Assembly: GCA_020161695.1 (NCBI GenBank)
Contig: JAIUOO010000013.1
Coordinates: forward strand, 1-64,000
Reading direction: 5' to 3'
Origin: Pseudomonadota bacterium
GTDB lineage: Bacteria > Pseudomonadota > Alphaproteobacteria > Rhizobiales > Phreatobacteraceae
DNA length: 64,000 nucleotides
The position numbers were made by a program, and so were the translations under genes. Shown here in pieces: positions 1-64,000 of the stretch. Below the pieces are notes generated by a model. It was not told the DNA's origin. It made no database searches and saw nothing but the letters and a program-made list of their open reading frames with translations. Position 1 is the first letter of the stretch. The number at the start of each line of letters is the position of its first letter.

Positions 1-509
1 CCATCGCGCGCATGATGCGCCCGGGTGATATCGGTCCACATGCCGATCTCCATCGAAGGTCTCGCAACCACCGACGGAATCACAAGCGGCTGATATCACT
101 CAACTTCTTTTTCGGTCAGGCTCTAAGATGGGTGGGCGTTGGTCGTCATCGTCAACGCTGACAAGCGATTCAATGCAATCTTCGACGATGGACGGACGCA
201 ATTCGGTGGATCGTAGCATTTCAGATTCGCTATAAACTCAAACAAGCGCGCAAATTGTAGCTCTAATACATCTATTATATTCTAAGTTCTCATTTTTATT
301 GCGTTCGACACGAGTCAAAAAAGTCAAGATTGGGGGGAAAGCCAGTTTTGGGATAGTTTGACTGGAGTTTCCTTTTCGAGCGCGCTTCAGGTTGTATCGG
401 CCTCATTGGAGGGGCGGAGAGGGGGAGCCGACGCGCACTGACCGCTGCCACCTGCCTTCCCCGTTCGTTCCATAGACATCCCCTTGGCAGAGGCCGCCCA
501 GTTCTGCGT
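1..509. other. No supported gene; AT-richer flank of the phage-like module
   Basis: I see no convincing gene here. Positions about 225-310 are clearly AT-rich compared with the rest of the window. The region lies downstream of the minus-strand terminase gene, where a portal gene would normally follow in a phage packaging module, but no portal-like reading frame is present. A short minus-strand open frame at 296-547 overlaps the terminase end and has Arg/Pro-rich composition typical of a chance frame in GC-rich DNA. Confidence 0.6.
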
Positions 510-1982
510 CTACTGTGTGCCCCTGCGATGCCCTCGCGGCCGAACAACCCTTGCCGGTCGCGCGCGCGCGGGCCTTGCCTGCGCGATCTCTGCGCGCTTG
601 ATATGACCAGTCCGATCCGTCAGGTAATGCAGCGCTTGGCTGGTTGAATCGACTTGATCGTCGTGACGGCTGTTAGGGAAGGCGAGGAGTTCGGACATCC
701 AATCGGCAAGCCAGGGTGCCTCGTTCGGAACATGGACCTGGCCGGCCTCAAAGCGTACCGACTGCGCGAGGAAACGTGCCTCCTTGTCGAAGCGCGGGGC
801 GCGCAGGATGCAACGCAGCTTGTCGGTCTTGCGCAGGTCCTGGGCAATAGCCCGCCCGATATCAGTTTCCTCGATCAAGGTGACATTGGCTGACCAGCGG
901 GCTGAAAGAGCCACTATGCGGCGCCCTAAATCCGGCACCTCGAAGCGGCCGCGTACGAGGTCGAGAAGGTAGAAGTCGAGGCCTTTGGCGCCCCAGACGG
1001 TGCCGACCGAATAATCTGATGTCTCGCCGATGGTCGAGGCTGTGTCCCAACTGGCGATGACGAGATCGAAGGTCTCGGGGCAGGTCTCATAGCGCCGGAG
1101 CCAGTCGCGCTTGACGATATTGCCCTCCGGCGGCACCGGTGCCTGCTGATACTGCGCCGAGAATATCAGCGACCCCATCGAGCGGCGCAGCGGCTCGAGG
1201 ATTTCCAGCGGCTCGCGTTCAGCATGAAGGACCTCGCCGGCGGCGCGATGATAGATGTCGCGCGGATCATTGCTGAGGCGATGCATCGATGGCTCCGGGG
1301 CTATGGCAGGTAGTGAGATTATTTCCCATTCTTCGTTCTGCGTGACATGGGCGACGAGATCTTCCTCGTGCAGGCGCTGCATGACGATGACAATGGCGCC
1401 CTCGCGCTTGTTATTGAGGCGCGATTGCAGCGTGCCGTCGTAATACTCAATGGCGCGCCGGCGCATGGCCTTGGAGAGCGCATCTGCCGGCTTGATCGGA
1501 TCGTCGATCAGGATGATATCCGCGCCACGCCCGGTAATCGAGCCGCCCATGCCGGCGGCGAAGCGGTAGCCGTTGAGGGTGGTGCCGAAGTCGAGATCGC
1601 GTGCTCGGCCGCGGGGGATGTCGAAACCTGGAAAGATGTCCCGATACCATGCCTCGTCGACGATCTTGCGCGTGTCGAGGGCGTGCTTGCGCGCCAGATC
1701 TTCGGCGTAAGAGATGCACATGATGCGCTTACGCGGATCGCGGCCTAGCACCCAGGCCGAGAAGGCCACGGAGACGAGGATGGATTTGAGTGAACGCGGC
1801 GGCACGTTGATGATCAGCCGCTTCAGCTCACCGCGCTCCACCCGGGCGAGCGCCTCGGCGATGTGATCGAGGTGCCAGTTGTGCAGGTAGGGTTGTCCGG
1901 GCTCGAGAGCCCGGAACACTTTCTCGGTGAAGGCTCCAAGATCCTGACGCAACAGGGCCTGGAGGAGACGACGATCGCTCAT
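510..1982 (-). CDS. Phage terminase large subunit (TerL)
   Basis: This is a DNA-packaging ATPase/nuclease of the phage terminase large-subunit family, 490 aa and apparently complete. The N-terminal ATPase shows a Walker-A-like NVPPRSLKS at residues 59-67 and a Walker B IILIDDP at 156-162. The C-terminal RNase-H-fold nuclease shows WDTAS (312-316) and DDQVDS (441-446), which supply the metal-binding acidic residues. The start overlaps the end of the upstream DUF5681 gene by four bases (ATGA), so the two are probably translationally coupled. No portal, protease or capsid gene follows, so this is either a decayed prophage, a satellite fragment or an orphan module. TerL identity is secure; whether it is functional is unknown. 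Confidence 0.9.
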   Translation of the reverse strand: MSDRRLLQALLRQDLGAFTEKVFRALEPGQPYLHNWHLDHIAEALARVERGELKRLIINVPPRSLKSILVSVAFSAWVLGRDPRKRIMCISYAEDLARKHALDTRKIVDEAWYRDIFPGFDIPRGRARDLDFGTTLNGYRFAAGMGGSITGRGADIILIDDPIKPADALSKAMRRRAIEYYDGTLQSRLNNKREGAIVIVMQRLHEEDLVAHVTQNEEWEIISLPAIAPEPSMHRLSNDPRDIYHRAAGEVLHAEREPLEILEPLRRSMGSLIFSAQYQQAPVPPEGNIVKRDWLRRYETCPETFDLVIASWDTASTIGETSDYSVGTVWGAKGLDFYLLDLVRGRFEVPDLGRRIVALSARWSANVTLIEETDIGRAIAQDLRKTDKLRCILRAPRFDKEARFLAQSVRFEAGQVHVPNEAPWLADWMSELLAFPNSRHDDQVDSTSQALHYLTDRTGHIKRAEIAQARPARARPARVVRPRGHRRGTQ

Positions 1983-2716
1983 TCGAAGTGTCCGGCATGC
2001 GAGACGATGACCGTGCCGTCCCCCTTGGTGAGGATGCTGGTGACGGCTTCTGCGATCGCGAGGCGGCGCGGTTCGCGTACCAGCGCGCGCTTAGCCAGGC
2101 GATCCCGGATCCATTCTCGTATGAAGCGGATCAGGTCATCGATGTGGTAACCATCGAGCTGGCGCTCGATCCACGCCTCGGTCGCCTCGAGCAGCGGGGC
2201 CGTGAGGGCTTCGTCAAACGGCATGAGATCGATCGTGAGCGCGCCGTCGGGCGTTACCACGCACCGGAGCTCCCCGTCGTTGGCGGGTTCGCTCCAGTCA
2301 TCGATCTGCGAGCGTTCCTCCCGCGCCCAACCGCGTTTCTCCATCCCCCGCTTGAGGATAGCGAGGTCATCGGCCGGCATGGCATTGTCGCCTTCTGCCG
2401 GTTCGGGCTCGCTGAGGTTCGACCTGTCGATCGCGAATGCGAGTTCGGTTGCCTTTTGATCTCCCTTCATCGCCCGGTTCAGCAGGTTCTTGACGACCAC
2501 GACGATCTTCGGGGCCGTCTTGACCTTATCGCCATCCTTGTAGCTAACCTGCTCGTGGCCTTCCTCCCTGAGCACTGTGGCGAATGTCTTGCGCCCCTTG
2601 GGGCGGCCGTTGGGATTGCCCGAGCGGCCGGGCTTGAACTGATGTTCGAGCGGTGGATCGCAATAGCCGCCCTTACCGGTCTTCAGGCGCTTGGATTTCT
2701 TGTCATCGTTAGACAT
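1979..2716 (-). CDS. DUF5681 domain protein, terminase-associated
   Basis: A 245-aa basic protein with the DUF5681 hallmark near the N-terminus, FKPGRSGNPNGRPKG (about residues 27-41), followed by a region rich in Lys and Val. DUF5681 proteins are commonly encoded directly upstream of phage terminase large subunits, and a small-terminase or DNA-recognition role is a reasonable inference, although no helix-turn-helix is obvious. It overlaps terL by four bases and follows the ParB-methyltransferase gene by 42 bases, which supports a three-gene operon. Its C-terminal half (from about residue 110) is acidic and variable and gives no further functional clue. Confidence 0.75.
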   Translation of the reverse strand: MSNDDKKSKRLKTGKGGYCDPPLEHQFKPGRSGNPNGRPKGRKTFATVLREEGHEQVSYKDGDKVKTAPKIVVVVKNLLNRAMKGDQKATELAFAIDRSNLSEPEPAEGDNAMPADDLAILKRGMEKRGWAREERSQIDDWSEPANDGELRCVVTPDGALTIDLMPFDEALTAPLLEATEAWIERQLDGYHIDDLIRFIREWIRDRLAKRALVREPRRLAIAEAVTSILTKGDGTVIVSHAGHFE

Positions 2717-2758
2717 GGGTATTCCTTTCAGTGGGCTTGGGGTGTGACGAGAGAAAAA

Positions 2759-4297
2759 TCAGCCCCGGCGCGGCTTGATCCGGCGACGCACGGGCGCCGC
2801 GTCGGGGGCGGGGACATCCTGATTGTCGTTGTCGGCATCCGCGGGTGCCTCGACGGCGCGCTTATCCGCTACCGTCGCGAAGGTCTCGCCGATCTCGGCG
2901 TGTGTCGCCTCGGCACCCGTCAGCGCCTCGAAGCGGCGGATAGCGACATCGACGTAGGCGGGATCGAGTTCGATCACCCGCGCGATGCGACCGGTCTTGT
3001 CTGCCGCGATCAGCGTCGTGCCGCTGCCGGAGAAGGCATCGAGCACGATGTCGCCGCGGTTCGATGCATCCCGGATCGCATCTGCCACCAGTGCAACCGG
3101 TTTCACGGTCGGGTGCATGGCAAGCTCGTCCAGCCGTCCGGTTTTGAAGCTGTTGACGCCGGGATACTCCCAAACATTGCTCCGGTTGCGTCCGAACCGG
3201 CCGAGCTGGACATTGTTGAGGATCGGTCCGTGGCCTGCCTTCCACACCGCTACCAGTTCGTGGCGCGAGCGGTAGAAGGAGCCCATGCCGCCGTTATCTT
3301 TGACCCAGACGGCGAGGTTGACGAGGTCGCTATAGGCCTCCCGTCCCGCCATCAGCAGCTCGTGCATGTGCCGCCAGTCCATGCAGACATAGCTGAGGGC
3401 GCCGTCCATCGAGTGCTCAGCCAGCTGCGTGAGCACCGCTTTCAGGAAAGCAATGAACTCCTCGACGCTCATCTCACCGGAGGCCATGGCGAACTCGCGG
3501 TGGCGCACCTTGCCGAGGCCCGAGACGTTCCCGCCGATCGGCACGTTGTAGGGCGGATCGGTGAAGACCAGACGCGCCTTCTCGCCCTTCAGCAGGCGAC
3601 CATAGCTCTCGCCATCGAGCGCGTTGCCGCAATAGATAAGGTGATTGCCGCAACGCCAGAGATCGCCCGCTCGCGAGACCACAACCTTGGCCAGCTCCGG
3701 CACCGCATCAGCGGGATCTTGATCCGCGGCACCACCCTTACCGTCGACCAGCACCTCGATTTCCGGCAGGTCGAAGCCGATCGCGTCCATGACCTCCAGC
3801 TCGTCGAGCGAAACGAGATAGGTCAGCTCCAGAACCAGTTCGGGCTCATCCCATTCGCTCTCCTCAGCGATCCGCTTCAGACCGACGGCAAGCGCGCGGC
3901 GCTCGTCTTCGCTCAGGTGCGACAAGACAATGACGGGCACCTCCCTGTAGCCAAGTCTGCGTGCCGCTTCCCAGCGCGCGTGTCCGGAGACGAGGCGGAA
4001 GTCCTCGCCTACCAGCAGCGGCACAACCATGCCGAAGCGCATGATCGAGGCCATCAGCTTCTGGATCTGGCGCTCGGCGTGCTTGCGCGTGCGCCGCTTC
4101 GCCTGCCGCACGCTGTCGATCGGCTCACAGCGGATCATCGTGGCGATCCCGGCGTGCCGCGATTCCACGTCGGCAAGGCGAGAGGCGGAGCCGGTCGGAC
4201 GCGATGCGCCCGCACCGGCTTTGTCCGGGTGGTCTCCGGACTTCCGGTTCTTTTGCGGCTCCTGCGGAGCCATCGAACCGTTCGGTTCATCGGTCAT
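2759..4297 (-). CDS. ParB-domain site-specific DNA methyltransferase
   Basis: This 512-aa protein fuses a ParB/Srx-like nuclease-fold domain (about residues 50-185, with GHARWEAARRLG at 105-116) to an amino-methyltransferase. The catalytic DPPY motif is at 247-250 and the SAM-binding FSGSGT is at 422-427. DPPY coming before FxGxG is the beta-class order, so it should methylate N6 of adenine or N4 of cytosine. The stretch between the motifs would hold the target-recognition region. The first 45 residues are polar and probably disordered. Such ParB-methylase fusions are frequent in alphaproteobacterial prophages next to DUF5681 and terminase. No cognate restriction nuclease is present, so protection of phage DNA or epigenetic marking is more likely than restriction. 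Confidence 0.88.
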   Translation of the reverse strand: MTDEPNGSMAPQEPQKNRKSGDHPDKAGAGASRPTGSASRLADVESRHAGIATMIRCEPIDSVRQAKRRTRKHAERQIQKLMASIMRFGMVVPLLVGEDFRLVSGHARWEAARRLGYREVPVIVLSHLSEDERRALAVGLKRIAEESEWDEPELVLELTYLVSLDELEVMDAIGFDLPEIEVLVDGKGGAADQDPADAVPELAKVVVSRAGDLWRCGNHLIYCGNALDGESYGRLLKGEKARLVFTDPPYNVPIGGNVSGLGKVRHREFAMASGEMSVEEFIAFLKAVLTQLAEHSMDGALSYVCMDWRHMHELLMAGREAYSDLVNLAVWVKDNGGMGSFYRSRHELVAVWKAGHGPILNNVQLGRFGRNRSNVWEYPGVNSFKTGRLDELAMHPTVKPVALVADAIRDASNRGDIVLDAFSGSGTTLIAADKTGRIARVIELDPAYVDVAIRRFEALTGAEATHAEIGETFATVADKRAVEAPADADNDNQDVPAPDAAPVRRRIKPRRG

Positions 4298-4517
4298 GGG
4301 AACTTACCTTTGGTTGGACAAAGCGCGACCGACCACGCGCACCGTGACGCGCGTGACGATCCGCCTGGATCTGGGACTTCAGTGGTTTTATCTTTGGCCC
4401 GACGGCCTCAAAGAGACGCGCAAGAGATGACCGCCGCTCCGATCGATATCGGGCAGTTTAAATCTCATTCTGTCTGTAAGTTTGAGCGATCTGTTCGGCC
4501 TTGCCAGCACATTTTGC

Positions 4518-4545
4518 TTGACAAAACATCGTACTTTCTTATATG
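4518..4545 (+). promoter_or_regulatory. Sigma70-like promoter without an obvious gene
   Basis: TTGACA (4518-4523) and TATATG (4540-4545) are separated by 16 bp and lie in an AT-rich stretch. This is the closest match to the sigma70 consensus that I saw. It points rightward into 4550-4840, where no protein gene is visible on the plus strand, so it may drive a small RNA or be a relic of the acquired element. Confidence 0.45.
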
Positions 4546-4734
4546 TATCTTCTCCGTCAGGGTTTAAGCGTCCTGATCAGGGATATCTATTGTTTTTCTC
4601 GTGTCAATGGGGGCACCTGCGCGTGTCGATGCGGCTCTTGAGGAACCGGCTACGGTCGCTCTGCGCAGTTCGCTCTTTAACTGCATTTGGCATGGTCCAG
4701 GTGCGCCATCCCCCTTGGCGTCATGACCCTCCAA

Positions 4735-4763
4735 TCTTAGCCCGGAAGGTCCTTAGGCTAAGA
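4735..4763 (-). terminator. Possible terminator hairpin after the trans-sulfuration gene
   Basis: TCTTAGCC (4735-4742) and GGCTAAGA (4756-4763) form a perfect 8-bp stem with a 13-nt loop, 79 bp downstream of the minus-strand gene ending at 4842. There is no T-run after the stem, so the terminator call is weak. Confidence 0.3.
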
Positions 4764-4841
4764 CGCCTCAGTTCCCGGTTTCCTGCTTAGTTTCCTGTTC
4801 ACCGGGAACATGGGCCTGGCCTCGACCTTCAGGCTTGATCT

Positions 4842-6125
4842 TCACCGCGCCGCCAGCGCCTGTGACACATCTGCCACAAGGTCGTCGGGATGCTCGACGC
4901 CGATCGACAGGCGGATCGTGGTCGCGAGAACGCCGATGCGCTGCCGCACCGCCTCGGGCACGCCGGAGTGAGTCGTGGAAGCGGGGTGGCTGGCCAGCGA
5001 TTCCGTGCCGCCGAGGCTCACGGCGAGCTTGAAGATCTGCAAGGCGTTGAGAAAGGCGAAGGCGGCGGCCTCGCCACCCTCGATGTCGAACGAGAAGGTG
5101 GAGCCGGCCCCCTCGCTCTGCTCGCGGAAGACGCGGCCCGCGGGCGTGGCCGGATCGAGGAATGGCAGGTAGTGGACCTTCGAGACCTTGGGGTGGCCAC
5201 GCAGGAATTCCGCGACGATGCGGGCATTGTCGTTGGCGCGTCCCATGCGCAGGCTCAGCGTCTCCAGCGAGCGCCCCAGCATCCAGCAGGAATGCGGGTC
5301 GAGCTGGGTGCCGATGGCGCCGCGCAGCGCCTTGATCGGCCTGGTCATCGCCGCCGTGCCGAGCGCCGCCCCGGCGATCAGGTCGGAATGGCCGCCGACA
5401 TATTTGGTGAGCGAATAGACCGAGACGTCGGCGCCATGCTCGATCGGCCGCTGGAAGACCGGGCCGAGCAGGGTGTTGTCGCAGACGATGACCGGGCGAT
5501 GGCCCTGCCGGCCGCCGATCTCGTCGGCCAGCCGCTTCATCAGCGCGACGTCGGTCAGCGTGTTGATCGGGTTGGAGGGCGTCTCGATCAGGATCACCGC
5601 GACCCGGCCCTTCGCCATGGCCTGATCGGCCGCGGCACGCACGCTCGGCTCGTCGACCCCGTCCGAGAAGCCGACAGCGCCGATCTGCAGCGCCGCGAAG
5701 GTCCTGGTCAGCAGCGTCTCGGTGCCGCCATAGAGCGGCTGCGAGTGCAGGATCACGTCGCCGGGCCGCGCGAAGGTCAGCAGCGTGGTGGCGATCGCCG
5801 ACATGCCCGAGGAGAACAGGATGCAGGCCTCGGTGCGCTCGTAGATGGCGAGGCGATCCTCGACGATCTCGCTGTTGGGGTGGTTGAAGCGCGAATAGAC
5901 GAGGCCCGCGCCCGTGCCCTTCGGCGGTTCGCGACGGCCCGAGACGAAATCGAAGAAGTCGCGGCCTTCCTCGGCCGACTTGAACACGAAGGTCGAGGTC
6001 AGGAAGACCGGCGGCTTGACCGCGCCCTCGGAGAGCAACGGGTCGAAGCCGTAGCTCAGCATCAGCGTTTCGGGCTGCAGCGGATGGTTGCCGACATGGG
6101 TCTTGGACGGGCGCGGCGCGGTCAA
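4842..6125 (-). CDS. Cystathionine gamma-synthase family PLP enzyme
   Basis: A 427-aa member of the Cys/Met metabolism PLP-dependent family (cystathionine gamma-synthase, gamma-lyase, O-acylhomoserine sulfhydrylase). The Schiff-base lysine lies in [11 protein letters not shown] (about residues 238-248), and the N-terminal YSRFNHPN and SSGMSAI segments fit the family's cofactor pocket. Members act in the cytoplasm on gamma-substituted amino acids. The exact reaction (synthesis, lysis or sulfhydrylation) cannot be read from the motifs. No methionine or cysteine biosynthesis genes adjoin. An aminotransferase gene lies 115 bp upstream on the same strand, so the two could be co-transcribed and act together in sulfur amino acid turnover, but that is inference. 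Confidence 0.88.
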
Positions 6126-6240
6126 GGCGATCCTCCCTCTGGGATGCCGGCCGCAAGCGCGAGCCGGCAGTCAGGGGAGAGGGTGCGGCTTTGCGACCGC
6201 GAAGTCCATGAAGGGCTTTTCCGGGCTGGACGCCGGCCGG

Positions 6241-7485
6241 CTAGCTGCGCCTGCGGTTCGCGCCATGTTCGGGAATGCCGGTATTCTCGAAACAGATCCG
6301 CGCGAGTTCGCCGACGCCCCTGCGGATCGTCTCCACGTCGGGAAGCGCGAAGCAGAGCCGCATGTGGCTCTTTGCCGCCTCCGGGTCGCAGGACCATTCG
6401 GGGCCGGGATTGAAGGCGAGGCCCTGCGCAAGCGCGGCCTGCGTGAAGGTTCTGACATCGACCTGATCGGGCAGTTTCAGCCAGAGGAAGATGCCGCCAT
6501 CGGGGATGAACAGCTCGGCGGAGGTTCCGAACTCCTCGTGCAGCGCCTCGACCATGGCGTCGAGCTTGACCTTCAGCGCCGATGTCAGCGCGGGAACATG
6601 GGCGTCGAAGCGGCCTTCGACATATTCGGCGACGACCATCTGCTCCAGCGCGCCGGAACCGGCATCGGACTTGGTCGCGAGGATGCGCGAAAGCACGTCC
6701 CAGTTCGCGACGATGTAGCCGATGCGGAGCGCCGGGGCCAGGGACTTCGAGAACGAGCCGACATGGATGACCCGTGATGGGTCGAGGGCATAGAGCGCCG
6801 GTGGGCGCGTGCCCGCCCAGACGAGATCGGCATAGCACTCGTCCTCGAAGACCGGCACGCCGAACTCGCGCGACAGGGCCAGCAGTTCATGCCGCCGCTC
6901 AAGGCTCATGATGCTGCCAGTCGGGTTCTGCACGGTCGGGATCGTGTAGATGTATTTCGGCCGGACGCCCTTCGCCCTGAGGTCTTCGAGGATGGCGCGC
7001 AGCGCGTCCATGCGGATGCCGCCGGCGTCCAGCGGCGCGCCGATCACCTTCGCGCCGAGCTTCTGGACCTTGGTGATCGCCCCGCCATAGGTGAACTCCT
7101 CGAGGATCACGGTATCGCCGGGGGCGATGAGCAGGTTGTTGACGAGGTCCATGCCCTGCAGCGAGCCGGAGGTCAGCAGCACGTCCTCGGCCGTGCAGGC
7201 GATGCCGCTGCGCTTCGCCAGCTTGTCGGCGACGAAGGTCCGCAGGCGCTCATGGCCGAGCGGCGAGCCGCCCAGCGAATAGACGCCGAGCAGGTGGCCG
7301 TGCTCGCGCAGCACCTTCGCGGCGGCCTCGGCGAGGGCCTCGGCAGGCACCTGCGAGGGGTCGTTGTGGCCGCCGACGAAATTGTAGGGGGGATGACCGG
7401 TGAAGCGCGGGGAGGGGGCCGGGAGGCCCGCGCGGAACATGTCAGGCAGGGCGAAGCGGCTGTCGCCGGGATTGTGGCCGTCCAT
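6241..7485 (-). CDS. PLP-dependent aminotransferase (class I/II, 2-aminoadipate aminotransferase-like)
   Basis: A fold-type I aminotransferase of 414 aa, resembling LysN/2-aminoadipate or multi-substrate aminotransferases and the catalytic half of MocR regulators, but lacking the GntR-type DNA-binding domain. Visible features include YSLGGSPLGHERLR near residue 55, PTVQNPTGSIMS (about 180-191) and the PLP-lysine motif SFSKSLAPALRIGY (about 243-256). I chose the ATG at 7485 because a GGGAGA ribosome-binding site stands directly upstream and the longer open frame begins with Arg-rich sequence. It likely transfers amino groups between amino acids and 2-oxoacids in the cytoplasm; the substrate is unknown. 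Confidence 0.85.
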   Translation of the reverse strand: MDGHNPGDSRFALPDMFRAGLPAPSPRFTGHPPYNFVGGHNDPSQVPAEALAEAAAKVLREHGHLLGVYSLGGSPLGHERLRTFVADKLAKRSGIACTAEDVLLTSGSLQGMDLVNNLLIAPGDTVILEEFTYGGAITKVQKLGAKVIGAPLDAGGIRMDALRAILEDLRAKGVRPKYIYTIPTVQNPTGSIMSLERRHELLALSREFGVPVFEDECYADLVWAGTRPPALYALDPSRVIHVGSFSKSLAPALRIGYIVANWDVLSRILATKSDAGSGALEQMVVAEYVEGRFDAHVPALTSALKVKLDAMVEALHEEFGTSAELFIPDGGIFLWLKLPDQVDVRTFTQAALAQGLAFNPGPEWSCDPEAAKSHMRLCFALPDVETIRRGVGELARICFENTGIPEHGANRRRS

Positions 7486-7573
7486 GCGTCGTCTCCCTCG
7501 CGGGCCGACGTCGCGCGACCCTTCGCCTCCTGTGTGAAGGCGCCGGCGGTCCCGAGCAAGGGCTGGCAAAGCA

Positions 7574-7606
7574 AGGCCGCCGGTCGCATGGCGCAACCGG
7601 CGGCCT
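7574..7606 (-). terminator. Terminator-like hairpin after the Old Yellow Enzyme gene
   Basis: AGGCCGCCGGT (7574-7584) and ACCGGCGGCCT (7596-7606) form a perfect 11-bp stem with an 11-nt loop, 24 bp downstream of the minus-strand gene ending at 7630. Read on the minus strand it is followed by a short T-containing tract (TGCTTTGCC), so it is a moderately good intrinsic terminator. Confidence 0.55.
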
Positions 7607-7629
7607 CGTCGTGTCAGGAGAACGCAGCG

Positions 7630-8730
7630 TTACTCGGCGGCCTGCGCCAGCGTCGGATAGTCGGTGTAGCCCTTCTCCGTGCCACCATAGAACGTCGCAC
7701 GGTCGGGCTCGTTCAGCGGCGCGCCGAGGCGCAGGCGCTCGACGAGATCCGGGTTGGCGATGAACGCCTTGCCGAAGGCGACGAGGTCGGCCTTGCCGTC
7801 GCGGACCGCCTCGATGGCGAGGTCACGCGTGTAGCCGTTATTGGCGATGTAGGCGCCCGAGAAGGCCTTGCGCAGCGCGCCGTAGTCGAAGGCGACATTG
7901 TCGCGCGGGCCGCCCGTGGCACCCTCGACGACGTGGATGAAGGCGATGCCGCGCTTCGACAGTTCGCTCGCGAAATAGCCGAAGACCTCGGCCGGATCGC
8001 TGGTCACCGCGTCGTTGGCCGGGCTCACCGGCGACAGGCGGATGCCGAGGCGCGTTTTCGGGAAGACCTTGAGGATGGCATCGACCACTTCGAGGCCGAA
8101 GCGGGCGCGGTTCTCGACCGAGCCGCCATAGCCGTCCTTGCGCTGGTTGGCGCCGTCCTTGAGGAACTGGTCGACCAGATAGCCGTTGGCGCCATGAATC
8201 TCGATGCCGTCGAAGCCGGCCTTCTGCGAGTTCTGCGCGGCCTGCGCATATTCGGCGACGACGCCCGGGATCTCCGAGGCTTCCAGAGCGCGCGGCATGG
8301 AGACGTCGGCGAAGCCCGTCTCGACATAGGTCTTCGACTTGGCCTGAACCGCGGAGGGGGCGACCGGGGCGGCGCCGTCCTTCAGCAGCGAGGAGTGCGA
8401 GATGCGGCCGACATGCCAGATCTGCGCGAAGATGCGGCCCTTGGCGGCGTGGACGGCGTCCGTGACATTCTTCCAGCCGGCGATCTGGGCGTCGCTATAG
8501 AGGCCGGGCGTCCAGATATAGCCCTGGCCCTGCCGGGAAATCTGCGTGCCTTCCGAGATGAGAAGGCCGGCGCTGGCGCGCTGGGTGTAGTAGGTCGCGT
8601 TCAGCGCGTGGGGGGCGTCGGTGCCGGGCGTCGCACGGTTGCGCGTCAGCGGCGCCATGGCGATGCGGTTAGGCAGGACGAGGTCGCCCAGCGTGAAGGG
8701 CTGGAACAGGGGGCTTGCATCTTCGCTCAT
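7630..8730 (-). CDS. Old Yellow Enzyme family flavin reductase (NemA-like)
   Basis: A 366-aa FMN-dependent alkene reductase of the Old Yellow Enzyme family (NADH:flavin oxidoreductase / N-ethylmaleimide reductase type). The N-terminus LPNRIAMAPLTRNRA is the typical FMN-binding first strand. EIHGANGYLVDQFL (about residues 180-193) holds the substrate-binding His/Asn pair, and FGKAFIANPDL near the C-terminus is the phosphate-binding region. These enzymes reduce activated C=C bonds or nitro groups with NAD(P)H in the cytoplasm, often for detoxification. The ATG at 8730 has a GGAG site upstream; an in-frame extension to 8946 has no support. The neighbours give no pathway link. Confidence 0.9.
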   Translation of the reverse strand: MSEDASPLFQPFTLGDLVLPNRIAMAPLTRNRATPGTDAPHALNATYYTQRASAGLLISEGTQISRQGQGYIWTPGLYSDAQIAGWKNVTDAVHAAKGRIFAQIWHVGRISHSSLLKDGAAPVAPSAVQAKSKTYVETGFADVSMPRALEASEIPGVVAEYAQAAQNSQKAGFDGIEIHGANGYLVDQFLKDGANQRKDGYGGSVENRARFGLEVVDAILKVFPKTRLGIRLSPVSPANDAVTSDPAEVFGYFASELSKRGIAFIHVVEGATGGPRDNVAFDYGALRKAFSGAYIANNGYTRDLAIEAVRDGKADLVAFGKAFIANPDLVERLRLGAPLNEPDRATFYGGTEKGYTDYPTLAQAAE

Positions 8731-8882
8731 GTGGGGCTCCGTCAAGGGGAGGGCGCGGAAAGCGCCGGTATCGGCCGAGGACAGTTGGGGGTCATGGCGC
8801 GATGCAGCAAGACGGCAAATGCATGGCAAGCCCGCGCCGTCCGGTGGATAACGCCGACGTGTCCGCCCGCGAGGCGCCGTGA

Positions 8883-9434
8883 TCAGCCCTTTGCCTTCGC
8901 AAGGGCCTGCTGCACCGGGAATGGCAGGTTGCGGACCTCGGTCCACGGCACGTCGAAACGCGTCATGAACTTCAGGCGGAAGGTCATCCGGCTCATCAGC
9001 CAGCCCTCGGGCGTGCGCCGGTATTCGTCATCCTCGATGGCCGACATCCAGCAGGGCGTGTCGCCCTCGGTCAGCGTGCAGACCTGCCAGAGCATCCAGC
9101 GGGCTTTCGCGGTGTCGCCGTCGATGTCGATGCGGGGATTGAGGAAATAGTGCATGGCGAAGGACCAGCCGCCCTTGCGCACGAAGGCATAGATGGCCTC
9201 GCGTCCCTCGCAGAGGCCGAAATGCTCGCCTCCGTCCCAGACCGCGTCCTCGGTGAACAGCCCGGCCTGAAGCCGCCCGATGCGGTCGAGTTCGTCCTGC
9301 GGCTTGCGGCGGTGGTCGTCCGTGTATTTCTCGTCGGCATATTCGGCGTAGCGCGCCTTGAGGTCGCGGATCGCGTCGATGTCCTCGAGCCGGCGGATGC
9401 GCTCCTCGATGCTCGCCATGTCGATGCTCGCCAT
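8883..9434 (-). CDS. SnoaL-like / NTF2-superfamily protein
   Basis: A 183-aa protein of the SnoaL-like (NTF2 fold) group: IRRLEDIDAIRDLKARYAEYAD near the N-terminus is the helix that usually opens this domain, followed by LFTEDAVWDGGEHFG and HYFLNPRIDIDGDTAKARW, typical of the cone-shaped fold. Relatives act as small isomerases, dehydratases or hydrolases, or as ring-hydroxylating dioxygenase-like beta subunits; the reaction here cannot be inferred. The first five codons are duplicated (MASID-MASIE), giving two in-frame ATGs at 9434 and 9419. A GGGAGA site lies upstream of 9434, so I use that start. An apparent in-frame fusion to upstream DNA (open to 10406) is an artefact of GC-rich sequence. 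Confidence 0.75.
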   Translation of the reverse strand: MASIDMASIEERIRRLEDIDAIRDLKARYAEYADEKYTDDHRRKPQDELDRIGRLQAGLFTEDAVWDGGEHFGLCEGREAIYAFVRKGGWSFAMHYFLNPRIDIDGDTAKARWMLWQVCTLTEGDTPCWMSAIEDDEYRRTPEGWLMSRMTFRLKFMTRFDVPWTEVRNLPFPVQQALAKAKG

Positions 9435-9472
9435 GTCCGGTTCTCCCTGCCGCGCCGGCCCATGGCTCCGTG

Positions 9473-10501
9473 CTAGCGGGCGGGCTCGTCGGCGGCCAGA
9501 GCAGCCGCGAGCCTCTGCCATGCGGCCTCGTCCCCGGGCAGGCCGAAGCGCAGGCGGTGCGGATGGGCGGCGAAGCGGCGGACATGGATGCCATGCCGCC
9601 CGAGCCGCTCGAACAGGGCGGGCGCCTCCGGTGTTTCGAGCAACCGGAACAGCGCCGTGCCGCCGGCAACCCGGCCGGACGAGGCAAGGAGCGCATCGAG
9701 GCGGGCCGCATCCGCCTCCCGTTCTGCGCGGGTCGCGGTCAGCCAATCCCGGTCGGAAAGCGCAACGCGCCCGACATGGAGGGCAGGCCCCGGCACGGCC
9801 CAGGGTCCGAGCCGGTCGGCAAGGCGGGCGGCCAGGTCCGCCGGTCCGATGGCGAAGCCGAGTCGCAGGCCGGCGAGCCCATAGGTCTTGCCGAAGGAGC
9901 GCAGGACGACGGTCGCGGGCGGCAGGTCGGGGACGATGCTGGCCTCGGGGGTGAAATCGGCGAAGGCCTCGTCGACCACCAGCAATCCGCCCATGCCGGC
10001 GAGACGGGCGGCGGTCCGATTCAGGTCCGCCCGCGCCACGATGCGGCCGTCCGGGTTGTTGGGATTGACGATGACGACGATGGCGGCCGTGCCTGCCGCG
10101 TCCGGATCGGCCGTCTCGCGAACCGCGAAGCCCGCCTTGCGCCAGGCATGAGCATGTTCGCCGTAGGTCGGCCCGAGCACGGCGACCTCTGCGCCGGCAG
10201 GCGCCAGCGTCGGGATCGTTTCGATCAGGATCTGGGTACCCGGCGCCGCGACGATCGCGGCGCGGTCCGGCACGCGATAGGCCGCTCGGGCGGCCGCCAG
10301 CAGCGCCGCCTCGTCCGCGCGCGCGGGCAGCCGCTGCCATGCTGCGGCAGGAATGCAGGGCAGGGGATATGGAACGGGGTTGATTCCGGTCGAAAGGTCG
10401 ATCCACGGTTCAGATGCAGCCGGAAACTGGCGGCGGGCTTCGCCAAGATCGCCGCCATGCTCCAGTCTGGCTCCGCTGCCGGCTTCCAGGGTCTCGCCCA
10501 C
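9473..10501 (-). CDS. cobC: Threonine-phosphate decarboxylase (cobalamin biosynthesis)
   Basis: A 342-aa PLP enzyme that makes (R)-1-amino-2-propanol phosphate, the linker between the corrin ring and the lower ligand of vitamin B12. The N-terminal HGG and WIDLSTGINP are diagnostic of CobC/CobD decarboxylases, NPNNPDGR and VVDEAFADF contact the cofactor, and SFGKTYGLAGLRLGF (about residues 200-214) carries the PLP lysine. The start is a GTG at 10501, which keeps the family-typical short lead before HGG. It diverges from cobD, the next pathway step, with only two bases between start codons. I use the Pseudomonas denitrificans naming; in Salmonella this enzyme is called CobD. Confidence 0.93.
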   Translation of the reverse strand: MGETLEAGSGARLEHGGDLGEARRQFPAASEPWIDLSTGINPVPYPLPCIPAAAWQRLPARADEAALLAAARAAYRVPDRAAIVAAPGTQILIETIPTLAPAGAEVAVLGPTYGEHAHAWRKAGFAVRETADPDAAGTAAIVVIVNPNNPDGRIVARADLNRTAARLAGMGGLLVVDEAFADFTPEASIVPDLPPATVVLRSFGKTYGLAGLRLGFAIGPADLAARLADRLGPWAVPGPALHVGRVALSDRDWLTATRAEREADAARLDALLASSGRVAGGTALFRLLETPEAPALFERLGRHGIHVRRFAAHPHRLRFGLPGDEAAWQRLAAALAADEPAR

Positions 10502-10503
10502 GC

Positions 10504-11484
10504 ATGTCCCCCTTCTCGCCTCTGGTGATCCTCGCCGCCGCGCTCGTGATCGAGGCGCTGGCCGGCTATCCGCCCTGGCTGTTTCGCGCCATCGGCCATC
10601 CGGTGACGTGGATCGGCGCGCTTATTGGCACACTCGACCGGCTGATGAACAGGGAGGAGCACAGCCATCAGGACCGCCGCCGGGCCGGCGTCATGGCGCT
10701 GGTCGCCGTGCTGGCGGTGACCGGCGGCGCGGCGCTCGCCATTGCGGGCCTGTGCGAGAGCCTCGACGTGTTCGGGCTGGTGCCGCTGGCTTTCGTGGCA
10801 TCGACGCTGATCGCGCAGCGTAGCTTGCACGACCATGTCGCGGCGGTGGCCGCGGGGTTGCAGCGGGAAGGGCTCGCCGGCGGCCGGGCGGCGGTGTCGA
10901 TGATCGTCGGGCGCAATCCCGAGAGCCTCGACGAGGCCGGCGTGTCGCGGGCGGCCATCGAGAGCCTCGCCGAGAACTTCTCGGACGGCGTCACGGCGCC
11001 GGCGTTCTGGCTCGGTGTCGCGGGCCTGCCGGGCATAGCGCTCTACAAGGCGATCAACACTGCCGATTCCATGATCGGCCACCGCAATCCGCGCCATGAA
11101 TCCTTCGGCTGGGCGGCGGCGCGGCTGGACGACCTCGTCAACCTGCCGGCCTCGCGCCTGACCGCCGGGCTGATCATCGGCGCGGCGGCGCTGGACGGCC
11201 TCGCGCCCGCGCGCGCATCGCTCGACGCCGTCCGCCGCTATGCGCGCCATCACCGTTCGCCCAATGCCGGATGGCCCGAGGCCGCCATGGCCGGAGCGCT
11301 CGGCATCAGGCTCGCGGGCCCCCGGACCTATGGCGACGTCGTGGTCGAGGACCGCTGGATGGGGCAGGGCCGGGCCGAGGCGACGGCAGCGGACATCCGC
11401 GCCGCGCTTCGGCTCTATCGGCGCGCGGTCGGTCTCGGCTGGGCGCTGGTCGCCGGCCTGATCGCGCTCGTGGCCGCGATCTGA
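10504..11484 (+). CDS. cobD: Adenosylcobinamide-phosphate synthase (CobD/CbiB)
   Basis: A 326-aa integral membrane enzyme that joins adenosylcobyric acid to aminopropanol (phosphate), the step after CobC. Several hydrophobic segments are evident, including VILAALVIEALAG-like and VMALVAVLAVTGGAALAIAG stretches. Family signatures include HPVTWIG, IVGRNPESLDEAGVSRAAIESLAENFSDG in parts, ALYKAINTADSMIGHR, and DDLVNLPASRLTA. The ATG at 10504 matches the normal family N-terminus. Its 5' end abuts that of cobC on the other strand, so its promoter must lie inside cobC or the transcript must be nearly leaderless. No cobalamin riboswitch is visible nearby. Confidence 0.93.
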   Translation: MSPFSPLVILAAALVIEALAGYPPWLFRAIGHPVTWIGALIGTLDRLMNREEHSHQDRRRAGVMALVAVLAVTGGAALAIAGLCESLDVFGLVPLAFVASTLIAQRSLHDHVAAVAAGLQREGLAGGRAAVSMIVGRNPESLDEAGVSRAAIESLAENFSDGVTAPAFWLGVAGLPGIALYKAINTADSMIGHRNPRHESFGWAAARLDDLVNLPASRLTAGLIIGAAALDGLAPARASLDAVRRYARHHRSPNAGWPEAAMAGALGIRLAGPRTYGDVVVEDRWMGQGRAEATAADIRAALRLYRRAVGLGWALVAGLIALVAAI

Positions 11485-11535
11485 CTGCGCGCCGCGCGTC
11501 GCCCACCCGCATGGAGGCGTTCCGGGCTGCCGATA

Positions 11536-11576
11536 TTGACTCGCCGCCATCGCCTTAGGTAAGTAACTGGTGAGTT
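11536..11576 (+). promoter_or_regulatory. Promoter and candidate TetR operator of the ABC-importer operon
   Basis: TTGACT (11536-11541) and TAAGTA (11560-11565) form a -35/-10 pair with an 18-bp spacer. The -10 is embedded in GTAAGTAACTGGTGAGTT (11559-11576), which matches 16 of 18 bases with a site at 22333-22350 upstream of the operon containing the tetR gene. The site is an imperfect inverted repeat centred on aaCtGGT, in the style of TetR-family operators. Overlap with the -10 suggests repression. Confidence 0.6.
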
Positions 11577-11606
11577 ATATAGAGCCGACCCGCAGAGGTC
11601 GGGTGC

Positions 11607-12437
11607 ATGGGAGCGAGACGGATGGCGGAGCGCGCGCAGAGCGGCTGGTCGACGGTTGTCCGGTGGCTCGATGCGCCCTGGCTCAAGCCCTTCGCGATGC
11701 TGGCGCTGATGATCGTCCTGTGGGACGTCGCGATCTGGCTGTTCAATGTGCCGCCCTATCTGATCCCGCGTCCCTGGGACGTGGTGAAGGCTTTCGGCAC
11801 GGATGGGCCGCTGCTGCTGCGCGAATCCATCCCGACGACGGTGGCGACGCTTGGTGGCTTCCTGCTCTCCGCGCTGTTCGGCATCCCCATCGCCATGCTG
11901 ATCGCCGGCTCGCGCACGGTGGAATCCTATTTCTATCCGCTGCTGGTGTTTTCCCAGTCGATCCCGAAGGTCGCCATCGCGCCGCTGTTCGTTGTGTGGT
12001 TCGGCTTCGGGCTGGCGCCGAAGGTGATCACCGCCTTCCTGCTCGGCTTCTTCCCCGTGGTCGTGGCGGGCGTTCAGGGCTTCAAGGCGCTCGACACCGA
12101 CATGCGCGACCTCGCCCGCTCGATGAAGTGCTCGCGCTGGCAGATGTTCACGATGGTGAGCCTGCCGAATGCGCTGCCGGCCATCTTCTCCGGCCTCAAG
12201 GTGTCGGTGACGCTGGCCGTGGTCGGCGCGGTGGTCGGCGAGTTCGTCGGCTCCAATTCCGGCATCGGCTTCGTGCTGCAGCGCTCGATCGGCAATTTCG
12301 AGCTGCCGACCATGTTCGCGGCGCTCGTCCTGCTCGCGCTGATCGGCGTCGTGCTGTTCTGGATCGTCGACATCATCGAGCGCTTCGCCCTGCCGTGGCA
12401 CACCAGCCGCCGGCATGAATTCGTTGCAACCACCTGA
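11607..12437 (+). CDS. ABC transporter permease, SsuC/TauC (NitT/TauT) type
   Basis: A 276-aa inner-membrane permease with about six hydrophobic segments and the binding-protein-dependent transport signature in LARSMKCSRWQMFTMVSLPNALPAI (parts; the EAA loop, roughly residues 168-192). It belongs to the SsuC/TauC class that imports sulfonates, nitrate, pyrimidine precursors and many aromatic or sugar-derived solutes. It opens an operon with a binding protein, ATPase and catabolic enzymes. Two starts are possible, ATG at 11607 and ATG at 11622, each with a purine-rich site about eight bases upstream; I give the longer. The candidate operator at 11559-11576 lies just upstream. Confidence 0.9.
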   Translation: MGARRMAERAQSGWSTVVRWLDAPWLKPFAMLALMIVLWDVAIWLFNVPPYLIPRPWDVVKAFGTDGPLLLRESIPTTVATLGGFLLSALFGIPIAMLIAGSRTVESYFYPLLVFSQSIPKVAIAPLFVVWFGFGLAPKVITAFLLGFFPVVVAGVQGFKALDTDMRDLARSMKCSRWQMFTMVSLPNALPAIFSGLKVSVTLAVVGAVVGEFVGSNSGIGFVLQRSIGNFELPTMFAALVLLALIGVVLFWIVDIIERFALPWHTSRRHEFVATT

Positions 12438-12486
12438 GAACAATCGGCCCGAGCCAACGGGCTCCCAACCCTCAAGGGAGGACAAT

Positions 12487-13488
12487 ATGGACCGCCGCAC
12501 ATTCGTCATCGCCACCGGTGCCGGCCTCGTCGCCGCGCCCGCGCTCATCCGCTCGGCGCATTCGGCCGACAAGGTTCAGCTGCTGCTGAACTGGTATCTC
12601 TATGGCGAGCATGCGCCGTTCTTCTACGGCAAGAAGCTCGGCCTGTTCGAGAAAGAGGGCATCGACCTCCAGATCGTCGAGGGGCGTGGCTCGGGCGTGA
12701 GCCTGCAGGCGGTCGGCGCCAAGTCGGCCCATTTCGGCCATGTCGACATGTCGGCCGTGGTGCGCGCCGGTATTCGCGGCGCCCCGGTCGTCTCGACCGG
12801 CGTGCTCCTGCAGAAGAACCCGGCCGCCGCCATGAGCTTCACCGAGAAGAACATCCGCACCGCCAACGACCTCAAGGGCAAGACGGTCGCCACCACGCCG
12901 GGCGATGCGCTCTCGCAGGTCTGGCCGGCCTTCCTCAAGAAGGCGAACCTGCGCGACAGCGATGTGCGCCTGGTGCAGGGCGACGCCCAGACGAAGCTGA
13001 ACGCGGTGATCTCCGGTCAGGCCGACGTGCTGCTCGGCTTCTCCCATGACCAGTCGATGAAGCTCAAGGACGCAACCGGCAAGTCGGTCTACCCGATCAT
13101 GTTCTCCGACTACGGCCTGAACGCGGTCGCCACCGGCATCGTCGCCCATCGCGACACGCTGTCCGGCAGCCCGGACCTCGTACGCCGCTTCATGCGCGCC
13201 GCGACTCTCTCGGCCGAGGCGGCCGAGAAGAACGCGTCGGCCGCTGCCGACGCCATGCTGGAGGCCGATTCCAAGGCCGGCAAGAAGGAGACGCTGACCG
13301 AGGGGTTCGAGATTTCGACGAAGCTCTACCGCGTCACCGCCGATCAGCGGCCTTTCCACACCAACGCCAATGCGGTGAAGGAAACCGTGGACCTTCTGGT
13401 CGAGTATGGCGGCGTCGATCCCTCCGCCAAGGAGAAGCTCGCCAGCTTCTTCACCACCGACTTCCTGCCGGGCAAGGCGACGAACTGA
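12487..13488 (+). CDS. ABC transporter substrate-binding protein, NMT1/SsuA-like
   Basis: A 333-aa periplasmic binding protein. The N-terminus MDRRTFVIATGAGLVAAPAL has a twin-arginine-type signal, with processing likely after SAHSA. The mature start, LLNWYLYGEHAPFFYGKKLG, is typical of NMT1/THI5-like and SsuA-like receptors that feed NitT/TauT importers. A strong AGGGAGGA ribosome-binding site precedes ATG 12487. The ligand cannot be read from the sequence. The neighbours (enolase-superfamily enzyme, dehydrogenase, aldolase-like DUF993, isomerases) suggest a polyol, sugar acid or related compound rather than a sulfonate. The gene order permease, receptor, ATPase is conserved within one transcription unit. 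Confidence 0.88.
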   Translation: MDRRTFVIATGAGLVAAPALIRSAHSADKVQLLLNWYLYGEHAPFFYGKKLGLFEKEGIDLQIVEGRGSGVSLQAVGAKSAHFGHVDMSAVVRAGIRGAPVVSTGVLLQKNPAAAMSFTEKNIRTANDLKGKTVATTPGDALSQVWPAFLKKANLRDSDVRLVQGDAQTKLNAVISGQADVLLGFSHDQSMKLKDATGKSVYPIMFSDYGLNAVATGIVAHRDTLSGSPDLVRRFMRAATLSAEAAEKNASAAADAMLEADSKAGKKETLTEGFEISTKLYRVTADQRPFHTNANAVKETVDLLVEYGGVDPSAKEKLASFFTTDFLPGKATN

Positions 13489-13502
13489 GCTGCGACAAGC
13501 GA

Positions 13503-13527
13503 CGGACCGGCTTATCGCGCCGGTCCG
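13503..13527 (+). repeat. Intra-operon hairpin between receptor and ATPase genes
   Basis: CGGACCGGC (13503-13511) and GCCGGTCCG (13519-13527) form a perfect 9-bp stem with a 7-nt loop directly after the receptor gene. It lacks a T-run. Such hairpins often protect the binding-protein mRNA 3' end and so give more receptor than ATPase; that role is inferred from position. Confidence 0.5.
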
Positions 13528-13560
13528 CCTGCCGGCCCTTGCCATGACGAAGCGGACACG

Positions 13561-14400
13561 ATGACCAGACCCAATCTCCGCCTGATCGAAACGCCAGAAG
13601 TGCCCGCCGCGCGCGTTCCCGCCCATGCCGGCGAACCGGCCATCGGCATCAAGGCGCTGACCAAGACCTATCGCACCCGCGACGGCGATGTGCCGACGCT
13701 GCGGCCCATCGATCTCGACATTGCCGACGGCGAATTCGTCGCGGTGGTGGGTCCGTCGGGCTGCGGCAAGTCCACGCTGCTCAAGCTGATCGCCGGCCTG
13801 ATCGAGCCGACCTCCGGTTCCATCGAGGTCGGCGGCAAGGAAGTGGTCGAACCGCCGGACGATGTCGGTATCGTGTTCCAGAGCCCGGTTCTGCTGGCAT
13901 GGCGCTCGGTGCTCGCCAACATCATGATGCCGGTGGAAGTGCGCAAACTCGACTATGCCTCGCATCTGGAGCGCGCGAAGGCGCTGATCAAGACGGCGCG
14001 GCTCGATGGCTTCGAGAACAAATATCCCTGGCAGCTTTCCGGCGGCATGCAGCAGCGCGCCGCCATCTGCCGGGCGCTGGTCCACGATCCGAAGATCGTG
14101 CTGATGGATGAGCCCTTCGGTGCCCTTGACGCGCTCACCCGCGAGCGGATGAACCTCGAACTGCAGCGCATCCATTTCGAGACCAAGAAGACCATCGTCC
14201 TGATCACGCATTCCATCCCGGAATCGGTGTTTCTCGCTGATCGCGTCGTTGTCATGAGCGACCGCCCCGGCACGATCGAGGCGATCTACGACGTGCCGCT
14301 GCCGCGCCCGCGCAGCCTCGAGGTGATGGGCACGCCCGTCTTCGCCGAGCTTGCCAAGCAGGTGCGTTCGCATTTCTACGCCGAGGGAGGCATCGACTGA
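13561..14400 (+). CDS. ABC transporter ATP-binding protein, SsuB/TauB type
   Basis: A 279-aa ATPase that powers the importer encoded just upstream. Walker A is GPSGCGKST (about residues 64-72), the Q-loop is VGIVFQSPVLLAW, the ABC signature is LSGGMQQRAAICRAL (about 159-173), and Walker B is VLMDEPFGALD followed by the H-loop ITHSI. An N-terminal extension of about 25 residues precedes the domain. The stop codon shares its last A with the ATG of the next gene (14400), so translation is probably coupled to the enolase-superfamily enzyme. Confidence 0.93.
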   Translation: MTRPNLRLIETPEVPAARVPAHAGEPAIGIKALTKTYRTRDGDVPTLRPIDLDIADGEFVAVVGPSGCGKSTLLKLIAGLIEPTSGSIEVGGKEVVEPPDDVGIVFQSPVLLAWRSVLANIMMPVEVRKLDYASHLERAKALIKTARLDGFENKYPWQLSGGMQQRAAICRALVHDPKIVLMDEPFGALDALTRERMNLELQRIHFETKKTIVLITHSIPESVFLADRVVVMSDRPGTIEAIYDVPLPRPRSLEVMGTPVFAELAKQVRSHFYAEGGID

Positions 14401-15806
14401 TGTCAGCGCCTCTCATCCGGCTGCATGATGTGGAAGCCTTCGAGCGCTGGACGCCGTTCGTAAGGCCGTTCCGCTTCGGCGCGGTGACGGTCGAAGGGGC
14501 CTTTCAGGCTTTCGTGCGGGTGGTCGTCGAGGTCGAGGGCCATGGCCGGGCCACCGGCATGGCCGCCGAGCTGATGCCGCCGAAATGGTTCGACAAGCGC
14601 GCGGAGCGCTCGGCCGAGGATACGGTGCGCGACCTGAAGCTGAGCCTTGCCCATGCGGTGGCCGAGGCGAATGCGCTCGGTCGGGCCGATACGGCGTTCG
14701 GGCTTCATGCGCAGCTGAACGGGCGCCAGCTCGCGTGGGCGCATGCGGAAGATGTCACGCCGCTATCGGCCAATTTCGGCGTCGCCGAGATCGACAAGGC
14801 GGTGCTGGACGGGCTTTCCAAGGCGCTCGGCGCGAGCTTCGTCAAGGTGCTGAACGGCAATGCGGTCGGCCTCGACAACAGGCTGACGCCGGACCTGGGC
14901 GGTCAGGTCATCGATGCCCGCCTCGGGGCGCTGAAACCCGCTTCCTCCATCGCCATCCGCCATACGGTCGGGCTCAACGACCGGATCGAGGGTGAGGACA
15001 GCCTCGCCAGCGAACTCGATGCCGCGGCGCTGCGCTATTTCAAGATCAAGGTCGGCGGCGACCCGGCGGCAGACCTGATCAGGCTGAAGTCCATTGCCGG
15101 CGTGCTCGACGGGCGTGGCATCGACTATCGCGCGACGCTGGACGCCAACGAGCAATATGCGCCCGAGGATCTCGTGACGCTCTATGCGCTTGCAGGGGCC
15201 GACGCAGCACTCGACAGCCTGTTTTCGCGCCTGCTGTTCATCGAGCAGCCGCTGGATCGCCGCGTCACCTTCGCGCGGGAGCTGGACCCGCGCATCGCCG
15301 CGCGGGGCGTCATCATCGACGAGGCGGACGACGGCTACGACGCCTTCCCGCGCGCGAAGGCTCTCGGCTATCGCGGCGTCTCCTCGAAGTGCTGCAAGGG
15401 CCTCTACAAGTCGCTGCTGAACGCCTCGCGCGTGGCGCTGTGGAATGCCGAAAAGACCGGCGGTCCCGATTTCATCATCTCGGCGGAGGACCTGACCTGC
15501 CAGCCGGGCCTTGCTGTCCAGCAGGACACGGCGCTGGTCGCGGCTCTCGGCCTGACCCATGTCGAGCGCAACGGCCATCACTACGTCGACGGTTTCGGGC
15601 TCGCGCCCGCCGCGGAGGCTCAGCGGTTCCGCAATGCCCATCCCGCCCTCTACACGGGCGCGGGCGACGCTGTCCGCCTGAACGTCGCCTCCGGCGATCT
15701 CGACACGACATCGCTCTACGGCCCGGGTTTCGCCTCCGGCGCCGAACCCGACTGGGCCTCGCTCGATCTCCTTTCGCTCTCCGTTTCCGAAGGACTGCCC
15801 GCATGA
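14400..15806 (+). CDS. Enolase-superfamily enzyme (mandelate racemase / muconate-lactonizing-like)
   Basis: A 468-aa protein, longer than the usual 350-400 aa of this superfamily. The barrel motifs are FKIKVGG (about residues 212-218), the metal ligands in DANEQY (247-252), IEQPLD (280-285) and DEADD (306-310), and a late lysine in SSKCCKG (328-334). The KxK plus late-Lys arrangement resembles the muconate-lactonizing subgroup, in which the two lysines flank the substrate. The reaction would be abstraction of a proton next to a carboxylate (dehydration, racemization or cycloisomerization). The extra length sits partly at the C-terminus (about residues 400-468). Genes on both sides overlap it, so it is clearly part of the importer operon. 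Confidence 0.8.
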   Translation: MSAPLIRLHDVEAFERWTPFVRPFRFGAVTVEGAFQAFVRVVVEVEGHGRATGMAAELMPPKWFDKRAERSAEDTVRDLKLSLAHAVAEANALGRADTAFGLHAQLNGRQLAWAHAEDVTPLSANFGVAEIDKAVLDGLSKALGASFVKVLNGNAVGLDNRLTPDLGGQVIDARLGALKPASSIAIRHTVGLNDRIEGEDSLASELDAAALRYFKIKVGGDPAADLIRLKSIAGVLDGRGIDYRATLDANEQYAPEDLVTLYALAGADAALDSLFSRLLFIEQPLDRRVTFARELDPRIAARGVIIDEADDGYDAFPRAKALGYRGVSSKCCKGLYKSLLNASRVALWNAEKTGGPDFIISAEDLTCQPGLAVQQDTALVAALGLTHVERNGHHYVDGFGLAPAAEAQRFRNAHPALYTGAGDAVRLNVASGDLDTTSLYGPGFASGAEPDWASLDLLSLSVSEGLPA

Positions 15807-16954
15807 CCACCAAAAGACTCGGCCTCGTGATGAACGGCGTGACCGGCCGCATGGGCACGAACCAGCATCTCGTGCGCTCGGTCGCGGCCATCCGTGCGCA
15901 GGGCGGCGTTAAGCTGTCCGACGGCACGCGCGTGCAGCTCGATCCGATCCTGATCGGCCGCAACGCCGACAAGGTGGCGGCGCTCGCCAAGGCCAACGGT
16001 GTCGAGCGCTGGGGCACCGACCTGGACGCGGCCATCGCCGATCCGAACAACCAGATCTTCTTCGACGCGGCGACGACGCAGATGCGCCCGACCCTGCTCG
16101 AAAAGGCGATCCATGCCGGCAAGCACATCTATTGCGAGAAACCGATCGCGACGAACCTCCCCGAGGCGCTGAAGATCGTCAAGCTCGCCAAGGAAAAGGG
16201 CGTGAAGAACGGCACCGTGCAGGACAAGCTGTTCCTGCCCGGCCTGATGAAGCTCAAGTCGCTGCGCGATTCCGGCTTCTTCGGCCGCATGCTCTCGGTG
16301 CGCGGCGAGTTCGGCTACTGGGTGTTCGAGGGCGACTGGCAGGAGGCGCAGCGTCCGTCCTGGAACTACCGCAACGAGGATGGCGGCGGCATGATCCTCG
16401 ATATGGTCTGCCACTGGCGCTACGTGCTCGACAACCTGTTCGGCGAGGTGAAGTCGGTCTCCTGCCTCGGCGCGACGCACATCCCCGAGCGCTGGGACGA
16501 GAACGGCAAGCCCTACAAGGCGACGGCTGATGATGCCGCCTATGCCACGTTCGAGCTTGAGGGCGGCGTCATCGCCCACATGAACATGAGCTGGGTGACG
16601 CGCGTCTATCGCGACGATCTCGTCACCTTCAACGTCGACGGCACGCTGGGTTCGGCGGTCGCCGGCCTCCATGACTGCGTGATCCAGCCGCGCAACGCGA
16701 CCCCGCGTCCGGTCTGGAACCCCGACCAGAAGCAGACCATCAACTTCCGCGACACCTGGCAGACCATGCCGGACAACACGACCTACGATAACGGCTTCAA
16801 GGTGCAGTGGGAGATGTTCATCCGCCACGTGGTGGAGGACGCTCCCTACAAGTACGGCCTCATCGAGGGCGCCAAGGGCGTTCAGCTCGTGGAATGCGCG
16901 CTGCAGAGCTGGAAGGAGCGCCGCTGGATCGACGTTCCGAAGCTGACCGTCTGA
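15803..16954 (+). CDS. Gfo/Idh/MocA family dehydrogenase
   Basis: A 383-aa NAD(P)-dependent oxidoreductase. The Rossmann start is GLVMNGVTGRMG, close to the DapB-type glycine motif, and the family signature HIYCEKPIATNLPEA (about residues 107-121) carries the catalytic lysine region; a following GGGMILDMVCHW contributes the active-site His. Members oxidize or reduce sugar-like hydroxyl groups (inositols, sugar lactones, 3-keto-glycosides). It overlaps the enolase-superfamily gene by four bases (ATGA), implying coupled translation. The C-terminal part is unusually rich in Trp and aromatic residues (PSWNYRNEDG, RPVWNPDQK). The substrate is unknown. Confidence 0.88.
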   Translation: MTTKRLGLVMNGVTGRMGTNQHLVRSVAAIRAQGGVKLSDGTRVQLDPILIGRNADKVAALAKANGVERWGTDLDAAIADPNNQIFFDAATTQMRPTLLEKAIHAGKHIYCEKPIATNLPEALKIVKLAKEKGVKNGTVQDKLFLPGLMKLKSLRDSGFFGRMLSVRGEFGYWVFEGDWQEAQRPSWNYRNEDGGGMILDMVCHWRYVLDNLFGEVKSVSCLGATHIPERWDENGKPYKATADDAAYATFELEGGVIAHMNMSWVTRVYRDDLVTFNVDGTLGSAVAGLHDCVIQPRNATPRPVWNPDQKQTINFRDTWQTMPDNTTYDNGFKVQWEMFIRHVVEDAPYKYGLIEGAKGVQLVECALQSWKERRWIDVPKLTV

Positions 16955-16964
16955 GGAGGCCGGC

Positions 16965-17306
16965 GTGGCGAACTTTGCGATCGCCCAGCTCGACGAGATT
17001 CCCGGCGTTCCGTGCCCCTGCGGCACCGCGCGCCGGGCCTTCGCCGAGTTCGGTGAGGGGCTCGCCACCGTGCACATGACGACGATCAGCGCCGAGGCGC
17101 AGACCCACTACCACAAGAGGATGACCGAGATTTACGTCGTCCTGGAAGGCGAGGGGTTCATGGAGCTGGACGGGGAGCGCATTCCCGTCAGGCCGCGTTC
17201 GTCGATCTTCATCAAGCCCGGCTGCCGCCACCGCGCGGTCGGCAATCTCCAGTGCCTGATCGTTCCCATTCCGGCCTTCGATCCGGCCGACGAATGGTTC
17301 GACTGA
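16965..17306 (+). CDS. Small cupin-domain protein
   Basis: A 113-aa single-domain cupin. HYHKRMTEIYVVLEGEGFMELDG contains the first cupin motif (HxH-like Hx(3,4)E), and IFIKPGCRHRAV the second with its His. Such proteins bind a metal ion and act as isomerases, epimerases or sensors. The start is GTG at 16965 with GAGGAGG just upstream, ten bases after the dehydrogenase stop. The operon context suggests isomerization or lactone/epimer handling in the same pathway. Confidence 0.8.
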   Translation: MANFAIAQLDEIPGVPCPCGTARRAFAEFGEGLATVHMTTISAEAQTHYHKRMTEIYVVLEGEGFMELDGERIPVRPRSSIFIKPGCRHRAVGNLQCLIVPIPAFDPADEWFD

Positions 17307-17331
17307 CCTCAACCGCCAAGGAGCCATGGCC

Positions 17332-18519
17332 ATGCTCGACAAGCCCCGGACTTCCGCGACCGTCCTTCTGCCGACGGCGGACCGCACGCTGGAGCGCTAC
17401 CAGCTCTCGGTGCCGAAGAACTTCCCCGACAGGATCACGCGGCCCTTGAACCGCGTGGCGCTGGCAGCGGCGCACATGGTCGCCGATCCCTTCGTCGACA
17501 ACGATCCCTGGCTGTCGAACGCCATCGACTGGGACCGCACCATGGCCTATCGCGACTATCTCTGGGGCCTCGGCCTCGGCGTCGCGGAGGCGATGGACAC
17601 GGCGCAGCGCGGCATGGGCCTCGACTGGGCCGGCGCGCTGGACCTGATCAAGCGCTCGGTGAGACAGGCGAAGGCCACGCCCGGCGCGGTGGTTTTCTCC
17701 GGTGCCGGCACCGACCATCTCGACCCGGCCGATGCGAAGTCCGTGGACGACGTGATCCGTGCCTACGAGATGCAGTTCGAGGCGATCGAGGCGGTCGGCG
17801 GGCGCATCATCCTGATGGCCTCGCGCGCGCTCGCCCGCGTGGCGAAGAGCCCGGACGACTACGGCCGCGTCTATGACCGCATCCTGTCGCAGTCGGCGCA
17901 GCCGGTGATCATTCATTGGCTCGGCGACATGTTCGACCCGGCGCTCGCCGGCTACTGGGGCTCGGCCAATGTCGATGCCGCCATGGATACGGCGGTCGAT
18001 GCCATCAACCGCAATGCCGTCAAGGTCGATGGCGTGAAGATCTCCCTCCTCGATAAGGACAAGGAGATCGCCATGCGCCGCCGCCTGAACAAGGCGGTGA
18101 AAATGTATACCGGCGACGACTTCAACTATGCGGAGCTGATCGCCGGCGACGAGCAGGGCTACTCGCACGCGCTGCTTGGCATTTTCGACGCCATCGCACC
18201 GGCGGCTGCGGGCGCGCTCTCGGCGCTGGCCGACAACGACCTGACGACGTTCCACGACATCTTCGCGCCGACCGTTCCGCTGTCGCGGCACATCTTCAAG
18301 GCGCCAACGCGCTTCTACAAGACCGGCGTCGTCTTCGTCGCCTATCTCAACGGCCATCAAGACCATTTCACCATGGTCGGAGGGCAGGAGAGCACGCGTT
18401 CGCCGCAGCACCTCGCGGAGCTGTTCAGGCTTGCCGACAAGGCCGGCATCCTCCGCGATCCGGAAGCCGCCGCCGCGCGCATGGCAACCGTCATGGCGAG
18501 CCGGGGCATCGGCGTGTGA
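17332..18519 (+). CDS. DUF993 protein, dihydrodipicolinate-synthase-like aldolase
   Basis: A 395-aa protein that I recognise as DUF993, distantly related to the DHDPS/N-acetylneuraminate lyase TIM-barrel aldolases. VVFSGAGTDHLDP and IEAVGGRIILMASRALA occupy the positions of the substrate-binding loops, and VKVDGVKISLLDKDKE (about residues 224-239) has the VKIS lysine expected for Schiff-base chemistry. If active as an aldolase it would split a 2-keto-3-deoxy acid into pyruvate or a similar oxoacid and an aldehyde. An ATG at 17326 is also possible, but AAGGAG lies only two bases from it, so 17332 with eight-base spacing is preferred. No biochemical role for DUF993 is known to me. Confidence 0.75.
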   Translation: MLDKPRTSATVLLPTADRTLERYQLSVPKNFPDRITRPLNRVALAAAHMVADPFVDNDPWLSNAIDWDRTMAYRDYLWGLGLGVAEAMDTAQRGMGLDWAGALDLIKRSVRQAKATPGAVVFSGAGTDHLDPADAKSVDDVIRAYEMQFEAIEAVGGRIILMASRALARVAKSPDDYGRVYDRILSQSAQPVIIHWLGDMFDPALAGYWGSANVDAAMDTAVDAINRNAVKVDGVKISLLDKDKEIAMRRRLNKAVKMYTGDDFNYAELIAGDEQGYSHALLGIFDAIAPAAAGALSALADNDLTTFHDIFAPTVPLSRHIFKAPTRFYKTGVVFVAYLNGHQDHFTMVGGQESTRSPQHLAELFRLADKAGILRDPEAAAARMATVMASRGIGV

Positions 18520-18564
18520 CACGTCTCGTCATGCCCGACCCGACGCGCGGGTTCGGGCCTTCTT

Positions 18565-18655
18565 CGTCATGGCCGGGCTTGTCCCGGCCATCCACGACTT
18601 GAACACGACCAAGCCAAGGAATTCGTGGATGCCCGCCACAATGGCGGGCATGACG
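18565..18655 (+). repeat. Two-hairpin intergenic repeat, copy 1
   Basis: An element starting CGTCATGGCCGGGC and ending GCGGGCATGACG. It contains two palindromic units, GGCCGGGCTTGTCCCGGCC and GCCCGCCACAATGGCGGGC, with outer arms that also pair (CGTCATG...CATGACG), giving a forked or cruciform fold. A second copy lies in inverted orientation at 52911-53005. It sits inside the operon between the DUF993 and isomerase genes and may act as an mRNA processing or stability element. Confidence 0.85.
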
Positions 18656-18678
18656 GGTTGGAGCTTGTTCTTCTGCCG

Positions 18679-19554
18679 ATGGTTCTGATGCGCGATTTCT
18701 CGACCGACCATGCCATGCTCTCGATCAACACCGCGACGGTGCGAAAGCAGGGTGATCTCCTTGAGATCATCGAGGCCTGCGCGCGCCATGGCATCCGCGC
18801 CATCTCGCCCTGGCGCGATCAGGTGGCGACCGTCGGGCTCGACGCCGCCGTGAAGGCGGTGAAGACCCACGGCTTCCAGCTCTCCGGCTATTGCCGGGGC
18901 GGCATGTTCCCGTCCGATGCGGCGCACGCCCAGGAAGCCCGCGACGACAATCGCCGGGCGGTGGACGAGGCGAAGGCGCTGGGCGCCGTCTGCCTCGTTC
19001 TGGTGGTGGGCGGCCTGCCCCATACGTCGCGGCCGGGCTCGGCCGTATCGCACGATCTCGCGGGGGCGCGGCAACAGGTCGAGGACGGCATCGCGGAACT
19101 GCTTGAATATGCAAAACCCGCCGGCATGCCGCTCGCCATCGAGCCGCTGCACCCGATGTATGCGGCCGACCGGGCCTGCGTGAACACGCTGGAACAGGCG
19201 CTGGACATCTGCGACCGGCTCGATCCGGCCAGGACCGGTGCGCTCGGCGTCGCGGCGGACGTCTATCACATCTGGTGGGACCCGAACCTCTATCGCGATA
19301 TCCAGCGGGCGGGGCGGGAGCGGCTGCTGGCCTATCACGTCTGCGACTGGCTGGTGCCGACCCGCGACATGCTGACCGATCGCGGCATGATGGGCGACGG
19401 CGTGATCGAACTGAGGAAGATCCGGCAGGCCGTGGAAGCCGAAGGCTTCTCCGGCTTCTCGGAGGTGGAGATATTCTCCGAACTCGACTGGTGGAAACGC
19501 CCGATGGACGAGGTGCTCAGGACCTGCATCGAGCGGCACAAGTCGGTGGTGTGA
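18679..19554 (+). CDS. Sugar phosphate isomerase/epimerase (xylose isomerase-like TIM barrel)
   Basis: A 291-aa protein of the AP-endonuclease-2/xylose isomerase-like TIM-barrel family (IolE/IolI/Hyi relatives). Metal-binding positions appear in LAIEPLHPMYAADR (Glu and His), AADVYHIWWDP (Asp, His) and YHVCDWL (His), with a final FSEVEIFSE glutamate. These enzymes isomerize or dehydrate polyols and keto sugars. The start is uncertain: ATG 18679 or ATG 18688, neither with a clear ribosome-binding site. It is the last gene of the importer operon and converges with tetR. A related but distinct isomerase is encoded at 20342-21175 in the opposing operon. Confidence 0.85.
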   Translation: MVLMRDFSTDHAMLSINTATVRKQGDLLEIIEACARHGIRAISPWRDQVATVGLDAAVKAVKTHGFQLSGYCRGGMFPSDAAHAQEARDDNRRAVDEAKALGAVCLVLVVGGLPHTSRPGSAVSHDLAGARQQVEDGIAELLEYAKPAGMPLAIEPLHPMYAADRACVNTLEQALDICDRLDPARTGALGVAADVYHIWWDPNLYRDIQRAGRERLLAYHVCDWLVPTRDMLTDRGMMGDGVIELRKIRQAVEAEGFSGFSEVEIFSELDWWKRPMDEVLRTCIERHKSVV

Positions 19555-19582
19555 AACGATCGAAACGCGAGTGCGGAGGGAT

Positions 19583-19615
19583 CTCCAACGCTCTCCCAGA
19601 CGGAGAGGGTTGGAG
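19583..19615. terminator. Bidirectional hairpin between convergent operons
   Basis: CTCCAACGCTCTCC (19583-19596) pairs with GGAGAGGGTTGGAG (19602-19615), a 14-bp stem with one mismatch and a 5-nt loop. It lies between the isomerase stop (19554) and the tetR stop (19622) and probably terminates both transcripts, though no T-run follows. Confidence 0.6.
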
Positions 19616-19621
19616 GCGTCC

Positions 19622-20284
19622 CTAAGCCCTCACGCCCCTGACGACGAACTCCACGACATGGGTCCGCCGCTCGGCGATGGAGGCGGGCGCCTCCATGTCC
19701 GTGTCGAAGATCACCGACAGCGTGTAGATATTCGAGAAGAAGAAGTAGCAGGCGCCGGTGATGGTGATCCACACATGGCGCGCGTCGAGGCCCGGCCGGA
19801 TCGTGCCGTTGGCGTTGCCGCGGGCGATGATGCGGCCGATGGCGTCGATGACCGGCGAGTTCATCGTGTTCACCTTGGCGGATTTCTTCAGCACCTTGGC
19901 GCGCTGGCGGTTCTCGGTCGCCAGCAGGTTGATGAAGGTGCGGTCGCGCACGAAGCTGTCGAAGGTGAATTCGACGAAGCGGGTGAGCGCGTCCAGCGGT
20001 TCGAGCCGGTCGAGGTCGAGCCTGGTCTCGGCCGAGCGGGCGCGGTCGTAGGCTGCCTCGAGAACCGCCAGATAGAGCTGCTCCTTCGAGGAAAAATAGT
20101 GGTAGATCATGCGCTTGTTGATGCGCGCCCGATCCGCGATGTCGTCGGTCTTGGCCCCCTCGTAGCCCTTGTTGGCGAATTCGCGGGTGGCGACGTTGAG
20201 GATGCGCGCGCGCGTGCCCGCGCTGTCGCGCTTGCGAACGACCTTCGCCGGTTCAGTCCCTGTCATGCCCTCGCCCTCAGGCAT
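19622..20284 (-). CDS. TetR/AcrR family transcriptional regulator
   Basis: A 220-aa repressor. The N-terminal DNA-binding domain RARILNVATREFANKGYEGAKTDDIADRARINKRMIYHYFSSKEQLY (parts, about residues 27-72) is a canonical TetR helix-turn-helix. The C-terminal half is the ligand and dimer domain. The start at ATG 20284 has GGAAGGGG five bases upstream; ATG 20266 is an alternative. It is the last gene of a minus-strand operon with an isomerase and a Bug-type receptor. A shared 18-bp motif at 11559-11576 and 22333-22350 is the likely operator, so this protein probably controls both operons. The inducer is presumably the transported compound or a breakdown product. Confidence 0.92.
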   Translation of the reverse strand: MPEGEGMTGTEPAKVVRKRDSAGTRARILNVATREFANKGYEGAKTDDIADRARINKRMIYHYFSSKEQLYLAVLEAAYDRARSAETRLDLDRLEPLDALTRFVEFTFDSFVRDRTFINLLATENRQRAKVLKKSAKVNTMNSPVIDAIGRIIARGNANGTIRPGLDARHVWITITGACYFFFSNIYTLSVIFDTDMEAPASIAERRTHVVEFVVRGVRA

Positions 20285-20341
20285 GGAAACCCCTTCCGCG
20301 ATTCGTACGCGCGCCCAGAGTGGCACGGGGCCAGGCGGCCG

Positions 20342-21175
20342 TCATGACGGCACCGCCTCCATCAGGCCGCTGATATAGCCGGCCGCGCGGGCGGCGCAGG
20401 CGGGTCCGTCAGGCTGGTAGATAAAGGGCTCGATGGCGATGTCGCCGCCATACCGGGTCTCGCGCAGCGCGCGGATCACCGGCGCGAACAGGTCCGTGCC
20501 CTCGCCGGGGCCGCGGCGGTTGCGGTCGTTGAGCTGGACATGGCCGATCAGGCCGGTCGGAACCCAGCGGCGGATCGCATCGGCGACGGATTCGGGCTCT
20601 TCGACGCCGGCCGCAGAGGTGTCGATCATGGTGCGAAAGGCGGGATGACCGATCTCCTCCACCATGCGGGCGGCTTCGGCGATGGTGGTGACGAGGACAT
20701 TGTCGGGCCGGGCGAGGGGCTCCAGGCAGTAGATGAGACCGCGCGCGGCGGCTTCCGGCGCGATGGCGGCGAAGAGCTCGCGCGCCTTGGCCCAGGCGTC
20801 GTCGTGAGCTTGCCCCTCCGCCGGCCGGCGCTGGGCGGGCGAACCGTGGACGAGAACACGCGCGCCGAGGCCTGCGGCGAGATCGAGAAGCCTGAGAATG
20901 ACGTCGCGGGTTCGGCTGCGGACAGTATCGTCAGGGGAGGTGATCGACAGCCCCTTCGGCGCCATCAGCAGCCAGTGGAGGCCGGTCACCGCGAGACCGT
21001 GATCCTCGACCGTCCGGCGCAGTTCCGAGACCTCGCCCGCGCCCAGGCGGTGAGGCTCGTCCGACAGCGTGAAGGGTGCGATCTCCAGCCCGTCATAGCC
21101 GACCGCCTTCGCGAAGGCGCATTGCCGGGCGATGTCCCAGGGCTGGAGCACCTCGTTGCAGAGGGAAAGACGCAT
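20342..21175 (-). CDS. Sugar phosphate isomerase/epimerase (TIM barrel)
   Basis: A 277-aa xylose isomerase-like TIM-barrel enzyme. MRLSLCNEVLQPWD at the N-terminus is characteristic of one subgroup, and metal ligands are visible in YCLEPLA (Glu), MIDTSAAGV (Asp), IGHVQLNDRN (His) and DIAIEPF (final Glu). It shares the fold with the enzyme encoded at 18679-19554 but has little obvious sequence similarity to it. It lies between the Bug-type receptor (63 bp upstream) and tetR (57 bp downstream), as part of one transcription unit, and presumably acts on the same imported compound or its keto derivative. Confidence 0.87.
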   Translation of the reverse strand: MRLSLCNEVLQPWDIARQCAFAKAVGYDGLEIAPFTLSDEPHRLGAGEVSELRRTVEDHGLAVTGLHWLLMAPKGLSITSPDDTVRSRTRDVILRLLDLAAGLGARVLVHGSPAQRRPAEGQAHDDAWAKARELFAAIAPEAAARGLIYCLEPLARPDNVLVTTIAEAARMVEEIGHPAFRTMIDTSAAGVEEPESVADAIRRWVPTGLIGHVQLNDRNRRGPGEGTDLFAPVIRALRETRYGGDIAIEPFIYQPDGPACAARAAGYISGLMEAVPS

Positions 21176-21238
21176 CGTGCCAGGCTTTCCCGAATGGCCG
21201 GGCCGGAACCGGCGAACGGTTCCGGCCGGGCCGGCGCG

Positions 21239-22216
21239 TCACTGGACGCGGATATTGGCGCCGCGGATCACGTCGCCCCATTTCTGCACGTCGGCGGCGT
21301 GGATGGCGCGTAGCGCTTCCGGCGAGCGCTGGGCTTCCGTCGGGGCCTCGGCGCCGAGCTGGAGGAAGCGCTCGCGGGCGGTTGGGTCGTCGATCGCCTT
21401 GCGGAGCGCGGTGTTGAGCGCGGCGATGACCGGAGCCGGCGTGCCCTTGGGCGCGAAGACGGCGTTCCAGACGACCATGTCGACGCCCTGCATGCCGGCC
21501 TCCGTGGCGGTCGGCACGTTGGGCAGGACCGGCGAACGCGTCGGCGCAAGCACGGCGAGCGGGGTGACGGCGCCTGCCTGCACCTGGCCCATGAGGCTGG
21601 TCACCTGGTCGCACATGTAGCCGACATTGCCGGCGACGAGGTCCTGCAGGGCCGGGCCCGTGCCGCGATAGGGCACGAGCGTGGGGCTGACGCCGATCCG
21701 GTTATTGAGCAGGGTGCAGGCGAGGTGCGAGGTGGAGCCGACGCCGGCATTGCCATTGTTGATCGTGGCGGCATTGGCCTTCAGGTGGGCCGAGAATTCC
21801 GCGAGGGTCTTGCCCGGCAGGTTCTTCGAGGCGACCAGCATGATCGGCGCGGAGGCGGCGATGCCGACCGGCTCGAAATCGGTCAGCACGTTGAAGGCGA
21901 GGTTCGGATAGAGCGCCGGCGAGAAGCTCATCGTGCTCATCGGCCCCATCAGAATGGTGTGGCCGTCGGCCTCGGCGCGCGCGACGCGTGCGGCGCCCGT
22001 CGTGCCGGCGGCGCCCGCCACGTTCTCGACGACAACCTGCTGGCCGAGCGTCGCGGACATGCGCTCCGCCACGAGGCGCGCGACGATGTCGGTCGGGCCG
22101 CCCGCCGCGAAGGGCACGACCATGGTGATCGGACGCTGCGGGAACGTCTGGGCCGCCGCCGGAGCGACCGCGAACGCGGCGAGAACGGCGCCGAGCGCCA
22201 GCCTTTTGCTGATCAA
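21239..22216 (-). CDS. Bug/TctC-family periplasmic solute-binding protein
   Basis: A 325-aa extracytoplasmic receptor of the tripartite tricarboxylate transporter (Bug/TctC) family. The signal peptide is MISKRLALGAVLAAFAVAPA with cleavage near AAAQ. ITMVVPFAAGGPTDIVARL is the family's first conserved segment, and NGNAGVGSTSHLAC and VPYRGTGPALQDL line the ligand cleft. The membrane subunits TctA and TctB are not encoded nearby, so it is an orphan receptor, as is common in this family. It could act as a ligand sensor or deliver to a distant TctAB. It is first in the operon that includes tetR. Confidence 0.9.
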   Translation of the reverse strand: MISKRLALGAVLAAFAVAPAAAQTFPQRPITMVVPFAAGGPTDIVARLVAERMSATLGQQVVVENVAGAAGTTGAARVARAEADGHTILMGPMSTMSFSPALYPNLAFNVLTDFEPVGIAASAPIMLVASKNLPGKTLAEFSAHLKANAATINNGNAGVGSTSHLACTLLNNRIGVSPTLVPYRGTGPALQDLVAGNVGYMCDQVTSLMGQVQAGAVTPLAVLAPTRSPVLPNVPTATEAGMQGVDMVVWNAVFAPKGTPAPVIAALNTALRKAIDDPTARERFLQLGAEAPTEAQRSPEALRAIHAADVQKWGDVIRGANIRVQ

Positions 22217-22299
22217 GAATGCCTCCCGGATGATCGACGCTGTGCGTCTTGTTCGGTCGCGTCGCGGGGCATCGAGGCACCGCAGCCGCGTTGCGGGAA

Positions 22300-22350
22300 A
22301 CGATAGGCAAGCGCTCCGACAGCGTCAATCAAGTAAGTAACCGGTGAGGT
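22300..22350 (-). promoter_or_regulatory. Promoter and second candidate TetR operator
   Basis: On the minus strand TTGACG (22328 down to 22323) and TATCGT (22305 down to 22300) are separated by 17 bp, a good sigma70-type promoter about 85 bp before the Bug receptor start. GTAAGTAACCGGTGAGGT (22333-22350, plus-strand reading) lies four bases upstream of the -35. It matches 16 of 18 bases with the site at 11559-11576. Its centre AACCGGT is more symmetric than the other copy. Confidence 0.6.
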
Positions 22351-22458
22351 GGTTAGCCGCAGCTCGGCGACCGATGGTTGCCGGTTCTCCGATTGCCGGC
22401 ATAGGCTCAGCCTGTCCTGCGCTCGGCGCGGGCCAGCAGTCAGAGAATGGAGACCGGC

Positions 22459-22758
22459 ATGCCCTCCATCGACCAAGCCATCGTCTGGATCATCGTCGGG
22501 CTGCTGGGCGGCGGCCTCGCCGGCCTGGTGATCACCCGGGATCGGCAGGGCTTCGGCCTCCTGCGCAATCTGGCGGTCGGGCTGGGCGGGGCGCTGCTGG
22601 GCGGGCTGCTGTTCCGCGCCTTCGGGCTCGCACCGGGCCTCGACCGGATATCGGTGTCGCTCCGCGATGTGGTCGCCGCTTTTGCCGGTTCGCTTCTGGT
22701 CCTTGGCCTGCTCTGGCTCTGGCGGCGCTATTCCGGCACGCCGACGGCCGGCTCCTGA
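22459..22758 (+). CDS. GlsB/YeaQ/YmgE-family membrane protein
   Basis: A 99-aa protein with three hydrophobic segments (about residues 8-25, 38-55 and 71-88), resembling the transglycosylase-associated GlsB/YeaQ/YmgE family of small stress-related inner-membrane proteins. The Gly-rich VGLLGGGLAGLV and LGGALLGGLLFRAFG motifs are typical. The ATG at 22459 has GGAG six bases upstream; ATG 22447 is an alternative. The two putative promoters of the upstream region face away from it, so how it is transcribed is unclear. The cellular role of the family is poorly defined. Confidence 0.7.
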   Translation: MPSIDQAIVWIIVGLLGGGLAGLVITRDRQGFGLLRNLAVGLGGALLGGLLFRAFGLAPGLDRISVSLRDVVAAFAGSLLVLGLLWLWRRYSGTPTAGS

Positions 22759-22785
22759 TCGCGCCGCGAACCGGATCGCGCCCGC

Positions 22786-23778
22786 TCAGCCCACGGGCGA
22801 CCCGTTGGCGAGGCGGCGCTCCCAGCCATAGGCGGCCTCGACAATCTCCTCGAGGTCGTCGTGCGCCGGCTGCCATCCGAATGTGGTCTTCGCCCGTGTC
22901 GGGTCGGCGACGACGGCGGCGGCATCTCCCGGCCGGCGCGGAGCATAATCGGCACGGAAATCGACCTTGGTGACGCTGCGCACCGTGTCGATGACTTCCT
23001 GCACGGAATAGCCGCGGCCATAGCCGCAATTGGCGACCATGCTCGCCCCGCCGGCGCGCAGGTGGGCGAGGGCGGCGAGATGGGCGCGCACGAGATCGGT
23101 GACATGGATGTAGTCGCGCACGCACGTGCCGTCGGGTGTCGGGTAGTCCGTGCCGAAGACATCCATCTTGGCGCGGAGGCCGAGCGCCGTCTGGACCGCG
23201 ACCTTGATCAGGTGGGTGGCATTGGGCGTGGACTGGCCGGTGCGGCCCTTGGGATCAGCCCCGGCGACGTTGAAGTAGCGCAGCACAACGTAGGAGAGGT
23301 CATGGGCGGCGGCGGCGTCGCGCAGCATCCATTCGGTGATCAGCTTCGACGTGCCATAGGGGCTCTCGGGCCGCGTCGGTGCGTCCTCGCCGACCGGCAT
23401 GACCTCGGGCGTGCCATAGACCGCGGCCGTGGACGAGAAGATGAAGTGCTTCACGCCGCATGCGACGGCGGCGGCCATTACCGCGCGCGTCTTTACCGTG
23501 TTCGAGAGGTAGTAGCCGAGCGGATCAGACACCGATTCCGGCACGACGATCTTGGCGGCGAAATGGATGACGGCATCGATGCCGTGCAGACGCATGACCG
23601 TCTCGACCAGCGGCTGGTCGCCCATGTCGCCGACGATCAGCGTGGCGCGCGGATCGACCGCCCAGCGAAAGCCGGTGGACAGGTTGTCGAGGACCACGAC
23701 GCTTTCGCCGGCATCGAGCAGTTCAAGCACCATGTGGCTGCCGATATAGCCGGCGCCGCCGGTCACGAGCACGGTCAT
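22786..23778 (-). CDS. galE: UDP-glucose 4-epimerase
   Basis: A 330-aa short-chain-dehydrogenase-fold enzyme interconverting UDP-glucose and UDP-galactose for surface polysaccharide synthesis. VTGGAGYIGSH at the N-terminus binds NAD, FSSTAAVYG contains the catalytic Ser, and PYGTSK gives the YxxxK pair. RYFNVAGAD and CVRDYIHVTDLV are GalE signatures. ATG 23778 has AGGGAG upstream and matches the family N-terminus. It follows the UDP-glucose dehydrogenase gene by 173 bp on the same strand. Confidence 0.94.
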   Translation of the reverse strand: MTVLVTGGAGYIGSHMVLELLDAGESVVVLDNLSTGFRWAVDPRATLIVGDMGDQPLVETVMRLHGIDAVIHFAAKIVVPESVSDPLGYYLSNTVKTRAVMAAAVACGVKHFIFSSTAAVYGTPEVMPVGEDAPTRPESPYGTSKLITEWMLRDAAAAHDLSYVVLRYFNVAGADPKGRTGQSTPNATHLIKVAVQTALGLRAKMDVFGTDYPTPDGTCVRDYIHVTDLVRAHLAALAHLRAGGASMVANCGYGRGYSVQEVIDTVRSVTKVDFRADYAPRRPGDAAAVVADPTRAKTTFGWQPAHDDLEEIVEAAYGWERRLANGSPVG

Positions 23779-23951
23779 GAAGGCTCCCTGCGAATGCTGG
23801 TCCGGCGATGCGGACAAGGGGTCGGAATAGGCGTCGCGGGACGATACGGAAAAGACGTCAAGAAAGTGCCAAGCCGATCATTCCGGTTGCGCTGCATGGC
23901 AGCATCGGCCGCCTTCGGATGCGCCAATGCGCTGACAGTACGGAGCTTTGC

Positions 23952-25331
23952 TTATTCCGCCGCCTGTTGCAGCGCGGAATGCAACGAGGTATCGACGAGC
24001 GCGGCCTGCCGGCCGATGCGGTGGCAGGTGAGCCCGGCCCGGGCGGCGGCAGGGGGATCGATGAGGTTCCGCAGGTCCACCAGAACGGGACGGCGCAGGA
24101 GCCCCGCCACGCGCTCCAGGTCGAGCGCCGCGAATTCCGGCCATTCCGTCAGGATCACGGTGAGATCGGCGCCGGCCAGCGCGGCCTCTGCGCTCGGCGC
24201 CATGACGACGCCCGGCAAAAGCGGCGAGGCATTGGCCATGGCCGCCGGGTCGTAGGCGACGATCCGCGCGCCGTGCCGCTGGAGTTGCGGCAGGATGACC
24301 AGCGAGGGCGCGGAACGCATGTCGTCGGTGCCCGCCTTGAAGGCGAGGCCAAGGACCGCGACGGTCCTGCCCGCGACCGAGCCGCCGGCCGCGCGGATGA
24401 CCTTGCGGACCATTTCGCCCTTGCGCGCATCATTGACCGCGACGGCCGTCTCGACGGTGCGCATGGGCACGCCGTGATCCTGCGCGGTCTTCATCAGCGC
24501 CAGCATGTCCTTCGGGAAGCAGGAGCCGCCGAAGCCCGGTCCTGCCTTCAGGAATTTGCCGCCGATCCGGGTGTCGAGGCCGATGCCACGGGCGACATGT
24601 TCTACATCGGCGCCGATCTCCTCGCAGAGGCTGGCGATCTCGTTGATGTAGGTGATCTTCAGCGCCAGGAACGAGTTCGCGGCATATTTGATCAGCTCGG
24701 AGGCCCGGCGGCTTGTCGCGAGCAGCGGGACGCCCGCCTCCGCCAGCGGCGCGTAGATGGTCGCCATGACGGCGCGGGCGCGGGCGTGATCCGTGCCGAC
24801 GACGATGCGGTCCGGGCGCATGAAGTCGCCGATGGCGTCCCCCTCGCGCAGGAATTCCGGGTTTGAGACCACCGCGACATCGGCACCCGGACGGCGGGTG
24901 CGGATCAGCGCCTCGACCTCGTCGCCGGTGCCGACCGGGACGGTCGATTTCAGGACGACAACGGCGAAGCGGTCGAGCGCGCCGGCAATGTCGGCCGCCG
25001 CCGCCATGACATTCGCCATGTCGGCATGGCCGTCGGAGGGGCGGGGCGGGGTGCCGACGCAGATGAAGATGGCGACAGAGCCGGGGATCGCGGCGGCGAG
25101 ATCGGTCGAGAAGGCGAGGCGGCCGGCTGCGGTCTGTTCGGCCACCAGTGCATCGAGGCCGGGTTCGTAGATGGGCATGATCCCGGCTTGCAGGCCGGCT
25201 ATCCGTGCCGCGTCGCGATCGATCACCGCGACGTCATGGCCCAGGGCTGCGAGGCAGGCCCCGCTGACGAGGCCGACATAGCCGGCGCCGACAATGACGA
25301 TTCGGACCGGAGCCTCGTGCGCGCGTTCCAT
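23952..25331 (-). CDS. ugd: UDP-glucose 6-dehydrogenase
   Basis: A 459-aa enzyme that oxidizes UDP-glucose to UDP-glucuronate with two NAD+. IVIVGAGYVGLVSGACLA is the Rossmann start, VAVVSNPEFLREGDA and AANSFLALKITYINE line the active site, and GPGFGGSCFPKD holds the catalytic cysteine. The C-terminal domain has LGLAFKAGTDDMRSAPS. The N-terminal extension MERAHEAP is short. UDP-glucuronate supplies acidic exopolysaccharide or lipid glycosylation; the MGDG-synthase-like glycosyltransferase at 47274-48464 could be one user, although this is inference. Confidence 0.94.
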   Translation of the reverse strand: MERAHEAPVRIVIVGAGYVGLVSGACLAALGHDVAVIDRDAARIAGLQAGIMPIYEPGLDALVAEQTAAGRLAFSTDLAAAIPGSVAIFICVGTPPRPSDGHADMANVMAAAADIAGALDRFAVVVLKSTVPVGTGDEVEALIRTRRPGADVAVVSNPEFLREGDAIGDFMRPDRIVVGTDHARARAVMATIYAPLAEAGVPLLATSRRASELIKYAANSFLALKITYINEIASLCEEIGADVEHVARGIGLDTRIGGKFLKAGPGFGGSCFPKDMLALMKTAQDHGVPMRTVETAVAVNDARKGEMVRKVIRAAGGSVAGRTVAVLGLAFKAGTDDMRSAPSLVILPQLQRHGARIVAYDPAAMANASPLLPGVVMAPSAEAALAGADLTVILTEWPEFAALDLERVAGLLRRPVLVDLRNLIDPPAAARAGLTCHRIGRQAALVDTSLHSALQQAAE

Positions 25332-25380
25332 GCGTCATGGCAAAGCACCTGACCATGACAGCCGCACGACGGGCAGGGCG

Positions 25381-26406
25381 TCAGATCACCGGCGGCGGAG
25401 TCCGGGTCATCATGGTGCGGCGCTGGTGCCAGTAGGGATAGGGAGGCGGCACCGCGCTGGCCTTGTCGAGGGCCGTGATCTGGGCAGGCGTCAGCTTCAG
25501 TTCGGTTGCGCCGAGATTGTCGCGAAGCTGGGCCTCGTTGCGGGCACCGATGACGATTGACGAGACGGTCGGGCGCGTCAGCAGCCAGGCGAGCGCGACC
25601 TGCGGGATCGAACGGCCGACCTCGGCCGAGACGAGCTCGAGCGCGTCGGTGACCCTGTAGAGCTGCTCCTCCGGCACCGGCCAACTGGCATCCGTCGCCA
25701 GCCGGCTGTCGTCCGGCGGCCGCTTGGTGCGACCGATCTTGCCGGTGAGTTTCGCTCCCGACAGCGGCGACCAGACCAGCGTGCCGACCTTCTGGTCGAG
25801 GCCGAGCGGCATCAGCTCCCATTCGAAGTCGCGGGCGGCCAGCGTGTAATAGGCCTGATGGGTCACCGGCCGGGGCCAGCCATGGCGGTCGGCGAGCGCG
25901 AGCATCTTCATCAGATGCCAGCCGGAATAGTTGGAGACGCCGAAATAGCGGATCTTGCCGGCGCGCATGAGGGCGTCGAGGGCCTGCAGCATCTCCTCGA
26001 TGGGGGTCAGCCCGTCGAAGGCGTGCAGCTGGTAGAGATCGACATAGTCGGTGCCGAGGCGCTTCAGGCTCGCCTCGCAGGAGGCGATGATCTTCGCGCG
26101 CGACGTGCCGATGTCGTTCGGGCCGGGGCCCATCGGCATGCCGGTCTTGGTGGCGACCAGCACCTTGTCGCGGCGGCCCTTGACGGCCTGGCCGAGGATT
26201 TCCTCCGACAGGCCGTTGGAATAGCCGTCCGCCGTGTCGAACATGTTGCAGCCGAGGTCGAGCGCGACATCGACCAGCGCCGTCGCCTCGGCGACGTCGG
26301 TGGTGCCCCACTTCTTCAGGAAGTCGCTGCCGCCGCCGAACGTGGCCGTGCCAAGCATAAGCGCGGGAATCTTGAGGCCCGAGCCCCCGAGCGTGCGGTA
26401 TTCCAT
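25381..26406 (-). CDS. Aldo/keto reductase
   Basis: A 341-aa NADPH-dependent TIM-barrel oxidoreductase. The catalytic tetrad is recognisable: Asp and Tyr in FDTADGYSNG (about residues 56-65), Lys in LVATKTG, and His in LYQLHAFDG. The C-terminal SSIVIGARNEAQLRDN binds the 2'-phosphate of NADPH. Relatives in this size class (voltage-gated-channel-beta-like) act on sugars and aldehydes. It lies 49 bp upstream of ugd and downstream of a Gfo/Idh/MocA dehydrogenase, all on the minus strand, so a sugar-related role is plausible. Confidence 0.9.
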   Translation of the reverse strand: MEYRTLGGSGLKIPALMLGTATFGGGSDFLKKWGTTDVAEATALVDVALDLGCNMFDTADGYSNGLSEEILGQAVKGRRDKVLVATKTGMPMGPGPNDIGTSRAKIIASCEASLKRLGTDYVDLYQLHAFDGLTPIEEMLQALDALMRAGKIRYFGVSNYSGWHLMKMLALADRHGWPRPVTHQAYYTLAARDFEWELMPLGLDQKVGTLVWSPLSGAKLTGKIGRTKRPPDDSRLATDASWPVPEEQLYRVTDALELVSAEVGRSIPQVALAWLLTRPTVSSIVIGARNEAQLRDNLGATELKLTPAQITALDKASAVPPPYPYWHQRRTMMTRTPPPVI

Positions 26407-26523
26407 CGTCGTTTCCCGTTTCCGTCGGACCGAAGCCCGAGTGTTCGACGGGAGGGATCGGCAGGCAAGCGCGCGGGAAAGGTGGGTGTCATGCGCGCAA
26501 TAGTCGGTGACGCGCTTCCGTCG

Positions 26524-27513
26524 TCACGCCCGTCCGCCGGCCGCGAGCTTCGGCTGGGCAGCCGGCGTCTGGCGGTCGCCAAGGCAGCGCATGGCGATGT
26601 CGAGGCTGGCAAGACCGTCGGCGCCGCCGGTGACGGGCGCGGTGCCGGTGCGCACGGCATCGACGAAGGCGACGAGCTCGGCGCGCAGCGGCTCGGCATA
26701 GGCGACCGAGAGGTGGCGCATCGAATAGGAGCCGTCGGGCTTGTAGTCGAAGCACTCGGTGACCTGCCGGGTGATCAGGTCGCCGGTGATGTATTTGTTG
26801 CGCGTCGCGACATGCACCGTTCGCGCCTTGAACGGCGTCAGCCAGTTCGTGTTGATGTGCGCGAGCACGCCGGACTGGGTGCGGAACTGCAGGAGCGCGA
26901 TGTCCTCGCGCTCGGCATGGACCGAATTGGTCTGCGGCTGGATCTCGGCGATTTCCGAGCCGGTGAACCAGCGGATCAGGTCGATGTCGTGGACCGCGAG
27001 ATCGATGACCACGCCGATATCGGACATGCGCGGCGGGAACGGGCCGACGCGGGTGATCTGGATCGACAGGATGTCGTCGCCGGCAATCGCCTGTCGGATC
27101 GACTGGACCGCCGGGTTGAAGCGCTCGACATGGCCGATCATCAGCGTGACGCCCGCCTTGGCAGCGGCGTCGATGATGCGGCGGCCTTCCTCGACCGACT
27201 GGGCGATGGGCTTTTCGACCAGCACGTGGATGCCGCGGGCGATGGCGGCCAGCGCGATGGGCGTGTGGAGCTGGGTGGGAGCGGCGATGGTCAGCGCGTC
27301 GAGGCCGGCATCCATCAGCTCTTCCAGCGATGCGAAGCCCGGGCAGCCGAGACGGGAGGTGACGAACTCGGCCTGTGCCGCATCGGGATCGGCCACGCCC
27401 GCGAGCACGACGCCCGGCAGTTCGGCCAGCACCCGCGCGTGGTTCTTGCCCATCACGCCGAGGCCGACGACGCCGACGCGCAGGAGTTTCGCCGCGGGAT
27501 CAGAGCTGGTCAT
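26524..27513 (-). CDS. Gfo/Idh/MocA family oxidoreductase (nucleotide-sugar dehydrogenase-like)
   Basis: A 329-aa NAD-dependent enzyme with Rossmann motif VGVVGLGVMGKNHARV, the family signature HVLVEKPIAQSVEEG (about residues 99-113) and IGHVERFNPAV. GVVIDLAVHDIDLIRWFTG provides the active-site Asp/His. The VERFNPAV segment and length resemble UDP-N-acetylglucosamine/UDP-sugar 3-dehydrogenases (WlbA-like) more than inositol dehydrogenases. Position upstream of ugd and galE supports a role in nucleotide-sugar or surface-glycan metabolism; this is inference. It is only distantly similar to the family member at 15803-16954. Confidence 0.87.
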   Translation of the reverse strand: MTSSDPAAKLLRVGVVGLGVMGKNHARVLAELPGVVLAGVADPDAAQAEFVTSRLGCPGFASLEELMDAGLDALTIAAPTQLHTPIALAAIARGIHVLVEKPIAQSVEEGRRIIDAAAKAGVTLMIGHVERFNPAVQSIRQAIAGDDILSIQITRVGPFPPRMSDIGVVIDLAVHDIDLIRWFTGSEIAEIQPQTNSVHAEREDIALLQFRTQSGVLAHINTNWLTPFKARTVHVATRNKYITGDLITRQVTECFDYKPDGSYSMRHLSVAYAEPLRAELVAFVDAVRTGTAPVTGGADGLASLDIAMRCLGDRQTPAAQPKLAAGGRA

Positions 27514-27629
27514 GGAGATGCCTTGGTGTCGAAGCAGCGGCGTCGAAGCGCCTGCCGGAGGCGCGACCTATACGATTTTGCGGGGTCGCAGCGCAAATCC
27601 GGGACGATCACGTTGGGTGACGGCCGGTG

Positions 27630-28097
27630 TCATCGATGGCGATAGGCCGCCAGTTGCGCGCCAGCGTTCTGCTCGCGAGCGAGACGGGCGACGCTAATGG
27701 GAACAACGCGCTGGCCGAGAGGAAAGACGGATGCCGCCGCTAGCTTCAGATGCGCCCAACCGAAGGGGATACCGATCACCGTGATGAAACAGGCCGCCGC
27801 GGCCAGGACGTGGATCACCATCAGCGAGAAGCCTATGGGTATGAACCAGATCACATTGCCGATCAGCCGCAGGACACCCATCGCGCCCTGCGGTTTGCCC
27901 GACAGTTCGCTGTTCCAGACGACCTCCCGGCCGAAGGGAAAGAACGTGTAGGTGCCAATCCGGAAACAAGCCCGCGCCCAGGGCAATCCGACAATGGTGA
28001 TCGCCGCGACGATGCCGGCGAGATACCAGCAGAGGCCGGCAACGATCCCACCGAGCAGGAACCACAACACGTTACCTAAGAATCGAATACCGCCCAT
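27630..28097 (-). CDS. YccF-domain membrane protein
   Basis: A 155-aa protein with two copies of the YccF domain: FLGNVLWFLLGGIVAGLCWYLAGI near the N-terminus and LIGNVIWFIPIGFSLMVIHVLAA in the middle, each followed by ITIVGLPWARACFRIG or ITVIGIPFGWAHLKLA. Four hydrophobic segments predict an inner-membrane protein. The function of the family is unknown. ATG 28097 has a purine-rich AGAGGA upstream; the longer open frame to 28232 starts with sequence unlike the family. Transcription is divergent from the transaldolase gene. Confidence 0.85.
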   Translation of the reverse strand: MGGIRFLGNVLWFLLGGIVAGLCWYLAGIVAAITIVGLPWARACFRIGTYTFFPFGREVVWNSELSGKPQGAMGVLRLIGNVIWFIPIGFSLMVIHVLAAAACFITVIGIPFGWAHLKLAAASVFPLGQRVVPISVARLAREQNAGAQLAAYRHR

Positions 28098-28246
28098 GGG
28101 GCGACCATCCTCTCGGTTCTGCGCCCTTTTCGCGGTCGCATTCAGATGCGGGCACGGATAGCGCATTTCAGGGGACGGCCAAAGCAATTGGACACCCGCT
28201 CCCCGCCGCCTTAAACACCTCGGCAACGACATCCGGGAGCGAAAAC

Positions 28247-28969
28247 ATGCCGGCCCTCGCAGACCTCAAGGTCAAGCTCTACACCGACGGCGCCGAGAAG
28301 GCCTCCATCGTCGAGATGGCGAAGAAGCCGTGGATTCAGGGCTTTACGACCAATCCCTCGCTGCTGAAGAAGGCCGGCGTATCCGACTATGCGACCTATG
28401 CAAAGGATCTCGTCGCGGCCGTGCCGGACCATCACATCTCCTTCGAGGTTTTTTCGGACGAGCTGAAGGAGATGGAGGCGCAGGCGCGCGTCATCGCGAC
28501 CTGGGGCCGGAACGTCTACGTCAAGCTGCCGGTGACGAATTCGAAGGGCGAGCCGCTCTACGACCTCATCCACAAGCTCACCCGCGAGGGCGTGAAGATC
28601 AATTTCACCGCGCTCTACACCGAGGCGCAGATCAAGGCCTCGGTCGATGCGCTGCGCGGCGGCGCGCCGTCCATCGTCTCGGTCTTCGCGGGCCGGCTCG
28701 GCGATGCCGGGCACGACTACATGCCGGTGATGAAATATGCGGTCGGGCTTGCCCGTGGCACCGACACGGTCGAGGTCATCTGGGCGTCGACCCGCGAGGT
28801 GTGGAACGTCATCGAGGCGGACCGGATCGGCTGCCACATCATCACCGCGCCCGCCGACATCCTGAAGAAGCTGGAGGGCCTCGGCCGTGCGCCGGAGGAC
28901 ATCTCGCTCGACACGGTGAAAGGCTTCGTCGCCGACGCCAAGGCGGCGGGACTGACACTGGCGGTCTGA
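28247..28969 (+). CDS. Transaldolase family protein
   Basis: A 240-aa class I aldolase of the transaldolase family, closer in size to the short TalC/fructose-6-phosphate aldolase type than to the 316-aa TalB. GFTTNPSLLKKAG (about residues 32-44) and NVYVKLPVTN, with the Schiff-base lysine at residue 93, are diagnostic; INFTALYTEAQ and ISVFAGRLGDAG-like strands complete the barrel. It transfers or releases three-carbon ketol units in the pentose phosphate route. The nearby galE/ugd genes are not obviously linked. A 6-bp hairpin follows the stop codon. Confidence 0.9.
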   Translation: MPALADLKVKLYTDGAEKASIVEMAKKPWIQGFTTNPSLLKKAGVSDYATYAKDLVAAVPDHHISFEVFSDELKEMEAQARVIATWGRNVYVKLPVTNSKGEPLYDLIHKLTREGVKINFTALYTEAQIKASVDALRGGAPSIVSVFAGRLGDAGHDYMPVMKYAVGLARGTDTVEVIWASTREVWNVIEADRIGCHIITAPADILKKLEGLGRAPEDISLDTVKGFVADAKAAGLTLAV

Positions 28970-29003
28970 CGTCGCGGCAGCCCGCCGAATGGCGGGGCTT
29001 GAG

Positions 29004-29029
29004 AAATGTCGCAAGGAGATGCGACATTT
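29004..29029 (+). repeat. Perfect 10-bp inverted repeat before the thioesterase gene
   Basis: AAATGTCGCA (29004-29013) and TGCGACATTT (29020-29029) are perfect complements around AGGAGA (29014-29019). The loop is a Shine-Dalgarno-like sequence, but it is 18 bases from the ATG at 29038, too far for normal initiation. The element could be an operator for a dimeric repressor or an RNA hairpin controlling translation. Confidence 0.7.
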
Positions 29030-29037
29030 GCCGCATC

Positions 29038-29511
29038 ATGGATCAGTTGAATGTCACAGCGGGCGCGCCGCCCGCAGGGTTCCGGCCGTTCGAGGATCGG
29101 GAGGGCTTCATCGGCCTGACCGGCCCCTTCCACTGGCGCGAGAATGGCGACGGGGCCGTCGAATACGGCTTTCGCGCGGATGACCGCCACGGCAACCCGA
29201 ACGGCGTGCTGCATGGCGGCTGCTTCACCACCTTCATGGACACGGTTCTCGGCTTCGAGATCATCCGAACCACCGGGCGGCGCTGCGCCACCATCGCGCT
29301 CGACACGAAGTTCATGTCGAACGGCAAGGTCGGCGACTGGATTCTCGGCCGGGTGAAAATCCGGCGCGTCACCAAGTCGATGGCCTTCATCGACGGCGAG
29401 GTCTTCGCGGAGGACAATCTGGTCGTGCTCGTTTCGGCGGTGTTCCGGGTTTTTTCGCCGGATGCCGACATCGTGCGGCCGCCGGGCGGCCCCGCTCCGC
29501 GCATCGCCTGA
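29038..29511 (+). CDS. PaaI-family thioesterase (hotdog fold)
   Basis: A 157-aa hotdog-fold protein. GNPNGVLHGGCFTTFMDTVLGFEI (about residues 54-77) is the PaaI/YbgC-type signature, with HGG at the substrate thioester and the Asp of FMD as the catalytic acid. Such enzymes hydrolyse acyl-CoA thioesters in the cytoplasm. The start at 29038 follows a palindrome at 29004-29029. An open frame extending upstream into the transaldolase gene is spurious. The substrate is unknown. Confidence 0.87.
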   Translation: MDQLNVTAGAPPAGFRPFEDREGFIGLTGPFHWRENGDGAVEYGFRADDRHGNPNGVLHGGCFTTFMDTVLGFEIIRTTGRRCATIALDTKFMSNGKVGDWILGRVKIRRVTKSMAFIDGEVFAEDNLVVLVSAVFRVFSPDADIVRPPGGPAPRIA

Positions 29512-29651
29512 TCCTCCGCCCGCCGAATCGCTCGCGCCGAATCGCGCGACCTCGTAAGCCTTCGTTTCGTCAGAAACGCCGGTTACCCGCCGCGTTACTC
29601 CCGCTGCGGGCCTAGCCTGCCACCATCGACGCCCGAAGGATCCGGCCGGCC

Positions 29652-31190
29652 GTGATCAGGAACATCTTCTCGGTCTCGGCCCTGACCCTCGTGAGCCGTC
29701 TCTTCGGCTTCGTCCGCGACCTGATGTTCGCCGCGGTTCTGGGGGCGGGGGCGCTGGCCGACGCCTTCTTCGTCGCCTTCCGCATCCCAAACCAGTTTCG
29801 CGCCATTTTCGGCGAGGGCGCCTTCAATGCCGCCTTCGTGCCGGCTTTCGCGCGGGCCACGGCCGAGCGCGGGCAGAATGTCGCGCTGGTCTTCGCCGAT
29901 CACATCTTCGCCCTGCTGCTGTTCGCGCAACTCGTGCTGCTGGCGGCGGCGATGGTGTTCATGCCGGCCGTGGTGATGCTTCTGGCGCCCGGCTTCTCCG
30001 ACGATCCCGTGCGATTTCCGGCGGCCGTCGAGCTGACGCGCATCACCTTCCCCTATCTCGCCTTCATCTCGCTGACCGTGCTGGTCGGCGGCGTGCTCAA
30101 TGCGGTCGGCCGGTTCGCCGCCTATGCCGCCGCGCAGATTCTGCTCAGCGTCAGCATCATCGCCGCGCTGCTGCTGGCCGGGCGGTTCGAGACGCCGGGC
30201 CATGCGGCGGCCTGGGGCGTGGTCGTGGCCGGCGTGCTGCAGTTCCTGGTGGTCACCGGCGACGCGCTCAAGGCCAATGTCATGGTGGAGCTGCGCCGCC
30301 CGCGCGTCACGTCGGACGTGAAGCTGTTCTGGCGCAATTTCGTGCCGGCGACGGTCGGGTCGGCCGGCAGCCAGATCGCCGTGCTCGCCGATACGATCAT
30401 CGCCAGCTACCTCGTGGTCGGGGCAGTGTCGTGGCTCTACTACGCCGACCGGCTGAACCAGCTGCCGATCGGCGTCATCGCGGTGGCGGTCGGCACGGTG
30501 CTGCTGTCGGAGATGAGCCGGAGGATCGCCGCCGGCGACGAGGCCGGCGCGCGCTACGCCCAGCTTCGCGCCATCGAACTGACGCTGGTCTTCTCGCTTC
30601 CGGCGGTCGCGGCCTTCGTGCTGGTGCCGGACGTGATCATGAAGGCGCTGTTCATGCGCGGGGCCTTCAGCGAGGAGGACGCGCTGAAATCCGCCGCGGC
30701 GCTGGCTGCCTACGGGCTTGGCCTGACGGCGCTGGTGCTGGTGCGCCCGTTCACCATCAGCTTCCACTCGCGGGGCGATACGCGCACGCCGGTCATCGCC
30801 GTGGGCGTGTCGGTGGTGATCAACGTGATGCTCAAGGTGGCGCTCATGCGCCCGCTCGGCCATGTCGCGCTGGCGCTGGGCACCAGCGCGGGCGTCTGGG
30901 TCAACGTCATGATGCTTGCCTGGTTCGCCCGCCGGCAGGGTCTGATCGGCCTCGACGACCGGGCGAAGCGCGTCCTGCCGCGGCTGTTCCTGTCGTTCGG
31001 CATTCTCTGCGCGACGCTGGTGCTCGTCGGGATGGGGATACGCGCGGCGGCTCCGCGCCTCGATGCCAAGCTGATGCTCGTGGCGCTGATGGGCGCGGGC
31101 GGGCTCGCCTATGGCGCGGCTCTGGTCATCCTGTTCGGCAAGGATTTCATCGCCGACCTGAAGCGACTACGGCGCGGCGTCGCAGGGTAG
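29652..31190 (+). CDS. murJ: Lipid II flippase MurJ
   Basis: A 512-aa integral membrane protein with about 14 hydrophobic segments that moves lipid II across the inner membrane for peptidoglycan synthesis. The N-terminal SALTLVSRLFGFVRDLMFA and FRIPNQFRAIFGEGAFNAAFVPAF are the family hallmark, including the essential Arg residues of the central cavity. RGDTRTPVIAVGVSVVINV is the later conserved loop. The start is GTG 29652, with GAAGGA about 12 bases upstream. It is monocistronic; the usual glnD or mutS neighbours of alphaproteobacterial murJ are not here. Confidence 0.95.
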   Translation: MIRNIFSVSALTLVSRLFGFVRDLMFAAVLGAGALADAFFVAFRIPNQFRAIFGEGAFNAAFVPAFARATAERGQNVALVFADHIFALLLFAQLVLLAAAMVFMPAVVMLLAPGFSDDPVRFPAAVELTRITFPYLAFISLTVLVGGVLNAVGRFAAYAAAQILLSVSIIAALLLAGRFETPGHAAAWGVVVAGVLQFLVVTGDALKANVMVELRRPRVTSDVKLFWRNFVPATVGSAGSQIAVLADTIIASYLVVGAVSWLYYADRLNQLPIGVIAVAVGTVLLSEMSRRIAAGDEAGARYAQLRAIELTLVFSLPAVAAFVLVPDVIMKALFMRGAFSEEDALKSAAALAAYGLGLTALVLVRPFTISFHSRGDTRTPVIAVGVSVVINVMLKVALMRPLGHVALALGTSAGVWVNVMMLAWFARRQGLIGLDDRAKRVLPRLFLSFGILCATLVLVGMGIRAAAPRLDAKLMLVALMGAGGLAYGAALVILFGKDFIADLKRLRRGVAG

Positions 31191-31226
31191 GACGGAAGCG
31201 CGACGCGCTCCCGCCCATCGTCGTCG

Positions 31227-31505
31227 TTACTGCGCGGCGGGCCGCGCGACGCTTTGCGGGCAGATGTCCTGGCCGCCGCGGATGATGATCCGGTCGCCGC
31301 ACTGGTAGGAACAGCGCATCATGCCCTGCGCGGTGATGCGGGTGGACGAGTAGAGCAGGCAGCGTGGCAGCGGGGTTTGGGCGAGGCGCTGCGTGATGCC
31401 GGCCTGCGGGGCGGCCGAATCTGCCGGTGCCGCCCACGCGGCGGGGGGCGCGAGGCCGAACATCAGGGCCGCTGCCGGGATCGTGAGAACAGATCTCGAT
31501 TTCAA
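31227..31505 (-). CDS. Small secreted cysteine-containing protein of unknown function
   Basis: A 92-aa protein with a clear signal peptide (MKSRSVLTIPAAALMFGLAPP, likely cleaved after AWA). The mature chain of about 65 residues holds four cysteines (in CLLY, CSYQCG and DICPQ), suggesting two disulfides in the periplasm. I do not recognise a family. It is convergent with murJ and lies downstream of the HtrA-like protease gene on the same strand. Confidence 0.6.
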   Translation of the reverse strand: MKSRSVLTIPAAALMFGLAPPAAWAAPADSAAPQAGITQRLAQTPLPRCLLYSSTRITAQGMMRCSYQCGDRIIIRGGQDICPQSVARPAAQ

Positions 31506-31639
31506 GAGGTCTCTCCATGCTCATGGTCCGCCGGCAGGCAAAACGGCCTGCGGCGGCGGGCACAGGTGTCGGGCGGCAATGTTGCCCGCCAATGCCGGAG
31601 AGAGCCTCCGCCTGCTTCGTGGCGGAGGCATTTGGCGTG

Positions 31640-32677
31640 TCAGCGCCGCTCGCGCTCGATGGGCGTGACGCTGGCCTTTTCCAGCTTGCCGCGCCTGATG
31701 TAGCTGACCTCGACAGGCAGGCCGATCCGCGCCCCGACCATCAGCCGCACGACATCGTCGGCGCCGGTCACCGGCCGACCGTCGATGTAGAGCAGGATGT
31801 CGCCCTCGCGCAGGCCGGCCTTGTCGGCGGGGCTCCCCGCCTCGACCGAGGCGATCATGGCGGCGGAATCGCCGGAGAGGCCAAGGGCGAGCGCGGCGCG
31901 CCGCGGCACGGCCACCTGATGCGCGCCGATGCCGAGATAGGCGCGTCGCACGCGGCCGTGCCGGATCAGTTCGGACAGAACCACCGAGGCGGTGTTGGAG
32001 GCGACGGCGAAGCAGATGCCCTGCGCGCCCATGATCACGGCCGTGTTGATGCCCACGACCTCCCCGGTGGAGGCGACGAGCGGCCCCCCGGAATTGCCGG
32101 GATTGAGCGCGGCGTCGGTCTGGATCACGTCGTCGATCAGCCGGCCGGTCTGCGAACGCAGCGACCGGCCGAGAGCCGAGATGACGCCCGCCGTGACCGT
32201 CGATTCGAAGCCCAGCGGATTGCCGATGGCGACGACGAGCTGGCCGCGCCGGAGCGCCTTGGAATCGCCGAGCCGGGCCGCCGGTAGCAGGGCTGGATCA
32301 TCGACCCGCACGAGCGCGAGGTCGGTGTCGGGATCGTCGCCGACGAGGCGCGCCGAAAGATCGCGGCCGTCCTGGGTGGCGACACGGATGCTGGTCTTCT
32401 CGCCCTTTCGCCCGCCCGCGACATGGCTGTTGGTCAGCAGGAGGCCGTCCGGCGAGATGATGACACCCGAGCCGGTGCCGGCACGACGGGCATCGGCGCC
32501 GGAGACGGTCAGGCGCACGACCGCCGGGCCGACCTCGTCGACGACGCCGGTCACGGCGCTGGAATAGGCATCGAGCAGCGGCCTGTCGTCGACGGGCAGA
32601 GCAGGGGCGGTTGCGGGAGCGGTCGACGGCGCGGTAGCCGCGTCGTCACCGACGAAACGGGGGCTGAGGTCCAGCAT
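31640..32677 (-). CDS. HtrA-like S1C serine protease with PDZ domain
   Basis: A 345-aa trypsin-like protease with catalytic His85 in TNSHVAGG, Asp119 in DTDLALV and Ser196 in NPGNSGGPL, followed by a PDZ domain (about residues 240-335, with YLGIGA and LREGDILLYIDGRPV). DegP/DegS relatives normally carry a signal peptide or membrane anchor. Here the N-terminus MLDLSPRFVGDDAATAPSTA is polar, so export is not apparent and the protein may be cytoplasmic. ATG 32677 has GGAG upstream, and the extension to 32785 is Arg-rich without a hydrophobic core, so a missed signal peptide is unlikely. Confidence 0.87.
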   Translation of the reverse strand: MLDLSPRFVGDDAATAPSTAPATAPALPVDDRPLLDAYSSAVTGVVDEVGPAVVRLTVSGADARRAGTGSGVIISPDGLLLTNSHVAGGRKGEKTSIRVATQDGRDLSARLVGDDPDTDLALVRVDDPALLPAARLGDSKALRRGQLVVAIGNPLGFESTVTAGVISALGRSLRSQTGRLIDDVIQTDAALNPGNSGGPLVASTGEVVGINTAVIMGAQGICFAVASNTASVVLSELIRHGRVRRAYLGIGAHQVAVPRRAALALGLSGDSAAMIASVEAGSPADKAGLREGDILLYIDGRPVTGADDVVRLMVGARIGLPVEVSYIRRGKLEKASVTPIERERR

Positions 32678-32841
32678 GGGGGGAACTCCGGGGGCGTTTC
32701 GCCGCAGATGGTGTCTCCGCCGCCGCAATGCGAGGGGCGGCCGACGGCGTGAACCTTTGTGTGCGCTGCAGCGACACAGACCCAAGTCGCGCGTCCGGTC
32801 GCAGCCAGCTCCGACGCGCCCAACCTCAACGGAACGACATC

Positions 32842-33027
32842 ATGCCCATTCTCATCGCTCTTGCCCTGCGCCATCCGCAGCTGGCGCTCGCCCTCATTCT
32901 CTCCGCCCTCGCGGGCCTGTCGATCGGCCTCGGAGCCGGACCGTTCGCGGGGCTCGCGGCCTTCGTCGTCAGCGCGACCATCACCTCGGCTGCGGCCGCG
33001 CTGCAGAACCTGTCGCGCACCGCCTGA
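32842..33027 (+). CDS. Small membrane protein, 61 aa
   Basis: A short hydrophobic protein (MPILIALALRHPQLALALIL start) with two predicted membrane segments separated by a Gly-rich turn, GLGAGPFAGLAAF. A GGAA site lies about eight bases before ATG 32842. It belongs to no family I recognise. It is followed 18 bp later by another 61-aa membrane protein gene, and the two probably form one transcript. Confidence is limited by its size. Confidence 0.5.
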   Translation: MPILIALALRHPQLALALILSALAGLSIGLGAGPFAGLAAFVVSATITSAAAALQNLSRTA

Positions 33028-33045
33028 AGCGACCGGACGATCGCG

Positions 33046-33231
33046 ATGGGCGAGATCCTCGACGTTCTGTTCTCGGAGCCGAAGATCATCATCTCGCTGG
33101 TGATCGCGGCCCTGCTCGGCTTCGCCGTGGGCAGCCATTTCGGCTTCTTCGTCGGGACAGTCGGCTTCGGCGCGTCGTTCGTCGTCGCGCTGACACTGCT
33201 TCTCGTTCGAGCCCGGTCGCGGCGCCGCTGA
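33046..33231 (+). CDS. Small membrane protein, 61 aa
   Basis: A 61-aa protein with two hydrophobic segments (about residues 13-28 and 32-53) and a basic tail RARSRRR, which predicts a cytoplasmic C-terminus. The sequence IISLVIAALLGFAVGSHFGFFVG has repeated Gly spacing. It follows the preceding small membrane gene by 18 bp. The function is unknown. Confidence 0.5.
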   Translation: MGEILDVLFSEPKIIISLVIAALLGFAVGSHFGFFVGTVGFGASFVVALTLLLVRARSRRR

Positions 33232-33237
33232 CGCCGC

Positions 33238-33519
33238 CTATTTCCGGCGCTGCTGCCAGGTCTGGTAGAGACCGACGGCGAAGGCGAGCATGCCGGCATA
33301 CCAGAAGGCCGGCACGTAGCGCGGCACCGGCCCGCGGATCTGCTGCTGGAAGAAGTAGCACTCCTTGGTGGGCCAGGAGATGCAGGCGAGCTTCAGGTCC
33401 ATCAGGCCGAAGGCGCCGCCATACTGGGCGTAATAGGCGAACCACCACACGAGCGAGATCACCCACAGGCCGAAGCCGAGCTTGGTGGCGAGCGGTGTCT
33501 GGGGTTTGTCTTCCGGCAT
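33238..33519 (-). CDS. Small two-TM membrane protein, 93 aa
   Basis: A 93-aa protein with two predicted membrane segments (LGFGLWVISLVWWFAYYAQY and YVPAFWYAGMLAFAVGLYQ) and a central loop containing two cysteines (KLACISWPTKECYFF). The loop is probably periplasmic and could form a disulfide. The C-terminus is basic (QQRRK). I do not recognise a family. It converges with the small plus-strand genes, six bases from the nearer stop codon. Confidence 0.55.
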   Translation of the reverse strand: MPEDKPQTPLATKLGFGLWVISLVWWFAYYAQYGGAFGLMDLKLACISWPTKECYFFQQQIRGPVPRYVPAFWYAGMLAFAVGLYQTWQQRRK

Positions 33520-33694
33520 GGAGTGCGAGGGCGTCCCTGAGCGCGGCCACGACGGTGCCGCGCCGATTCCATTTAGACGCGGTCGCCGCGGCCGTCCAAC
33601 CCGCTCCGGTCTGGGGCGATTTAATTGCTCACTGGCGCATTAGGTGCATTTCAGCAATCATGCGTGGCTTGCCCACCGGGGATGGAGAGACATC

Positions 33695-33898
33695 ATGATC
33701 GGTCCGCTGATCGAAGCCCTGATGCCGCTGTTTTCGGGGCCGCGCCTTGTCGCCAGCCTCGTCTTCGCCATCGGCGCGACCTTTCTGGGGGCCTGGCTCG
33801 GTGGCGAGACCGGGGCGGCCATCGCCTTCTTCGTCACCTTCGTGCTCATCTACGCGCTGATCCTGTTCGCCGAGCGGACCGAGGGCAAGGAGCTCTGA
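33695..33898 (+). CDS. Small membrane protein, 67 aa
   Basis: A 67-aa protein with two hydrophobic segments (about residues 15-33 and 37-58) joined by a Gly-rich turn, and an acidic C-terminus AERTEGKEL. GGAGAGA lies about nine bases upstream of ATG 33695, which supports translation. Its layout resembles the 61-aa proteins at 32842 and 33046. No function can be inferred; it precedes the molybdenum hydroxylase gene by 97 bp. Confidence 0.6.
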   Translation: MIGPLIEALMPLFSGPRLVASLVFAIGATFLGAWLGGETGAAIAFFVTFVLIYALILFAERTEGKEL

Positions 33899-33995
33899 CA
33901 GACCCCGCAGAGCGCATTGTGCGTCTGCCCCGGCAAGGGTTGCGCGGCAGGCTGGAAAGGTTCCATGCTGGTGCTTCGCACCCCGGAGCACTGTC

Positions 33996-36305
33996 ATGAC
34001 GCCGATGAAATTCGGAATGGGCCAAGCCTTGACCCGGATCGAGGACGATCCGCTGATCCAGGGCAAGGGCCGCTACGTGTCCGATCTGGTGCCGGAAGGG
34101 ACGCTGGTCGGCTACGTCGTGCGCTCGCCCTATGCCCATGCCGACTTCAGGATCACGGATACGTCCGCGGCGCGAGCGATGAAGGGTGTGAAGGCCATCT
34201 ACACGGCCGAGGACGTTACCGAACTCGGCCCGCTGCCGTGCGTCTCCCAGGTGCCGAGCAAGACGCCGATCGCCCATCCGACCTGGGAAATTCTCTGCTC
34301 GAAGACCGTGCGCCATGTCGGCGACGGCGTCGCCTTCGTGGTGGCCGACACGGTGGAGCGCGCGAAGGATGCCGCCGAGGCCATCGCCATCGAGTGGGAC
34401 TCGCGCGATCCGATCATCGATGCGGTCGACGCATTGAAGCCGGGTGCGGTGCAGGTGTGGCCGGAGGCCCCCGGCAATCTCTGCGCCGAGGTCGAACTGG
34501 GCGACGCCGCGGCGACCGACAAGGCCTTCGCCAAGGCGCACCGGACGGTGAGCCTGACCATCGTCAACAACCGCCTGATCACCAACTACATGGAGACGCG
34601 CGGCTGCCTCGCCGAGTATGACACGAAGGAGAAGAGCTTCACGCTCACCCTCGGCAGCCAGGGCGCGCATGGCGTCCAGCAGATTCTGGCGTCCAAGATC
34701 TTCGGCATGCCGAAGGAGAAGATCCGCGTCGTGACGCCGGATGTCGGTGGCGGATTCGGCACCAAGACCTTCATGTTCCGCGAATATCCGCTCTGCCTCG
34801 TCGCGGCGCAGCGGCTGAAGAAGAAGGTCGCCTGGATTCAGGAGCGCGGCGACCATTTCGTCAATTGCAGCCAGGGCCGCGACAATGTCTCGACGGCGAC
34901 CGCCGCCCTCGACCGGCGCGGCAAGGTGCTGGCGGTGAAGGTCGAAACGGTCGCCGACATGGGCGCCTACCTGTCGCAGTATTCGACCATCATCCCCTAT
35001 GTCGGCGCGCTGATGCTGGCGGGCGTTTATGCCTTCCCGGCCATGCACGTGCACCTGAAATACGTCTACACCAACACCGTGCCGGTGGACGCCTATCGCG
35101 GGGCCGGGCGGCCGGAAGCGGCCTATCTCATCGAGCGGCTCATGGACCGCATCGCCATCGAGACGGGCATGACGCCGGCCGAGGTGCGCCGTCGCAACTT
35201 CATCCAGCCCGGCCAGTTCCCGTGGAAGACACCGGTCGGCCGCACCTACGATTCCGGCGAGTTCGACGGCCACATGACCCGCGCCATGGACGTCGCCGGC
35301 TGGGATACCTTCAAGGATCGGCTCAAGACGGCACGGAAGGCCGGCAAGATCCGCGGCATCGGCATGGCGACCTATATCGAGGCCTGCGGCGGCGGCTCGC
35401 CCGAGAATGCCTGGATGAGCCTCGAGAAGGACGGCACGGTGACGATCAGGATCGGCACCCAGTCGAACGGGCAGGGCCACAAGACCGCCTATGCCCAGCT
35501 CGCCTCGCAATATCTCGACATCCCCATCGAGCGGATCAACGTCGTCCAGGGCGACACCGCGACGATCCCCTCCGGTGGCGGCACGGGCGGCTCGCGTTCG
35601 CTGCCCGTCGGCGGGGCGGCCGTCGATGTCGGCGCGCGGGCGCTGGCCGACGTCATCAAGGACATGGCGGCCGCCGAGATGGAGGTCGGCATCGGCGATG
35701 TCGAGATCCGTGACGGCACGGTCCGCGTCGTCGGCACCGACAAGGCGATTTCCTACGAGAAGATCGCAAGCCTTCCCGGCGCCGAGGAGAAGCTGAAGAG
35801 CCACGGCACCTGGCGCCCGCCGGAGCCGACCTTTCCGAACGGCACGCATATCTGCGAGGTGGAGATCGATCCCGATACCGGCGCGACCGAGATCGTCGCC
35901 TATACGGTGGTCGACGATTTCGGCGTCACCATCAATCCGGTCCTGCTCGCGGGACAGGTTCATGGCGGTATCGTCCAGGGCATCGGGCAGGCGCTGCTGG
36001 AGCGGACGATCTATGACAAGGAGAGCGGCCAGCTGCTGACGGCTTCCTTCATGGACTACGCCATGCCGCGCGCCGACCACATCCCGAACTTCCACTTCGA
36101 GACGCGCAACGTGCCCTGCGTCACCAATCTGCTCGGCATCAAGGGAGCCGGCGAGGCGGGCACGATCGGTGCCTGTCCCTCGGTGATGAACGCGATGGTG
36201 GACGCGCTGTGGCGCGCCTACGGCATTCGCGAGATCGACATGCCGGCAACGCCGGCCCTGGTCTGGCAGGCGATTCAGGACGCAAAGGCGGCCAAGGCTG
36301 CGTGA
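33996..36305 (+). CDS. Xanthine-dehydrogenase-family molybdopterin-binding subunit (CoxL-like, orphan)
   Basis: A 769-aa large subunit of the molybdenum hydroxylase family. PDVGGGFGTK (about residues 247-256) and DAYRGAGRPEAA (about 365-376) are family motifs, and GIKGAGEAGTIG near the C-terminus carries the catalytic glutamate. The active-site loop reads AYRGAGR, not the AYRCSFR of true form I CO dehydrogenase, so CO oxidation is unlikely; relatives hydroxylate aldehydes, purines or aromatic rings. The FAD-binding and 2Fe-2S partner subunits are not encoded in the flanks, so partners must be elsewhere or the protein works differently. The GC-rich hairpin at 36438-36467 lies downstream. Confidence 0.9.
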   Translation: MTPMKFGMGQALTRIEDDPLIQGKGRYVSDLVPEGTLVGYVVRSPYAHADFRITDTSAARAMKGVKAIYTAEDVTELGPLPCVSQVPSKTPIAHPTWEILCSKTVRHVGDGVAFVVADTVERAKDAAEAIAIEWDSRDPIIDAVDALKPGAVQVWPEAPGNLCAEVELGDAAATDKAFAKAHRTVSLTIVNNRLITNYMETRGCLAEYDTKEKSFTLTLGSQGAHGVQQILASKIFGMPKEKIRVVTPDVGGGFGTKTFMFREYPLCLVAAQRLKKKVAWIQERGDHFVNCSQGRDNVSTATAALDRRGKVLAVKVETVADMGAYLSQYSTIIPYVGALMLAGVYAFPAMHVHLKYVYTNTVPVDAYRGAGRPEAAYLIERLMDRIAIETGMTPAEVRRRNFIQPGQFPWKTPVGRTYDSGEFDGHMTRAMDVAGWDTFKDRLKTARKAGKIRGIGMATYIEACGGGSPENAWMSLEKDGTVTIRIGTQSNGQGHKTAYAQLASQYLDIPIERINVVQGDTATIPSGGGTGGSRSLPVGGAAVDVGARALADVIKDMAAAEMEVGIGDVEIRDGTVRVVGTDKAISYEKIASLPGAEEKLKSHGTWRPPEPTFPNGTHICEVEIDPDTGATEIVAYTVVDDFGVTINPVLLAGQVHGGIVQGIGQALLERTIYDKESGQLLTASFMDYAMPRADHIPNFHFETRNVPCVTNLLGIKGAGEAGTIGACPSVMNAMVDALWRAYGIREIDMPATPALVWQAIQDAKAAKAA

Positions 36306-36437
36306 GGTCTCGTTTGCGAGGGGTGGGCCGGCGTCGTGGGGCGTGACCGTTCACGCGGTCGTGAACCGGGGACGTGATTTCGTGTCCGGGAAAGCGGCGG
36401 TTTCCTGCAGGTAACTATCTGAATTCCAGAACGAAAA

Positions 36438-36467
36438 CGGCCGCGGGACCCGAGGTCGCCGCGGCCG
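36438..36467 (-). terminator. Intrinsic terminator between convergent genes
   Basis: CGGCCGCGG (36438-36446) and CCGCGGCCG (36459-36467) form a perfect 9-bp GC stem with a 12-nt loop. Read on the minus strand the stem is followed by TTTTCGTT, so it should terminate the doxX transcript; it may also stop the plus-strand molybdenum hydroxylase transcript. Confidence 0.75.
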
Positions 36468-36494
36468 GTGATTCTGGCGTGAACCGTGTCGATC

Positions 36495-36899
36495 TTAGGG
36501 GTTGGACGAGCGCTGCGCGTCAACGCTCCAGGGGCCCGGGCCGGCGAACACCAGGTAGAGGAAGACGAAGCAGTACATGATCGCGAGATTGCCGCCATTC
36601 GCAATCGGGAAGAAGTTGCGCGGTGCGTGACCGATGAAATAGGCCGCCGCCATGGTTCCGGCGAGAAGAAATGCCGCCGGACGCGTGAACAGGCCGACGA
36701 TGATCAGCAGGCCGGTGACGATTTCGATCAGCGCTGCGAACCGGAACATGGAGAACGGAGCGACCGCCATCGGGAAGGCAACCGGAAAGCCGAACATCTT
36801 CACGAGGCCGTGCTGCAAAAGCACGAGGCCGGCGACGATGCGCAGGAGCGAGAGCACGCGCGGCGCCCAGGCGTTGAGGGTCGGATTGATGCTGTCCAT
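36495..36899 (-). CDS. DoxX family membrane protein
   Basis: A 134-aa protein with four hydrophobic segments. LSLLRIVAGLVLLQHGLVKMFGFP is the typical first helix of the DoxX/SURF4-like family, and IEIVTGLLIIVGLFTRPAAFLLAGTMAAAYF the core. Members are linked to quinone or thiosulfate redox chemistry in some organisms, but most are uncharacterised. ATG 36899 fits the family N-terminus; the longer frame to 36983 adds unrelated sequence. Confidence 0.88.
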   Translation of the reverse strand: MDSINPTLNAWAPRVLSLLRIVAGLVLLQHGLVKMFGFPVAFPMAVAPFSMFRFAALIEIVTGLLIIVGLFTRPAAFLLAGTMAAAYFIGHAPRNFFPIANGGNLAIMYCFVFLYLVFAGPGPWSVDAQRSSNP

Positions 36900-37131
36900 G
36901 GTCGATTCCGTCAGTGCAAGGAGCGGGGGAGAGCCGCTTTTTCCGGGCGGCATTCCGACCTTATCGATGGAGCGATGTGGCACAACCGGGGTCGGCTCGG
37001 GCCGCGCCTCCGATCACCGACCGTCACGCCCGCGTGTGGGGAGGCGGGCCGGGGCCCTCGGCGCGGGGCCGATAAGGGAAGGGCGACCTGTCGCAGGCCC
37101 GCCGTGCAGCAACGAGCCTCCCCAATTCTGC

Positions 37132-38139
37132 ATGGATGTGGTTCAAGAGGGTCCGCCCCCACCGCCCGGCTTTCCCTCGTCCATGCCAGTCCTCTCCCGC
37201 GCCGTCACGGGAATCATCCTCAAGCTCCTGTCGACCATGGCCTTCACCTGCATGTCGACGCTGGTGCGCGTGGCAGGACAGGACGTGTCGGTCGGCGAGG
37301 TGGTGTTCTGCCGGTCGTTCTTCGCGCTGATCCCGCTGTTCATCATGCTCGCGTGGCGGCACGAGATCATGGATGCGTTCCGCTATACGAGCTTCGCGTC
37401 CCACATGAAGCGCGGCGTCATCGGCGCCACCGGCATGTTCTCCGGCTTCGTCGGGCTGACCATGCTGCCGCTCGCCGATTCCACCGCCATCAGCTACGCT
37501 GCGCCGCTGATGGTCGTGCCGCTCGCCTACTTCCTGCTCGGCGAGCAGGTCAGGATCTATCGCTGGTCGGCGGTGGCCATCGGCTTCGTCGGCGTCGTCG
37601 TCATTCTCTGGCCGCATCTCGACATCACCGCCTTCGCGGGCCGCGACCGCCAGTCCACCGGCGCGCTGTTCGCACTGGGCGGCGCGGTCTGCGCGGCCTT
37701 CGCGACGATCCAGGTGCGCAAGCTGGTCAATGTCGAGACGACCGCCTCCATCGTCTTCACCTTCATGGCGCTCTGCGCGGTGCTCGCCCTCATCACCTGG
37801 CCGCTCGGCAAGGTCGTGCCGTTCATCGGCCAGTGGGTCATGCCGACGCCCTGGCAGGGCTTCGTCCTGGTGATGGTCGGGGTGTTCGGCGGGCTCGGGC
37901 AGATCTTCCTGACCATCAGCTACCGCTATGCCGACACTTCGCTGATCGCGCCGTTCGAGTATTTCTCGATGATCTGGGCGATCACCATGGGCTATTTCGT
38001 CTTCGCCGACCTGCCCAGCCGCTACGTGCTCGCCGGCGGCGCCATCGTCGTCGCCTCGGGCATCTTCGTCATCTGGCGCGAGCAGCAACTCGGGCTGGAG
38101 CGCGCGCGGCAGCGCAAGGTCTCGACCCCGCAGGGGTAG
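37132..38139 (+). CDS. DMT-superfamily (EamA) transporter
   Basis: A 335-aa integral membrane protein with about ten hydrophobic segments in two EamA repeats. FCRSFFALIPLFIMLAW and STAISYAAPLMVVPLAYFLLGEQ are typical of the first repeat, and GQIFLTISYRYADTSLIAPFEYFSMIWA of the second. Members export amino acids, metabolites or drugs. Two starts are possible: ATG 37132, which adds a proline-rich lead, or ATG 37183. The stop is one base before the convergent HD-domain gene. The substrate is unknown. Confidence 0.88.
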   Translation: MDVVQEGPPPPPGFPSSMPVLSRAVTGIILKLLSTMAFTCMSTLVRVAGQDVSVGEVVFCRSFFALIPLFIMLAWRHEIMDAFRYTSFASHMKRGVIGATGMFSGFVGLTMLPLADSTAISYAAPLMVVPLAYFLLGEQVRIYRWSAVAIGFVGVVVILWPHLDITAFAGRDRQSTGALFALGGAVCAAFATIQVRKLVNVETTASIVFTFMALCAVLALITWPLGKVVPFIGQWVMPTPWQGFVLVMVGVFGGLGQIFLTISYRYADTSLIAPFEYFSMIWAITMGYFVFADLPSRYVLAGGAIVVASGIFVIWREQQLGLERARQRKVSTPQG

Positions 38140-38562
38140 CTATTCTTCGAGCATTTCCAGCGCGCGGCGGTATCGCTCCAGGCGAGCGAGGTCCTTGGCG
38201 TTCGGTTCGGCAATGCGCGAGAGGTTGCTGTTGTCGATCAGGTCGGCGCGTTTGACGCGACGGCCGACGGCGTTTCCGCCAGCCCTCAGGACGAAGGACT
38301 CATAGTCTTCACCCTCTCGTTTGGTCACCGCCTCGAGAGCATCAATGATGATCGGCGAGAAGCCCTCTTGCCGGAGACGCTCCATGGTCCAGCCGGGGCA
38401 GTCCTCACACAGGTCGTGCAATACCGCGACGATCCGTTCGTCATCGGAATCGAGCGCCATCATGACCCGCAGCGGGTGAAGGATATAGGGCGCGCCTGCC
38501 TTGTCTCGCTGTCCAGCGTGCGCTTCCACCGCAATCGCGATCGCCCGCTCCAGTGCGCCCAT
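38140..38562 (-). CDS. Mini HD-domain protein resembling ppGpp hydrolase (SAH-like)
   Basis: A 140-aa single-domain protein similar to the hydrolase half of RelA/SpoT. HAGQRDKAGAPYILHPLRV contains the first metal His (His29), and VLHDLCED (residues 48-54) matches the HDxxED signature of (p)ppGpp hydrolases. It lacks synthetase, TGS and ACT domains. It is smaller than MESH1-type alarmone hydrolases (about 180 aa), so the C-terminal helices may be reduced. It lies four bases downstream of a stand-alone Lrp ligand-binding domain gene, so the pair is probably co-expressed. Degradation of (p)ppGpp is plausible but unproven; another phosphohydrolase activity is possible. Confidence 0.75.
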   Translation of the reverse strand: MGALERAIAIAVEAHAGQRDKAGAPYILHPLRVMMALDSDDERIVAVLHDLCEDCPGWTMERLRQEGFSPIIIDALEAVTKREGEDYESFVLRAGGNAVGRRVKRADLIDNSNLSRIAEPNAKDLARLERYRRALEMLEE

Positions 38563-38566
38563 CGGC

Positions 38567-38803
38567 TCAGAACGCCTTGAACGTGATGATCGTCCGCGTG
38601 TCCTGGATGCCGGGGACGATCTGCACCTTCTCGTTGACGAAATGGCCGATATCGGTGCCGGGCTCGACATAGAACTTCACCAGGAGGTCGAACTCCCCGG
38701 CGGTCGAGTAGATTTCCGAGGCGATCTCGCGGTCGGCGAGCTGGGACGCCACCTGATAGGACTTGCCGAGCTGGCACTTGATCTGGACGAAGAACGGGAT
38801 CAT
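38567..38803 (-). CDS. Stand-alone Lrp/AsnC ligand-binding (RAM) domain protein
   Basis: A 78-aa protein consisting only of the Lrp/AsnC effector-binding domain: MIPFFVQIKCQLGKSYQVAS, YSTAGEFDLLVKFYV and IVPGIQDTRTIITF match the beta-alpha-beta fold and oligomer interface of that family. No DNA-binding helix-turn-helix precedes it. ATG 38803 has GGAG nine bases upstream. Such domains oligomerise and may bind amino acids or modulate full-length Lrp proteins. It is immediately upstream of the HD-domain gene. Confidence 0.88.
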   Translation of the reverse strand: MIPFFVQIKCQLGKSYQVASQLADREIASEIYSTAGEFDLLVKFYVEPGTDIGHFVNEKVQIVPGIQDTRTIITFKAF

Positions 38804-38931
38804 GGCGGGCATCTCCGGGACTGGTCCTGACATGCCATCAAAGGGCCGCCGCGTCATCCCCTGCGGGCAAGCCATGCGCTGCCCGCCGCCCGCCGCTCTT
38901 GCGCGGCCCGCCTCCTTCCCCTAACTCTTGC

Positions 38932-39022
38932 CTCGTTCTCGTCGGGGTGCCCTTTCCGGGGCTGAGAGGCTTTCCGCCAACCCGCGCACCTGATCCGGAT
39001 CATGCCGGCGGAGGAAACCGAG
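38932..39022 (+). promoter_or_regulatory. TPP riboswitch (THI element)
   Basis: A clear thiamine pyrophosphate riboswitch: GTCGGGGTGCCC (from 38941), GGGGCTGAGAGG (around 38958-38969) and ACCTGATCCGGATCATGCCGGCG (parts, 38988-39010) are the conserved P2-P5 segments. The thiM ribosome-binding site GGAGGA (39010-39015) directly follows and may be sequestered when TPP binds, so control is probably at translation initiation. It governs thiM, thiD and presumably the TRAP receptor downstream. Confidence 0.95.
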
Positions 39023-39828
39023 ATGAATGCCCTGTCAGGCGGGGAAGCCCCGTCATTTTCACCCCTCATCGATGCTGCGCTCGCCGCCGAACTGCTCGGA
39101 CGCGTCCGCCAGCGCCGTCCCCGCGTCCACTGCATCACCAATACGGTGGCGCAGGAGATCACCGCCAATGCCGTGCTGGCGGCTGGCGCCATCCCCTCGG
39201 TGACCATCGCTCTCGACGAGATCGCCGCCTTCGTCGCGTCTGCCGACGCGCTGCTGATCAATCTCGGCACGCTGGAGCCGCAGCACCGCGCGGTCATCTC
39301 GCTCGCCATCGACACGGCGCGCGAGAACTCGGTGCCCTGGGTGCTTGACCCCGTTTTCATCGACCGTTCGCCGGTGCGGGCCGGCTATGCCCGTGAGATC
39401 GCCGGCCGCGGCCCGGCGCTGGTGCGCGGCAATGTCGGCGAGATCGCCGTGTTGGGCGAGGGTGCCGATGCGCCGGGCCTTGCCCGTGCCCTGCGGACGG
39501 TCGTCGCCGCAACCGGAGCAACGGACCTCGTCACCGACGGCCGGCGAAGCATCGGCATCGCCAATGGCCATGCTCACATGGCAGCGGTCACCGGCATGGG
39601 TTGCGCCGGCGCGGCCGTCACCGCCGCCTTTGTCGCGGTCGGCGAGGATCCGCTCGTGGCGACGGCCTCGGCGCTGCTGGCGCTCGGCGTTGCCGGCGAC
39701 ATTGCAGGCGAGGCCGCGCGTGGGCCTGGAACCTTCGCAAGCCTCTATCTCGATGCGCTTCACGGGCTCGATGCGGCTGATATCGCCGCGCGCGCCCGGA
39801 TCGTGGCGCCTTCCGGGGAGACCAGCCC

Positions 39829-39832
<4 letters not shown>
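39023..39832 (+). CDS. thiM: Hydroxyethylthiazole kinase
   Basis: A 269-aa kinase that phosphorylates 4-methyl-5-(2-hydroxyethyl)thiazole, the thiazole salvage step of thiamine synthesis. [25 protein letters not shown] (parts, about residues 35-59) is the family signature, LDPVFIDRS and VRGNVGEI follow, and the [13 protein letters not shown] segment (about 193-205) is the anion hole, with Cys at the position of the usual active-site Cys. ATG 39023 sits directly after the riboswitch with GGAGGA upstream. It overlaps thiD by four bases. Confidence 0.95.
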
Positions 39833-40626
<794 letters not shown>

Positions 40627-40627
40627 G

Positions 40628-41701
40628 ATGAACAGACCCGACCGTCGAACCGCCCTTGCCGCCGCTGCGACCGGCCTGCTGGCCGCGCCTTCTCTCGCCC
40701 GGGCGCAGACCCCGATGCGCTGGCGCATGGTGACGTCCTGGCCAAAGAACCTGCCCGGCCCCGCCTTCTCGGCGCAGCGCATCGCCGACCGTATCAAGCT
40801 GCTCTCAGGCGGGCGCATCGAGGTGCAGGTCTTCGCCGCGGGCGAGGTGGTGCCAGCCTTCGCGGTTCACGAGGCCGTCGGCAACGGCACGGTCGAGCTT
40901 GGCCACACCGCATCGTTCTTCGCCATCGGCCGGGAGCCGGCGCTGGCCTATTTCACCTCCGTGCCCTTCGGCTTCACGCCGCCGGAGCACAATTCGTGGA
41001 TCATGAATGGCGGCGGGCAGGCGCTGTGGGACGAGACCTCGGCCCGCTTCGGCCTGAAGCCGCTGCTCGGCGGCAATACCGGCGTCTCCATGGGTGGCTG
41101 GTTCCGCCGGGAGATCGCTTCCGCCGAGGACGTCCGGGGCCTCAAGATCCGCATGGTCGGGCTCGGCGCCGAACTGTTCCAGCGCATGGGCGCGACCGCG
41201 CTCGCCGTGCCGCCCGGCGATATCTATCCGGCGCTGGAGCGCGGCGCGATCGACGCGGCCGAGTTCACCGCGCCGGGCTCGGACATCCAGCTTGGCCTAT
41301 GGAAGGTCGCGCCGTTCTACTATGCGCCCGGCTTCAACAAGCCGAACGGCTCCAGCGAGCTTGTGGTCCACAAGGCGCATTGGGATGCGCTGCCGGCCGA
41401 TCTCAGGAGCATCGTTCAGGCCGCCTCCGATGCCGAACAGGCGGTGGCGCTGGCCGAGATCGAGAAGCTCAACATGGACGCGCTGGCGCAGATGGTCGGC
41501 GCACAGGGCGTTCAGCTGCGCGGCTTTCCCGCCGAGCTCATCCAGATCGCCCGTCGCCATGCCGGGGAGCTTGCCCGCGATCTCGGGACGCGCAGCCCGA
41601 TGGCGGCCAAAGTCTCCGAGAGCTACGCGGCCTTCCAGGCGCGCATCTCACCCTGGACGCGGGTTTCGATGCACGCCGCCCTCGGCGCGCGCGAGGTCTA
41701 G
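40628..41701 (+). CDS. TRAP transporter solute-binding protein (DctP/TakP type)
   Basis: A 357-aa periplasmic receptor with a twin-arginine-like signal (DRRTALAAAATGLLAAPSLA, cleaved near ARA). RWRMVTSWPKNLPG, FTSVPFGFTPPEHNSWI and YYAPGFNKPNG match the TakP-like group, whose members bind 2-oxoacids. RGLKIRMVGLGAELFQRMGA has the conserved carboxylate-binding Arg. The ATG lies one base after the thiD stop, so it is very probably co-transcribed and controlled by the TPP riboswitch. No membrane subunits (DctQM) follow. A thiamine-precursor ligand is a tempting inference but unproven. Confidence 0.9.
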   Translation: MNRPDRRTALAAAATGLLAAPSLARAQTPMRWRMVTSWPKNLPGPAFSAQRIADRIKLLSGGRIEVQVFAAGEVVPAFAVHEAVGNGTVELGHTASFFAIGREPALAYFTSVPFGFTPPEHNSWIMNGGGQALWDETSARFGLKPLLGGNTGVSMGGWFRREIASAEDVRGLKIRMVGLGAELFQRMGATALAVPPGDIYPALERGAIDAAEFTAPGSDIQLGLWKVAPFYYAPGFNKPNGSSELVVHKAHWDALPADLRSIVQAASDAEQAVALAEIEKLNMDALAQMVGAQGVQLRGFPAELIQIARRHAGELARDLGTRSPMAAKVSESYAAFQARISPWTRVSMHAALGAREV

Positions 41702-42210
41702 GCGGCGAGCATCCGGCCGTCGAGGGTGGCCATCTCCTCTGGCGAGGGCCGCTGCCAGAGCTGCTCGACGAAATCGAACATCGGGCGCGTGACGGCGAGG
41801 CGGTAAGTCTCGCCCTGCTGGGCGTTGCGTGCCTCGATGCGCCGCCAGCGCTCGCCCGGATCGATGTCGAGCACGTGCAGGCGGGGGGCAAGACCTGCCG
41901 CCGCAACGGCCCCGGCCACGCGATCCCGCTGATCCCGGCCGAGGAACCCGAGATCGAGAACCGAGGGCACATTCAGCCGGCCGAGCCGGATCGCCATGGC
42001 GACGATCTGGGCTTCGCTCCGGCCGACGCGCTCGACGATCCAGTTCCAGTCCGGCGTCGGCGGCGTATCGGCCGAGAACAGCGTCACCATCCACTCGTCG
42101 ATGGAGAAATGCACCGCGCCGTGCGCCTCGCACAGCTTCAGAGCATAGGTCGTCTTGCCGGCGCCGACGGGACCGCAGATGAAGTGGACGGTGGTTGCTG
42201 CGCGATCCAT
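41698..42210 (-). CDS. AAA_33-type P-loop kinase-like protein
   Basis: A 170-aa P-loop NTPase of the AAA_33/zeta-kinase-like group. HFICGPVGAGKTTYALKL (about residues 9-26) is the Walker A, HFSIDEWM has the Asp that would bind the acceptor substrate, and WRRIEARN is a lid-like Arg segment. Such small proteins phosphorylate small molecules. It follows the MarR gene by ten bases and overlaps the convergent TRAP receptor end by four bases. Substrate unknown; without a partner antitoxin, a toxin role is unlikely. Confidence 0.85.
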   Translation of the reverse strand: MDRAATTVHFICGPVGAGKTTYALKLCEAHGAVHFSIDEWMVTLFSADTPPTPDWNWIVERVGRSEAQIVAMAIRLGRLNVPSVLDLGFLGRDQRDRVAGAVAAAGLAPRLHVLDIDPGERWRRIEARNAQQGETYRLAVTRPMFDFVEQLWQRPSPEEMATLDGRMLAA

Positions 42211-42220
42211 GACCGGCTCC

Positions 42221-42667
42221 TCAGCTCAGGCGGCCGGGCTGACCGGCCGTCAGGCGGCCGAGCAGATCGGCGAGTGTCGCGATTTCGGCCTCGCTCCAGC
42301 GGTCGCTGAACAGGTCGGCGGACTTCTGCCGAAGCGTCGCCTCTGCTTCCGCCACCCGCGCGCGCCCGGCATCGGTGAGCACCACATAGGAGAGGCGGGC
42401 GTCCCGCTGATCGTCCTCACGGCCGACGAGGCCGAGCTTCTCCAGCGGCAGGCAGGTGCGGGTGATGGTCGAGGGGCTGGCATTGAGCCGTTTGGCCAGA
42501 TCGACGCGGCTGAGGCGCGTCAGGGGCGCCCGGGCGAGGTGCATCAGCAGCAGCGCGTCCTTCAGGGCGAGGCCGTGGATGGAGGCGAGTTCGCCCGCGA
42601 ACCGCTCCTCCAGCAGGGAGTGGGCTCTCAGAAGGTGCAGGACGGCGGCAAAGGGAGCGTTTGACAT
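42221..42667 (-). CDS. MarR family transcriptional regulator
   Basis: A 148-aa winged-helix repressor. LSRVDLAKRLNASPSTITRTCLPLEKLGLV (in parts, about residues 52-81) is the recognition helix region and REDDQRDARLSYVVLTDAGR the wing. It precedes the P-loop kinase gene on the same transcript and probably autoregulates through the AT-rich promoter at 42674-42702. The ligand is unknown. Confidence 0.9.
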   Translation of the reverse strand: MSNAPFAAVLHLLRAHSLLEERFAGELASIHGLALKDALLLMHLARAPLTRLSRVDLAKRLNASPSTITRTCLPLEKLGLVGREDDQRDARLSYVVLTDAGRARVAEAEATLRQKSADLFSDRWSEAEIATLADLLGRLTAGQPGRLS

Positions 42668-42673
42668 GTGCCG

Positions 42674-42702
42674 TTCTTATTCCAATATTATTCCGAATGC
42701 AA
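42674..42702 (-). promoter_or_regulatory. Promoter of the marR operon
   Basis: Reading leftward, TTGCAT (42702 down to 42697) and TAAGAA (42679 down to 42674) are spaced by 17 bp. The spacer holds two TATTCC repeats about 11 bp apart, one helical turn, which could be contacts for a regulator. The -10 is only about seven bases before the marR ATG (42667), so the transcript may be leaderless or the true promoter shifted. Confidence 0.4.
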
Positions 42703-42783
42703 GCATATATAAATGAGATGGCAATCTGTTTGCAGCCGGGCGCACGGTCATGGCGTGGCGCCGTGCGGTCCTCGCGTCTCGTC

Positions 42784-42835
42784 TTGCACCGCAGCGACAC
42801 GGTCTTTAGGATCGTTTCAACGAACGATCGTTCGT
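42784..42835 (+). promoter_or_regulatory. Promoter and palindromic operator of the XRE-cupin gene
   Basis: TTGCAC (42784-42789) and TAGGAT (42807-42812) form a promoter with a 17-bp spacer. Immediately downstream, ACGAACGATCGTTCGT (42820-42835) is a perfect 16-bp palindrome overlapping the expected transcription start region, 27 bp before the ATG. It is a strong candidate operator, either for the XRE regulator itself or for a TetR-type protein. Confidence 0.65.
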
Positions 42836-42862
42836 CACAACGACCGGACCCCCACTGTCACG

Positions 42863-43477
42863 ATGGCCGACCGCGACCCGAAGAAGCAGGAACTCGACGC
42901 CGGGGCGCATGTGCTCTCGGGCAATCTCGGCAAGACCGTCCAGCGGCTTCGCAAGGCCTATAACCTGTCGCTGTCCGAGCTTTCCGAGCAGTCGGGCGTC
43001 GCCAAATCGATCATCAGCCAGATCGAGCGCAACGAGACCAATCCGACGCTCGCCACCATCTGGCGACTCAGCCAGGCGCTCGACGTGTCGATCGAGCGGG
43101 TGCTGGCGACCGGCACCGAAGAGCCGTTCCTCGAGAAACTGTCGAAGGCCGACACGCCGCTGCTGGTCTCCGACGACGGCAAGTGCCGCCTCTCGATCAT
43201 CGGCTGGATCAAGACGGTCGAGTGGCTGCAGTGGTACGATTTCCAGTGCGATCCCGGCGGCGTGCTGGAGAGCGACGGTCACCAGCGCGGCTCCATCGAG
43301 AGCCTGTCGGTGCTGTCGGGCGAGCTGAAGGTCGAGGTCGCCGACCGCGTCGAGATCGTCGGGCCCGGCGAGAGCGCGCGCTACCGCTGCGACGGCCGTC
43401 ACGTCATCCGCAACACCGGCACCGAGACGGCCCATGCGGTCATGGTCTGCATCCTCAAGGCCGCCGTGATGGAGTGA
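42863..43477 (+). CDS. XRE-cupin transcriptional regulator
   Basis: A 204-aa regulator with an N-terminal XRE helix-turn-helix (about residues 22-78: LRKAYNLSLSELSEQSGVAKSIISQIERN in parts) and a C-terminal cupin sensor domain (about 110-200) containing DFQCDPGGVLESDGHQRGSIE and ESARYRCDGRHVIRNTG. Family members sense small ligands such as polyamines or acyl compounds and commonly regulate the adjoining gene. The neighbour downstream is an acyl-CoA synthetase, a plausible target. Confidence 0.9.
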   Translation: MADRDPKKQELDAGAHVLSGNLGKTVQRLRKAYNLSLSELSEQSGVAKSIISQIERNETNPTLATIWRLSQALDVSIERVLATGTEEPFLEKLSKADTPLLVSDDGKCRLSIIGWIKTVEWLQWYDFQCDPGGVLESDGHQRGSIESLSVLSGELKVEVADRVEIVGPGESARYRCDGRHVIRNTGTETAHAVMVCILKAAVME

Positions 43478-43674
43478 GTCCGCGCGCCTTTGCCGCGACT
43501 TGCGGGCATCGGCGCAGACGGTGATTCCGGTTCTGTGGGCTCCGCGCTGATCGCCGTCCATCCTTCGGACGAGGCCGGGTCACGGATTTGCTTCTCGCCA
43601 GCACCGTGCAGGCCGTGCAGGAATCCGCCGCGAAGCGACCTTCCACGAGGAGGCGCGGCGGACGGAGAGCGGGC

Positions 43675-45243
43675 ATGAGCGAGAGCCTCTATTCGGGCGG
43701 CACGGTGGGCGGTCTGATCATCGGCGCGATCATCCGGCACGGCGACCGGCCGGCGCTCGGCGACGGCACGGTGCGCTGGACCTACGCTGAACTCGGCGAC
43801 CAGATCGGCCGCTACATCGCGGTCTACAAGGCGATGGGTCTGAAGCGTGGCAATGCGCTGTCGATCCTCGCCAGCAACCGCGCGGAATCCTGGGCGGCCA
43901 TGTGCGCCGGCCTGATCATGGGCATGCGCTACACGCCGCTGCATCCGCTGGCGGCGGAGGACGACCAGGCCTTCATCGTCGAGGACGCCGAGATCGACCT
44001 GCTGATCGTCGAGGGCGCGAAGTTCGGCGCGCGCGGCGAGGCGATCCGCGCCCGGGTGCCGGGGCTGACCCATGTCCTTTCATTCGGCCCGATGGACGGC
44101 GTGCGCGACGTGCTGGGGCTTGCGGCGGCCGTGAGGCCGGCACCGCTGATCGACGAAAGCGATGCGGACCAGATCGGCTGGCTCGCCTATACCGGCGGCA
44201 CGACCGGTCGGTCGAAGGGCGTGATGCTGCCGCACCGTGCAATCATCGCCATGACCCTGCTGCTCTATGGCGACTGGGACTGGCCGGCCGAGATCCGCTA
44301 TCTCGCGGCGACGCCGATCAGCCACGCGGCAGGGGTGACGATCTATCCGGTCATGTATCGCGGCGGCTATGTGCGCCTCACCCAGGGCTTCGAGGCGGAA
44401 GCCTATTGCCGGGTGGTGGCCGAGGAGAAGATCACCGCCACCTTCCTGGTGCCGACCCTGGTCTATGCGCTGATCGACCAGCCGGCGCTCCGCGCGAAAT
44501 ACGACCTCTCCTCGCTCGACATGATCGTCTATGGCGCGGCGCCCATGTCGCCGGACCGGCTGAAGGAGGCCATGGGCATATTCGGGCAGGTCTTCGTCCA
44601 GCTCTACGGCCAGACGGAAGCGCCGCAATGCATCACCACGCTGCGCAAGGTCGATCATGACCTCTCGCGGCCAGAGCGGCTCGGCTCGTGCGGGCGCCCA
44701 AGCCCCTTCGTCGACGTGAAGCTGTTCGACCAGGACATGCGCGAGGTCGGCGTCGGCATGCCCGGCGAGATCTGCGTGCGCGGGCCGCTGGTCATGGCGG
44801 GTTACTGGAAGCGGCCGGAGGCGACGGAGGAGACGCTGCGCGGCGGCTGGCTGCATACCGGCGACGTCGCGGTGAAGGACGCGGAGGGCTACCTCTACAT
44901 CGTCGACCGGACCAAGGACATGATCATATCCGGCGGCTTCAACATCTATCCGCGCGAGGTGGAGGATGCGCTGATGGGGCACCCGTCCGTCGCTTCGGCG
45001 GCGGTCATCGGCATTCCCGACGAGAAATGGGGCGAGGCCGTCACGGCCTTCGTCGTGCTGAAGCAGGGCGCGAATGTCGGCGCCGCGGAGCTTCAGGCCC
45101 ATGTGAAGGACAAGCGCGGCGCGCCCTGGTCGCCGAAATCGGTGAACTTCGTCGACGCCATCCCGGTCACCGGGCTCGGCAAGATCGACCGCAAGGTGCT
45201 GCGCGCGCCCTATTGGGAGGGACGCCGGCGCGGCGTCGCATAG
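43675..45243 (+). CDS. AMP-dependent acyl-CoA synthetase/ligase
   Basis: A 522-aa adenylate-forming enzyme that activates a carboxylic acid to acyl-AMP and then acyl-CoA. YTGGTTGRSKGVMLPH (about residues 171-186) is the P-loop, YGQTEAPQ the A5 motif, TGDVAVKDAEGYLYIVDRTKDM the hinge with Asp and Arg, and GKIDRK carries the catalytic Lys near the C-terminus. ATG 43675 has GGAGA upstream. No beta-oxidation genes adjoin; the XRE-cupin regulator upstream may control it. The chain length of the substrate is unknown. Confidence 0.92.
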   Translation: MSESLYSGGTVGGLIIGAIIRHGDRPALGDGTVRWTYAELGDQIGRYIAVYKAMGLKRGNALSILASNRAESWAAMCAGLIMGMRYTPLHPLAAEDDQAFIVEDAEIDLLIVEGAKFGARGEAIRARVPGLTHVLSFGPMDGVRDVLGLAAAVRPAPLIDESDADQIGWLAYTGGTTGRSKGVMLPHRAIIAMTLLLYGDWDWPAEIRYLAATPISHAAGVTIYPVMYRGGYVRLTQGFEAEAYCRVVAEEKITATFLVPTLVYALIDQPALRAKYDLSSLDMIVYGAAPMSPDRLKEAMGIFGQVFVQLYGQTEAPQCITTLRKVDHDLSRPERLGSCGRPSPFVDVKLFDQDMREVGVGMPGEICVRGPLVMAGYWKRPEATEETLRGGWLHTGDVAVKDAEGYLYIVDRTKDMIISGGFNIYPREVEDALMGHPSVASAAVIGIPDEKWGEAVTAFVVLKQGANVGAAELQAHVKDKRGAPWSPKSVNFVDAIPVTGLGKIDRKVLRAPYWEGRRRGVA

Positions 45244-45250
45244 GCGACCG

Positions 45251-46120
45251 CTACCGGCGCGCGCCGGCGCTTCGGCGTCGCTCGCCCGCTACGATCGTCA
45301 CGGCGATGCCGCCGATGATGGCCACCGATGCAGCGATGAGCCGCGGGGTCAGCGGCTCGCCGATGAACAGGACCGCCCCGGCGGCGGCAATGGCGGGCAC
45401 GGTGAGCTGGACCGAGGCGGCGCCGACCCGTGACAGGCCGGGCAGGGCGGCATACCAGATGGCGTAGCCGATGCCGGATGCGATGGCGCCCGAGGCGATG
45501 GCATAGGCAAGCCCGGCGGGCGCGGGAGTCGCAATCCAGAGCCCCGCCGCGATGAGCACGATGGCGATGGGCAGGCAGCGGACGAAATTGCCGGTGGTGT
45601 CGGCGAGCGGCGTGGTCGAGCCGCGCCCGAGCAGCGAATAGGCCGCCCAGCAGAGACCCGAGAAGGCCATGAGCGCGGCTGCCCAGAGGGGTGGGGCGGA
45701 AACACCCGGCGAGACCAGATAGACAAGCGCGGCGAATGCGGCGATGAGCCCGGCCCATTCCCATGGCCCCGGCCGGTCACCGAGCATGACGGCGCGGCCG
45801 ACCATGCCGAGCTGCACGCTGCCGAACAGGATGATGGCGCCGACCGCGGCGCCCAGCGCCAGATAGGCGATCGAGAAGGCGATGGCATAGCCGAAGAGCG
45901 CCGCCGCCTGCGGCCAGCTTCCGGCGGGGCGGTAGGAGGTCGGCGGTGTCCTGTCGACGATCGTCACGATGAGGACGAGGGCAACCGCCCCGGCGGCGAG
46001 CCGCACCCCTGTATAGCCGGCCGCGTCGATGGCGCCCGCGCCGAGGGCGAGCCGGGCCAGCACGGAATTGGTCGCGAAAGCCACCATGGCGAGGCTGGTG
46101 AGGGCGACCGTCCGGATCAT
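45251..46120 (-). CDS. EamA/DMT-superfamily transporter
   Basis: A 289-aa membrane protein with about ten hydrophobic segments and two EamA repeats (NSVLARLALGAGAIDAAGYTGVRLAAGA in parts; SGIGYAIWYAALPGLSRVGAASVQLTVP in parts). Members export metabolites. ATG 46120 has a GGGA site; the longer frame to 46150 is possible. It converges with the acyl-CoA synthetase gene, seven bases between stop codons. It is a different subfamily from the transporter at 37132-38139. Confidence 0.88.
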   Translation of the reverse strand: MIRTVALTSLAMVAFATNSVLARLALGAGAIDAAGYTGVRLAAGAVALVLIVTIVDRTPPTSYRPAGSWPQAAALFGYAIAFSIAYLALGAAVGAIILFGSVQLGMVGRAVMLGDRPGPWEWAGLIAAFAALVYLVSPGVSAPPLWAAALMAFSGLCWAAYSLLGRGSTTPLADTTGNFVRCLPIAIVLIAAGLWIATPAPAGLAYAIASGAIASGIGYAIWYAALPGLSRVGAASVQLTVPAIAAAGAVLFIGEPLTPRLIAASVAIIGGIAVTIVAGERRRSAGARR

Positions 46121-46206
46121 CAGTTCCCAGCTCCGCTGCACCTGTCGCAATCGCGACCGACCGTGCGTGGACAGCAGACATCGATTCCAGCGGTGCGTCC
46201 ATCCAA

Positions 46207-46236
46207 TTGAAAAGCCCCGGCTTTCACCGGGGCCTT
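46207..46236 (-). terminator. Intrinsic terminator of the FAH-family gene
   Basis: GCCCCGG (46214-46220) and CCGGGGC (46227-46233) form a GC stem with a 6-nt loop. Read on the minus strand the stem is followed by TTTTCAATT, a good intrinsic terminator 74 bp downstream of the gene ending at 46310. Confidence 0.8.
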
Positions 46237-46309
46237 CAGATTTCGATTCAGGATGCTGCCGGCGCGCCTCGCGCCGCCAAATCCAGCTGAGGCAATGGCG
46301 GAAACCGCC

Positions 46310-47155
46310 TCACTTCCAGGCGATGACCTTCTGCTTCTGCTCGCCGAGCCCCTCGATCCCGAGCGACATGATATCGCCGGCCTTCAGGAATTTCGGCGGC
46401 TTCATGCCGAGGCCGACGCCGGGCGGCGTGCCGGTGGTGATGACGTCGCCGGGCTCCAGCACCATGAATTCGGAAATGTAGGAGACGATGGTCTTCACGT
46501 CGAAGATCATGGTCTTGGTCGAGCCGGTCTGCATGCGCTCGCCGTTGACGTCGAGCCACATGCCGAGCTTCTGCACGTCCTTGATCTCGTCGGCGGTAAC
46601 CAGCCAGGGACCGAGCGGACCGAAGGTCTCGCAGCCCTTGCCCTTCATCCACTGGCCGCCGCGTTCGATCTGGTATTCGCGCTCGGAGACGTCGTTGCAG
46701 ACGCAGAAGCCGGCGACGACGGACAGCGCGTCCTTCTTGGAGACATAGCGGGCGCGCTCGCCGATGACGATGGCAAGCTCGATCTCCCAGTCGGCCTTCA
46801 CCGACTTCTTCGGCAGCATCACGTCGTCGTTCGGGCCGACGATGCAGGAGCGCGCCTTGTTGAACAGGATCGGCTCGGTCGGGATCGCCGCGCCGGTTTC
46901 GGCGGCGTGGTCGGCATAGTTGAGGCCGACGGCGATGAAGTTGCCGACATTGCCCACGCAGGCGCCGAGCCGCGGCTTGCCCTTCACGAGCGGCAGCTTC
47001 TGCCAGTTCGCCTTGGCGATCTTGGCGAGCCCCTTCTTGGTCAGCGCCTCGCCGGCGATGTCGGACACCACGCCGGACAGGTCGCGGATCTTGCCTTCGG
47101 GATCAACGAGGCCGGGCTTTTCCTTACCCGTGGCGCCATAGCGAACCAGTTTCAC
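46310..47155 (-). CDS. Fumarylacetoacetate hydrolase family protein
   Basis: A 281-aa member of the FAH family. GLNYADHAAETG (about residues 77-88) opens the active site, and WEIELAIVIG and NDVSEREYQ supply the acidic metal ligands; TGTPPGVG near the C-terminus is the final signature. Enzymes of this size act on acylpyruvates, 2-oxo-hydratase/decarboxylase substrates or 2-keto-3-deoxy-sugar acids (e.g. L-2,4-diketo-3-deoxyrhamnonate hydrolase). It is monocistronic here, with a terminator directly downstream, so the substrate cannot be assigned. Confidence 0.92.
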   Translation of the reverse strand: MKLVRYGATGKEKPGLVDPEGKIRDLSGVVSDIAGEALTKKGLAKIAKANWQKLPLVKGKPRLGACVGNVGNFIAVGLNYADHAAETGAAIPTEPILFNKARSCIVGPNDDVMLPKKSVKADWEIELAIVIGERARYVSKKDALSVVAGFCVCNDVSEREYQIERGGQWMKGKGCETFGPLGPWLVTADEIKDVQKLGMWLDVNGERMQTGSTKTMIFDVKTIVSYISEFMVLEPGDVITTGTPPGVGLGMKPPKFLKAGDIMSLGIEGLGEQKQKVIAWK

Positions 47156-47273
47156 GACCGTCTCTCCCCTTCATCAGAACGTCGTTGAGCCGGGATCATG
47201 ATGTCGGATTCAACCGTTTCGCAAGGCCGTGGCGCGCATGGTTCCCCGGCGCGAAAAGCGACAGCGCGCGTGG

Positions 47274-48464
47274 TCAATGCGCGGCGAGGATCGAGGCGAC
47301 GATGTCGTGGGTCGCCTGTGCGCGGCCGAGCGCCGTGGCCCTGGTGGCCATGGCCGACCGATCGGCGGCGCCCGAGGTCATCAGCCGGGCGACCTCCGCG
47401 CCAAGCCTTGCCGGATCGGGCTCGAAGAGACCCGCGCCGGCCTCGACGACGTGGTCGACATTGGCCGCCTCCTGGCCGGGAATGTAGCCGTAGATCGCCA
47501 TGGGCAGGCCACGGATGCTGGCTTCCGCGATGGTGCCCGGGCCGGCCTTGGTGACGATGAGGTCGCTGGCATGCATGAGGTCCGACATTCTGTCGACATA
47601 GCCGAGGGCGGTGACCGGCACCGGCCAGCGGCGACCCTCGATGTCGGCCTTCAGCCGGTCATTCTTGGCGCAGACCACCGCGATCTGGGCCGCCCGGCCG
47701 CCGGCCGCCGCCAACTGGTCCGCGGTTGCCGCGACGATGGCCTCGATCGGGCCGATGCCGCCGCCACCGCCGACCACCAGGACCACGGGCAGCCCGGGAT
47801 CGAGGCCGAAATGCCGGCGCGTCTCGGCTCTGTCGCCGGGCTCACTGGCGAAATCGGCGCGAACGGGCAGGCCGTGGGCATGCAGGCGGCTTCGCGGCAG
47901 GCCGTTGGCGGATGCAACCTCGATGGCGCGTTCGGTCGGCAGATAGACGGCCGCGTTCTCCGGATGCAGCCAGAGCGGGTGAATGCCGCCGAGATCTGTG
48001 ACGACGGTCACGTAGCGGGTCGCTGGCGAGACGCGCGCCAGAACCGGCAGCATCAGGTGGTTGACCAGCGGGTGGACCGAGACGACGAGGTCCGGCCGGG
48101 TCGTCGCCAGCAGCCGCTCCAGCCTGCCGCGCGACAGGTGGCTGACGAGCGCGGTCGTCGCGCCCCCCACTTTCGCGCCGGCGGTCATGCGCCAGAGCGC
48201 GTGCCACAGGCGCGGCGCGCGGTTGACGATGGTGTCGTAGGTCTTCGGCAGGAGCGAGAAGGGCGGGCTGATGTAATCGGTCAGCATGTCGACGATCAGC
48301 ACTTCCGTGCCGGGGCGCTGGGCCTGGAGCTCCGCCTCGAGCGCGCGCGCGCTTGCGAGATGCCCGCCGCCGGTCCTGCTCATCAGGATGAGCACGCGCA
48401 GCGGTTTCGCGGCGGCGGCCGGCGTTCGCAGGTCGTCGGTCGGTAGGGCGTGGTCCAAGAACAT
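47274..48464 (-). CDS. MGDG-synthase-like glycosyltransferase
   Basis: A 396-aa GT28-fold glycosyltransferase. LILMSRTGGGHLASARALEAEL near the N-terminus is the MGDG-synthase N-domain signature, VTDLGGIHPLW the acceptor side, and LVVGGGGGIGPIEAI and VTKAGPGTIAEASIRGLPMAI (in parts) the UDP-sugar-binding C-domain. In rhizobia, relatives add glucose, galactose or glucuronate to diacylglycerol, replacing phospholipids. The start is uncertain: ATG 48464 is used, although GGAG abuts it; a TTG at 48587 would add 41 mostly Arg-rich residues. UDP-sugars from galE and ugd could supply it. Confidence 0.82.
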   Translation of the reverse strand: MFLDHALPTDDLRTPAAAAKPLRVLILMSRTGGGHLASARALEAELQAQRPGTEVLIVDMLTDYISPPFSLLPKTYDTIVNRAPRLWHALWRMTAGAKVGGATTALVSHLSRGRLERLLATTRPDLVVSVHPLVNHLMLPVLARVSPATRYVTVVTDLGGIHPLWLHPENAAVYLPTERAIEVASANGLPRSRLHAHGLPVRADFASEPGDRAETRRHFGLDPGLPVVLVVGGGGGIGPIEAIVAATADQLAAAGGRAAQIAVVCAKNDRLKADIEGRRWPVPVTALGYVDRMSDLMHASDLIVTKAGPGTIAEASIRGLPMAIYGYIPGQEAANVDHVVEAGAGLFEPDPARLGAEVARLMTSGAADRSAMATRATALGRAQATHDIVASILAAH

Positions 48465-48632
48465 CTCCAGCGCCGTGTCTAGACCGGCGGCGCGCCCAAG
48501 GCGAGGGCGGGCGGTGTCGCGGCCGCGACCGATCAACACCCGTGATGGCCGCGGCACAAAGCTTGGCTTGTCCGGAGCGCTCCGCAAGGCTCATATGGCG
48601 GCCCGCCCGAGACCCGAGAGGACCAGTTCCCG

Positions 48633-49607
48633 ATGCCCGCGCTGCCGACCGCCGCCGATGTCGCCGATGCCGCCCGCCTGATCGCGCCGGTCGCGCGCCG
48701 CACGCCGCTGCTTACGCTGCCCGAACTCGACGCCATCACCGGCGCGCGGGTGTTCCTCAAGGCCGAGCCGCTGCAGCGCACGGGTTCGTTCAAGTTCCGT
48801 GGCGCCTACAATCGCCTCGCGCGCCTGAGCGAGACCGAGCGCAAGGCCGGCGTGGTGGCCATGTCGTCGGGCAACCATGCGCAGGGCGTCGCGACCGCCG
48901 CCCAGCTTCTCGGCATTCCGGCGCTGATCGTCATGCCGAAGGATTCGCCGGTCCTGAAGCGCGAGCGCACCGCCGCGGCGGGCGCCGAGATCGTGCTGTT
49001 CGACCGCGAGAAGGAAGACCGCGTTGCCATCGCCAACCGCATCGCCGCCGAGCGCGGCGCGACGCTGGTGCCGCCCTTCGACGATTTCTACATCATGGCC
49101 GGGCAGGGCACGGTCGGCCGCGAGATCGTCGAAGACCTCGCGGCGCAAGGACTGAAGCCCGATTCCGTCGTCGTGCCGGTGTCAGGCGGCGGCCTCCTGG
49201 CCGGCGTGGCGCTGGCCGTGCATGAGGTGGCGCCTGCCGCCAGGATCTATGCCGCCGAGCCCGAAGGCTTTGACGACCACGCACGGTCGCTGGCGGCCGG
49301 CAAGCGCGTCTCGAACGAGAAACTGGGCGGATCGATGTGCGACGGTCTCCTCTCGCCGGAGCCGGGCGAACTTACCTTCGCTGTCAACCAGCCGCATGTG
49401 GCAGGTGGGCTGGTCGTGTCCGAGGACGAGGTGAAGCGTGCGGTCGGCTTCGCCTTCCGCGAGCTGAAACTGGTGGTCGAGCCCTCGGGCGCGGTTCCGC
49501 TGGCGGCGCTGCTTGCTGGCCGTCTCGACGCCAAGGGGCAGGTCGTGGTGGCCGTGCTGTCGGGCGGCAATGTCGATCCGGCCCTGTTCGCCAAGCTGGT
49601 GGCGTGA
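48633..49607 (+). CDS. Threonine/serine dehydratase (PLP fold-type II)
   Basis: A 324-aa PLP enzyme of the threonine ammonia-lyase / serine racemase group. GSFKFRGAYN (about residues 52-61) has the PLP lysine, SSGNHAQGVA the phosphate loop, PVSGGGLLAG (about 185-194) the Gly-rich loop. It lacks the C-terminal ACT regulatory domain of biosynthetic IlvA, so it is probably catabolic or a racemase. It stands alone, divergent from the glycosyltransferase and convergent with cheZ. Confidence 0.92.
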   Translation: MPALPTAADVADAARLIAPVARRTPLLTLPELDAITGARVFLKAEPLQRTGSFKFRGAYNRLARLSETERKAGVVAMSSGNHAQGVATAAQLLGIPALIVMPKDSPVLKRERTAAAGAEIVLFDREKEDRVAIANRIAAERGATLVPPFDDFYIMAGQGTVGREIVEDLAAQGLKPDSVVVPVSGGGLLAGVALAVHEVAPAARIYAAEPEGFDDHARSLAAGKRVSNEKLGGSMCDGLLSPEPGELTFAVNQPHVAGGLVVSEDEVKRAVGFAFRELKLVVEPSGAVPLAALLAGRLDAKGQVVVAVLSGGNVDPALFAKLVA

Positions 49608-49622
49608 AGGCTGGAGCGAGCC

Positions 49623-50621
49623 TCAGCTCGTCAGCGCCACCTTCTCGATGAAGCTCAGCTTCTCGATGTCCTCGATGGTCGGCCGCCCGGAACGCACGGG
49701 CGGCGCATCCGGCCGGGCCGGGCGGGGCGCCGGCGCCAGTGGCGCGTCGCCGGTCGAGAGGGCCGCCGCCGCAGTGGCGCGGGCGGTGACCGGCAGCTCC
49801 TCGGTGATAGACGGGATCGGGGCGACCGCAGCGAGCGCGGTTTCCGCGGCCGATTCGACGGGGGCCGTCGCGGCAGGCTCCAAGGCCTGATCGGCGAACA
49901 GGCCGTCATCCATCATCATGTCGACGTCGGACTGGCCGAGGCCCTCGCCAGGGCGTGCGGGGCCGTTCAGCAGCGAGGGTTCGTCGGTCTTGGCGGCGGG
50001 AGGCGGCGCGGCGGCAATGCCGGCCTCGCCCCAGATCGCCATCATCGAATCGATGCGCTCTTCCAGGAAGCGCAGGACGCCAATCACCTTGCGCGTCCGC
50101 TGTCCCGTGATGTCCTGGAACGAACAGGCCGTGTAGATATCGGTGGCCTTGGTGTCGATGAGGTCGCAGACCTCGCCCTCAGTGCCCATCTCGCGCAGGG
50201 TCCAGGCGATTTCCTGGATGGTCTCGGCCGCACCCAGAATGTCGCCGGTGGCGGCCGCCGTCGCCTGCACGATGGCGTCGAGCTCGACCGACGCCTCCTC
50301 GAAACGACCGCCCTCGGTGCCCTCCGGCTTGATCGCCGCGATTTCCGCCTTGGTGCGCGAAATGGCATTGGCCATCTCGCGGATGTCCATGCGGATGCGG
50401 TCGATCTCGGGCACGGCGCGCGGCGCGCCGACGGCGCTTTCGAGACGGCCGATGGCGTCCAGTACGGCGAGCGTGTCGGCCGCGCGGTTGCGGCGGGCAT
50501 ATTCGGCCAGGAACCAGCGCCCGCGCGCGGTTTCCATCACCGCGTCTTCGATGGCGCCGTAGTCCGCCGTAGTCAGGGGCGAAGGCTCAAGCCGCGCCGG
50601 AAGCTGTGTCTCGTCTGACAT
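49623..50621 (-). CDS. cheZ: Protein phosphatase CheZ
   Basis: A 332-aa CheZ-family protein that dephosphorylates CheY-P. ACSFQDITGQRTRKVI (residues 165-180) is the catalytic motif, with Asp170 and Gln174 equivalent to E. coli Asp143 and Gln147, on a long four-helix-bundle region (about residues 75-195). A long Ala/Pro-rich linker (about 200-300) leads to a conserved-looking tail PTIEDIEKLSFIEKVALTS, in the position where E. coli CheZ has its CheY-binding helix. The family is patchy in alphaproteobacteria, and no chemotaxis or flagellar gene is nearby here. Confidence 0.88.
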   Translation of the reverse strand: MSDETQLPARLEPSPLTTADYGAIEDAVMETARGRWFLAEYARRNRAADTLAVLDAIGRLESAVGAPRAVPEIDRIRMDIREMANAISRTKAEIAAIKPEGTEGGRFEEASVELDAIVQATAAATGDILGAAETIQEIAWTLREMGTEGEVCDLIDTKATDIYTACSFQDITGQRTRKVIGVLRFLEERIDSMMAIWGEAGIAAAPPPAAKTDEPSLLNGPARPGEGLGQSDVDMMMDDGLFADQALEPAATAPVESAAETALAAVAPIPSITEELPVTARATAAAALSTGDAPLAPAPRPARPDAPPVRSGRPTIEDIEKLSFIEKVALTS

Positions 50622-50699
50622 GTTCGAGCTTGCTCTCGCGGGAAGGGCCGGGGACGTCTAGAACGATTGCGAACACGCGAATCTCTCCGTGAAATCATA

Positions 50700-51884
50700 A
50701 TGCTCTCCGGACCGGCCGCCAAATCAGACGATGCCAAGCTGTTCGCAACGCGCCTCGCGTTGTTCTACGCGGCCATGTTCATCGGATTCGGGCTGCATCA
50801 GCCGTTCTTCCCGGTCTGGCTCAAGGCCAAGGGCCTCGACGATGGCCAGATCGGCACGGTGCTCGCCGGCGGCATGCTGATCCGCATCATCGCCAACCCG
50901 ATCGTGACGACGCTCGCCGACCGGGGCGGCACGCTGTCCATCGCCATCGCCATGTGCTGCGCGGCGACCGCGGTCGCCTTCATCGGCGTCGGGCTCGCCG
51001 ACGGCTATGCGATGATCCTCATCGGCGTGGTCATCACCGGCTTCGTCTGGGGGCCGCTGGTGCCTCTGACCGATGCCTATGGCCTCGCCGGCGTCGCGCG
51101 CCGGGCGCTCGACTATGGTCGCATCCGCGTCTGGGGTTCGGTCGCCTTCATGGTGGCCAATGTCATCGGCGGCATCGTGCTCACCTTCATCGCGCCGACC
51201 CAGATCGTCTGGATGATCGCGCTGACACTGGTCCCACTGGTCATTGCCAGCGTCATGCTGGTGCCGGACACCCGCGACAAGTCGATAGCGCCGACCGGAC
51301 CGGGTTACTTCAACACCCGCTTCGTGCTGGTCATGGCGGCGGCGGCCTTCCTGCAGGCGAGCCACGCCGTCTATTACGGCTTCGCCTCCATCCACTGGAA
51401 AATGCTCGGCTATTCCGCCGCGACCATCGGCACGCTCTGGGCCATCGCCGTCTTCGCGGAGATCGCCCTGTTCTGGGCCGGCACGAAGTTCACGCGCGGC
51501 TGGCGCCCGACGACATTCCTGCTGATCGGCGGCGCCGGCGGCGCGCTCCGCTGGGCGGTGATGGCCTTCGATCCGCCGCTCTGGTTCGGCGGTCCGCTCC
51601 AGATCCTGCATGGCGCGGGCTTCGGCCTCGTCCATCTCGGGACGATGTCCTACCTTGCCGCGCGCGTGCCCCCGCACATGCGCGCGAGCGGCCAGGGCAC
51701 CGTCGCCGTCGCCATCGGCTCGGCCATGGCGGTCTCGACACTGTTGGCGGGTTACCTTTATGCGCGGATCGACGCCAAGGCCTATCTGGCGATGGCCGCG
51801 CTCTGCCTCGTCGGCATGGCGGTGACAGCCGTTGCCCGGTCGATGCCGATCGAGCGGCCGGCTGTTCCGGCCGCCGACCGCTGA
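50700..51884 (+). CDS. MFS transporter, HcaT/phenylpropionate-permease-like
   Basis: A 394-aa major facilitator protein with about 12 hydrophobic segments. LHQPFFPVWLKAKGLDDGQIGTVLAGGMLIRIIANP (in parts) and DYGRIRVWGSVAFMVANVIGG are characteristic of the MFS_1-like (HcaT/LacY-related) group. The substrate is not known. ATG 50700 is preferred, although its ribosome-binding site is weak. The gene is convergent with dgcA (seven bases between stops). Confidence 0.87.
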   Translation: MLSGPAAKSDDAKLFATRLALFYAAMFIGFGLHQPFFPVWLKAKGLDDGQIGTVLAGGMLIRIIANPIVTTLADRGGTLSIAIAMCCAATAVAFIGVGLADGYAMILIGVVITGFVWGPLVPLTDAYGLAGVARRALDYGRIRVWGSVAFMVANVIGGIVLTFIAPTQIVWMIALTLVPLVIASVMLVPDTRDKSIAPTGPGYFNTRFVLVMAAAAFLQASHAVYYGFASIHWKMLGYSAATIGTLWAIAVFAEIALFWAGTKFTRGWRPTTFLLIGGAGGALRWAVMAFDPPLWFGGPLQILHGAGFGLVHLGTMSYLAARVPPHMRASGQGTVAVAIGSAMAVSTLLAGYLYARIDAKAYLAMAALCLVGMAVTAVARSMPIERPAVPAADR

Positions 51885-51891
51885 TCGGGCC

Positions 51892-52875
51892 TCAGCCCCA
51901 GAGGGACGAGGCCGGCGGATAGACGGTCGAACCGTCGTAGCGCAGGCCCTCGGGACGATCCTCGCGCAGCAGCAGCGGACCGTCGAGGTCGACGAGGAAG
52001 GCGCGTTGCGCGATCAGCGTCGCCGGCGCCATGGACAGCGAGGTGCCGACCATGCAGCCGGTCATGATCTTGAGGCCGCGCGCTTCGGCATCGGCCGCCA
52101 GCATGAAGGCCTCGGTGAGGCCGCCGGTCTTGTCGAGCTTGATGTTGATGGCGTCGTACTTGCCGGCGAGCTTGTCGAGCGAGCCACGGTCATGGACGCT
52201 CTCGTCGGCGCAGATCGGGATCGGACGGCGCACGCCCTTCAGCGCCTCGTCGTCGGCGGCGGGCAGGGGCTGCTCGACCAGCGCGATGCGGAAGCGCTCG
52301 CAGACGGCGAGGTTGGCTTCGAGATTGGCCGGCGTCCACGCCTCGTTGGCGTCGATGACCAGCGTGGCGTTGGGAACCGCCTGACGGATGGCCGCGAGGC
52401 GGTCGGCGTCGCCCTCGCCTCCGAGCTTGATCTTGAGATGCGGGCGGCCCGAGGCCTTGGCCTGCTCGGCCATGTCGGCCGGCGCACCGAGCGAGATCGT
52501 ATAGACAGTCGTCAGCGGTTTCGGGGCCGGAAGGCCGGCGAGTTCCCAGGCGCGCTTGCCCGCGAGCTTCGATTCGAGGTCCCAGAGCGCGCAGTCCACG
52601 GCGTTGCGCGCTGCGCCCGCCTTCATGGCGGAGAGAAGGCCCTGCCGGTCGAGACCGCCGGCAATGCCGTCCGCCATGGATTCGATGTAGCCCGCCACGC
52701 CGTCCACGGTCTCGCCATAGCGCGGGTAGGGCACGCATTCGGCGCGCCCGACCGCCGAGCCCTCGCGGATCTCGCAGACGACGACCAGCGCCTCCGTGCG
52801 CGAGCCGCGCGAGATGGTGAAGGTGCCAGCGATGGGCCAGCTTTCAGTGCGGACGGTCAGTTCGCGGGAGGTCAT
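51892..52875 (-). CDS. dgcA: N-acetyl-D-glutamate racemase / dipeptide epimerase DgcA
   Basis: A 327-aa enolase-superfamily enzyme. HLKIKLGG (about residues 151-158) supplies the first catalytic lysine, DANEAW, VEQPLP and ADESVHD the metal ligands, and NIKLDKTGG the opposite lysine, the arrangement of Ala-Glu dipeptide epimerases. Directly upstream is the DgcN gene; in such pairs the enzyme racemizes N-acetyl-D-Glu to N-acetyl-L-Glu. ATG 52875 (alternative 52884) fits the family. A two-hairpin repeat lies between the two genes. Confidence 0.85.
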   Translation of the reverse strand: MTSRELTVRTESWPIAGTFTISRGSRTEALVVVCEIREGSAVGRAECVPYPRYGETVDGVAGYIESMADGIAGGLDRQGLLSAMKAGAARNAVDCALWDLESKLAGKRAWELAGLPAPKPLTTVYTISLGAPADMAEQAKASGRPHLKIKLGGEGDADRLAAIRQAVPNATLVIDANEAWTPANLEANLAVCERFRIALVEQPLPAADDEALKGVRRPIPICADESVHDRGSLDKLAGKYDAINIKLDKTGGLTEAFMLAADAEARGLKIMTGCMVGTSLSMAPATLIAQRAFLVDLDGPLLLREDRPEGLRYDGSTVYPPASSLWG

Positions 52876-52910
52876 GCTCGGCACCTTGGTAAAGTCGGGC
52901 TATGCGCCTC

Positions 52911-53005
52911 TACCGTCATGCCCGCCCTTGTGGCGGGCATCCACGACTTTCTTACAGGCGATGTTCAAGGCGTGGATGGCCGGGACAAGCCCGGCCATGA
53001 CGGTA
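52911..53005 (+). repeat. Two-hairpin intergenic repeat, copy 2 (inverted)
   Basis: This element begins TACCGTCATG and ends CATGACGGTA, with internal palindromes GCCCGCCCTTGTGGCGGGC and GGCCGGGACAAGCCCGGCC. It is the reverse-oriented counterpart of the repeat at 18565-18655: both hairpin units occur in swapped order. It lies between dgcN and dgcA in the same transcription unit. Confidence 0.9.
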
Positions 53006-53034
53006 GGAGGTTCAAAGACCTCCTTTGTGGGAAC

Positions 53035-54090
53035 TCAGTTGGCCTTCTTCGCCGACTTCTTCGGAGCCGGCTTCGGCTCGGGCTCGCCGTAGAGCTCGGC
53101 AATGGCATCGACCAGCGGCTCGACGCCGAAGCGCACCGGATCGGTCGCCGGCAGCTCATATTCGCGCGACAGGCGGTCGAGGCAGGTGAAGGCGGCCTCT
53201 TCCGACAGATGCTCGGTGTTGACCGACAGGCCGACGCAGGTGATCGCCGGGTTGGTCAGGCGGCCGAGCGCGATGGTCTGGTCGATGACCTCGCCGATCG
53301 ACGGCAGCGCCGTCTGCACGCCGCGCATGGTGCGGCGGGTCGGCTCGTGGCAGACGATGAAGGCGTCCGGCTGGGCGCCGTGCAGCAGGCCGAGCGTGAC
53401 GCCTGCGAAGGAGGGATGGAACAGCGAGCCCTGGCCCTCGACCACGTCCCAGTGCATCAGGTCGGCCTCGGGGGTGAGCCATTCGGCCGCACCCGCGATG
53501 AAGTCGGCGACGACGGCGTCAACCGCGACACCCCGGCCGGAGATGAAGATGCCGGTCTGGCCCGTGGCGCGGAAATCGGCGTCGAAGCCGCGGTCGCGCA
53601 TGCCCTTTTCCATGGCCAGCGCGGTGTACTTCTTGCCGACCGAGCAGTCGGTGCCGACCATCAGTAGCCGCTTGCCGGAGCGCAGGCCGCCCTTGCCCGT
53701 GGCGAAGGTCTGGGTCGGGTGGCGCACGTCGTGCAGCTTGGCGCCGTGCTTCTTCGCGGCGGCGGCGATCTTCGGAATGTCCGAGAGCTTGGCATGCAGG
53801 CCGGTGGCGATGTCCATGCCGGCCTCGATGGCCTCGACGATGGAATCGACCCAGTGCGGCGGCAGCACGCCGCCGGCATTGACGACGCCGACGACCATGG
53901 TCTTCGCGCCGGCCTTCTTGCCCTGCGCGATGGTCACGTCCTTCAGCCCGGTATCGGCCTTGCAGCCCTCGAGGCGCAGCTGGCCGACGCACCAGTCACG
54001 GCGCCAGTCGACGATGCCCTGCGCGGTCTTGGCGGCGAGCTGATCGTGAACGTCTCCCAGGAAAAGGAGATAGGGCTTGGCGATTTCCAT
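53035..54090 (-). CDS. dgcN: N-acetyltransferase DgcN (DUF1611)
   Basis: A 351-aa DUF1611 protein. PYLLFLGDVHDQLAAKTAQG opens the N-terminal domain, and a P-loop-like GTDCSVGKKYTALAMEKG (about residues 153-170) the C-terminal domain; HWDVVEGQGSLFHP and VCHEPTRRTMRG are family motifs. DgcN proteins N-acetylate D-glutamate before racemization by DgcA, allowing D-Glu to be used as a carbon and nitrogen source. The C-terminus ends in a basic tail (PKPAPKKSAKKAN). ATG 54090 matches the family; longer frames upstream are spurious. The order dgcN-dgcA on the minus strand supports the assignment. Confidence 0.87.
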   Translation of the reverse strand: MEIAKPYLLFLGDVHDQLAAKTAQGIVDWRRDWCVGQLRLEGCKADTGLKDVTIAQGKKAGAKTMVVGVVNAGGVLPPHWVDSIVEAIEAGMDIATGLHAKLSDIPKIAAAAKKHGAKLHDVRHPTQTFATGKGGLRSGKRLLMVGTDCSVGKKYTALAMEKGMRDRGFDADFRATGQTGIFISGRGVAVDAVVADFIAGAAEWLTPEADLMHWDVVEGQGSLFHPSFAGVTLGLLHGAQPDAFIVCHEPTRRTMRGVQTALPSIGEVIDQTIALGRLTNPAITCVGLSVNTEHLSEEAAFTCLDRLSREYELPATDPVRFGVEPLVDAIAELYGEPEPKPAPKKSAKKAN

Positions 54091-54193
54091 GGGGTGTATC
54101 CGCAACAAAGCAAGGGAAGAGCCGGCAGCCTCGACGGCGCCGGGCGGCTCCTTTATGGAGAGGTGGAGGGCGCATGCCAAGCCGGGCGCGCGC

Positions 54194-55372
54194 ATGCGAC
54201 TTATCGAAATTCGAGCCGTGACCGAGACGAGCCACGCGCAGCAAGCAATGGTGTCGAGCCGCGTCGAGGGAAGCCGGCTGACGGTCGCGCTTGCCGGCGT
54301 CTGGAACTCCGAGACCGCCGGCGCGATCGAGGCGAAGGTCCGCAGCCTCGTGGCCGAGGGCGGCACGCCGGGCGCCGTTACGCTCGATTTCTCGCAGGTG
54401 ACGCGTCTCGACACGCTCGGCGGCGCGCTGGTGCGGGCGATCGAGGAGGGTTTCTCGTCGCGCGGCGTGCCGGTTGAGCGCACCGGCCTCGCGGGCGCAG
54501 CGCAGACCATCTATGCGGAGGTCGCCGAAGGTCTCGCCGAACCCGCCCCTCCGCGCCCCGCGCCGAAGCCGGGCTATGTCCAGGCGCTCGACAAGGTCGG
54601 CGAGCAGATGCTCGACGCCAAGGGCGACCTGGTCGCGCTGGTCGCCTTCTTCGGCCAGGTGGTGCTTGCGGCCGGCTCGATCTTCACCGGCAAGGGCCGG
54701 TTCCGGCTCGCGGCCGTGGTGACCCAGCTCGACCGTGTCGCCTTCCGCGCCGTGCCGATCATGTTCCTGATCACCTTCGTGATCGGCGCGATCATCGCGC
54801 AGCAGGGCATCTTCTTCTTCCGGGCCTTCGGCGCCGACACCTATGTCGTCGATCTCGTCGCCATCCTGACGCTGCGCGAGATCGGCGTGCTGATCGTCTC
54901 GATCATGGTGGCGGGGCGCACCGGCTCCGCCTTCACGGCCGAACTCGGCTCGATGAAGATGCGCGAGGAGATCGATGCGCTGAGCGTCATGGGCCTCAAT
55001 CCCGTCGAGGTTCTGGTGCTGCCGCGGCTGATCGCGCTGGTGGTTGGCCTGCCGTTGCTGACCATTATCGGCGACCTGTCGGCGCTGGCCGGCGGCGCCG
55101 TCGTCGCGCAGATCTACGGAAACATTCCGATCGATATCTTTCTCCAGCGCATTCAGGAGGAAGTCGCGCACCGGCATGTCTGGGTGGGGCTCGCAAAGGC
55201 GCCGTTCATGGCGCTGATCATCGGCCTCGTCGCCTGCGTCGAGGGCCTGCGCGTGCAGGGCTCGGCCGAGAGCCTCGGCATGCAGACCACAGCCTCCGTC
55301 GTGAAGGCGATCTTCATGGTGATCGTCGTGGACGCGCTTTTCGCCGTATTCTTCGCGAGCCTCGGCTACTGA
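54194..55372 (+). CDS. mlaE: MlaE-family ABC transporter permease with N-terminal STAS domain
   Basis: A protein of about 392 aa. Residues about 20-110 form a STAS-like domain (LTVALAGVWNSETAGAIE, VTLDFSQVTRLDTLGGALV), the role played by separate MlaB in E. coli. The rest is the MlaE permease with QQGIFFFRAFGADTYVVDLVA, REIGVLIVSIMVAGRTGSAFTAELGSMK (in parts) and VEGLRVQGSAESLG. It moves phospholipids between inner and outer membranes. The start is uncertain (ATG 54155, 54194 or 54248; GTG 54218). Stop and the mlaF start overlap by one base. Confidence 0.9.
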   Translation: MRLIEIRAVTETSHAQQAMVSSRVEGSRLTVALAGVWNSETAGAIEAKVRSLVAEGGTPGAVTLDFSQVTRLDTLGGALVRAIEEGFSSRGVPVERTGLAGAAQTIYAEVAEGLAEPAPPRPAPKPGYVQALDKVGEQMLDAKGDLVALVAFFGQVVLAAGSIFTGKGRFRLAAVVTQLDRVAFRAVPIMFLITFVIGAIIAQQGIFFFRAFGADTYVVDLVAILTLREIGVLIVSIMVAGRTGSAFTAELGSMKMREEIDALSVMGLNPVEVLVLPRLIALVVGLPLLTIIGDLSALAGGAVVAQIYGNIPIDIFLQRIQEEVAHRHVWVGLAKAPFMALIIGLVACVEGLRVQGSAESLGMQTTASVVKAIFMVIVVDALFAVFFASLGY

Positions 55373-56139
55373 TGGCGCAGGATGTCATCATCTCCGCGCG
55401 CGACGTCGTCGTCGGCTTCGGCGACCGGCTGATCATCAACGGGCTCGATCTCGACGTCTATCGCGGCGAGGTGCTGGGCGTCGTCGGCGGTTCCGGCACC
55501 GGCAAATCGGTCCTCACCCGCTGCATCATCGGCCTCGTGCCGAAGCGGGCCGGCAAGATTCACGTCTTCGGGCAGGATCTGGACGAGGCAGACGACGATG
55601 GTCACCGCGCAATCGAGCGGCGCTGGGGCGTGCTGTTCCAGCACGGAGCGCTGTTCTCGTCGCTGACGGTCAAGCAGAACATCCAGGTGCCGCTGCGCGA
55701 ATATCTGAAGCTGTCCGAGCCGCTGATGGACGAGATCGCGCGGCTGAAGATCGCCATGGTCGGCCTCAGGCCGGATGCGGCCGACAAATATCCGTCGGAA
55801 TTGTCGGGTGGCATGATCAAGCGCGCGGCTCTGGCGCGGGCGCTGGCGCTCGATCCCGAGATCGTCTTCCTGGACGAGCCGACCTCCGGCCTCGACCCGA
55901 TCGGCGCCGGCGAGTTCGACACGCTGATCAGGACGTTGCGGGACACTTTGGGCCTGACCGTGTATATGGTCACCCACGATCTCGATAGCCTGGCGCGAAT
56001 CTGCGATCGGATCGCAGCCCTCGCCGAGGGCAAGGTGATCGCCACGGGCACGATGGCGGACATGGTCCGGCATCCGCATCCGTGGCTCAGGAGTTATTTC
56101 GGCGGGGAGCGCGCGCGCTCCGCCGGCATCAAGGGTTAG
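55372..56139 (+). CDS. mlaF: MlaF-family ABC transporter ATP-binding protein
   Basis: A 255-aa ATPase of the retrograde phospholipid transport complex. Walker A is VGGSGTGKSVLTR (about residues 38-50), the Q-loop is VLFQHGALFSSLT, the signature is LSGGMIKRAALARA (about 143-156), and Walker B is VFLDEPTSGLDP. The start overlaps the mlaE stop. It forms an operon with the MCE and lipoprotein genes. Confidence 0.94.
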   Translation: MAQDVIISARDVVVGFGDRLIINGLDLDVYRGEVLGVVGGSGTGKSVLTRCIIGLVPKRAGKIHVFGQDLDEADDDGHRAIERRWGVLFQHGALFSSLTVKQNIQVPLREYLKLSEPLMDEIARLKIAMVGLRPDAADKYPSELSGGMIKRAALARALALDPEIVFLDEPTSGLDPIGAGEFDTLIRTLRDTLGLTVYMVTHDLDSLARICDRIAALAEGKVIATGTMADMVRHPHPWLRSYFGGERARSAGIKG

Positions 56140-56158
56140 GACGCGGTCCAAGCGGCTG

Positions 56159-57496
56159 ATGGAAACCAAGGCGAATACCACGCTGATCGGGCTGTTCACG
56201 CTGGCGGTGCTGGCCGTGTTCGGGCTGTTCCTGTGGTGGTTCCTCAGGGTCGGCGACAATACCAACCGCGAGGACTACCGAATCGTCTTCACCGGACCGG
56301 TCGGCGGCCTCAGGACCGGCGCCAACGTATTCTTCAACGGCATCCGCAAGGGCGAGGTCCGCAAGATCGACATCGATCCGGCCGATCCGCGCAAGGTCGT
56401 GGCCATCGTCGCGATCCAGCAGGGCACGCCGATCTCCTCGGCGACGCGCGCCAGCCTCAACGTCCAGCTTCTCTCGGGCATCGCCTCGATCGGCCTAGCC
56501 AACGGGCCGGGCGCCTCGCAGCCGGTCCAGCGGCCGGCCGACGGCACGCCGCCGCAGATCGGGCCCGACGTGCCGGGCGGGCAGGACCTGCTCGCGGGCG
56601 CGCAGGAGACAATGAGCACGCTCAACAACCTGGTCCGCCGGCTCGACGAGACGATTGCGACGGGGCAGGGCTCGTTCCAGCGCAGCCTGCAGAATGTCGA
56701 GAATTTCACGGCGGCGCTGAACGACAACACCGACAATATCCGCAATTTCCTCGACCAGACGGGAGCGGCCGCCCGCCAGATCGCGGCGCTCGCCGAGCGG
56801 CTCGACCGCGTGACGACGCAGGTCGAGAGCATGATGGAGGGATCGCAGCCCGGCCGGATAGCGTCGATCCTGCGCAATGTCGACGAGCTGACCGGCGGCC
56901 TGAACGCGCAGCGCGAGAACTTCGCCGATCTCATCCGCGACGCCCGCCGCGCTTCCGGCGCGCTGACCCAGACGCTCGGCGCGGTCAACGAGGCGGTGAC
57001 CGCCTTCGACGTGCGGGCGCTGAACCGTACGCTCGGCAATGCCGACCGGGTGATTGCCGCGCTCGACAGCGAGCGGATCAGCCGGGCCATGGCCAATATC
57101 GACCGCTTCACCCAGTCGCTGGGCGACAATTCGGCCAATGTCGACCAACTGCTGAAGAATGCCGCCGAGGTGTCGGCCAAGCTCAACGGCATGGCCGACC
57201 GCCTCGACAACCTGCTCAAGGGCTTCCAGGGCGAGGGCGGCAGCGGCATGATGGCGGAGTTCACAGCGACGGCGCGCTCGGTGCGGACGCTCGCCGAGAG
57301 GCTCGACACCCGCACCGCCCAGCTCACGACATCCATCTCCGGCTTCACGGATCGCACGATCCGCGATATCCAGTCGCTCTCCGCCGACGGACGCCGCACC
57401 CTGACGGAGCTCGAACGGACCCTGCGTTCCTTGGAGCGCAATCCGCAGAGATTCATCTTCGGTGGTTCGGGCGTGCCTGAATTCAATCGCCGGTAA
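56159..57496 (+). CDS. mlaD: MlaD-family (MCE) substrate-binding protein
   Basis: A 445-aa MCE protein. An N-terminal membrane anchor (about residues 7-28, TTLIGLFTLAVLAVFGLFLW) is followed by the MCE domain (about 38-115, with FTGPVGGLRTGANVFFNGIRKGEV). The remainder is a long helical coiled coil rich in Asp, Asn and Ala that may span the periplasm. The usual MlaD is about 180 aa, so this is the longer form common in alphaproteobacteria. It presents lipids to MlaEF. Confidence 0.9.
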   Translation: METKANTTLIGLFTLAVLAVFGLFLWWFLRVGDNTNREDYRIVFTGPVGGLRTGANVFFNGIRKGEVRKIDIDPADPRKVVAIVAIQQGTPISSATRASLNVQLLSGIASIGLANGPGASQPVQRPADGTPPQIGPDVPGGQDLLAGAQETMSTLNNLVRRLDETIATGQGSFQRSLQNVENFTAALNDNTDNIRNFLDQTGAAARQIAALAERLDRVTTQVESMMEGSQPGRIASILRNVDELTGGLNAQRENFADLIRDARRASGALTQTLGAVNEAVTAFDVRALNRTLGNADRVIAALDSERISRAMANIDRFTQSLGDNSANVDQLLKNAAEVSAKLNGMADRLDNLLKGFQGEGGSGMMAEFTATARSVRTLAERLDTRTAQLTTSISGFTDRTIRDIQSLSADGRRTLTELERTLRSLERNPQRFIFGGSGVPEFNRR

Positions 57497-57517
57497 GGCT
57501 AGAGGGGCTTGTCCGGC

Positions 57518-58141
57518 ATGCGGGAGGGGAATGCGGGGTTGGGGTTGGACGCGAGGCGGCGCAGCCTGACATTCGGATCCTTGGCAGTCGCGGGCCTTGC
57601 GCTCGCGGGCTGCTCGTCGACCAGTGCGCCGCGCGTCTACGACATTCCGGCGCCCTCGACCTTCCCGGCGCGGGCAGGCGCGGTGCGCGGCCAGCTGCTG
57701 GTCGTCGAGCCCAAGGCCATTGCCAGCCTCGATACCGAGCGGATCGCCGTGCGCGGGCCGGGCGGGGCCTATTCCTACCTGTCCGACGGCGCCTGGGCGG
57801 ACCGGCTGCCGAAACTGCTTCAGGCGCGAATCATCCAGGCTTTCGAGAATGCCAGCCGCCTGCGCTCGGTCGGCCGGCCGGGTGATCGTCTCGCCTCCGA
57901 CTGGCAGTTGCTGGCCGACATCCGCTCCTTCGAGGTCGTCGCCCAGGGGGCGACCGAGGTGGTGGTCGAGATGTCCGTGAAGCTCGTCAACGACCGTTCC
58001 GGCCGCATTCTGGCGGGGAGGGTGTTCGCGGCGCGCGCCCCTGCCGCCGGCACCGATGCCGGCAATGTCTCGGCCGCCTTTGCCGGTGCCGTGCAGACGG
58101 TCATGCGCGATATCGTGCTCTGGACCACCGGCCAGATCTGA
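57518..58141 (+). CDS. ABC-type transport auxiliary lipoprotein (PqiC/YmbA-like)
   Basis: A 207-aa protein with a lipobox LALAGC (about residue 30) after a hydrophobic segment, so it is probably a lipoprotein facing the periplasm, in the outer or inner membrane. The rest matches the PqiC/ABC-transporter auxiliary component family (PF03886): YDIPAPSTFPAR, QLLVVEPKAIASLDTERIAVR and WADRLPKLLQARIIQAFE. It completes an mlaE-F-D-lipoprotein operon. I prefer ATG 57518, with AGAGGGG about ten bases upstream; TTG 57509 is the alternative. Confidence 0.87.
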   Translation: MREGNAGLGLDARRRSLTFGSLAVAGLALAGCSSTSAPRVYDIPAPSTFPARAGAVRGQLLVVEPKAIASLDTERIAVRGPGGAYSYLSDGAWADRLPKLLQARIIQAFENASRLRSVGRPGDRLASDWQLLADIRSFEVVAQGATEVVVEMSVKLVNDRSGRILAGRVFAARAPAAGTDAGNVSAAFAGAVQTVMRDIVLWTTGQI

Positions 58142-58205
58142 GCGGTCCGGGCGGGGCTCGCTTCGCTGGAATAGCCCCGCCACTCCCCACTTTTCGGGAT
58201 CATGC

Positions 58206-58616
58206 CTAGCGGGTCGGCGGCAGCCCCTCGAACCGGGGCAGGCCTTCGGGGATGCAGTGGAACGGCTGCATCTCCGCGGTGAAGATCGCCATCTGCGGCA
58301 TGCCATAGGCGGCGGGGTCGTCGAGCGTGCCGGCCTTCAGGATCACCATGGGCAGGCCGGGTCGCCGCGTCGCGACATGCGTGCCGCATTCGGCGCAGAA
58401 CTCGCGCGTCACCGGGTTGTCGAGATCCTTGCGGGTGAAGGTCTTCGGCGTGCCGGCCGTGTAGCTGAAGCCGTCCGGCGGCATCAGCATGAACATGTTC
58501 GGGGCGCCGCCCGAAATATGCTGGCATGCGCGGCAATGACACTGGGCGCGAAGCACCGGCTTGCCCTCGGCCCGGTAACGCAGGCCGCCGCAATAACATC
58601 CGCCTTCGAGCTTCAT
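58206..58616 (-). CDS. GFA (CENP-V/glutathione-dependent formaldehyde-activating) family protein
   Basis: A 136-aa zinc protein of the GFA family. The cysteines are GGCYCGGLRY (CxC), QCHCRACQHISGG (CxCxxC) and EFCAECGTH (CxxC), matching the two structural and catalytic zinc sites. Family members were named for glutathione-dependent formaldehyde activation, but most roles are unknown. It converges with the mla operon and lies downstream of the giant repeat gene. Confidence 0.9.
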   Translation of the reverse strand: MKLEGGCYCGGLRYRAEGKPVLRAQCHCRACQHISGGAPNMFMLMPPDGFSYTAGTPKTFTRKDLDNPVTREFCAECGTHVATRRPGLPMVILKAGTLDDPAAYGMPQMAIFTAEMQPFHCIPEGLPRFEGLPPTR

Positions 58617-58707
58617 GGGCCGCCCCTCACGCCGTCGCGTCCGGCGGAAGCGCCGGCTGCGCGAGAGGATCGCGCAGCCGCGGGGGCATGGCTATCGCCC
58701 GTTCGGC

Positions 58708-61700
58708 TCAGTCGAACCGGCCGCTCGAATGGGCGAGCAGGGTGAAGACCTTGCCCGTCTCCGACGTCAGGTAGGACCGGGCGAGCGAGCCGTCGCGGTC
58801 GTTCCGGTCGACATCGGCGAGCAGCCGCTGGAACTCGTCGATGTAGCGGTCGACGGTGTCGCGGAAGTCGCTGTCGCGGCGATAGCGGCGGCGCAGGTCG
58901 TCGAAGGTCTGCTGCCCCTGCGCCGTGTAGAGGCGACGCGAGAAGACATTGCGCTCGCCACGGCGCCAGCGGTCCCACAGCTCGACGACAGCGTCGTGAT
59001 CGACCATCCGGGCGATGTCCGAGGACAGCGCATCGAGATTGTCGAGGGCGGCAGGCGGCGGGTTCCGCCGCGGCGCCGTGCGCATCGGCTGGTTGTCGCC
59101 ATCCTCCGAGGCGCGGGCGAGGAGGTCCGAGAGCCAGCCGCCGTTGCGGTCGGCGGCCTTCGGCGCCTCGGCGCGAGCCGTCTCGCGGCGCGGCTCGGCC
59201 TCGCGGCGCGGCTCGGGTGTGCGCTGGCGGGGCGTCTCGCGCACCGGCTCGACACGGGGCGGCTCGGCGCGCGCGGGCTCGGCACGGGGCACGTCGGCGA
59301 CCGCGCCGCGCAGCGGCACCGTCGGCTCGTCGCGCATCGCGCGGCGGGGCGTGGCAGGGGAGGCGTCCGTGACGTCGTAGGCGCGGCCGGACTTGGCGAC
59401 GATGTCGTTCAGCTCGGCCAGCGCCTTGATCTGGTCGGCGACGACGCGGCGCATGGCGGCGGCGTTCTCCTGCGTCTCCTTCGGGATCTCCACCATGCCG
59501 CGCGTCAGTTCGGTGCGCGTGTCGGCGAGCTCCCGCTGGATTTCCGAGGTCATCGCCTTCATGCCGGAGGTGAGCGTCTCGAACCGCTCCGCAGCCTCGC
59601 GGAACAGCGCGTTCATCTCGCCGGTCGCCTGCTCGTAGGCCGAGCGCATGGCGTGGGTCGTGCGCTCGCGCTCCTTGCCGGTGGCAAGGCGCAGGGTCTC
59701 GGCCTGTTCGGAGATCGCCTGCGTCGTCTGGTTGGTCGATTCGACCAGCACGCGGCCGATCTCGCGGGCGCGGCTCTCGGCCGAGCCGAGATTGTCGTCG
59801 AGCAGGGCCGTGAACGAGCGGACGAGATTGTCCATGTCCTCGGTCTTGGAGGCGAGATGGCCGACCAGCGCCTCGATGATCTCGCGGCGCGAGTCGAGCG
59901 AGGCGTCGAGGCGGCCCTGCATGTCCTCGACCTGTTCGGCGGCGGCGCTGAGGAGCCGGGCCTGGTTGTCGAAGCGCTCCGCCAGCGAGCCGATGTCGCG
60001 CAGCACGGCGGTGGCGACGCTCGAAAGCTGGCCGACCTGGCTGTTGAGCATCCGCGTCGAGGTCTCGGCGGCCGAGGAGGCGGTCTCGACCGAGGTCGCG
60101 AACTGGCCGATGCGCTCGCCGAGCTGGTCGTTGATGGCGGCGAGGTTGGTCTCGGTCTGGCCGGCGAGCTCGCGCAGCGAGCCGTTGGTCTCGCCGAGGC
60201 GGGAGATGACGGCGTTGATCTCGCCGCGCAGCTGCTCGTTGGTCGAGGTGAGGGCGAGCACGGATTCGCGCGCGCCGGTCTCGACATTGGCGCGGAAGCT
60301 CTCCGAGCTCTCCGCCAGCAGGCGCGTGGCCTGCTCGGAGGAGTCGGCGATGCCGCGCGTCACGTCGACGCCGGTCTGAGACAGGGTGCGGGTGATCTCC
60401 GCGCCCTTCTGGCCGATGATCTCGGAGATGGCGTTGCCGCGGTTCTCCAGCGTCCGGGCCACGAGGTCGCCAACGCGGCTGACCTCGCCGGTGACCTGCA
60501 GGCCGTTCTCGGCGAGCCGCTCCACGAGGTTGCTGCCGCGATCGTCGAGCAGCGAGGCGAGCTCGGCCGAGCGGGCGCCCAGCACCGCGTTGATCTCGTT
60601 GACGCGGGTCGAGAGGCCCTGCGTGATGTCGGTCGAGATGGTCGACAGCGTGCGCTCGACCTCGTCGGCATTGGCGCGGAGCGTCGCGGTGACGGCCTCG
60701 ACCTTGTCGGTGAGCGTCTCGGCGATATGCGAGCCGCGCGCATCCAGCGACTGCGAGACGGTCTCGAGACGGCCGACCACGACCTCCTCGAAGCGCGCGA
60801 CGCGGGTGTCCAGCGTCTCGGCCACCTCGATCGCCCGGCCGCCCAGCGTCCGGTTGATCTCGTCCGCCTTCTCCGACAGCGTCGTGGTGATGACGTCCGC
60901 CTTGGAGGTGAGGGTGTAGGTCACCTCGTCCGACTTGTCGGAGAGGAGGCGGGTGATCTCCTCCGACTTGGCGGTCAGCGAATAGGCGACCTCGTCGGAC
61001 TTGTCGCTGAGCAGGCGGGTGATCTCGCCGGATTTTACCGCCAGCGTGTAGGTCACGTCCGCCGACTTGTCGGACAGGACACGGGTGATGTCCTCCGAGC
61101 GGGCGGCGAGATTCTGCGCGATGTCCGCCGAAGTGGTCGCGAGGTTCTGTGCGATCTGGTCCGACTTGGTCGCGAGGTCGCGGGCCATTTCCTCGGACCG
61201 GGACGTCAGATTGTAGACGATCTGGTCCGATTTATCGTTGAGCAGGCGTGCCAGCTCGTCCGACTTGGTGGTCAGGTTCGAGGCGATCTCGTCCGAGCGG
61301 GTGGCGAGGGTCTCGGTGATCTCGCCCGAACGGGTCGCCAGCGTGTTGGCGATCTCGTCCGACTTCGAGGCCAGGGTCGAGGTGATCTCGTCCGACTTGG
61401 CGGTGAGGTTGAAGGTGATTTCCGCCGACTTGTTCTCCAGCGCCTCGGTCACGGCCTTGCCGCCTTCGCCCAGCACCTGGGCGAGTTCCAGGGTGCGACT
61501 GGCGAGCGTGGCGTTGAACGCCTGCGCGCGGGTGTCCAGCGCCTGGTCGATGCGGGCGAGGCGGCCGTCGAGGGCCTCGGTGATTTCGGTCGACTGCTGG
61601 GCGACGCGATCGGCGAACTCACGGGCATCACCGGCGATCCGGTCGGCGAGGGCGGTGCCCTTGCCCGAGATCGTCTGGTCGAGGGCCGCGATATGGCCGG

Positions 61701-64000
61701 TCAGCTTGTGGTCGAGCAGGGCGGTGTGGTTGGCGACGGACTCGGTCATGGTCGTCGCGTGGCCGCCGACGCGGGCCTCGAAATCGGCCGACAGGCGGCC
61801 GACCGCATCCTCCAGATTGAGGGCGTGGCGGGAGACGGCGTCTTCCATGCCGGTCGCGTAATGGGCGACACGGCCCTCGAACGTGGAGGTGTGGCGGCCG
61901 AAAGCCTCGTCGAAATTGGCGGCGTAGCGCGCGAGATTCTCCTCGATCGAGGAGGCGTGCTGGCCAATGCGGCCGTCGAGCGTGCCGGTGTGGCGGCTGA
62001 GCGTGTCCTCGAACAGGTTCGCGTGGCGCGACAGCGTCTCGTCGATGGCCGAGGCGTGCTGGCCGATGCGTCCCTCGAGGTTGCCGGCGTTGCGGCTGAA
62101 CGTGTCCTCGAAGGCCGTCGCATGGCGCGACAGGCTTTCCTCGATGGCGGAGGCATGCTGGCCGACGCGGCCGTCGATGTCGCCGGCATGGCGGCCGAAG
62201 ACATCCTCGAAGGTTGCGGCGTGGCGCGACAGGCTCTCCTCGATGACGGAGGCATGCTGGCCGATCCGGCCGTCGAGGCTGCCGGTATGGCGGCTCAGCG
62301 TCTCGTCGATCCGCGCGGTGTGGTTGCCGAGGCGGGTGACGAAATCGGCCGTGTGGCGCGTGAACACGTCCTCGATATGGGCCGTGTGGTGGGCGGCGCT
62401 GGTGTCGAAGCCCGACGCATAGCGGCTGAATGCATCCTCCAGCGCGCCGGTGTGCTGGGCGACGCGCGCCTCGAAGCCGGAGGTGTGGCGGTTGATGGCG
62501 TCGTCCAGCTGGATGACGTTCTGCGCGATGCGGGTGACGATGGCCTCGCCGTGGTCGGCGACGGCGCCGGAGATCTGTGCAGCCGTCTCTTCCATGCGCT
62601 GGGTAACGAACTCGCCGCGCGCGGAGAGGGCATTGGTGACCTCGGCGCCGATATGGCCGATGCGCTGGGTGAGGTCGGTGCCCTGCGAGGCGAAGCTCGC
62701 CAGCACGTCCGTTCCGGCCAGTTCGATCTCCTGGCGCAGGTTCGCGGTGCGCTCGGAAATAGCTGTCGTGACCGTTTCGGAGGCGCGGTGCAGGGCGAGC
62801 TGCACGTCCTGCGCCTTCTCGGTGAGGCTCTCGACCACCTGGATGCCGACATCGCCGATGGCGCCCTTGGCCTCGGCGGTGCGCTGGGTGATCGCCTCGG
62901 CGATGAGCTGGCCGGTGACGGCGAGGCGCTTGTCGAGCTCGTCGCCGTGGGTGGTGACGGTCTGGTGCAGCTTGTCGCCGGTCTCGGCGATGCGGTCGGC
63001 AAGGGCGCCGCCGCGCACCGTGATGGTCTCGGCGACGTAGCTGCCGGTCGTATCCAGCTTGGATGCGACCTCCGAGCCGCGCTCGGTCAGTTCGCCGACG
63101 AGACGCTCGCCGGTGTCGCGCAGGCGCGAGGTGACCTCGTTGCCGCGCAGCGACAGTTCGGAGACGAAGGCCTCGCCCGTCTCGCGCAGGGTCGAGGTGA
63201 CCTCGCCGCCGCGGGTGGACAGCTCATAGACCAGCGTCTCGGCGGTCGACTTCAGCTGCGAGTTGACCTCGCCGCCGCGGGTGGAGAGTTCATAGACGAG
63301 GCTCTCGCCGGTGTCCTTCAGGCGCGAGGTGACCTCGTTCCCGCGCGTCGACAGCTCGGTGACGAAAGCTTCGCCCGTCTCGCGCAGGGTCGAGGTGACT
63401 TCGCCGCCGCGCGACGACAGTTCGGAAATCAGGCTCTCGCCGGTCTCGCGGAGCGTGGACGACACGTAATGGCCGCGCGTCGAAAGCTCGGTGATGAGGT
63501 TCTCGCCGGTCTCCTTGAGTGTCGAGGAGACGTAGTCGCCGCGCGTGGAGAGTTCCGCGATCAGCGCCTCGCCGGTGTCCTTCAGCGTCGCCGAGACATA
63601 ACCGCCGCGCTCGGAGAGCTCGCCGATCAGCGCCTCGCCGGTGATCTTGAGGGTCGAGGAGACCTCGCCGCCACGGCTGGCGAGTTCGCCGATCAGGGCC
63701 TCGCCGGTCTCGCGCAGGGTGGAGGAGACCTCGCCCGAGCGCATCGACAGTTCGGCGACGAGGTTCTCGCCGGTTTCCTTCAGGCGCGAGGAGACGTCGT
63801 CCGCGCGGCTGGCGATGGCATGGGTGATCTCGGCGCTGGTCGCGGCGAGATGGTTGGTCATGGCCGTGCCGGTCTCGGAGAGCTTGGCCGCCATGGTCGT
63901 GCCGGTATCGGCCATCGTGACGGTCACGATGTTGCCGGTGTCGGTCAGCACCGAGGTCACGCGGTCGCCGGTGGTCGACAGGGCGCGGGTCACCTCGTCG
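58708..64000 (-). CDS. Giant apolipoprotein-like repeat protein, probable Growth Pole Ring (GPR/RgsE) homologue, 5' end outside window
   Basis: At least 1,763 codons are open to the window edge, so the start is not visible. Nearly all of the protein is amphipathic helix with 11-residue periodicity: eleven 22-mers (63058-63783), five 33-mers (61777-62271) and nineteen consecutive 11-mers (60814-61440). An Arg/Pro/Glu-rich linker (about 59120-59345) is followed by a conserved C-terminal domain (ISSD... AVVELWDRWRRGERNVFSRRLYT in parts, and LTSETGKVFTLLAHSSGRFD in parts). This architecture resembles the Agrobacterium GPR/Sinorhizobium RgsE protein that rings the growth pole and supports polar growth. 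The visible part has no transmembrane segment; one could lie in the missing N-terminus. The GPR assignment rests on repeat type, size and the C-terminal domain, and is not certain. Confidence 0.75.
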   Translation of the reverse strand, partial: DEVTRALSTTGDRVTSVLTDTGNIVTVTMADTGTTMAAKLSETGTAMTNHLAATSAEITHAIASRADDVSSRLKETGENLVAELSMRSGEVSSTLRETGEALIGELASRGGEVSSTLKITGEALIGELSERGGYVSATLKDTGEALIAELSTRGDYVSSTLKETGENLITELSTRGHYVSSTLRETGESLISELSSRGGEVTSTLRETGEAFVTELSTRGNEVTSRLKDTGESLVYELSTRGGEVNSQLKSTAETLVYELSTRGGEVTSTLRETGEAFVSELSLRGNEVTSRLRDTGERLVGELTERGSEVASKLDTTGSYVAETITVRGGALADRIAETGDKLHQTVTTHGDELDKRLAVTGQLIAEAITQRTAEAKGAIGDVGIQVVESLTEKAQDVQLALHRASETVTTAISERTANLRQEIELAGTDVLASFASQGTDLTQRIGHIGAEVTNALSARGEFVTQRMEETAAQISGAVADHGEAIVTRIAQNVIQLDDAINRHTSGFEARVAQHTGALEDAFSRYASGFDTSAAHHTAHIEDVFTRHTADFVTRLGNHTARIDETLSRHTGSLDGRIGQHASVIEESLSRHAATFEDVFGRHAGDIDGRVGQHASAIEESLSRHATAFEDTFSRNAGNLEGRIGQHASAIDETLSRHANLFEDTLSRHTGTLDGRIGQHASSIEENLARYAANFDEAFGRHTSTFEGRVAHYATGMEDAVSRHALNLEDAVGRLSADFEARVGGHATTMTESVANHTALLDHKLTGHIAALDQTISGKGTALADRIAGDAREFADRVAQQSTEITEALDGRLARIDQALDTRAQAFNATLASRTLELAQVLGEGGKAVTEALENKSAEITFNLTAKSDEITSTLASKSDEIANTLATRSGEITETLATRSDEIASNLTTKSDELARLLNDKSDQIVYNLTSRSEEMARDLATKSDQIAQNLATTSADIAQNLAARSEDITRVLSDKSADVTYTLAVKSGEITRLLSDKSDEVAYSLTAKSEEITRLLSDKSDEVTYTLTSKADVITTTLSEKADEINRTLGGRAIEVAETLDTRVARFEEVVVGRLETVSQSLDARGSHIAETLTDKVEAVTATLRANADEVERTLSTISTDITQGLSTRVNEINAVLGARSAELASLLDDRGSNLVERLAENGLQVTGEVSRVGDLVARTLENRGNAISEIIGQKGAEITRTLSQTGVDVTRGIADSSEQATRLLAESSESFRANVETGARESVLALTSTNEQLRGEINAVISRLGETNGSLRELAGQTETNLAAINDQLGERIGQFATSVETASSAAETSTRMLNSQVGQLSSVATAVLRDIGSLAERFDNQARLLSAAAEQVEDMQGRLDASLDSRREIIEALVGHLASKTEDMDNLVRSFTALLDDNLGSAESRAREIGRVLVESTNQTTQAISEQAETLRLATGKERERTTHAMRSAYEQATGEMNALFREAAERFETLTSGMKAMTSEIQRELADTRTELTRGMVEIPKETQENAAAMRRVVADQIKALAELNDIVAKSGRAYDVTDASPATPRRAMRDEPTVPLRGAVADVPRAEPARAEPPRVEPVRETPRQRTPEPRREAEPRRETARAEAPKAADRNGGWLSDLLARASEDGDNQPMRTAPRRNPPPAALDNLDALSSDIARMVDHDAVVELWDRWRRGERNVFSRRLYTAQGQQTFDDLRRRYRRDSDFRDTVDRYIDEFQRLLADVDRNDRDGSLARSYLTSETGKVFTLLAHSSGRFD
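60814..61440 (-). repeat. Nineteen tandem 11-residue coding repeats
   Basis: The coding sequence contains 19 consecutive hendecads without an insertion, each starting with Leu, of the form L-x-x-K/R-S-D/E-x-I/V-x-x-x (for example LTAKSDEITST, LASKSDEIANT, LATRSGEITET). At the DNA level this is a 33-bp tandem array. Hendecads favour a right-handed coiled coil or an apolipoprotein-like amphipathic helix. Confidence 0.95.
61777..62271 (-). repeat. Five tandem 33-residue coding repeats
   Basis: Units begin at 62271, 62172, 62073, 61974 and 61875, exactly 99 bp apart, and open with GRIGQHASxIEESLSRHA or a variant (the last is GRVAHYATGMEDAVSRHA). Each unit equals three 11-residue periods. Looser units continue on both sides. 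The His-rich character distinguishes this block from the other two arrays. Confidence 0.92.
63058..63783 (-). repeat. Eleven tandem 22-residue coding repeats
   Basis: Eleven units of exactly 66 bp, each starting L-K/R-E/D-T-G-E and ending S/T-x-R-G-G-E/N-V-x-S (for example LRETGEALIGELASRGGEVS). A unit equals two hendecads, the apolipoprotein A/E type of repeat. Adjacent units are similar at the nucleotide level, so copy number may vary between strains. Confidence 0.93.

Follow-up and report, generated by a model that had tools for sequence, protein, structure and literature searches.

A growth pole ring family protein from Phreatobacteraceae carries a 1,355-residue uninterrupted hendecad register

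Results

A gpr/rgsE homologue at the right edge of the window

The window analysed here is a 64,000-nucleotide stretch of a Phreatobacteraceae genome, and its right edge is crossed by a minus-strand gene (full gene G000:C20:58708-64968, ATG start) whose 2,086 aa product is described in Table 1. A Pfam scan matched the protein to PF01442 (apolipoprotein A1/A4/E) over ten stretches, at 284 bits against a cut-off of 90, and two transmembrane (TM)-like hydropathy stretches are predicted at residues 91-110 and 120-150. The closest named relatives belong to Phreatobacter. Profile matches to ZorA, SpiroCoCo and ZapG were below their cut-offs and were put down to coiled-coil noise, while a kinship to Caulobacter TipN was dropped, no NCBIfam or Pfam model supporting it in the six homologues scanned. 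No Pfam match to a DivIVA-like N-terminal domain was obtained at E<=0.01 for the 1,763 residues encoded in the window, a scan that begins after the N-terminal 323 residues, which are largely linker and TM.

The architecture is that of GPR from Agrobacterium tumefaciens (Atu1348; PMC8262873) and RgsE from Sinorhizobium meliloti (SMc00190; PMC7327166). GPR is 2,115 aa long and likewise has two N-terminal TM helices and a long continuous helix covered by PF01442 (1,700 residues, with PF01442 spanning 75% of the protein); the C-terminal low-complexity regions of GPR, whose C-terminus is essential, are also matched here (PMC8262873). RgsE is described as a protein of 2,089 aa with two TM helices, as here, and with up to ten apolipoprotein A1/A4/E domains; homologues are reported from all Rhizobiales families, and TolQ, RgsA and RgsS are named as partners (PMC7327166). 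Using a profile of the C-terminal domain, we found the family in 118 of 122 sampled Rhizobiales genera, nearly always as a single match per genome. Since it is single-copy across the order, we take the protein to be a probable orthologue of Atu1348 and SMc00190. Judged by its sequence, it represents Phreatobacter in the growth pole ring family, which includes GPR and RgsE and organises growth at a single cell pole in other bacteria.

Next to the gpr homologue, with a GFA-domain gene between, is a set of genes for lipid transport of the Mla type (an ABC ATPase, MlaD and an auxiliary lipoprotein; 55372-58141, plus strand), and YcjX-like/DUF697 genes are located on its opposite side (L002:10620-13072). 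A 2,157-aa open reading frame runs antisense along the whole length of gpr (58615-64000 in the window, plus strand; L002:1116-7589, plus strand). It is closed in several relatives, for example L007 and L009, and was rejected as a real gene; because it is not open in these relatives, it is probably a by-product of GC-rich codon use and of the repeats.

Table 1 Features of the gpr/rgsE homologue. Coordinates are window positions; the codon of residue r has its low end at 58711+3*(2086-r).
Feature	Residues	Coordinates	Strand	Remarks
gpr/rgsE homologue, 2,086 aa		58708..64000	minus	Open reading frame and Pfam PF01442, E=5e-85; continues past the right window edge
Hendecad rod, part in the window	240-1594	60187..64000	minus	N-terminal end of the rod at C20:64251
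22-residue super-repeats	370-640	63049..63861	minus	Lag-22 identity 0.64; 66-bp tandem DNA repeat
33-residue super-repeats	860-1100	61669..62391	minus	Lag-33 identity 0.46; 99-bp tandem DNA repeat
19 hendecads, L-x-x-K/R-S/A-D/E-E-I type	1177-1385	60814..61440	minus	
18 true KSDEI units	1177-1374	60847..61440	minus	
Motif EINRTLGGRAIEV	1369-1381	60826..60864	minus	Relatively well conserved in the alignment
Post-hendecad helical region, mixed periodicity	1595-1860	59389..60186	minus	Ends in conserved AAMRRVVADQIKAL
Pro/Arg/Glu low-complexity linker	about 1870-1965	59074..59361	minus	Predicted disordered
Conserved C-terminal helical domain	1972-2086	58711..59055	minus	Most conserved part of the family

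A single hendecad register over 1,355 residues

A hendecad hidden Markov model (HMM) trained on the family assigns one unslipped register to residues 240-1594, corresponding to 1,355 residues or about 123 units. The longest run in shuffled proteins was 13 residues, the longest in the family is 1,649, and among the other open reading frames of the 64-kb window none had a run of more than 37 residues, that longest one being in the antisense of the gpr homologue. The hydrophobic phase at period 11/3 stays constant over most of the protein. Within the rod, 99% of units have an ILVMF residue at position 1 and 98% have one at position 8; position 5 is Gly, Ala or Ser in 82% (Gly in 48 of the 123 units). 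The rod contains no proline, and 18 prolines occur in 112,134 hendecad residues family-wide. The original prediction had proposed a straight or right-handed helical rod of about 30 nm. Near-straightness is indeed expected, because of the 11/3 periodicity (PMC9858780), but the length would be some 6.5 times greater, about 203 nm at 0.15 nm per residue if the rod is fully helical. It had also regarded such regularity as rare in bacteria, which holds for proteins generally, but 284 of the 297 Rhizobiales genomes sampled encode a member of this family.

Superimposed on the hendecads are longer repeats. The 22-residue block alternates units such as LRETGEALIGE and LSTRGGEVTST, and the 33-residue block is exemplified by IGQHASAIEES LSRHATAFEDT FSRNAGNLEGR. 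At the DNA level, these two blocks and the KSDEI block form tandem repeats of 66, 99 and 33 bp, respectively, with matches of 60-77%.

The KSDEI block and its boundary

The segment that drew attention to this gene had been described as 19 uninterrupted hendecads, with no strand given. Its coordinates are exact; it lies on the minus strand and comprises 209 residues, i.e. 19 x 11, with no indel. The proposed pattern was recovered as well, with Leu at position 1 in 19/19 units, Lys or Arg at position 4 in 18/19, Ser or Ala at position 5 in 19/19 and Ile, Val, Leu or Met at position 8 in 19/19. Self-identity of the segment is 0.45 at lag 11 and 0.51 at lag 22, compared with a maximum of 0.18 over 2,000 shuffles. 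However, only 18 of the units are of the KSDEI type proper. The segment boundaries are arbitrary, as the register continues on both sides. The 19th unit (LGGRAIEVAET) belongs to a conserved motif; LGGRAIE (60826-60846, minus strand) falls within the relatively conserved EINxTLGxRA motif at the end of the block. In seven Phreatobacter species the block has 10, 15, 15, 18, 18, 19 and 21 units and never a fractional number; a comparison of repeat number among strains had been proposed as a check, and among species the number does vary.

The anticipated helix is also returned by AlphaFold2 (AF2; 23 sequences), which predicts a single helix over residues 1123-1374 with pLDDT of 83-93 over ~1172-1311, falling to 66 near 1351, followed by a low-confidence break at 1375-1381 within the EINxTLGxRA motif and the 19th unit. 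As the predicted break and the lowest confidence coincide there, the EINRTLGGRAIEV motif is a possible hinge. The rod model has a pTM of 0.26, constituting weak evidence on a repetitive single-chain helix, and hendecads have been named difficult AlphaFold targets in published work. For the C-terminal part, the helix predicted by AF2 is long and runs to about residue 1863; a disordered linker follows, and after it a small helical domain. A Foldseek search against solved structures gave a best E of 0.21 for the C-terminal model, with nothing meaningful, and no match for the rod model.

Rod length changes mostly by multiples of 11

Indels were analysed in full family genes, taken from 80 named loci and from another 40 genomic stretches. 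The rods of 25 disjoint nearest pairs contain 30 gaps, of which 27 are multiples of 11 (the others being 4, 4 and 18), as opposed to 3 of 78 linker gaps (Fisher P = 7e-19), a result that was stable under three gap-cost settings. When deletions of 1, 2, 3 or 5 residues were simulated, the aligner recovered them exactly. With eight very distant pairs added, alignments lose reliability and the share falls to 71/109 under the default gap cost and to 63/142 under the softest. When all close pairs are considered, multiples of 11 account for 718 of 789 distinct rod gaps (these counts are non-independent), with exceptions mostly 4 or 7 mod 11, and linker gaps are chiefly of 1-3 residues.

Distances between conserved anchors provide an alignment-free view. 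The N2-M1 distance varies by hundreds of residues, and differs by multiples of 11 in 46 of 60 proteins (23 of the 33 distinct distances); for M1-C1 this applies to 61 of 63 proteins. Over the longest span, N1-C1, 53 of 92 are at multiples of 11, with the remainder mainly 10 or 7 mod 11. Where the rods of other species do slip, the shift is mostly 7, 3 or 10 mod 11 (7, 14 or 21 residues), matching the expectation for one, two or three inserted heptads. Relatives thus alter rod length almost exclusively in steps that keep the register.

Homologues outside the order have other periods

Outside Rhizobiales, the C-terminal profile matched 35 of 84 sampled genomes. Twenty such genes (L171-L190) encode proteins with one or two TM-like stretches that are nearly all shorter, at 715-1,581 residues, with one of 2,000. 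Most of their rods have a period near 25/7 = 3.571, the hydrophobic pattern peaking at lags 25, 50 and 75; two have a period of 3.62 and four of 3.58-3.60. Rod periodicity power is 20-102, compared with a shuffle maximum of 9.4. Within Rhizobiales, 98 of 104 proteins are at 3.66-3.67, while the small L148 and L149 are at 3.57 and L141 at 3.62. The out-of-order rods may each reflect a lineage-specific ratio of heptads to hendecads. In six out-of-order homologues the PF01442 score is below the cut-off or there is none. Because these other-period homologues fail the cut-off, the apolipoprotein label may be a by-product of 11-mer periodicity, a point of relevance to the lipid hypothesis published for GPR.

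Discussion

While the protein family was already known, its unbroken register and its change of length in multiples of 11 appear undescribed in the literature searched. The 2021 GPR paper describes two 21-residue coiled coils besides the apolipoprotein domains, and the word hendecad is absent from it (PMC8262873); the passages of the RgsE paper considered here give no description of the repeat architecture (PMC7327166). In the same literature, no paper combined 'hendecad' with 'apolipoprotein' or 'hendecad' with 'Rhizobiales', and the 2023 hendecad survey by Martinez-Goikoetxea and Lupas may already include the family.

Family, architecture, periodicity and indel rule are direct observations of the present analysis, and their best explanation is probably a nearly straight, paired hendecad coiled-coil rod belonging to a growth-pole scaffold of the GPR/RgsE type; the pairing into a coiled coil, the geometry of the rod and the role of the protein in this species we infer. 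The two N-terminal TM helices (residues 91-150) would anchor the protein in the membrane, from where the single-register α-helical rod of ~123 hendecads would reach into the cytoplasm, leading to the disordered linker and the conserved helical domain. In a coiled-coil core with 3-4-4 spacing, position 5 (Gly/Ala/Ser) would correspond to a, position 8 (Val/Ile/Leu) to d and position 1 (Leu) to h. Two or more copies would pair to form a stiff, nearly straight rod. At the growth pole this rod would hold the C-terminal domains at a distance from the membrane anchor, spacing or displaying them, and would in this way organise envelope synthesis there. Repeat number would shift by whole-unit tandem duplication or loss, with register-breaking changes purged by selection.

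The rod sequence follows the 11-residue register and the 3-4-4 spaced a/d/h core by which hendecad coiled coils are recognised. Hendecads have very little supercoil and need either higher oligomers or, in dimers, a small core residue (PMC9858780); a small position 5 combined with bulky positions 8 and 1 fits closely packed, low-order hendecad bundles. Two counterpoints apply: the frequent Gly at position 5 reduces helix stability, and the matches to apolipoprotein A-IV leave room for lipid binding. A comparable case is the polar-growth protein Scy of Streptomyces (as well as FilP), Scy forming a rod of >1,000 residues that is made up almost wholly of hendecads and is rich in small core residues (PMC9858780). 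The gpr homologue differs in its predicted TM anchor, in the missing Pfam match to a DivIVA-like N-terminal domain over the residues scanned and in belonging to a different phylum, and the likeness would be convergent.

In the principal alternative, the rod would lie on the inner membrane as a giant amphipathic (3-11) helix, in the manner of apolipoproteins, alpha-synuclein or perilipin 4, and would there sort or curve growth-pole lipids. This is near the published GPR hypothesis, and it draws on the PF01442 match, on PDB matches to apolipoprotein A-IV (E 7e-8 and 4e-7), on the predicted membrane anchor and on the 22- and 33-residue super-repeats, which resemble those of apolipoproteins and perilipin 4. 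Perilipin 4 in particular has very long indel-free 11-mer/33-mer repeats similar to those of the gpr rod, including 29 33-mers without indels (PMC5889406). The similarity does not extend to composition, as perilipin 4 carries a net +1 per 33 residues and is weakly hydrophobic, whereas the gpr rod has a net charge of -80 over its 1,355 residues (about -2 per 33) and Leu, Ile or Val at two positions of nearly every unit; in perilipin 4, reversing the charge from +1 to -1 per 33 residues abolished lipid-droplet targeting (PMC5889406). A lipid-binding discriminant of the Heliquest form exceeds 0.68 in 2% of 18-residue windows and averages -0.03, so that the combination of lipid-suited charge and hydrophobic moment typical of apolipoprotein/perilipin-type helices is not seen in the rod. 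The out-of-order homologues also speak against it, with the same ends but equally regular rods of other periods, and with PF01442 scores that are under the cut-off or absent in the six scanned. The sequence suggests that the rod is probably not a lipid-lying apolipoprotein helix, and we consider this alternative unlikely. With such a helix less likely and the hendecad core rules followed, a paired, nearly straight rod is therefore the reading we retain.

A rather improbable variant has the rod folding back into antiparallel helical bundles (hairpins resembling those of apolipoprotein A-IV) to give a compact particle. Zupan et al. inferred that folding is necessary from the 50 nm width of foci, since the 1,700-residue helix of GPR was put at 600 nm (PMC8262873). 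This figure is the length of an extended chain; with 0.15 nm for each residue, the helix measures 255 nm, a value that corrects the published extended length, and GFP on the membrane-anchored end gives no readout of rod length. The AF2 break at the conserved LGGRA motif is compatible with folding, and bending is conceivable in the Gly-rich 22-mers, but 1,355 residues of strict register without loops or prolines offer no obvious turns. It could further be argued that multiples of 11 arise from the mutation process alone, through slippage or unequal crossing-over in 33-bp repeats, with no selection on register. Tandem DNA repeats of 33, 66 and 99 bp do exist, and most rod gaps are of 22, 33 or 44 residues. 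However, in-frame indels of 1-3 residues, which dominate the linkers of the same genes, are absent from close-pair rods; the exceptions within rods are mainly 4, 7 and 18, all of which preserve helical phase; and the out-of-order rods hold one exact period over hundreds of residues with a different unit. Mutation alone is thus a very improbable cause.

Agrobacterium and Sinorhizobium, the Rhizobiales in which this has been studied, need GPR and RgsE, respectively, for normal unipolar growth, and the published picture leans on apolipoprotein similarity. It is from these homologues that the polar ring and the role in polar growth are taken: according to PMC8262873 and PMC7327166, loss disturbs growth and rod shape, and overproduction leads to branching or extra poles. 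The register rule favours a continuous helical rod under strong selection over the apolipoprotein picture. If the register model is true, the rod should accept added stretches of 11 or 7 residues but not of 1-3 residues.

A broader and tentative reading, which as a whole we hold to be doubtful, would see the alphaproteobacterial GPR family as a length- and pitch-tuned rod, in which a helix links the same membrane anchor to the same C-terminal domain, with an exact period fixed in each lineage and a length that changes by whole repeats. The period would be 25/7 in the majority of the homologues sampled beyond Rhizobiales and in a single family of small proteins within the order; a few would have about 29/8 or 18/5, and nearly all Rhizobiales 11/3. 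In Rhizobiales, the switch to an 11-mer and growth to 1,400-2,900 residues would have accompanied use as a ruler or strut for growth-pole geometry. Rods of other periods outside the order provide a natural series in which helix pitch could be related to cell-pole function. The rod described here, at about 203 nm, would come near the 200-nm ring reported for Agrobacterium.
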